From a virus: a stretch of DNA of 22,021 bases. The notes beneath the pieces are model-generated. The model searched no databases. It was not told the origin of the DNA and was given only the letters and a program-made list of their open reading frames with translations. The number at the start of each line of letters is the position of its first letter. The first letter of the stretch is position 1. Shown here in pieces: positions 1-22,021 of the stretch. Position numbers and translations under genes: made by a program. The DNA lies in IMG/VR virus record IMGVR_UViG_3300025840_004270, positions 1 to 22,021 of that record; one strand, written 5' to 3'.

Positions 1-1
1 C

Positions 2-538
2 TACTCAGTAGTTTTTTATTCTAATATATTTAGAGGTAGCAACATTCAGTCTGCTCCTGTGCATGATAAGAAATCTTTGGAGAAGTATATAAAAAATATC
101 AATATAAGTAGTTTAGATAGAATATCCAGTTGGGCAAGGAAAAACAAACAAAAAGTTATATTGATAGGAGGACAAGGAAAATTTGATAAAAGTACTTTTA
201 ATATATGGAAAAAACAAAATCCCAAGTCTCCTATACATTTGGCATCATCTGATGTTATTGCTACATTAATTAAAACACATCATCAACATGACTATTTTAT
301 AAAGAACGCAGAACAAGATTTTGGGTATTGGAAGTTGTCTTCTGACATAGATGTAGATGATAGTTGGGATCTTGAAATATTAAATGATATGGATGAACAA
401 CAAAAGTTTTACCAAGATACTGTTGAAGATCCATTTATAAAACCTTATATTTTTCCAGATGGTGGGCACCCAAGTATGTTGGGTCAATATTGTATTTTAG
501 ATTTGATACTATCTACGGTTGAGAATAAATTTAACTAA
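2..538 (+). CDS. SGNH/GDSL hydrolase-like protein, C-terminal part (5' end outside window)
   Basis: The reading frame is open from base 2, so the gene starts before the window; the GTG at 59 is probably an internal codon. About 179 residues are visible. A core strand (VILIGGQG) is followed near the C-terminus by D-G-G-H-P-S-M-L-G. This matches the DxxH-P-x-x-G block that supplies the catalytic Asp and His of SGNH/GDSL esterases. The Ser and Gly/Asn blocks would lie upstream and cannot be checked. Base composition is even more AT-rich than in the neighbours. The gene is convergent with the next one, and their ends overlap by 8 bases. In phages such enzymes often act on polysaccharide or acyl groups of host surface glycans; that role is inference. 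Confidence 0.5.
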   Translation, partial: YSVVFYSNIFRGSNIQSAPVHDKKSLEKYIKNINISSLDRISSWARKNKQKVILIGGQGKFDKSTFNIWKKQNPKSPIHLASSDVIATLIKTHHQHDYFIKNAEQDFGYWKLSSDIDVDDSWDLEILNDMDEQQKFYQDTVEDPFIKPYIFPDGGHPSMLGQYCILDLILSTVENKFN

Positions 539-911
539 CGCCACTTGGGTCGTTGTCATCATCATAATCTGGATCTGAAACTTCAATATCACTAGGACCA
601 GTGCCATCTTGAGTCATATCATCACCAGGAGGTACTGCTAGTGAGTTTTCTAAATAGTGTTTTGCACCACTGAGATATGTTCCTGCTTTGACAATTTTTG
701 CTTGCCACCAATGTGGAAAATCTGAATCAGGTAATTCATCTAGCATCTTGAACAGTTCAACACAGTAAGTACCCATTTGGAATAACTCTCTGCGAAGCAT
801 GTCTCTTTCGTTATCAACGTGGCCAACTGCCATTTTAACATTGTTGTTGTCACCGGCATCTTTTTCGTTTACAATACCTGCTAGTTGCTGTAATCTATCT
901 ATTTCGTTCAT
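531..911 (-). CDS. Acidic phage protein with N-terminal LAGI motif
   Basis: A 126-aa protein of unknown function. Its first 13 residues (MNEIDRLQQLAGI) form a short amphipathic segment that matches segments in the upstream gene. The middle is probably helical (around residues 30-85, with HWW at about 67-69). The last 35 residues are low-complexity and rich in Asp, Pro and Gly, with a DDDND run. The start ATG shares its A with the stop codon of the upstream gene (TAATG), so translation is very likely coupled. It is the last gene of the leftward late block and probably encodes a virion or head-assembly component, but no family was recognised. Confidence 0.75.
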   Translation of the reverse strand: MNEIDRLQQLAGIVNEKDAGDNNNVKMAVGHVDNERDMLRRELFQMGTYCVELFKMLDELPDSDFPHWWQAKIVKAGTYLSGAKHYLENSLAVPPGDDMTQDGTGPSDIEVSDPDYDDDNDPSGVS

Positions 912-3343
912 TATATACCTGCCAATTTTCTAAGTTCAAGCATTGCTTCTTCGATGGCTTTGTCTACTGTACCGTCGATTGCTTCTTCCATCTCAGCATC
1001 TTCTGGTTCATAATCATATTCACCGTGGTCTTTCCAATCTGCATTATCAACTAATTGTTCGATGTATCCTTGGATAACTTCATCTCTGTCATCGTCCATG
1101 TGCAAACTATGATCTCTAGCATACTCGCTCATTTCTTGATCAAGTTCTTCTATGCTCATGCCTATTTCTTGTGCTAATGCTTCTTCACCACCTTGACCAT
1201 AAGCATCCATTAATTCATTGTATGCTTCTTCCTCACGACTTTGTTCTGCACGTGGATCAAAACTTTCAAACATGCTTGGATCTAAATTCAGTGAATCAAA
1301 GTTTTTTATAACCCATTTAACAGCACGTTCTTTGTCCATGCCACTGAGTCCTTTGATATGATCTACTACACCTAATTTACCAAAGCCATTACATCCTTTA
1401 CATGTTGCATCACCACGTATGTTTAATGCTGTTGGTCCCTCATCACTGTCATTGCAAAGTGGGCAGTCTTCTAATCCTGCAATTGGATCAAAGTCTTGTA
1501 ACATGCTTGGGTCCATGCCTTCTTCCATTTCTGGTTCATCAAATGGGCTTTCCCAATCATTCATTACTGCATGTAATACATCTATACCAAACATTAATTC
1601 TTGAGCTTTTGCTTCAATGTCTTGTTCACTGGCACCATCGTTCTTCATTTTTGCAAGAATTTCAAAATCATCTTGTGCTTGATCTCTGACTGCACCTTCC
1701 GCAACATGATTTGGTGTACCACAGTGAGGACATGCTTTTGCACTTACTGGATGTTCTTTATCACAGTTAGGACATTTGATTTCACTCATGTCTGGTTCTT
1801 CGTCTGCCAATTCATTAATCTCAATGCCAGCAAGTTTTTTTAACTCAGACATTGCAGATCTTCTTTTTGTAAAGTTACTCATCTTAAAGTCTCTATACTT
1901 GTCAATTTCTGCTTGACGTTGTTGAGCCTTTAATTTTTGACTTAACTGTTTTTGTTGCATGACATTGATGCCATTACGTTTCATCATGTCTACAAATACA
2001 GTGTGCATTTCTTCTGCACTACTAAATGGCTTATCACCATATGCACTTCTTTCGGCTTGTGCTTCTTGTGACCATAAACTAAAGTTAGCATCGTATCCTG
2101 CTTCTTTGTCGTAATTTTTCCAGTCCCAGGATCTTTCATTGATTTCTGCTTCTTCTATACCATAGTCTTCGCGTACATCTGATAAGTCAACACTCTCAAA
2201 TTCTTTTTCGTAATCTGCTTTTTCTTGATCTGCTTTTGGATCTTTTACCAAGTCCATATTTTTAAGAGCGTTTGAAACTAATTGGATAACAAATTTTTTG
2301 TCGTCTTCAGGTAGACTCATAACAGAACCTACTTCATCAATTTTTTGGATAACTGCACTTAGTCTATCACTAACTGCTAATCCATTATCGTCATTTTTAA
2401 GACGTGCATTGATTTCACCTAACAATAGTGCAGGTGCTTTAAGCAATTCCATCATAAAATGTTCTTTCTTTGCTACAGGATCATTTGGGTCCTCATCTGG
2501 TCCCATTCTGTTAGCAACACTTTTCTTAATAGTGCTGTGGAACATTTCTGGATCTGCTGGGAAAAATTCTACTTTAGAAGGATCACTGGCGGCGGCTTTT
2601 GCTGGTCTTTCAGCGGCCGCTTTAGCATCTTTTGGACTTATGGATTGATAGTCATCAAAATTAACTGGTGCTTCGTCTAACCCTGCTAAATGTTTTAGTC
2701 TATTAATATCTTCGCTCATTTTATTATCCAATATTTTATTCTGTAATAAGTCAAATATACCCTGATCGAATTTGCCAAGATAGTTTCTCATGACTTCTTT
2801 GCGGTGTTCTGTGTCTACTGCATGTACAAAAGCATTTCTAAATGCACTAGCACTTGCAACTTCACCATTACGCTCTACTGTAGGTGCAGTTGCTAAGTAA
2901 CCTCTGCTTTTAAGAGGCACAGCCTCACCGTCCTTAATACTATTTATCATTTGCATCCATTTTGGGCCACTGCCATTCAGTTTCATATCGAGGCCAGTTT
3001 CAGGATCTACATTATTGAAATCAAAACGAGGATCGCCCTGCATGTCTTTTTCACCAACTATCAATATAAGTTGTGTTGAATCAGCATCAAAGTATTGTGC
3101 GTAGTCGTCACCGTTGTAAGGACGTTTTACATTTAGGATTCTCTCCGGCGGTATGTTGTGAATTTCAGACATGATTGCTTTCTTTTCAGCAAAATTAAAT
3201 GGAGACTTTGGAAAGTCTACTTTATCTGATGTTGCAATATAAACATCTGCGTTAGGATATTGCGTCTGTAGGCCTGAGAACACTGCCGCATGATGCGGTA
3301 GCATTGGCTGAAATCGTCCTGGATAAACAACTACTTGTTTCAT
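911..3343 (-). CDS. Modular protein: nucleotidyltransferase-like domain, zinc fingers, three LAG(I/L) motifs
   Basis: 810 aa from the ATG at 3343; a GTG two codons upstream is possible but sits closer to the promoter box. Residues 1-200 resemble the HxGH cytidylyl/nicotinamide-nucleotide adenylyltransferase fold: GRFQP at 9-13 and SASAFR at 164-169 in place of the ISSTxxR signature. The usual HxGH reads L-P-H-H, so only the last His is kept and activity is uncertain. Three further modules follow. Each is marked by an Mx(E)LxxLAG(I/L) motif, at about 209-222, 498-507 and the extreme C-terminus (801-810). A zinc ribbon uses C524, C527, C538 and C541. A DnaJ-like finger uses C627, C630, C648 and C651. 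The rest is acidic and helical. It is expressed from a late octamer 6 bases before the ATG, and its stop overlaps the next start. Probably virion-associated. Confidence 0.8.
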   Translation of the reverse strand: MKQVVVYPGRFQPMLPHHAAVFSGLQTQYPNADVYIATSDKVDFPKSPFNFAEKKAIMSEIHNIPPERILNVKRPYNGDDYAQYFDADSTQLILIVGEKDMQGDPRFDFNNVDPETGLDMKLNGSGPKWMQMINSIKDGEAVPLKSRGYLATAPTVERNGEVASASAFRNAFVHAVDTEHRKEVMRNYLGKFDQGIFDLLQNKILDNKMSEDINRLKHLAGLDEAPVNFDDYQSISPKDAKAAAERPAKAAASDPSKVEFFPADPEMFHSTIKKSVANRMGPDEDPNDPVAKKEHFMMELLKAPALLLGEINARLKNDDNGLAVSDRLSAVIQKIDEVGSVMSLPEDDKKFVIQLVSNALKNMDLVKDPKADQEKADYEKEFESVDLSDVREDYGIEEAEINERSWDWKNYDKEAGYDANFSLWSQEAQAERSAYGDKPFSSAEEMHTVFVDMMKRNGINVMQQKQLSQKLKAQQRQAEIDKYRDFKMSNFTKRRSAMSELKKLAGIEINELADEEPDMSEIKCPNCDKEHPVSAKACPHCGTPNHVAEGAVRDQAQDDFEILAKMKNDGASEQDIEAKAQELMFGIDVLHAVMNDWESPFDEPEMEEGMDPSMLQDFDPIAGLEDCPLCNDSDEGPTALNIRGDATCKGCNGFGKLGVVDHIKGLSGMDKERAVKWVIKNFDSLNLDPSMFESFDPRAEQSREEEAYNELMDAYGQGGEEALAQEIGMSIEELDQEMSEYARDHSLHMDDDRDEVIQGYIEQLVDNADWKDHGEYDYEPEDAEMEEAIDGTVDKAIEEAMLELRKLAGI

Positions 3344-3348
3344 ATACA

Positions 3349-3906
3349 CTATTTATCATGATCAAGTGATGTGAGCCACATGCTCATTTCTCCAATTTCA
3401 ATGTGTTGTGGTTGGTTAAGTGCCCATAAAATCATGTCTGCACATTCTTTGGCAGACAGCATAGGCACTGTATCATGTTTATCTGCAGTCATGTCTGTTT
3501 TTACATAACCCGGATTGATATTGATAATGCGACATCGTTTGTCAGGATTAAACATGCCATCGTATGCAACTTTAGCCAATTGCTTTTTAGTTGCACTGTA
3601 ACTTGGATTGCCGCTGATGCCGTATTTGCTTCTGCTGTTTATGTTTATGATTGTTTTGCTTTTATCACTTATCCACATGTCAAACACACCTTGGAATAAA
3701 TCTACCTGATAAAAGTCTGCCCAAGCATTATTAATAAACACATCACAGTTTTTGACATTGTGTAAAATAGCATTGCGATCTTCTTGATCACTAATGTCAT
3801 AACTGTTTCTTCTGCTGAAACCAATACATGTATGACCTTTGTAAATCAGTGTGTCATATAATGCCTTGCCAATGCCGCTAGTGTGTCCTGTTATTCCTAT
3901 TTTCAT
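3349..3906 (-). CDS. Short-chain dehydrogenase/reductase (SDR)
   Basis: A 185-aa NAD(P)-dependent oxidoreductase of the Rossmann-fold SDR family. It has the cofactor loop TGHTSGIG at 6-13, NNAWA at 59-63 in place of the usual NNAG, a catalytic Ser around 92, YSATK with Y103 and K107 as the catalytic pair, and PGYVKTD at 132-138. It is shorter than the usual 250 aa because the C-terminal substrate lid is reduced, so the substrate cannot be guessed. Its start lies 29 bases inside the upstream oxygenase-like gene, with AGGA 7 bases before the ATG. Its last codons (Asp-Lys-stop, GATAAATAG) also contain the late promoter of the next gene. A sugar-nucleotide or glycan substrate is possible given the glycosyltransferases nearby. 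Confidence 0.88.
   Translation of the reverse strand: MKIGITGHTSGIGKALYDTLIYKGHTCIGFSRRNSYDISDQEDRNAILHNVKNCDVFINNAWADFYQVDLFQGVFDMWISDKSKTIININSRSKYGISGNPSYSATKKQLAKVAYDGMFNPDKRCRIININPGYVKTDMTADKHDTVPMLSAKECADMILWALNQPQHIEIGEMSMWLTSLDHDK
3350..3357 (-). promoter_or_regulatory. T4-type late promoter octamer GATAAATA
   Basis: Minus strand, formed by the last codons of the SDR gene. It is followed by GTGTAT and then the ATG at 3343, with no Shine-Dalgarno. Nearly identical to the copy at 7007-7014. Confidence 0.7.
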
Positions 3907-4432
3907 AACGTATTCCTACTAAGTGATATCTATCTGTGGTGCCGTAGTTTACAGCAGTGTGCAAGCCTGTGGTGTTTACTTCATAACTATTACCTAATGC
4001 TAAATGTTCGTGTATTACATTTACTTGTTGTCCGCTTTGTGGCATTTGTGCAAACGAACATAGGAAACAGTCGTTGTTAGTTTGTATGGGAATATGTAAA
4101 CGCAAATTGTCATCAACTCCATTAAAATCATCATGCACACTGTATGTAGATTTAGGTAGAAGTTTTAGTATACGCCATCTGTAAAATTGATTGTATTTTT
4201 CTACCAACTTGTGTATATATGTTCCCTCTAGAGATTTATTAATGGTGCTGTAGAATCTTTCCTTGTATTTGAGATTGCCTCTGCCAATACTGCAACTCCA
4301 ATTATCATCTCCCATGACGCTGGTTATAGATATTTGGTTTTGATAATATAGATCGTGTTCTGCTATTAATTTTGTCAAATCATTTTGAATAGCAACTACA
4401 TCTATGTTGTTGTCTACAAGTTCTACAAACAT
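3878..4432 (-). CDS. Aspartyl/asparaginyl beta-hydroxylase-like 2OG-Fe(II) oxygenase
   Basis: 184 aa. The C-terminal half has the arrangement of the aspartyl/asparaginyl beta-hydroxylase family (double-stranded beta-helix). H100-x-D102 is a candidate iron-binding pair, R111-x-H113 begins a core strand (RLHIPI), H158 is the second iron His (GLHTAVN), and R168 lies in the DRYHLVG segment as a candidate 2-oxoglutarate ligand. Such enzymes hydroxylate protein side chains or small substrates; the target is unknown. The ATG lies 5 bases after a perfect TATAAATA late octamer with no Shine-Dalgarno, so the mRNA is predicted to be leaderless. The SDR gene overlaps its 3' end, and a cupin is encoded one gene upstream. 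Confidence 0.7.
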   Translation of the reverse strand: MFVELVDNNIDVVAIQNDLTKLIAEHDLYYQNQISITSVMGDDNWSCSIGRGNLKYKERFYSTINKSLEGTYIHKLVEKYNQFYRWRILKLLPKSTYSVHDDFNGVDDNLRLHIPIQTNNDCFLCSFAQMPQSGQQVNVIHEHLALGNSYEVNTTGLHTAVNYGTTDRYHLVGIRYENRNNRTH

Positions 4433-4437
4433 GCAAC

Positions 4438-4445
4438 TATTTATA
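4438..4445 (-). promoter_or_regulatory. T4-type late promoter octamer TATAAATA
   Basis: Perfect match, minus strand, in the 18-base gap before the oxygenase-like gene. Five bases (GTTGC) separate it from the ATG at 4432. Confidence 0.75.
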
Positions 4446-4450
4446 GGGTG

Positions 4451-5086
4451 CTATGAGAATACCTTGAAGTTATCGAATGCTCTATCCCAACCAAAGTACT
4501 GTGCTTTCCAATCGGCTTGATCATCAGCATTCAAGTCTATCCACTGATCTTTTTTCTTGAGGACAGTTTCTGCTTGATCTTCCCAATCTGCATTCATGAT
4601 GAGTTCTTCTGCTTTCCACTTGCCTTCTAATGCTTCGTCATATGTCCAATAGTCTGCTTCTATGTGAAACAGTTCCATACAACCACCTGGGTAAATGTAA
4701 TCAAGGCTAAAATCTATGCCCCACTTAGGACGTATTGCTAACAGTTTGTTAAGTTCTGGTTTGCGATAACTCAGTGCAATAAGTTGTTCTCTGGCTTTAC
4801 CACCAAATGCCCAACGTGTTGATATCATGCTGTGGTCTACGACACAACCAAAATCACTATTTTCCCGATCCACTATCCAGTCTGTTTGGTTGGCAATGTG
4901 AAATAAATGCATACCGTCAATAAAGATATCATTGTCTCGGTAGTATGCTTGTTCAAGTTCGTTGATTTCAAAACCGTCTTTGTCAAAGTACTTCATGCTC
5001 CAGGCAAGAACTTCTTCGTCCATCATGGGTTTTGTTATTGTTGCTGTTGGATGAAATCCGCTGTTTTCAACTATCCTCAGATCCAT
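4451..5086 (-). CDS. Hypothetical phage protein
   Basis: 211 aa, family not recognised. The protein is acidic and rich in Trp, Tyr and Asp. Segments such as FGGKAREQLIALS (about 95-107) and an FHIEADYW patch (about 139-146) suggest a folded globular domain. The last third is helical with repeated W-K/W-E pairs. There is no signal peptide, membrane segment or clear catalytic signature. The ATG overlaps the end of the upstream cupin gene by 20 bases, with GGAG about 10 bases before it, suggesting coupled translation. A late octamer for the next gene follows directly after its stop. Its position between an oxygenase-like gene and a cupin is the only functional clue. Confidence 0.75.
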   Translation of the reverse strand: MDLRIVENSGFHPTATITKPMMDEEVLAWSMKYFDKDGFEINELEQAYYRDNDIFIDGMHLFHIANQTDWIVDRENSDFGCVVDHSMISTRWAFGGKAREQLIALSYRKPELNKLLAIRPKWGIDFSLDYIYPGGCMELFHIEADYWTYDEALEGKWKAEELIMNADWEDQAETVLKKKDQWIDLNADDQADWKAQYFGWDRAFDNFKVFS

Positions 5087-5354
5087 GTTCTGTAATCTCC
5101 ACTACCAGGCTACCTGAGCCTTTTATTACTCTGTGATATTCGTTTGCTTTTATGTGTAGTGTATCGCCCTCATGTAACTCTATGGGCAATTTGTTGTCCT
5201 GTTGAAACTTCCAACCATTGCATTCAATAATTTTAACGATTCTGTTTTTTCTGTCTCTGTGCCATACCAATTCGTCTTCGTTAGTGTGTTCACGAAATAT
5301 ACGTTCAAATTTATTTTTAGATATTTGAGATTGGGTGTAAGGTTTTACCACCAC
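5067..5354 (-). CDS. Cupin-like small protein
   Basis: A single-domain cupin of about 95 aa. WHRDR (H32 by this start) and the later G-D-T-x-x-I-x-A-N-E-Y-H-R (H74) are the two halves expected of a beta-barrel metal or ligand site. I chose the GTG at 5354 because AAAGGTGG lies just before it, it sits at the end of the upstream gene, and the resulting protein begins near the domain. An ATG at 5393 would add 13 residues and overlap the upstream gene by 49 bases. Short proteins with the WHRDR...YHR pattern occur in marine T4-like phages; their role is not known to me. It may work with the neighbouring oxygenase-like protein. Confidence 0.7.
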   Translation of the reverse strand: MVVKPYTQSQISKNKFERIFREHTNEDELVWHRDRKNRIVKIIECNGWKFQQDNKLPIELHEGDTLHIKANEYHRVIKGSGSLVVEITEHGSEDS

Positions 5355-7000
5355 TGTCCACCTTTTACTAAGCCGTATCGTGGTAAGCGACATGCCCAGT
5401 AACCGGCTTTCATTTTGTCATTTTTCTTTTCACAGTTGTGTCTAGCGGCAAATGATTTTGCTCTTTTCTTGTTGCCAGATTTTGTTTTAAGTCCTGTGAC
5501 ATCACCAAAGGAAATCTTTTTAACTCTGCCTGTTTTAGGATTTTTAACGTACACATAGTATTTCTTACTACCGCCACGTTTTGGTTTGTTTAGTTCTACA
5601 TCCTTGCCGTTGTATTCTGCTTCTTTGACAGGTCCCTGTGCTTTGCCTTCTTTGTCGTAAACAACTTCTATAGGTTTGTTTTTGCTGTCTCTTACATCAC
5701 CTTTGCCCAAACTTAGACGCATTTTATGATTGCCAATACGTTGTTTTAATTGCTTGATCATTCTGTCATCGCCTTGTTGTTCAGCATAATCTAAATACAA
5801 TTCAAGTTGAGGTAATTGCACACTCTTACTATATGCTTGTTGGTCCATGTCGTTGGTTGTCTTAATAGCACCATAACCAAGTAAACCTGCAAGTGCCACT
5901 CCACCTAATGCTTTTCGAATGTCACCTTTGGCTTCATTCATATCATACATGTAATCGTCTACTGCATCTTTTGCTAAAGCATAAATGTAATCATGCTTAC
6001 TGCTACCACCATCTTGATCTGACATTGCAGTAGCCATTTCATCAGCGGCTTCTTCTGCCTTGCCTGCTTTGATTAACTCATCAATTGTTATTACGTCTGT
6101 GTCGCCATAGTATCTATATATTTCGTCGCAGTCATCTTCAAACTTTGCTAACATAGAGATTAATTTTGGATCGTAGTCTTCGTTGATTCCTTCTGAAGTT
6201 AAACTTCCGCCTAAGTCGTCCTTGGGAATTTCACCTGTGCCACCACATTTTGGACAGTCATCATAATTGTCATCCTCTTGTGGGCCATCTGGATCCCATT
6301 CGTTGCCGTGACAATAATCACAAGTAGTCATTTCATAATCATCACTCTCATCCAGATACGGAACATCCAACCAAACAGGACCAATACCTTTCAACCGTAC
6401 ACTTTCACCTATGTCGGTACCAAGCATTTCTTCACTTTCCCAATCTAACTCAGGAAGTGAACCTGCTTCTCGTAATTGTTTGGCTTTGCGGAACGTATCA
6501 AAGTAGGCTTCGCTTTGATATCTGAAAAGACTGTCTGGTAGAGGCACACCCTCTTTGACATGTCTTGCTAGTGCTTTGAGTGATTCGTCAACTTCTTTTT
6601 TCTTTCTCTTTCGAGGCTTATCATGTTTGTCTATGGTTTTAGTACCAAATGTATCTTCAATACGGCCTTCTTCCATATCATATTCAGCATCGTCAACAGC
6701 ATTTTGTGCATCTCTGATTGCATCTTCAAATGCTTCTTCGAGTTCGTATATTGCACTTTCTAAATTGTTTTTTGCTTGATAAACTTGACGTACATTATAG
6801 TCATCTAATGTTAGTCCAACTTCTTCTGCAAGATTCTCAAGTTCTCTGATAATATCCATGTGCTGATCAACATACTTGATATTTTTAGTGATTTCTCTGG
6901 CACGTTTTTGTGCCGCTTCAAGATCATATAACCTAGATTGCAATGCATCTAAGTCTATTGCTTCAGTTGTTATGCTTTCGCCGATGTCTAACAGTTTCAT
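5345..7000 (-). CDS. Large late protein: coiled coil, DnaJ-like zinc finger, basic C-terminal module
   Basis: 551 aa. Residues about 16-110 form a long acidic coiled coil. A Lys/Arg-rich linker lies near 126-136. A zinc-finger pair uses C227, C230, C249 and C252 (CxxC...CPKCGGTG), like DnaJ-type fingers. A hydrophobic stretch (about 365-381, ALGGVALAGLLGYGAI) may be membrane-active. The C-terminal 85 residues (about 467-542) form a basic module (GGSKKYYVYVKNPKTG...SFGD...RHNC...GYWACRLPRYG) that I recall from marine phage proteins. The architecture suggests a virion-internal or DNA-associated structural protein, as inference. The ATG is 6 bases after GATAAATA with no Shine-Dalgarno. The 3' end overlaps the cupin start. 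Confidence 0.75.
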   Translation of the reverse strand: MKLLDIGESITTEAIDLDALQSRLYDLEAAQKRAREITKNIKYVDQHMDIIRELENLAEEVGLTLDDYNVRQVYQAKNNLESAIYELEEAFEDAIRDAQNAVDDAEYDMEEGRIEDTFGTKTIDKHDKPRKRKKKEVDESLKALARHVKEGVPLPDSLFRYQSEAYFDTFRKAKQLREAGSLPELDWESEEMLGTDIGESVRLKGIGPVWLDVPYLDESDDYEMTTCDYCHGNEWDPDGPQEDDNYDDCPKCGGTGEIPKDDLGGSLTSEGINEDYDPKLISMLAKFEDDCDEIYRYYGDTDVITIDELIKAGKAEEAADEMATAMSDQDGGSSKHDYIYALAKDAVDDYMYDMNEAKGDIRKALGGVALAGLLGYGAIKTTNDMDQQAYSKSVQLPQLELYLDYAEQQGDDRMIKQLKQRIGNHKMRLSLGKGDVRDSKNKPIEVVYDKEGKAQGPVKEAEYNGKDVELNKPKRGGSKKYYVYVKNPKTGRVKKISFGDVTGLKTKSGNKKRAKSFAARHNCEKKNDKMKAGYWACRLPRYGLVKGGQWW

Positions 7001-7005
7001 ATAAA

Positions 7006-8187
7006 CTATTTATCAAAAATAGCATTTATCTGTTTGACAAAATTTTTGTTCTCTTTACTAGCAAGATATTTGAAATGGTTATAATTGTAGACCAATACGT
7101 CTTCCATTTCTTCTATGATCACAGTCCAATCAGATTTTGTAAAACTATTGAGTTCATCAAACAAGTCTATGATTAATTTAGTACGTGTGCTACTGTCAGT
7201 TTCAAGGTCGTAACTTTCGTCCCACCATTCCATAAATGTTTTGAACCCTCTATTACGTAATTCTTGCAATATACCTTCACGTCCTAGGAACACAAATGGC
7301 TGTTTCATTAATATAGACTTGGATATTTTTTCTGTTAGAATTAATTCTTCATCAGGGTGTGTATATTGATCGCTGGTTTCAAGCCATGTATCAGTTACAA
7401 AGTTTACATAACTATCCAAAAATACTTCTATGTTACCAATATCATTGTGGTATTCATGAAAATGAAACTTTGGATCGAGTTCGTGCTTTGGATCTATTTT
7501 AATATCAAGCCAATGGGCGGATATACAGTTGTTAACTAATTGATCACTTTGTATCAGATAGTTAATAAATTTTGTTCTATGAGGTCTCTGCTTCTTGTTT
7601 AATGACAATATTTTATATTCTTTGTCATACACTATAGGATAATCATGACTTTTGTCTACCATGTTATAAAAAATATAATCATATTTGATAACAGTGATAG
7701 GAATCTTTGGCTTTAATCTTATGTTTGCAGTTAGATATATAAAGTGTTGCATTTCTAAATCATATACTTTACATGTATTTGCTAACACTTCTGACAATGT
7801 GTAAAAGTCAGTACCATTAATGTTTACTTTTTTAAGTTGTAGGTTGGTATCAGTAAAGTCATAGTCAGCACCTTCGGTTGCATTATTGATTGCCACTTTA
7901 CATCTGCCTTGTTTAACATCATCTAATACATTAGGGGGTATGTAGAAATATTTGCAAGGCATGTGTGCCCCAGTCCTAAATGCAAACCATTTTATACTGT
8001 AGAGATAATTACCTTTGGGATTTGATGTTAGTATACAACAATTGTCAGTGTATTTTTGCTCTATGGCAAAAAAATTGAGTGCATCTTGTGGATAGTCTAT
8101 AGGAAAATCTTTACCTGCATTTCCAAACTTTGGATCGACTCCGTTTACATGTATGGAATCAGAAAAGAACTCAATTTGCTCTGACAC
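7006..8187 (-). CDS. Glycosyltransferase-like protein (R-P-H-R / TEK family), copy 1
   Basis: 393 aa, GTG start one base after the stop of the 47-aa gene. Two landmarks are shared with the gene at 17189: K-x-R-P-H-R at about 198-204 and TEK at 285-287, followed by I-S-x-S-I-L-x-x-Q-P-F-V-F-L-G and L-R-N-R-G-F. The TEK block resembles the donor-binding part of GT-B transferases of the fucosyltransferase/exostosin type (TEK...G.PF...G). The N-terminal 180 residues are poorly conserved and may determine acceptor choice. The gene ends in Asp-Lys-stop (GATAAATAG), which carries the next gene's late promoter. Likely role: glycan modification of virion or host surface; donor and acceptor unknown. 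Confidence 0.6.
   Translation of the reverse strand: MSEQIEFFSDSIHVNGVDPKFGNAGKDFPIDYPQDALNFFAIEQKYTDNCCILTSNPKGNYLYSIKWFAFRTGAHMPCKYFYIPPNVLDDVKQGRCKVAINNATEGADYDFTDTNLQLKKVNINGTDFYTLSEVLANTCKVYDLEMQHFIYLTANIRLKPKIPITVIKYDYIFYNMVDKSHDYPIVYDKEYKILSLNKKQRPHRTKFINYLIQSDQLVNNCISAHWLDIKIDPKHELDPKFHFHEYHNDIGNIEVFLDSYVNFVTDTWLETSDQYTHPDEELILTEKISKSILMKQPFVFLGREGILQELRNRGFKTFMEWWDESYDLETDSSTRTKLIIDLFDELNSFTKSDWTVIIEEMEDVLVYNYNHFKYLASKENKNFVKQINAIFDK
7007..7014 (-). promoter_or_regulatory. T4-type late promoter octamer GATAAATA
   Basis: Minus strand, formed by the Asp-Lys-stop end of the glycosyltransferase-like gene. It is followed by GTTTAT and then the ATG at 7000. Confidence 0.7.
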
Positions 8188-8188
8188 A

Positions 8189-8332
8189 TTACTTACCTTG
8201 TCCGCGATATTTTTTGAAAGAGCGTTTCTTGCTTTTGTTCATTGTCTTTTTGCGTTTTGGATTGTTACCAATGGAGGTACCTTTTTTGATACCAACATGA
8301 ACACTCTTATAACTGTTACTTCTAGTCGCCAT
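8189..8332 (-). CDS. Small basic phage protein, 47 aa
   Basis: A very short gene. Translation gives 47 residues beginning MATRSNSYKS and ending KKYRGQGK, with many Lys/Arg and a short Gly-Thr-Ser-Ile-Gly-Asn-Asn-Pro turn in the middle. A good Shine-Dalgarno (AAGGAG) lies 7 bases before the ATG, and a perfect TATAAATA late octamer lies 18 bases further upstream. Small basic proteins of this type are, as I recall, conserved in T4-like cyanophages. The composition suggests nucleic-acid binding, perhaps with DNA in the head; that is inference. The next gene starts one base after its stop. Confidence 0.8.
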   Translation of the reverse strand: MATRSNSYKSVHVGIKKGTSIGNNPKRKKTMNKSKKRSFKKYRGQGK

Positions 8333-8350
8333 GATTCTCCTTATATGGGA

Positions 8351-8358
8351 TATTTATA
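8351..8358 (-). promoter_or_regulatory. T4-type late promoter octamer TATAAATA
   Basis: A perfect match to the T4 late promoter, on the minus strand, 18 bases before the ATG of the 47-aa gene, with AAGGAG in between. This is an ordinary late promoter with a leader. Confidence 0.75.
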
Positions 8359-8398
8359 ATGACGTTTGATTTGATTGTGAGAATTTAGGTTAGAAGAA

Positions 8399-8420
8399 TC
8401 ACTGCACCGAAGTGCAGTGA
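8399..8420 (-). terminator. Hairpin with C(UUCG)G tetraloop
   Basis: A perfect 9-bp stem (TCACTGCAC / GTGCAGTGA) closes a 4-base loop. Read on the minus strand the loop is UUCG closed by C-G, the extra-stable tetraloop common in phage and bacterial terminators. The minus strand continues with TTCTTCT, a weak U-rich tail. It lies 10 bases after the stop of the 66-aa gene and before the late promoter of the 47-aa gene, as expected for a terminator between two leftward units. Confidence 0.75.
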
Positions 8421-8430
8421 ATGTGTAAAA

Positions 8431-8631
8431 TTATTTGCTTGATTCTGCTTTCCAAATTGTCCAAGCACCGTATAATAAACCGGCCCATGCAACTAGATCA
8501 ATGAGTCCACCTAACACAAGATAGCCACCGCATACTGCTACCAGTACGCCACCATCCCAAGATGTTCTTTCTCCTAGGCGAGCCATTAGCCAGCCCTTGC
8601 CCATTGAATACATTAATTTTAACTTATCCAT
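8431..8631 (-). CDS. Small membrane protein, 66 aa
   Basis: 66 aa. The N-terminus is hydrophilic and positively charged. About residues 27-62 form two closely spaced hydrophobic helices rich in Gly, Leu, Val and Ala (VLVAVCGGYLVLGG and a second ending GLLYGAWTIWK). A clear TAGGAG lies 7 bases before the ATG, immediately after the stop of the upstream gene. A hairpin terminator follows. It is probably an inner-membrane protein made late; a holin-like or envelope role is possible but nothing specific supports it. Confidence 0.75.
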   Translation of the reverse strand: MDKLKLMYSMGKGWLMARLGERTSWDGGVLVAVCGGYLVLGGLIDLVAWAGLLYGAWTIWKAESSK

Positions 8632-8640
8632 AAATTACTC

Positions 8641-8979
8641 CTATTTGGTTTTGACGTTCTTGGCCTTGCCTTTGCGATTCTTTTTGGGATCTTGTCGGCG
8701 TTTTCTACTGGCCGCAGTTTTGCGACCTTTTTTGCCAAGAGCGTGTGCTTTGCTTTGTGGTAGACACTTAGGCTTGCCTTCTGAACTTGAACCTCTGGCA
8801 CAATCACCTCTGATCTTGCCATCAGGACCAAAACGCACCCATTTGTCTTTGAACCACTTGCGTAGGTTTTCGTCTATCTCTCTGTCTCTGTTTGCTAGGT
8901 CGTGTTCAATACCCTGCATCAACGCAGAAAGATCTTGCGATGCTTCTATGGTTTCAGACAGGATTTGTGTGATTTTCAT
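8641..8979 (-). CDS. Small basic protein with conserved KWVRFGPDGKIRG module
   Basis: 112 aa. The first 40 residues form an acidic helix. From residue 42 comes a conserved module: KWFKDKWVRFGPDGKIRG, then two cysteines about 15 residues apart (DCARG and PKCLP), then a strongly basic tail with KGRKTAASRKRRQDP. I recall this module from marine phage and metagenomic proteins but not its function; nucleic-acid binding is a reasonable guess. The ATG lies 5 bases after AATAAATA with no Shine-Dalgarno, so the transcript should be leaderless. The octamer overlaps the stop codon of the upstream gene. Confidence 0.75.
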   Translation of the reverse strand: MKITQILSETIEASQDLSALMQGIEHDLANRDREIDENLRKWFKDKWVRFGPDGKIRGDCARGSSSEGKPKCLPQSKAHALGKKGRKTAASRKRRQDPKKNRKGKAKNVKTK

Positions 8980-8984
8980 ACAGG

Positions 8985-8992
8985 TATTTATT
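8985..8992 (-). promoter_or_regulatory. T4-type late promoter octamer AATAAATA
   Basis: Minus strand, overlapping the stop codon of the 285-aa gene. Five bases (CCTGT) separate it from the ATG at 8979, with no Shine-Dalgarno. Confidence 0.65.
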
Positions 8993-9848
8993 ACTTCTTG
9001 GAACTGTTGCCCCAGTTCTTAGCGCCTTTCTTACGGCACTGAACAAGAGCACCTGATGCGTAGGCACTGGGCCATACTTTGTATCTAGATTTTACTTTGT
9101 GATAACAGGCATCTTTTTTTGTTTTCTTTTTGTCTTCTAGTGCTATCAAATCATCATACAGTTTGCCTTTGTGTTTGACTTCACCTTTTTTTAATTTTTT
9201 CTTTTTGTCTTTTTCAACTTTGTGACCTTGAGCTCTCAAACTGTGATCCAGTTTGTGTCTTGCACTTTTATCTGCTGTAGGCTCTTCTGCTTCTTTAGTA
9301 TGGCCTACATAATTGAATTTGTCTTTTTCTTTCTTTGCTTGTTGTGGATCATCTACGGGACCACGCACTTCTATTTTGCTGGACGAACCAGGCACTGACA
9401 ACATGGCCGCTGTTTGATCAGCATCTTTTTTACTTGCATGTTTAGATATTGGTGAGCCATCTTTGTACACCATATATACTTGTACGGCTTCTCTGAGAAC
9501 ACCATCGATCATATGATTAATAGTTTGAATGCCTAATTGACATTCTTTGATCAATTCTTCTAATTCAACTGGAAATGATATTTGCGATGGCAATGACTTT
9601 GTGATTTCTTTTGCTTCTTCCAGTCTATCCAACAACATAGCAATAGCCTGATTCACATCTTTCATTTCGTTACGTGCTATTTCTTTTTGCTGTGGTGTTG
9701 GTGCAAAGTTTCCTTGCACAACATCACCTTCGCCAACTAGTTGACCTTCTAGTCCACCTTTACTTTGATGTCCTCTAGTAGGCTTCCTTAACTTTGGTTT
9801 TGGGTCAGTTGTTCTTGCAACTTTGTTTTTCAATTCGTTAAGATTCAT
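8991..9848 (-). CDS. Lys-rich protein with conserved C-terminal VWPSAYASG module
   Basis: 285 aa. The N-terminal 50 residues are basic and disordered-looking. About 50-115 is helical. The middle (about 120-165) contains VYMVYKDGSPISKHASKKDADQ, similar to a short beta-rich DNA-packaging or stress-type fold. The rest is very Lys-rich (KKKKLKKGEVKHKGK). The C-terminal 40 residues carry ACYHKVKSRYKVWPSAYASG followed by LVQCRKKGAKNWG, a two-Cys module I recognise from marine phage and giant-virus proteins without a known function. The start follows the stop of the upstream gene by one base with no Shine-Dalgarno, suggesting reinitiation. Probably a DNA-associated virion component (inference). Confidence 0.7.
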   Translation of the reverse strand: MNLNELKNKVARTTDPKPKLRKPTRGHQSKGGLEGQLVGEGDVVQGNFAPTPQQKEIARNEMKDVNQAIAMLLDRLEEAKEITKSLPSQISFPVELEELIKECQLGIQTINHMIDGVLREAVQVYMVYKDGSPISKHASKKDADQTAAMLSVPGSSSKIEVRGPVDDPQQAKKEKDKFNYVGHTKEAEEPTADKSARHKLDHSLRAQGHKVEKDKKKKLKKGEVKHKGKLYDDLIALEDKKKTKKDACYHKVKSRYKVWPSAYASGALVQCRKKGAKNWGNSSKK

Positions 9849-9849
9849 A

Positions 9850-10401
9850 TTATGGGGACGTTTGGTCTACCTCAGAACCTCTTAACATAACTCTAATTGT
9901 GGCAGTACCTGCACTGGCACCACCTTGTGTTACGTAAGCATATAAATCAGTTTCTGCTGTGTATATGTGATTAGTTTCATCTATTTGCTGACTACCGTCT
10001 GGTTCAAAACCTACACCATATAATCTTGAATTGTCTACAGCATCACCAACTGTTATATTAGTAGTGCTGTTATAATCTGTCCAATTACCAGATGTAGTTT
10101 CTATCATAGTACTCAATATAGTGGTATTTGCTGGAACAGTGAATAGGAATTGATTACCACCATCGTATGTAACAGTTTCAGTGATATTTTGTACACGGGA
10201 ACCTGTTGCATTGTCCATTTGTTGTTTGGTAACAGCATGGGCATCATCAGTACCTGCCGCAATGTTTGCTCTTGCTAGAGTATCAGCATTTGCAAATAGG
10301 GAGATATCATCACTACTGCTAATTACTCTAGGGCCACCCTTACCTAATTCGACATTACCACTTACACCTGTTATGCCGTAGTTCTTTACTGAATCAACCA
10401 T
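9850..10401 (-). CDS. Phage structural/fibre-like protein, paralogue 1
   Basis: 183 aa. It begins with G-I-T-G-V-S-G-N-V-E-L-G-K-G-G-P, then a short repeat region ending AVTKQQMD, a pattern common in phage tail-fibre and baseplate-fibre proteins. The remainder is rich in Thr, Ser, Asn and Gly and predicted beta (YDGGNQFLFTVPANTTI...), ending with YVTQGGASAGTATIRVML. This last segment and the N-terminal 60 residues align by eye with the neighbouring 201-aa protein, so the two are tandem duplicates. AGGGG lies 6 bases before the ATG. Likely a virion surface or decoration protein. Confidence 0.7.
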   Translation of the reverse strand: MVDSVKNYGITGVSGNVELGKGGPRVISSSDDISLFANADTLARANIAAGTDDAHAVTKQQMDNATGSRVQNITETVTYDGGNQFLFTVPANTTILSTMIETTSGNWTDYNSTTNITVGDAVDNSRLYGVGFEPDGSQQIDETNHIYTAETDLYAYVTQGGASAGTATIRVMLRGSEVDQTSP

Positions 10402-10413
10402 GCTTTACCCCTA

Positions 10414-11019
10414 TTAACTAATGTTACCAAGATCACTGTTGCTGTTTTGAGCATTGTTAATTGAACCATAGTCAGTAACACTTACACTATCACTTGCTAA
10501 CACAATGCTTAGTGTTGCACTACCTCCACTTGCACTACCTTGTGTTATATCATATGTTAGTGTTCCCTCACTACCATATTCGTATTGGTATTGGCTGTGA
10601 TATTGTGCCGCTTTCAAAACATCTATATCTTGTGCTCTAATATATCTTGATTGGTTGTCTGAATCACCTACTTCTATGTAGGTTGCTGTATTGTTTGGTG
10701 CTGTCCAAGCAATTGGAACATCAACAGTAACACTAATAACTCTAGTGCCTGAACCGACTGTTGCTATGTTTGCACTACCGCTATCATAGTCAACGTCTAC
10801 TGTGACATGTTGTAAAAGATCTGCCGCTACATCGTCTAATTGAGCTTTAGTTACCGCTTCACTTGCTACCGTTGCATTTGCAATCTTTAATTTTTGCAAT
10901 GCACCGCCATTTGCATAAAATCCAATTTCATTTGCACCGCCCGTGATATAAGAACCTTGCTTTCCAAGTTCGACGTTTGCGTTCAAACCTGCTAAATTAT
11001 ATTTTTTAACAGTGGCCAT
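10414..11019 (-). CDS. Phage structural/fibre-like protein, paralogue 2
   Basis: 201 aa from the ATG at 11019. GGGAGA precedes that ATG by 7 bases, and a late octamer lies 40 bases upstream; an ATG at 11085 would lie upstream of that promoter and is unlikely. The N-terminus reads KYNLAGLNANVELGKQGS and ends its first unit with AVTKAQLD, matching the next gene's VELGKGG...AVTKQQMD. The body is Ser/Thr/Asn/Gly-rich beta sequence with a YDITQGSASGGSATLSIVL segment matching the paralogue. It is the first and probably most highly expressed gene of the leftward late block. Probably exposed on the virion. Confidence 0.72.
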   Translation of the reverse strand: MATVKKYNLAGLNANVELGKQGSYITGGANEIGFYANGGALQKLKIANATVASEAVTKAQLDDVAADLLQHVTVDVDYDSGSANIATVGSGTRVISVTVDVPIAWTAPNNTATYIEVGDSDNQSRYIRAQDIDVLKAAQYHSQYQYEYGSEGTLTYDITQGSASGGSATLSIVLASDSVSVTDYGSINNAQNSNSDLGNIS

Positions 11020-11059
11020 GTATGTCTCCCATTTGTACCATTTGTAAAAGTTACAGTTG

Positions 11060-11067
11060 TATTTATC
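11060..11067 (-). promoter_or_regulatory. T4-type late promoter octamer GATAAATA
   Basis: One mismatch from TATAAATA, minus strand, 40 bases before the ATG at 11019 of the paired structural genes. It is only 11 bases from the -35 box of the opposing rightward promoter. Confidence 0.65.
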
Positions 11068-11078
11068 TAAATTAGTGA

Positions 11079-11106
11079 TTGACATGCAAATTAATTCATA
11101 TATAAT
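11079..11106 (+). promoter_or_regulatory. Sigma70-type promoter TTGACA-16-TATAAT (leaderless start)
   Basis: A perfect -35 (11079-11084) and a perfect -10 (11101-11106) separated by 16 bases. The usual start point, 6-8 bases after the -10, coincides with the ATG at 11113. No Shine-Dalgarno is present. It should serve the rightward operon at 11113-15010 using host holoenzyme, i.e. early in infection. Confidence 0.8.
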
Positions 11107-11112
11107 AGTAGT

Positions 11113-11415
11113 ATGTCATGGAATCATAGAGTAGTTAAACACGAATCAGAAGATGGAGTATTTTATTCCATCCATGAAGTCTATTATGAAGATGATGTGC
11201 CTGTTGCATTCACCGAAAGACCTGTGCCTGCAATGGGAGAATCACATGAAGATCTCATGAAAGATATGATTAATCAAATGAGTGCCTTGACAAAACCTGT
11301 ATTAGATGCTAAAATGTTTGATAAGAAAATGTCAACTAATGACGCAGAAAAATACGTAACTAACACAGCCATAGATATACTAAAGAAATGTTCAAACAAG
11401 ACATCCAAAGAATAG
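11113..11415 (+). CDS. Small conserved protein (MSWNHRV family)
   Basis: 100 aa. It starts MSWNHRVVKH and contains YSIHEVYYEDDVPVAFTERPV. I recall this pattern from small bacterial and marine phage proteins of unknown function (W-N-x-R-V...I-H-E-V-Y-Y...). The first 60 residues look like a beta-rich domain and the rest is helical. It has the strongest consensus promoter in the window right at its ATG and is first in the rightward operon. Its end overlaps the UV endonuclease gene by 28 bases. An early, host-facing role is possible from position only. Confidence 0.75.
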   Translation: MSWNHRVVKHESEDGVFYSIHEVYYEDDVPVAFTERPVPAMGESHEDLMKDMINQMSALTKPVLDAKMFDKKMSTNDAEKYVTNTAIDILKKCSNKTSKE

Positions 11416-12434
11416 GTTTTTGCTGTAAGTATCTAGACCCAGATCAAACTCAAAAGCCAAAAATTCTAAAAGAAATACAACAAAACTTTACAGAAAAAGG
11501 CACTACTGTTGCTTGGTGTAATAGACAAGACAAAGTTGTAGCAGAAAGTAAATTGCTTGAAGTGGTAACACACAACATGCAAAGTGCATACAATCTTGTT
11601 GAGTATGTAAGTACACTCCCAGATAATCGTAAAATGGTTCGACTCGGTAGTAATCAGATACCTATGGCTACTGAACCCACTTGGCGTTACTTGTGGGAAG
11701 ACAGTAATAACCGTGAAGAATTACGCAAAGGCTTTGCACGTATAGGCGAACTTGCTCGTGCTAAAGATGTGCGTCTCAGTTTCCATCCTGGACAGTTCTG
11801 TGTACTTGCAAGTGATAAGCCAGATGTAGTTGAACGTAGCATTGACGAATTTGAATATCATGCAAACATGGCACGTTGGATGGGCTATGGCAAGCAGTTT
11901 CAAGACTTCAAGATCAACGTACACATATCAGGTAGACAAGGTGCAGAAGGTATTATCAAAGTACTTCCTAAATTGTCACCCGAGGCACTAAATACTATTA
12001 CTATTGAGAATGACGAAATGTGCTGGGGACTTGATGAGAGTCTTAAATTGGTAGATCACCTAGCATTAGTGTTAGACATACACCATCACTGGATTAGAGA
12101 TGAAGAGTACATACAACCCGAGGATGACAGAGTTAAAGCAGTTATCGACAGTTGGCGTGGAGTTCGCCCTGCTATGCATTATAGTTACAGTCGTGACGAG
12201 CATTTACCTGCTGGTGACAATACCCATGTTGGTTTGCATGATATCGGCGGATTACTTGAAGAGGGTCATAAGAAACAAAAACTGAGAGCCCACTCAGACT
12301 ACTATCCTAACCATGATGCTAACGAATGGGCACTGAGCTTCTGGCCACAATTCGACATTCAATGTGAGGCTAAAGCCAAGAATTTGGCTAGTGAGCAACT
12401 GTATTTGCAGAGCATTGAATATGGAAAAAATTAA
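11388..12434 (+). CDS. uvsE: UV-damage endonuclease (UvdE/UvsE family)
   Basis: 348 aa, about the full length of the family. These TIM-barrel, metal-dependent enzymes nick DNA 5' of UV photoproducts and start repair. Visible landmarks in order: RIGFCCKYL (8-16), RLGSNQ (85-90), SFHPGQF (131-137), NVHISG (177-182), IENDE (206-210), DIHHHW (230-235), MHYS (263-266), AHSDYY (301-306) and CEAKAK (327-332). They supply the His/Glu/Asp metal ligands expected for the family. The start overlaps the preceding gene by 28 bases, and the next gene begins 14 bases before its stop, so it is part of a coupled early operon. T4 uses the unrelated DenV for the same problem. Sunlit-water infection would explain keeping it. 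Confidence 0.9.
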   Translation: MFKQDIQRIGFCCKYLDPDQTQKPKILKEIQQNFTEKGTTVAWCNRQDKVVAESKLLEVVTHNMQSAYNLVEYVSTLPDNRKMVRLGSNQIPMATEPTWRYLWEDSNNREELRKGFARIGELARAKDVRLSFHPGQFCVLASDKPDVVERSIDEFEYHANMARWMGYGKQFQDFKINVHISGRQGAEGIIKVLPKLSPEALNTITIENDEMCWGLDESLKLVDHLALVLDIHHHWIRDEEYIQPEDDRVKAVIDSWRGVRPAMHYSYSRDEHLPAGDNTHVGLHDIGGLLEEGHKKQKLRAHSDYYPNHDANEWALSFWPQFDIQCEAKAKNLASEQLYLQSIEYGKN

Positions 12435-13683
12435 AGTATTAGAATACGTCATAGATGCCATGGGCGGCATGTACTCATCAGATTGGCTCGATCGACCTAT
12501 ACAAGAAAATTATACGGCTTCAGTAGAATTTTATTTGTTGTTTCAAGATAGAATTTTTGAATTTGTTCAAGAACCACAAGAAGCAGATATTGTTCCTGTG
12601 ATGTTGCCTAATAACATAGACAGTGAAACCTCTGAATATTTGTTCAAGCACTTTAATAAAAATCAGGTAGCAGTAAACATCGTGTTTGTTACTCACATTG
12701 ATGAAGAAATTATGAAACCTAGTAATTTCGAATACAGTGGTAATACTCCCTTTAGAAAAATTGTAAATTTACACACTGATTACAACAAAGTTAATGATGA
12801 TACATCTGAGTTAATCTACACAGATTTTTTGTTTAACAGGTCTCACATCATGCATTTCAAACGTGATGTAATAGAACCGTATTGGCATAAAGCACATAAG
12901 AATCATTGGTACCAAAAGCCAGAACCAGTAGAAGGTGCTGTAGACACTTTCCCACACAAAACTTTTGATATCACACCTGACCATGATATCATATACGAAT
13001 TACAGGAGTTTATGCGTTGTGTGAATAACCATGAAATAACTCCCAAAATTTTTGTAACTCCTAGTACAACAAGAATCAAACCTCGGCTTGCACAAAGGAG
13101 TGTGTTGAGAAAAGAACTTAATAGGTTACTGTTTGATTACGAAGGATACATTGGTGATATATCACAAGGGCTGTCATTACTTCCTGATATGGACAAATAT
13201 CACACAAGAGATTTCTTAGGGCTAAATGGTTGGGGATTTTCTCCACCTCATAATGCATATTACAATTCATCGAGTTTGAGTATTTACGTAGAAACATTAG
13301 TATATACAGGTGTCAACAACACTAAATGCATAACAGAAAAAACTTGGACACCGCTTATCAAAGGGCATTTTATATTACCATTTGGAAGAGCATATACTTT
13401 AGAACATTTGAGACATGATTATGGATTCAAATTTCCTGTATGGATTGATTATTCATATGATGTAATAGACCCTAATCACAAAGAACATTTTACTCCGTTT
13501 ACTGAACAAGTAAGATGGGATATGTACAAGGAAGAAATAAAAAGATTATGTGATTATGGGGCAACAAACCTTTACCAAAAAAAGAAAGAAGATTTGAATA
13601 TGTTGCTACATAATAGAAGTATACTTAGAGATTATGGCTGTCGTTATGACATCTCATCTAGAAAAGATTTGATTATGGGATAA
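12421..13683 (+). CDS. Glycosyltransferase-like protein (TEK family), copy 2
   Basis: 420 aa from the ATG at 12421, which lies inside the end of the UV endonuclease gene; an earlier in-frame start would overlap that gene much further. The C-terminal half carries PPHNAYYNSSSLSIYVET, then C-I-T-E-K-T (TEK at 305-307), L-I-K-G-H-F-I-L-P-F-G, and L-x-x-x-Y-G-F-K-F. This is the same block as in the genes at 7006 and 17189, and resembles the donor site of GT-B transferases. The N-terminal 200 residues differ from both relatives. It is followed two bases later by a methyltransferase and then by a GT-A enzyme, which supports a glycan-building or glycan-decorating set. Substrates unknown. Confidence 0.62.
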   Translation: MEKIKVLEYVIDAMGGMYSSDWLDRPIQENYTASVEFYLLFQDRIFEFVQEPQEADIVPVMLPNNIDSETSEYLFKHFNKNQVAVNIVFVTHIDEEIMKPSNFEYSGNTPFRKIVNLHTDYNKVNDDTSELIYTDFLFNRSHIMHFKRDVIEPYWHKAHKNHWYQKPEPVEGAVDTFPHKTFDITPDHDIIYELQEFMRCVNNHEITPKIFVTPSTTRIKPRLAQRSVLRKELNRLLFDYEGYIGDISQGLSLLPDMDKYHTRDFLGLNGWGFSPPHNAYYNSSSLSIYVETLVYTGVNNTKCITEKTWTPLIKGHFILPFGRAYTLEHLRHDYGFKFPVWIDYSYDVIDPNHKEHFTPFTEQVRWDMYKEEIKRLCDYGATNLYQKKKEDLNMLLHNRSILRDYGCRYDISSRKDLIMG

Positions 13684-13685
13684 AA

Positions 13686-14240
13686 ATGGAAAGAACAGGT
13701 TGGTTAACACAGGTAGTAAAAAAACAACTAGGCGATATTGATACAGCAATTGAAGTTGGTGTATGGCGAGGTGATTACAGTAGAACTATTATAAGAAGCC
13801 TCGAGCCTAAAAAATTTATAGGCATAGACCCTTGGGAATTATATGAAGGTTATACAGACAAGCCTGGCAACGAATTTAAGAGTCAAGAAAGTTTAGATCA
13901 TTTATATCTCAGTGTCAAAGACTCATTTGAAAAAGATTTTGATTGTGCAGAAATATGGAGAGCTCATAGTGTGAGTGCATCAAAACATTTTGAAAATGAA
14001 TCATTGGATTTTGTGTATTTAGATGCTGATCACAAATATGAACCAGTTAGAGCAGATATTCAAGCATGGTGGCCTAAAATCAAACCAGGTGGCATATTAG
14101 CAGGACATGATTATATTGCAAAAAGTCACATCGAAGAATTTGGTGTTATAAAAGCAGTAGATGAATTCAGAGAAGCAAATAATTTACCTCTGTGCAAAAC
14201 TGACGAAGCATTTGCAACATGGTGGGCAATAAAACCATGA
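13686..14240 (+). CDS. Class I SAM-dependent methyltransferase
   Basis: 184 aa. The SAM-binding motif is AIEVGVWRGDYS (about 21-32), the second strand ends in GIDPW (46-50), DFVYLDADHKYE (108-119) is the strand with acidic residues, and PGGILAGHDY (134-143) follows. The D-A-D-H...GGxxxxHDY pattern is typical of the Methyltransf_24-like group often found in glycan and polysaccharide clusters. It begins two bases after the upstream stop and ends with an ATGA overlap with the next gene, so all three glycan-type genes are translationally linked. O-methylation of a sugar is the natural guess, but small-molecule or protein targets cannot be excluded. Confidence 0.82.
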   Translation: MERTGWLTQVVKKQLGDIDTAIEVGVWRGDYSRTIIRSLEPKKFIGIDPWELYEGYTDKPGNEFKSQESLDHLYLSVKDSFEKDFDCAEIWRAHSVSASKHFENESLDFVYLDADHKYEPVRADIQAWWPKIKPGGILAGHDYIAKSHIEEFGVIKAVDEFREANNLPLCKTDEAFATWWAIKP

Positions 14241-15010
14241 GCAATATTCTAGTAGCAAAAAATTATAAAATATCAGATCATTCTAAATGGTGGGACGATA
14301 AAACAGATAGTTCAGAACAATTAGAAACTGATTATGCCAGAATGGAAGAACTATTAATTGAGTCAGCACAAAAATACATCAAGGACTTAGACGAAGTAAA
14401 AGTGTTTCGCGGAGAAGCAGATAATATCAGAGACGTTTTCAAAACTAACTTTTATGAAATATATGAACTGTGGAAAGAAGGTCATAATATTTTGTATGTT
14501 GATCTTGACGTAATTTTTATTAAAGGTGTTGATTATTTTTGGGATACCAAGTATTTCAAAATGTACAATTTTACTCAGCCAGTAAGTACAACAGATGATC
14601 ATTATGATATTAAATTTGACAAATATTTTAATTGTGGAGTGCGATACTATCCGCAAGATATGAGTCAAGATGTTTGGGACCTTGGATTAAAAATGGTTGA
14701 AAATTGGAATCCTAATAGGTGGGACAGCGAACAAATTATTTACAATGCTATGTTATGGAGTCAAGATGTTGCATTTGAAAAATTATATGATCCTAGGTTA
14801 GCATATCAATTCTTATTTTATGATGAATCAAGTCATATGTCTTTGTCTGATTGTATGCAAATGAATAAAGAATTCAATAGAGTGGGTCTACAAGATGTAG
14901 GCACAGTGCATGTACACGGAAGTAGAGAATCAGATTCCAGAGTTAGGTTGATGGAGTTATTAAGCAAAGGTGAATTTGTCTATCAGAAAGACGAAGTACT
15001 TTACTTATAA
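14237..15010 (+). CDS. GT-A type glycosyltransferase-like protein
   Basis: 257 aa from the ATG at 14237 (ATGA overlap with the methyltransferase stop). The strand NILYVDLDVIFIKG (about 84-97) supplies D89-x-D91, the metal/nucleotide-sugar DxD motif of GT-A enzymes. It is preceded by a helix and followed by FNCGVRYYP (about 131-139), DSEQIIYNAM (about 162-171) and a late His pair (VHVHGS near 225), all in the order expected of this fold. No signal peptide or membrane segment. Last gene of the rightward early operon; the long gap after it holds structure that may terminate transcription. Sugar and acceptor unknown. Confidence 0.75.
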   Translation: MSNILVAKNYKISDHSKWWDDKTDSSEQLETDYARMEELLIESAQKYIKDLDEVKVFRGEADNIRDVFKTNFYEIYELWKEGHNILYVDLDVIFIKGVDYFWDTKYFKMYNFTQPVSTTDDHYDIKFDKYFNCGVRYYPQDMSQDVWDLGLKMVENWNPNRWDSEQIIYNAMLWSQDVAFEKLYDPRLAYQFLFYDESSHMSLSDCMQMNKEFNRVGLQDVGTVHVHGSRESDSRVRLMELLSKGEFVYQKDEVLYL

Positions 15011-15244
15011 GTCGTTGTCCGGACAACTTAATGAGCTGTGACAGAGGGTTTGTAGTGCTCTTCTACTATCTAGTGTATTCTAAGAGGGACACATATTCTA
15101 TTACTTGTTAGACATTAAACATGTCTGTCACAATAATATTTACGACAATCTACTAAAAATGGCTCAAATCACGGTCAAAATTGGCCAAAAATTGATTGAC
15201 TTACACATTAACATAGTATATAATATACAAAATAGGATAAAATT
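15011..15244 (+). other. Non-coding control region with palindrome, long inverted repeat and promoter
   Basis: 234 bases without a plausible gene. Directly after the stop is a perfect 14-base palindrome, GTTGTCC-GGACAAC (15014-15027). A perfect 9-base inverted repeat follows, TGTGACAGA (15037-15045) with TCTGTCACA (15124-15132), 78 bases apart, enclosing smaller stems such as AGACAT/ATGTCT around a TAAAC loop. Near the right end, TCAA...TTGGCCAA...TTGA (15175-15195) forms a nearly symmetrical element just before a promoter. The left part may terminate the upstream operon or encode a structured RNA. The right part may be an operator. Confidence 0.5.
15196..15224 (+). promoter_or_regulatory. 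Sigma70-type promoter TTGACT-17-TATAAT
   Basis: -35 at 15196-15201 with one mismatch, a perfect -10 at 15219-15224, 17-base spacer. It lies 20 bases before the ATG of the Sm-like gene, with AGGA in the short leader. Confidence 0.8.
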
Positions 15245-15538
15245 ATGTTATTAGAAAAGCCAATTAAACAAGGAAGTACTATATCTATTAAAGTTACAAG
15301 CGGTGAAGAAATTATTGCTTGTTATGAAGATGACACAGATATTAACCTTGTTGTTAGTAAGCCAGCAACAATCAGTGCCACACCAGATGGCAAAATGGGC
15401 ATTATTCCATGGATGATGACTAGCAGAGCTGAAAAGTTTTATATAAATAAAAATACGGTTGTTGCGTATGTAGCAACAGAAGAAGAAATTAGCAAAGCAT
15501 ACTTACAGAGTACTACAAACATTACACTAGCAAAATAG
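15245..15538 (+). CDS. Sm-like (LSm fold) small phage protein
   Basis: 97 aa. Residues 1-60 have the look of an Sm/LSm beta-barrel: P-I-K-Q-G-S-T-I-S-I-K-V-T-S-G-E-E-I-I-A-C-Y-E (about 6-28), a strand with VSKPATIS, and a PWMMTS turn (about 55-60), then NKNTVVAYVATEE. I recall proteins of this form in marine T4-like phages. Sm-like proteins bind RNA, often A/U-rich; RNA regulation here is inference, and a purely structural role is possible. It has its own sigma70 promoter and is followed 18 bases later by the endolysin with a strong Shine-Dalgarno, so they may be co-transcribed. Confidence 0.65.
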   Translation: MLLEKPIKQGSTISIKVTSGEEIIACYEDDTDINLVVSKPATISATPDGKMGIIPWMMTSRAEKFYINKNTVVAYVATEEEISKAYLQSTTNITLAK

Positions 15539-15556
15539 TTATTGTAAGGAGAACTT

Positions 15557-16165
15557 ATGAAGAGGTTTGCAGTTGTTTTTATAGCAATGATAGTTGCTAT
15601 ATCATTTTATGATAAAGATGTTTCTGTTGCTGAAACATTGCCAGTACAAAAGGAAGTTGCAGTAGTAATCACTACACCAGAGCCAACTATTCCAGAAGTT
15701 GATTTAGACCAAATGCATTGCCTTGCAAAAAATATTTATTTTGAAGCAAGGGGAGAAAGCAGGAATGGAAAAATTGCTGTTGCAAACGTCACGATCAATA
15801 GAGTCAATAATAAAAGATTTCCTAATACTGTATGTGATGTTGTTTATCAAGCAGTACATTCCACATGGTGGTTAGAAAATCATAATCGAATAGTACCTGT
15901 AAAAAACATGTGTCAATTCACTTGGTACTGTGATGGTAAAAGTGATACTATCATGCTAACTGATGTACACGGTAACGTGATAAGATACAATATGGATGCA
16001 TGGGTAGACAGCATAGAGATTGCACGTCTGGCACTGGAAGGCCAGTTACAAGACCTTACACAAGGTGCAACACACTATTTCAATCCACGGCTTGCTGACC
16101 CAGATTGGCAATACGCATTCACCCAAGTAGCCATTATAGACAATCACACATTCTTCGTACACTAA
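15557..16165 (+). CDS. SleB/CwlJ-type cell wall hydrolase (endolysin)
   Basis: 202 aa. The N-terminus is a short hydrophobic helix (residues 4-17) after MKR, then charged DKD. It is either a signal peptide or a signal-arrest-release anchor; there is no clean A-x-A cleavage site. The catalytic domain (about 52-200) has CLAKNIYFEARGES with E63 as the probable catalytic acid, AVANVTINRV, FPNTVCDVVYQ, CQFTWYCDG (119-127) and ATHYFNP, all family marks of SleB-type peptidoglycan hydrolases. AAGGAG precedes the ATG. The next gene encodes a protein with one C-terminal membrane helix. Together they form a likely lysis cassette. The late octamer of the next gene follows the stop directly. Confidence 0.9.
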   Translation: MKRFAVVFIAMIVAISFYDKDVSVAETLPVQKEVAVVITTPEPTIPEVDLDQMHCLAKNIYFEARGESRNGKIAVANVTINRVNNKRFPNTVCDVVYQAVHSTWWLENHNRIVPVKNMCQFTWYCDGKSDTIMLTDVHGNVIRYNMDAWVDSIEIARLALEGQLQDLTQGATHYFNPRLADPDWQYAFTQVAIIDNHTFFVH

Positions 16166-16173
16166 GATAAATA
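16166..16173 (+). promoter_or_regulatory. T4-type late promoter octamer GATAAATA
   Basis: Starts right after the endolysin stop codon (16163-16165). The following leader contains CGGAGG, 10-11 bases before the ATG at 16201. Confidence 0.7.
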
Positions 16174-16200
16174 ACACTTAGGTACGGAGGATTTTCATTA

Positions 16201-16674
16201 ATGATGGAAATTGCGGCGGCTATTTCTTTAGCCAGCTCTGCTTTCAATGCACTTAAAAAAGGTATGGAAGCCGGTCGCGAGATCGAAGACATGATGGACT
16301 ACTATGGTAAGTGGTTTGAAGCCAAAGAGGCTTTGAGCGAAAATGCCATACAAGGTTCAAATCAACCTTTAGTAAAAAAACTGTTCTCAGGTAGCAGTGT
16401 CGAAGCACAGGCATTGCAAATTACTCAAGCAAAACACAAAATAAAGCAAATGGAAAAAGAACTCTATGAGTATTTGCTTTACACTGGACAACAACAGTTT
16501 TACAATGACATGATGCGTGAACGTAGAGCAATACGTGAAGCCAGAATGCGTGATGCACAAAAGAGAGCAGAACGTAAACGTTTTTGGATTGACATGATTG
16601 CATTAGTTATAGGTATTGGTTTTTCCTTTGCTATTATAATTTTCACAGTCCAATTAGTTGCTTCTGCAAGATAA
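16201..16674 (+). CDS. Helical protein with C-terminal membrane anchor
   Basis: 157 aa. The first 25 residues are mildly hydrophobic and Ala/Ser-rich. The middle (about 25-130) is a long charged helical region ending in a very basic Arg-rich stretch (MRERRAIREARMRDAQKRAE, about 104-123). A single strong membrane helix lies at 129-153 (DMIALVIGIGFSFAIIIFTVQLV). Proteins of this form occur in T4-like marine phages as conserved hypotheticals. The topology plus the adjacent endolysin make a holin or lysis-control role possible, but an assembly role at the membrane is equally so. Its stop (AGA TAA ATA) lies inside the late octamer of the nuclease gene. Confidence 0.72.
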   Translation: MMEIAAAISLASSAFNALKKGMEAGREIEDMMDYYGKWFEAKEALSENAIQGSNQPLVKKLFSGSSVEAQALQITQAKHKIKQMEKELYEYLLYTGQQQFYNDMMRERRAIREARMRDAQKRAERKRFWIDMIALVIGIGFSFAIIIFTVQLVASAR

Positions 16675-16677
16675 ATA
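16670..16677 (+). promoter_or_regulatory. T4-type late promoter octamer GATAAATA
   Basis: Overlaps the stop codon of the membrane-anchored gene and precedes the nuclease gene. Its 37-base leader contains TAAGGAG before the ATG at 16715. Confidence 0.7.
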
Positions 16678-16714
16678 CTACTATTAAACTACACACAGGT
16701 AAGGAGATAGTAGT

Positions 16715-17188
16715 ATGTACGAGTATAGAGTAAAGGTGCTTAAAATTGTTGATGGTGACACAGTTGATGTTGATATCGATTTAGGTTTTGGTATTGTTCT
16801 AAAAGAAGAACGTGTAAGGCTTGTAGGTATAGACACACCAGAAAGCAGAACAAGAGACAAAGTAGAAAAAGCATTTGGTTTAGCCGCAAAGGACAGAGTA
16901 AAGCAATTACTTGCAAACAAATCAGGTCCAATTCTCAAAACGCAAATAAACAAAAAAGGCGAAGACATGAAAGGTAAGTTTGGTCGTATCCTTGGCGACT
17001 TTTCTGTCTATGATGCAAACAAAGATGCATGGCGTCCACTCACTGAATTATTAGTAGAGGAAGGACATGCTGTAGCATACTTTGGTGGTGACAAAGATGA
17101 GATCCAACAAAAGCATATGGCCAATAGAAGCAAACTAATTAGGGAAGGAATTGTAAATATGACTGCTGAAGAAGCAGGAATTTTATAA
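16715..17188 (+). CDS. Staphylococcal-nuclease-like thermonuclease
   Basis: 157 aa, a single SNase (OB-fold) domain. Landmarks: DGDT at 13-16 with calcium-ligand D15, ERVRLVGIDTPE at 32-43 with R35, D40 and E43 in the catalytic spacing of the S. aureus enzyme, and KGKFGRILGDF at 86-96 with R91 corresponding to the second catalytic Arg. These enzymes cut DNA or RNA non-specifically with Ca2+. There is no signal peptide, so it would act in the cytoplasm unless packaged. A good TAAGGAG lies upstream. Host DNA breakdown or nucleotide recycling is the likely role. The next gene begins directly after its stop codon. Confidence 0.9.
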   Translation: MYEYRVKVLKIVDGDTVDVDIDLGFGIVLKEERVRLVGIDTPESRTRDKVEKAFGLAAKDRVKQLLANKSGPILKTQINKKGEDMKGKFGRILGDFSVYDANKDAWRPLTELLVEEGHAVAYFGGDKDEIQQKHMANRSKLIREGIVNMTAEEAGIL

Positions 17189-18340
17189 TTGATATTTGCA
17201 CAACCTACAAAAATTCAAAAACAGGTATTAGGTGAGGTAGCATCTAATTATATCTTGTGGCCTAAATTTGATGCAGTTGGCACAACCTTAATTATTCGCA
17301 TCAGCAATCAATGGGCCCACATTTCAACAGAAGATGTTTGGGTTGATTTTCCTAGTAAGCACAATACCGAAGACTATTCACAAATCAAACAGATTGTTGT
17401 TGTGTGGAATACATTTGAAAACTGTGTTACTACCAATGCTTCAATGATTTGGTTCAAACAAGAGTTGATTAAACAACATCCAAACTTTAGCAATATACCA
17501 TGTAATTTTTTGTGTTGTTCATCAATTGAAATAAACCCTTCTCCGCCAGGTTGCCCAAACAATATAAAAAATGACAACTTACATTTTGTAGATACATTTG
17601 AACTGTCAACTAAACTGCTTTATGATCTTTGGCCGAATTGGCATCATAAAGTATCTTGGCATCCATACACTAAGAAAATTCTATTTTTACCTGGTAAACT
17701 GAGACCACATAGATATCTAGTTCTCAAAGGTTTACTTAATTATTTCCCAGAAAACATTACGTTCACGTTGAATAAACAACTGGTTGCAAATTATGGAAAA
17801 ATTGAAATACCAATAGAAGAGTGGCTCAACGAAACAGCCAGGTTGTATGATGGCTCTGGAATTGATTATCGTGAAGTTAGAGATTTCATGATAGAGCATG
17901 AAACTGATCCTATTGATACAGCATTATTACGTATCAACGACTACACTCAATTGATTAGCAAACAATTTTTAGAAACAACATCTATATCAGTAATTGCAGA
18001 AACCCATCCAAAAACAAATTTTATTACTGAAAAAACTTATGCATGTATTGTTGCAGGAAGACCATTTGTTCAATATGAAGACTTCCCAAATAGGCAGTTG
18101 GAATCTAGAGGTTATCAAATGTTTTACAAAGGCAATAACATGCATAGATTCTTAGAGGATTTTATTATCAATCCAAATGTTAAAGAAGTACAAGACATCA
18201 TAAAACACAACATTGATGTATTGAATACAAATGTAAACAATGCACACAAAAAAATATCAAACATTTTTCCAGAATGGAACGATCTTGACTCTCAAAAACA
18301 AGTTGATATGCTGACCACATTTCTCTCAATTTTAGATTGA
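17189..18340 (+). CDS. Glycosyltransferase-like protein (R-P-H-R / TEK family), copy 3
   Basis: 383 aa using a TTG start directly after the nuclease stop (TAATTG); CAGGAA lies about 10 bases upstream. The nearest in-frame ATG would remove about 85 residues. It carries G-K-L-R-P-H-R (169-175), then a segment with IAETHPKTNFITEKTYACIVAG (TEK at 280-282; shown to mark position) and R-P-F-V-Q, then L-E-S-R-G-Y. The same landmarks appear in the gene at 7006 and partly in that at 12421. The block resembles GT-B transferases of the fucosyltransferase/exostosin type. The N-terminal 150 residues are unlike the other copies. Its stop codon lies inside the -35 box of the QueD promoter. Confidence 0.6.
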   Translation: MIFAQPTKIQKQVLGEVASNYILWPKFDAVGTTLIIRISNQWAHISTEDVWVDFPSKHNTEDYSQIKQIVVVWNTFENCVTTNASMIWFKQELIKQHPNFSNIPCNFLCCSSIEINPSPPGCPNNIKNDNLHFVDTFELSTKLLYDLWPNWHHKVSWHPYTKKILFLPGKLRPHRYLVLKGLLNYFPENITFTLNKQLVANYGKIEIPIEEWLNETARLYDGSGIDYREVRDFMIEHETDPIDTALLRINDYTQLISKQFLETTSISVIAETHPKTNFITEKTYACIVAGRPFVQYEDFPNRQLESRGYQMFYKGNNMHRFLEDFIINPNVKEVQDIIKHNIDVLNTNVNNAHKKISNIFPEWNDLDSQKQVDMLTTFLSILD

Positions 18341-18364
18341 CAAAGCCTAAATAGAGTGTATAAT
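18337..18364 (+). promoter_or_regulatory. Sigma70-type promoter TTGACA-16-TATAAT
   Basis: Perfect -35 (18337-18342, overlapping the upstream stop codon) and perfect -10 (18359-18364) with a 16-base spacer. It precedes the QueD gene by 31 bases. Confidence 0.8.
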
Positions 18365-18395
18365 AATTTTATTATTTCTACATTGAGGCATGCAC

Positions 18396-18887
18396 ATGAC
18401 AAAAAGATTTTATTCAGGTAAGACTTATGCACACAACACTGGGCATAGTTGCGCCTTTAGACAATGGCGAGCAGATAGTCATTGCAATTTAATCCATGGT
18501 TACGCCTTACAGTTTGAATTCGTCTTTGGCGGAAACGAACTTGATGAACGTAACTGGATAGTGGACTTTGGGGGACTGAAGCCACTTAAAGAGTGGTTGA
18601 AGTATATGTTCGATCACACTTATTTGGTAGCCGAAGATGATCCTGAAATGGAAACTGTTTTAATGTTAGCAGACAAAAAACTGATTGATGTTAGACAAGT
18701 TACAGCAACAGGTTGTGAACGGTTTGCTGAAATGGCATTTGATAAAGCAGAAGAAATTGTAAGAGAACTTACAAATGGAAGATGCTGGGTACAACGTGTA
18801 ACAGTAAGAGAGCATGAAGCAAATAGTGCTACTGTTGAACTTGCTGATACTCAACGTATTACATATTCAGTGCCAAACGAACTATAA
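18396..18887 (+). CDS. queD: QueD-like 6-carboxytetrahydropterin / 6-pyruvoyl-tetrahydropterin synthase
   Basis: 163 aa from the ATG at 18396, chosen because GAGG lies 7 bases before it; the ATG at 18390 is only one base from that site. QueD converts dihydroneopterin triphosphate to carboxytetrahydropterin in the preQ0/queuosine pathway, which some phages use to modify their DNA. Visible: AHNTGHSC (H17), SHCNLIHGY with C30 as candidate catalytic Cys and H34, VDFGGLK (56-62), FDHTYL with D73-H74, and REHEANSATVE. The usual HxH zinc pair reads H34-G-Y36, so one zinc ligand is replaced by Tyr. I recall the same change in cyanophage homologues, so it may be a phage subfamily with altered chemistry. 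Other Que genes are not in this window. Confidence 0.85.
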   Translation: MTKRFYSGKTYAHNTGHSCAFRQWRADSHCNLIHGYALQFEFVFGGNELDERNWIVDFGGLKPLKEWLKYMFDHTYLVAEDDPEMETVLMLADKKLIDVRQVTATGCERFAEMAFDKAEEIVRELTNGRCWVQRVTVREHEANSATVELADTQRITYSVPNEL

Positions 18888-19018
18888 GGAGATAGGCGTC
18901 ACTGTTTGCCTACTGACGAGTAATAACAGTGCTAATATATAAGACTATACGAGAGTTTAGAACGTAGACGGCTTTCCTCACTGACGAGTGGGGGCCTCTA
19001 TCTTTAACAAGGTATTTA
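18888..19018 (+). ncRNA. Structured non-coding segment with twin GACG-loop hairpins
   Basis: 131 bases between QueD and the next gene. Hairpin A: CACTGTT (18900-18906) pairs with AACAGTG (18925-18931), with an inner stem TACT/AGTA closing loop GACG (18915-18918). Hairpin B: CCTCACT (18976-18982) pairs with AGTGGGG (18987-18993) around the same GACG loop, extended by GGC (18970-18972)/GCC (18994-18996). AGATAG (18890-18895) pairs with CTATCT (18998-19003) and encloses everything. The 10-mer ACTGACGAGT occurs twice, at 18912-18921 and 18980-18989. Alternatively TAGGC (18893-18897)/GCCTA (18908-18912) can form with CACTGTT/AACAGTG as an H-type pseudoknot. Hairpin B and the following TCTATCTTT could also act as a terminator. 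AAGG 7-8 bases before 19019 is the next gene's ribosome site. Confidence 0.55.
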
Positions 19019-20479
19019 ATGGCAAAATCCTCCCATCAAAACCAACTAAATAGTAATACTATGTGGTTTGGTCTATTAACATTATTTACAGCACTAGCAA
19101 TAGCCGGTGTTGCGGCTTGGTTCAGCATTGCTGGATTGATGGCCATATTCAGTGCGGCCGCATTGCCAATCGCTGTGATGGCTGGCACACTTGAAGTAGG
19201 AAAACTGCTCACAGCAAGTTGGTTATATAGGTATTGGGACGACACTAGTTTTACATTAAAAGCATATCTATCCACCGCAGTTCTTGTGCTCATGATTATA
19301 ACCAGTATGGGAATCTTTGGTTATCTATCTAAGGCTCACTTAGACCAGGCCGGTGTAAGTGGTGATGCCATTGCGGCAGTAGAACGTATAGATGGACAAA
19401 TAGCACGTGAAGAAAATCGTATTGACATTATAGAAGATCGTATTGCCAGTATAGGCAATGGAGGCTTTGATGTACAAGGCAGTATTGATGCACAAATACA
19501 AATACGTGATACAGCATGGGAACAAGTACAAGGCGATATAGATTATAACCAAGGCCAAATAGATTCAGTTAGAACTCAACTTACTTCAGATTTAGCATCA
19601 CTTGAAACTAGATTAGCCGCATTGGATAAAGCAGTAAATGATCTAAGAGCAAAAGGCACGGAAGTAATTACCACAGACGAAGGTGGTGCTTTTAGACGTG
19701 CAGAAACAGAAACAATTGACTATGGTGCTCAAGCAGATGCGTTGCGTCTAACACAACAAGTAGAGCGTGACCAAATTGCAGAACAGCAAAAGAATTTAAG
19801 AACACAGGCAACAGCAGATATTAAAGTTTTCCAAGATGCTATTGACAGATATAGAAGTCAAGCACAAGAAACAATACAAAGTGCTAATGCAGAAATAAAC
19901 AGATTAAGAAATCAAAGTACAAGTTCGCAAGATGACGCATTGGACCAGATAGATACTTTTAATAGTGAAATAGACGCTATTTATGGAAAGATAGCAACAC
20001 TTAAAGATGAGAAATTTGAGGCTGAATCAGAAGTAAGAAATTTAGAAAAAGAAGTAGGGCCAATCAAATATGTAGCACAATTACTATTTGGTGGTGACGG
20101 ACAAGAATTATTAGACAAGGCTGTACAAGTATTCATATTAATGTTGGTGTTTGTGTTTGATCCATTAGCAGTTATGCTGGTTATTGCGGCCAACCAAACA
20201 TTATTACGTTACGGAATCAACTTAGAAAGTGCAGGACCTCCTTTGCCAACTGAACCAACCCCAGAAGAAGTAGAAGAACAATTTTATGATTCTGAATTTG
20301 AGGAGCAGTGCAGAGAAGTATATGGTGATAATATGCCTGACTTACCAAGTGCTGTTGACGATGCCGCAAATGTAATGAGTGGTTACGATCCTGACACAGA
20401 ATTAGACATCGATATTGAAAAACCCGAACACATACGACAACTTGAAATTAAATTACGCAGAAGGTTAAAAAGTGGCTAA
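19019..20479 (+). CDS. Coiled-coil membrane protein ('coil containing protein' of marine phages)
   Basis: 486 aa. Three membrane helices near the N-terminus (about 15-37, 38-58 and 82-103), then a long coiled-coil domain (about 105-345) rich in Gln, Asp, Ala and Glu, then a fourth membrane helix (about 367-392, VFILMLVFVFDPLAVMLVIA) and an acidic C-terminal tail. The layout matches phage proteins annotated 'coil containing protein' in T4-like cyanophages and resembles DUF4407-type bacterial membrane proteins. The coil would sit on one side of the inner membrane, most likely the periplasm if the N-terminus is cytoplasmic. Function unknown; superinfection exclusion or envelope remodelling are guesses. 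It overlaps the next gene by 8 bases. Confidence 0.8.
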   Translation: MAKSSHQNQLNSNTMWFGLLTLFTALAIAGVAAWFSIAGLMAIFSAAALPIAVMAGTLEVGKLLTASWLYRYWDDTSFTLKAYLSTAVLVLMIITSMGIFGYLSKAHLDQAGVSGDAIAAVERIDGQIAREENRIDIIEDRIASIGNGGFDVQGSIDAQIQIRDTAWEQVQGDIDYNQGQIDSVRTQLTSDLASLETRLAALDKAVNDLRAKGTEVITTDEGGAFRRAETETIDYGAQADALRLTQQVERDQIAEQQKNLRTQATADIKVFQDAIDRYRSQAQETIQSANAEINRLRNQSTSSQDDALDQIDTFNSEIDAIYGKIATLKDEKFEAESEVRNLEKEVGPIKYVAQLLFGGDGQELLDKAVQVFILMLVFVFDPLAVMLVIAANQTLLRYGINLESAGPPLPTEPTPEEVEEQFYDSEFEEQCREVYGDNMPDLPSAVDDAANVMSGYDPDTELDIDIEKPEHIRQLEIKLRRRLKSG

Positions 20480-21158
20480 GAGCACAGTTAGAGACATACA
20501 AAAATACATTGATGATATTAATAAGCAATATGCTGATACATTAGCAATGCTTATTGATAGTATCGATAATCCAAAGGAGGTTACAGTTGAAGTTGAGAAG
20601 ATTGTGGAAGTCGAAGTGCCTAAGGAGATCGAGGTCATCAAGGAGGTCGAGAGAATTGTCGAAAAAGAAGTTCCTGGCCCAGAAAGAATCATTGAAGTAC
20701 CAGGACCCGAAACTGTAAGAGAAGTAGATGTTGTTAACAACGAGTTGGTTTTTGAATTACAAAAAGAAGTTACCAAATTAAAAAACAAACTTAAATTGGT
20801 ACAGGATAGTAAGCAGGCTGAAAAAATTGTTGAAGTAGAAAAAATTGTTGAAGTTATAGATGAAGGTATGCAAGACAAATACAACAAGTTACAGTCTAGG
20901 TATAATACACTCAAGAAACAACTAACTGAATTACAACAAACACAACAGAAAGTCAAGGAAGTACAAGTTGAAGTTCCTGCTTCAGGTGATTTACGTGAAG
21001 CCGCAAGACTCATGGCTATGAGTGAGTTTAACAAAGAGGATCTAAGTGAAAAGGAAATATACAATATACTGCTAAACACATCGCAACAAGAAGTAAAAGA
21101 CAAATTAGGATTTTGGGCAGTAGATTATCCTAAAGATGATACTGGCAACATAGACTAA
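20472..21158 (+). CDS. Coiled-coil protein with VExx / EVPGPE repeats
   Basis: 228 aa with a GTG start 8 bases inside the upstream gene; AAGG lies 7-8 bases before it. Residues about 36-88 are a run of short repeats ([20 protein letters not shown], then [16 protein letters not shown]) and [12 protein letters not shown] recurs at about 117-128. Such Val-Glu-x repeats occur as stiff spacers between domains. The rest is coiled coil with a helical C-terminal domain (about 175-215). No membrane segment. Co-translation with the preceding coiled-coil membrane protein suggests the two interact. The repeat codons in 20573-20660 are unusually rich in GAG, GTC and ATC compared with the neighbours. Confidence 0.75.
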
Positions 21159-21159
21159 C

Positions 21160-21167
21160 AATAAATA
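21160..21167 (+). promoter_or_regulatory. T4-type late promoter octamer AATAAATA (leaderless ClpX start)
   Basis: Followed by only CAAGC before the ATG at 21173, with no Shine-Dalgarno. The T4 late start point, 5-7 bases after the octamer, falls on the ATG. Confidence 0.65.
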
Positions 21168-21172
21168 CAAGC

Positions 21173-22021
21173 ATGTCAGATAATTCAAACCTAGAGTGTA
21201 GTTTTTGCGGTAAAAAAAGAGACCTTGTTAAAAAACTTATAGCAGGACCAAATGTTTTTATATGCGACGAGTGTATAACTTTAAGTTACAACATTGTCAC
21301 AAACGAATTATCAGATCCTGATATAGAACCTGTTGAATTACCTTCCCCTCCAGAAATTTACAATTTTCTAAATGACCATATAGTAGGTCACGCCCAAACT
21401 AAAGAAATGCTCAGTGTTAGTGCCTACAATCATTACAAAAAAGTTTATAATGATCCAGGAGATTTAGAACTAGATAAAAGTAATATCCTTTTGCAAGGAT
21501 CAACAGGCACAGGTAAAACACTATTTGCTAAAACATTGGCAAAAAAATTAGGTGTACCTTTTGCTATTGCTGATGCCACAACATTAACAGAAGCAGGATA
21601 CGTTGGAGAAGACGTAGAAAGTGTTTTAGAACGTCTGCTAAGTATTGCTGATTATGATTTAGAGTTAGCACAAAAGGGCATAGTATACATCGACGAGATA
21701 GACAAGAAGGCCCGTAGGAGCGAATCTAACACTGCTACACGCGACGTAAGTGGCGAAGGTGTTCAACAAGCACTACTAAGATTAATAGAAGGCACAGTGG
21801 TCAAAATTAAAGTATCAAATGGTAGAAAATCAATTACAGAAGATTTTATAGAGTTTGATACTACTGATGTATTATTCATTGTAGGTGGTGCCTTTGTAGG
21901 AATAGATAAAGTAATTAAAAAACGACTAAAGAAAAAGAGTGCCATAGGATTTGGTGCTAACATATTATCTGACAATGATAATTTTTCTAAGAATCTTGAA
22001 CACAAAGATATCATAGAATAT
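21173..22021 (+). CDS. clpX: ClpX ATPase subunit, phage-encoded (3' end outside window)
   Basis: 283 codons are visible, without a stop, to the window end. ClpX is the AAA+ unfoldase that feeds substrates to ClpP. Visible in order: an N-terminal zinc domain (CSFCGKK at 9-15 and CDEC at 31-34), [11 protein letters not shown] (about 68-78), Walker A GSTGTGKT (about 109-116), pore loop GYVGEDVE, Walker [29 protein letters not shown], and FIVGGAF. It ends shortly after IGFGAN, which corresponds to the ClpP-docking IGF loop. The zinc domain and IGF loop suggest it can still use adaptors and a host ClpP. Expressed from a late-type octamer 5 bases before the ATG. Confidence 0.93.

Follow-up and report, generated by a model that had tools for sequence, protein, structure and literature searches.

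In an IMG/VR record of 22 kb from an uncultured phage, the segment immediately downstream of queD is, as judged from comparison of related loci, one member of a conserved family of structured RNAs. The family numbers about 22 distinct sequences from IMG/VR phages and is not in Rfam. The segment, referred to here as the GACG RNA, occupies 18894..19000 on the + strand of the window (the whole stretch of DNA analysed, 22,021 nucleotides) and is composed of a pseudoknot core, a linker and a terminal hairpin; the model CM R1 matches it at 18890-19003 with 107 bits. All members belong to a single related group of uncultured marine phages. The RNA is almost certainly real, structured and uncatalogued, as the earlier note on this DNA had supposed from stems that differ while their pairing and tip are kept, a view now borne out by covariation and by the CM search. 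The elements of the locus are as follows.

18337..18364, + strand: sigma-70 type promoter upstream of queD, TTGACA-16-TATAAT, 12/12 consensus matches
18390..18887, + strand: queD, 6-pyruvoyl tetrahydropterin synthase family (PF01242, E 1.2e-17; phrog_2389)
18894..18897, + strand: pseudoknot stem 1 (P1), 5' strand AGGC, pairs with 18908-18911
18900..18906, + strand: pseudoknot stem 2 (S2), 5' strand CACTGTT, pairs with 18925-18931
18908..18911, + strand: P1, 3' strand GCCT, pairs with 18894-18897
18912..18921, + strand: hairpin P3 in pseudoknot loop 3, GACG loop at 18915-18918, supported by stem covariation
18925..18931, + strand: S2, 3' strand AACAGTG, pairs with 18900-18906
18932..18964, + strand: AU-rich linker, mostly unpaired, ending in the semi-conserved AGTTTAGAACG (alignments A1 and A2)
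18965..19000, + strand: terminal hairpin P4, GACG loop at 18983-18986, fold of -16.3 kcal/mol
18965-18968/18997-19000, + strand: P4 outer stem, TAGA/TCTA (TAGT/ACTA in the relative L002)
18970-18972/18994-18996, + strand: P4 pairing GGC/GCC
18976-18982/18987-18993, + strand: P4 inner stem, 119/120 cells paired in 20 members

Relatives were collected from IMG/VR by way of the downstream protein, a DNA pattern and QueD, and their post-queD stretches resemble that of the window, with differing stems. CM R1 was built from 8 close members and run over 100 loci; its E-values, which are to be taken as rough, are strong for the non-seed members L016 (5e-18), L045 (6e-12), L225 (4e-11) and L043 (2e-8) and range from 3e-5 to 8e-3 for the distant members L202, L017, L252, L233, L012, L010, L011 and L030. 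Another member, L284, was found by a strict pattern and is matched by CM R1 at E 2.8e-17. When viral contigs were scanned with a degenerate 16-base pattern, most matches were due to chance and only a few were real members (e.g., L082). Each contig has one copy, at the post-queD locus, with only weak, chance-level scores elsewhere.

Rfam contains no counterpart of the GACG RNA at accepted thresholds. The window has no match in Rfam 15 at the gathering cut-off, in agreement with the earlier assignment to no known class; the same database yields only tRNAs in 20 related loci, and permissive scans of the window, L043, L002 and L010 give only sub-threshold matches. The DUF2815 RNA (RF03084) was considered and set aside, as it scores 16.2 bits (E 1.4) against a cut-off of 41.2 bits and is not recovered in relatives. 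A blastn search of cultured phages found no copy of the GACG RNA, nor did a scan of 84,980 species genomes of bacteria and archaea with a strict pattern; tblastn detected only distant relatives of QueD and of the coil protein, and a literature search found no description of this RNA. The same queD-RNA locus is carried by two large contigs, IMGVR_UViG_3300024228_000554 (L021; 339,794 bases) and that of L036 (216,820 bases), and given that these are of jumbo-phage size, the window may be a jumbo phage fragment.

The fold is best documented in the core. Sixteen members were aligned by hand: of the P1 cells 62/63 are paired, of the S2 cells 104/105 and of the P3 stem cells 45/45, and compensatory double changes are present in 13 of the 14 core pairs, including all three pairs of P3. 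A further count of the core gives 218/220 paired cells. The stems are thus realized by very different letters: AGGC/GCCT, GAGC/GCTC and TGGT/ACCA for P1; CACTGTT/AACAGTG, TGCTGTT/AACAGCA and TATAGTG/CACTATA for S2; ACT/AGT, GAC/GTC, GGC/GCC and GTT/AAC for P3. Among eight ungapped rows, 98.2% of cells are paired compared with 85.6% in shuffles (0/500 reach 98.2%), and sliding the partners lowers the fraction to 25-59%; eight pairs are changed on both sides in the true register. Loop 1 has 2 nt across the 7-bp S2, loop 2 has 1 nt, and P3 lies within loop 3, so that two crossing helices, each with covariation, are joined by loops whose lengths permit coaxial stacking. Since this stem order and these loop sizes are those of a standard H-type pseudoknot, the pseudoknot and the first hairpin coexist. 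The earlier note had seen the pseudoknot and rightly reported its presence, but it is the conserved core of the fold in relatives rather than the alternative structure it was taken for. A closing helix AGATAG/CTATCT, also proposed there, occurs in the window and is absent in relatives; its 3' bases form the outer stem of P4. Folding energy alone would have missed the pseudoknot, the single-sequence fold of the window segment being unremarkable (z = -0.99). That value is what could be said for a mere terminator combined with a chance repeat, which had been named as the outcome that would overturn the proposal; with pairing conserved in homologous regions and an independent CM search recovering the RNA, this explanation is refuted and has a negligible probability. 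The proposed check, covariation across homologous post-queD regions, came out in favour of the RNA, with covarying stems and a constant GACG tip.

Exact copies of ACTGACGAGT occur only at 18912-18921 and 18980-18989 in the 22 kb, both strands considered, and each tops a hairpin, as had been described for two hairpins with differing stems and a common tip. The constancy of that tip holds for its GACG part and not for the full ten bases. GACG forms the P3 loop in 22/22 distinct sequences and the P4 loop in 21/22, the exception being GTCG in L284, where the C-G step is kept. Outside these loops and one G-C pair of P1, nearly all positions vary, and this near-total variation around invariant loops marks the loops as functional points. 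Several members have a P3 stem of just 2 pairs and still keep GACG, which suggests that the loop is supported by a contact. GACG is otherwise not enriched among the tetraloop hairpins of these loci. With regard to strand, the core and P4 together contain 19 G-U and no A-C appositions, which places the RNA on the + strand and excludes an antisense-strand RNA. Two further candidates were rejected: a hammerhead-like core, as there are only CUGACGA-like letters without the catalytic partner sequences, and a C/D-box-like RNA, with RTGATGA from the linker and CTGA from the tips as its boxes, as CTGA is unconserved and GACG alone is kept.

Most relatives, like the window, have a perfect sigma-70 promoter ahead of queD. 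This gene is the first of a transcription unit that ends in the GACG RNA, whose start is in most loci only a few bases past the queD stop. In L043, L045, L225, L251 and L252, one or more tRNA genes stand between queD and the RNA. Taken together, the promoter and the gene order indicate a unit that reads promoter, queD, optional tRNAs, RNA and terminator. P4 doubles as a predicted intrinsic terminator in many relatives: a clear T-run follows it in L010-L012, L015, L016, L017, L023, L082, L252 and L284, L233 has a T-rich tail, and the run is weak or absent in L002, L014, L019, L020, L026, L030 and the window, whose tail is weak.

The gene that follows the RNA is convergent in 19 of 23 loci, where it directly adjoins the end of P4; it is co-directional only in the window, L002, L025 and L010. 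Hence, the position just before a gene start, as first described, is true of the window and a few other contigs and fails elsewhere. The same arrangement bears on the proposal that the segment is a cis-regulator, or a riboswitch or leader, controlling the downstream membrane/coiled-coil gene. In the window and L002, the gene start does lie about 16-20 nt past the RNA; with the next gene on the opposite strand in 19 of 23 loci, however, a leader function for it is precluded, tRNAs intervene between queD and the RNA in the five contigs named above, and relatives of the coil gene exist without the GACG RNA. This explanation is therefore highly improbable.

The small-RNA reading fits best among the options originally listed. 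An early transcript that starts at the promoter and runs through queD, and through tRNAs in some phages, would have the structured RNA at its 3' end, and the RNA would be cut from, or end, this transcript and act as a separate molecule; the tRNAs between queD and the RNA in some phages point this way, as their processing would release the RNA. Within this molecule, the two GACG tetraloops may, with less certainty, serve as docking points: kissing would use the self-complementary C-G step of the loops and form two C:G pairs. The GACG tetraloop is established as a minimal kissing loop, in which two C:G pairs form and flanking adenines stack, by NMR of a gammaretroviral hairpin (PDB 1F5U), and kissing by GACG has also been shown for the gammaretroviral SL1 and SL2 hairpins, which stand in tandem (PMC7357161; review PMC516450). 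In cis, P3 might kiss P4 within one molecule and lock the pseudoknot to the terminal hairpin; in trans, contact between two molecules might produce a homodimer. Of the possible uses of the folded RNA or of the dimer, a scaffold for a host or phage factor, or a decoy for one, would be likeliest. A loop-loop contact, intra- or intermolecular, fits RNAs that have kept exactly two GACG hairpins while evolving freely elsewhere, and a stand-alone small RNA with such docking tips, loop-loop kissing being the leading mechanism, is our tentative preference. The narrower picture, in which a phage small RNA on a pseudoknot scaffold forms homodimers or closes itself into a ring by kissing of its two GACG tetraloops, a minimal contact of two base pairs known so far from the dimerisation of retroviral genomes, seems unlikely, if still worth stating. 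Kissing of GACG in cis with a CGTC further upstream, which in the window is part of GGCGTC, was rejected, as this motif is unconserved (GCTTC in L002, GGCGTAA in L020).

Several explanations compete with kissing. An invariant loop cannot covary, so that covariation is silent on kissing, and a protein that recognises GACG explains the conservation equally well. Accordingly, a phage or host protein may bind the GACG-capped hairpins as twin sites, the RNA serving as a decoy, sponge or assembly scaffold in the logic of CsrB. Two hairpins with a constant loop and varying stems, an AU-rich linker ahead of a terminator-like hairpin, and an Sm-like ORF within the same window, which is a candidate partner, agree with this; no known protein with a preference for GACG loops was identified, though, each RNA offers just two sites, and the Sm-like match is below the cut-off. 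Twin protein sites are thus possible yet somewhat unlikely, and we would place them after kissing, itself no firm choice. The ORF in question (15245-15538, + strand, 97 aa) matches phrog_527 at E 7e-12 and, weakly, the Sm-like PF16243 at E 0.035, and it may encode a phage LSm/Hfq-like RNA chaperone.

A purely cis-acting role is harder to reconcile with the loci. In the 3' UTR of queD or queD-tRNA transcripts, the segment would end transcription and block 3' exonucleases, without any function in trans, and this agrees with an RNA that is always last in its unit, starts near the queD stop in most loci and is followed in many members by a T-run. On the other hand, the sister phages L244 and L247 use plain terminators without a pseudoknot or identical GACG loops, several members have no T-run, and where tRNAs lie between, processing by RNase P/Z would part the RNA from the queD mRNA; such a role is accordingly judged improbable. 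Still lower in rank is a regulatory small RNA that would act by base pairing, its linker or its GACG loops annealing to host or phage mRNAs: a structured 5' part, an AU-rich single strand and a terminator are indeed the layout of trans-acting sRNAs, but the linker is conserved only loosely and a four-base loop makes a weak seed, which leaves little room for this option.

Among known RNA systems, the GACG kissing tetraloops of retroviruses (gammaretroviral SL-C/SL-D, that is, SL1/SL2, and the maedi-visna dimer site) share with the phage RNA the GACG caps, the tandem pair and the constant loop, and hairpins capped as in a retroviral-type kissing dimer are found here in 22/22 and 21/22 loops. The retroviral loops belong to a genomic RNA packaging context in which no pseudoknot core is described, and the likeness is drawn without a claim of homology, dimerisation of the phage RNA being a prediction. 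The guanidine-II riboswitch (mini-ykkC) likewise has two small hairpins with identical loops, which are proposed to kiss, joined by a flexible linker; its loop is ACGR, in contrast to a GACG closed by any pair. This class was rejected, given that the base after ACG is free in the phage RNA (A, G, T in L015, C in L012), which has no Rfam match and is not in a gene leader, the following gene being mostly convergent. The preQ1-II type riboswitch is an H-type pseudoknot whose third loop carries an additional hairpin. The GACG RNA has the same layout, with a queuosine-pathway gene nearby, but it lies downstream of queD, finds no match to this class in Rfam and differs in sequence and loop sizes, and the assignment was dismissed. 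The RNA of type III toxin-antitoxin systems (ToxI) is a small H-type pseudoknot as well; the GACG RNA is without tandem repeats, and no toxin endoribonuclease gene was recognised adjoining it. GOLLD and ROOL are phage-associated ornate RNAs that form homo-oligomers with kissing loops (PMC12286853). Like the GACG RNA, they are phage-encoded structured RNAs near tRNAs, yet they are hundreds of bases larger and show no sequence relation to it.

Other queD loci of these phages carry further RNA-like segments. One, delimited by CCCGAAAACAGTAGGG ... GTAGTATGTCCTACCC, has no Rfam match and follows queD in L212 (2993-3100), L235 (2984-3100) and L237 (2987-3100); in L212, it is directly upstream of the GACG RNA. 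Another is a conserved hairpin-rich segment just past queD in L203, L225 and L240 and in L211, L220 and L252, with the layout GAGTGTAACTTTT-hairpin-TGTTTACTGCACT or AGTCTGATTTTT-hairpin-TTTGTACAGACT; at some of these loci, the next feature is a tRNA-like stretch, uncalled by ARAGORN, whose apparent acceptor stem is GAGGTGC/GCACCTC, and tRNAs come after it. A pseudoknot-like variant in L218 (2987-3110) and L232 (2993-3110) has a covarying stem, TAATTGC/GCAATTA versus AGTTACT/AGTAACT, and a long-range GGCACC/GGTGCC pairing. In addition, a short variant without the pseudoknot is present after queD in L226, L227, L241, L246, L253, L317 and L318, consisting of a similar linker, AGTTTAGAATG, and one terminal hairpin. 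Its terminal loop is the palindrome GATATC in five of seven distinct sequences, GATAAC in L317 and shorter in L318. Given the latter two, these palindromic loops were downgraded as a proof of dimerisation in sister RNAs, and they lend kissing weak backing. Elsewhere in the window, a phage-encoded UvdE-type UV damage endonuclease is found at 11388-12434 on the + strand (PF03851, E 1.7e-38), and an 812-aa protein at 911-3349 on the - strand begins like a cytidyltransferase (phrog_395, E 2.4e-6) and contains zinc-ribbon motifs (PF13248 and PF13240, below cut-off).

In these phages, the region 3' of queD thus appears to be an RNA-rich locus, harbouring tRNAs and further conserved RNA-like segments, to which a well-supported RNA family absent from Rfam is now added. 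Its fold is a hairpin-bearing pseudoknot followed by a terminal hairpin, and the two GACG tips are almost the sole fixed parts. If the tips kiss, they would be among the smallest natural RNA-RNA docking contacts, shown outside retroviruses, and the GACG RNA would provide a small system for studies of RNA dimerisation.
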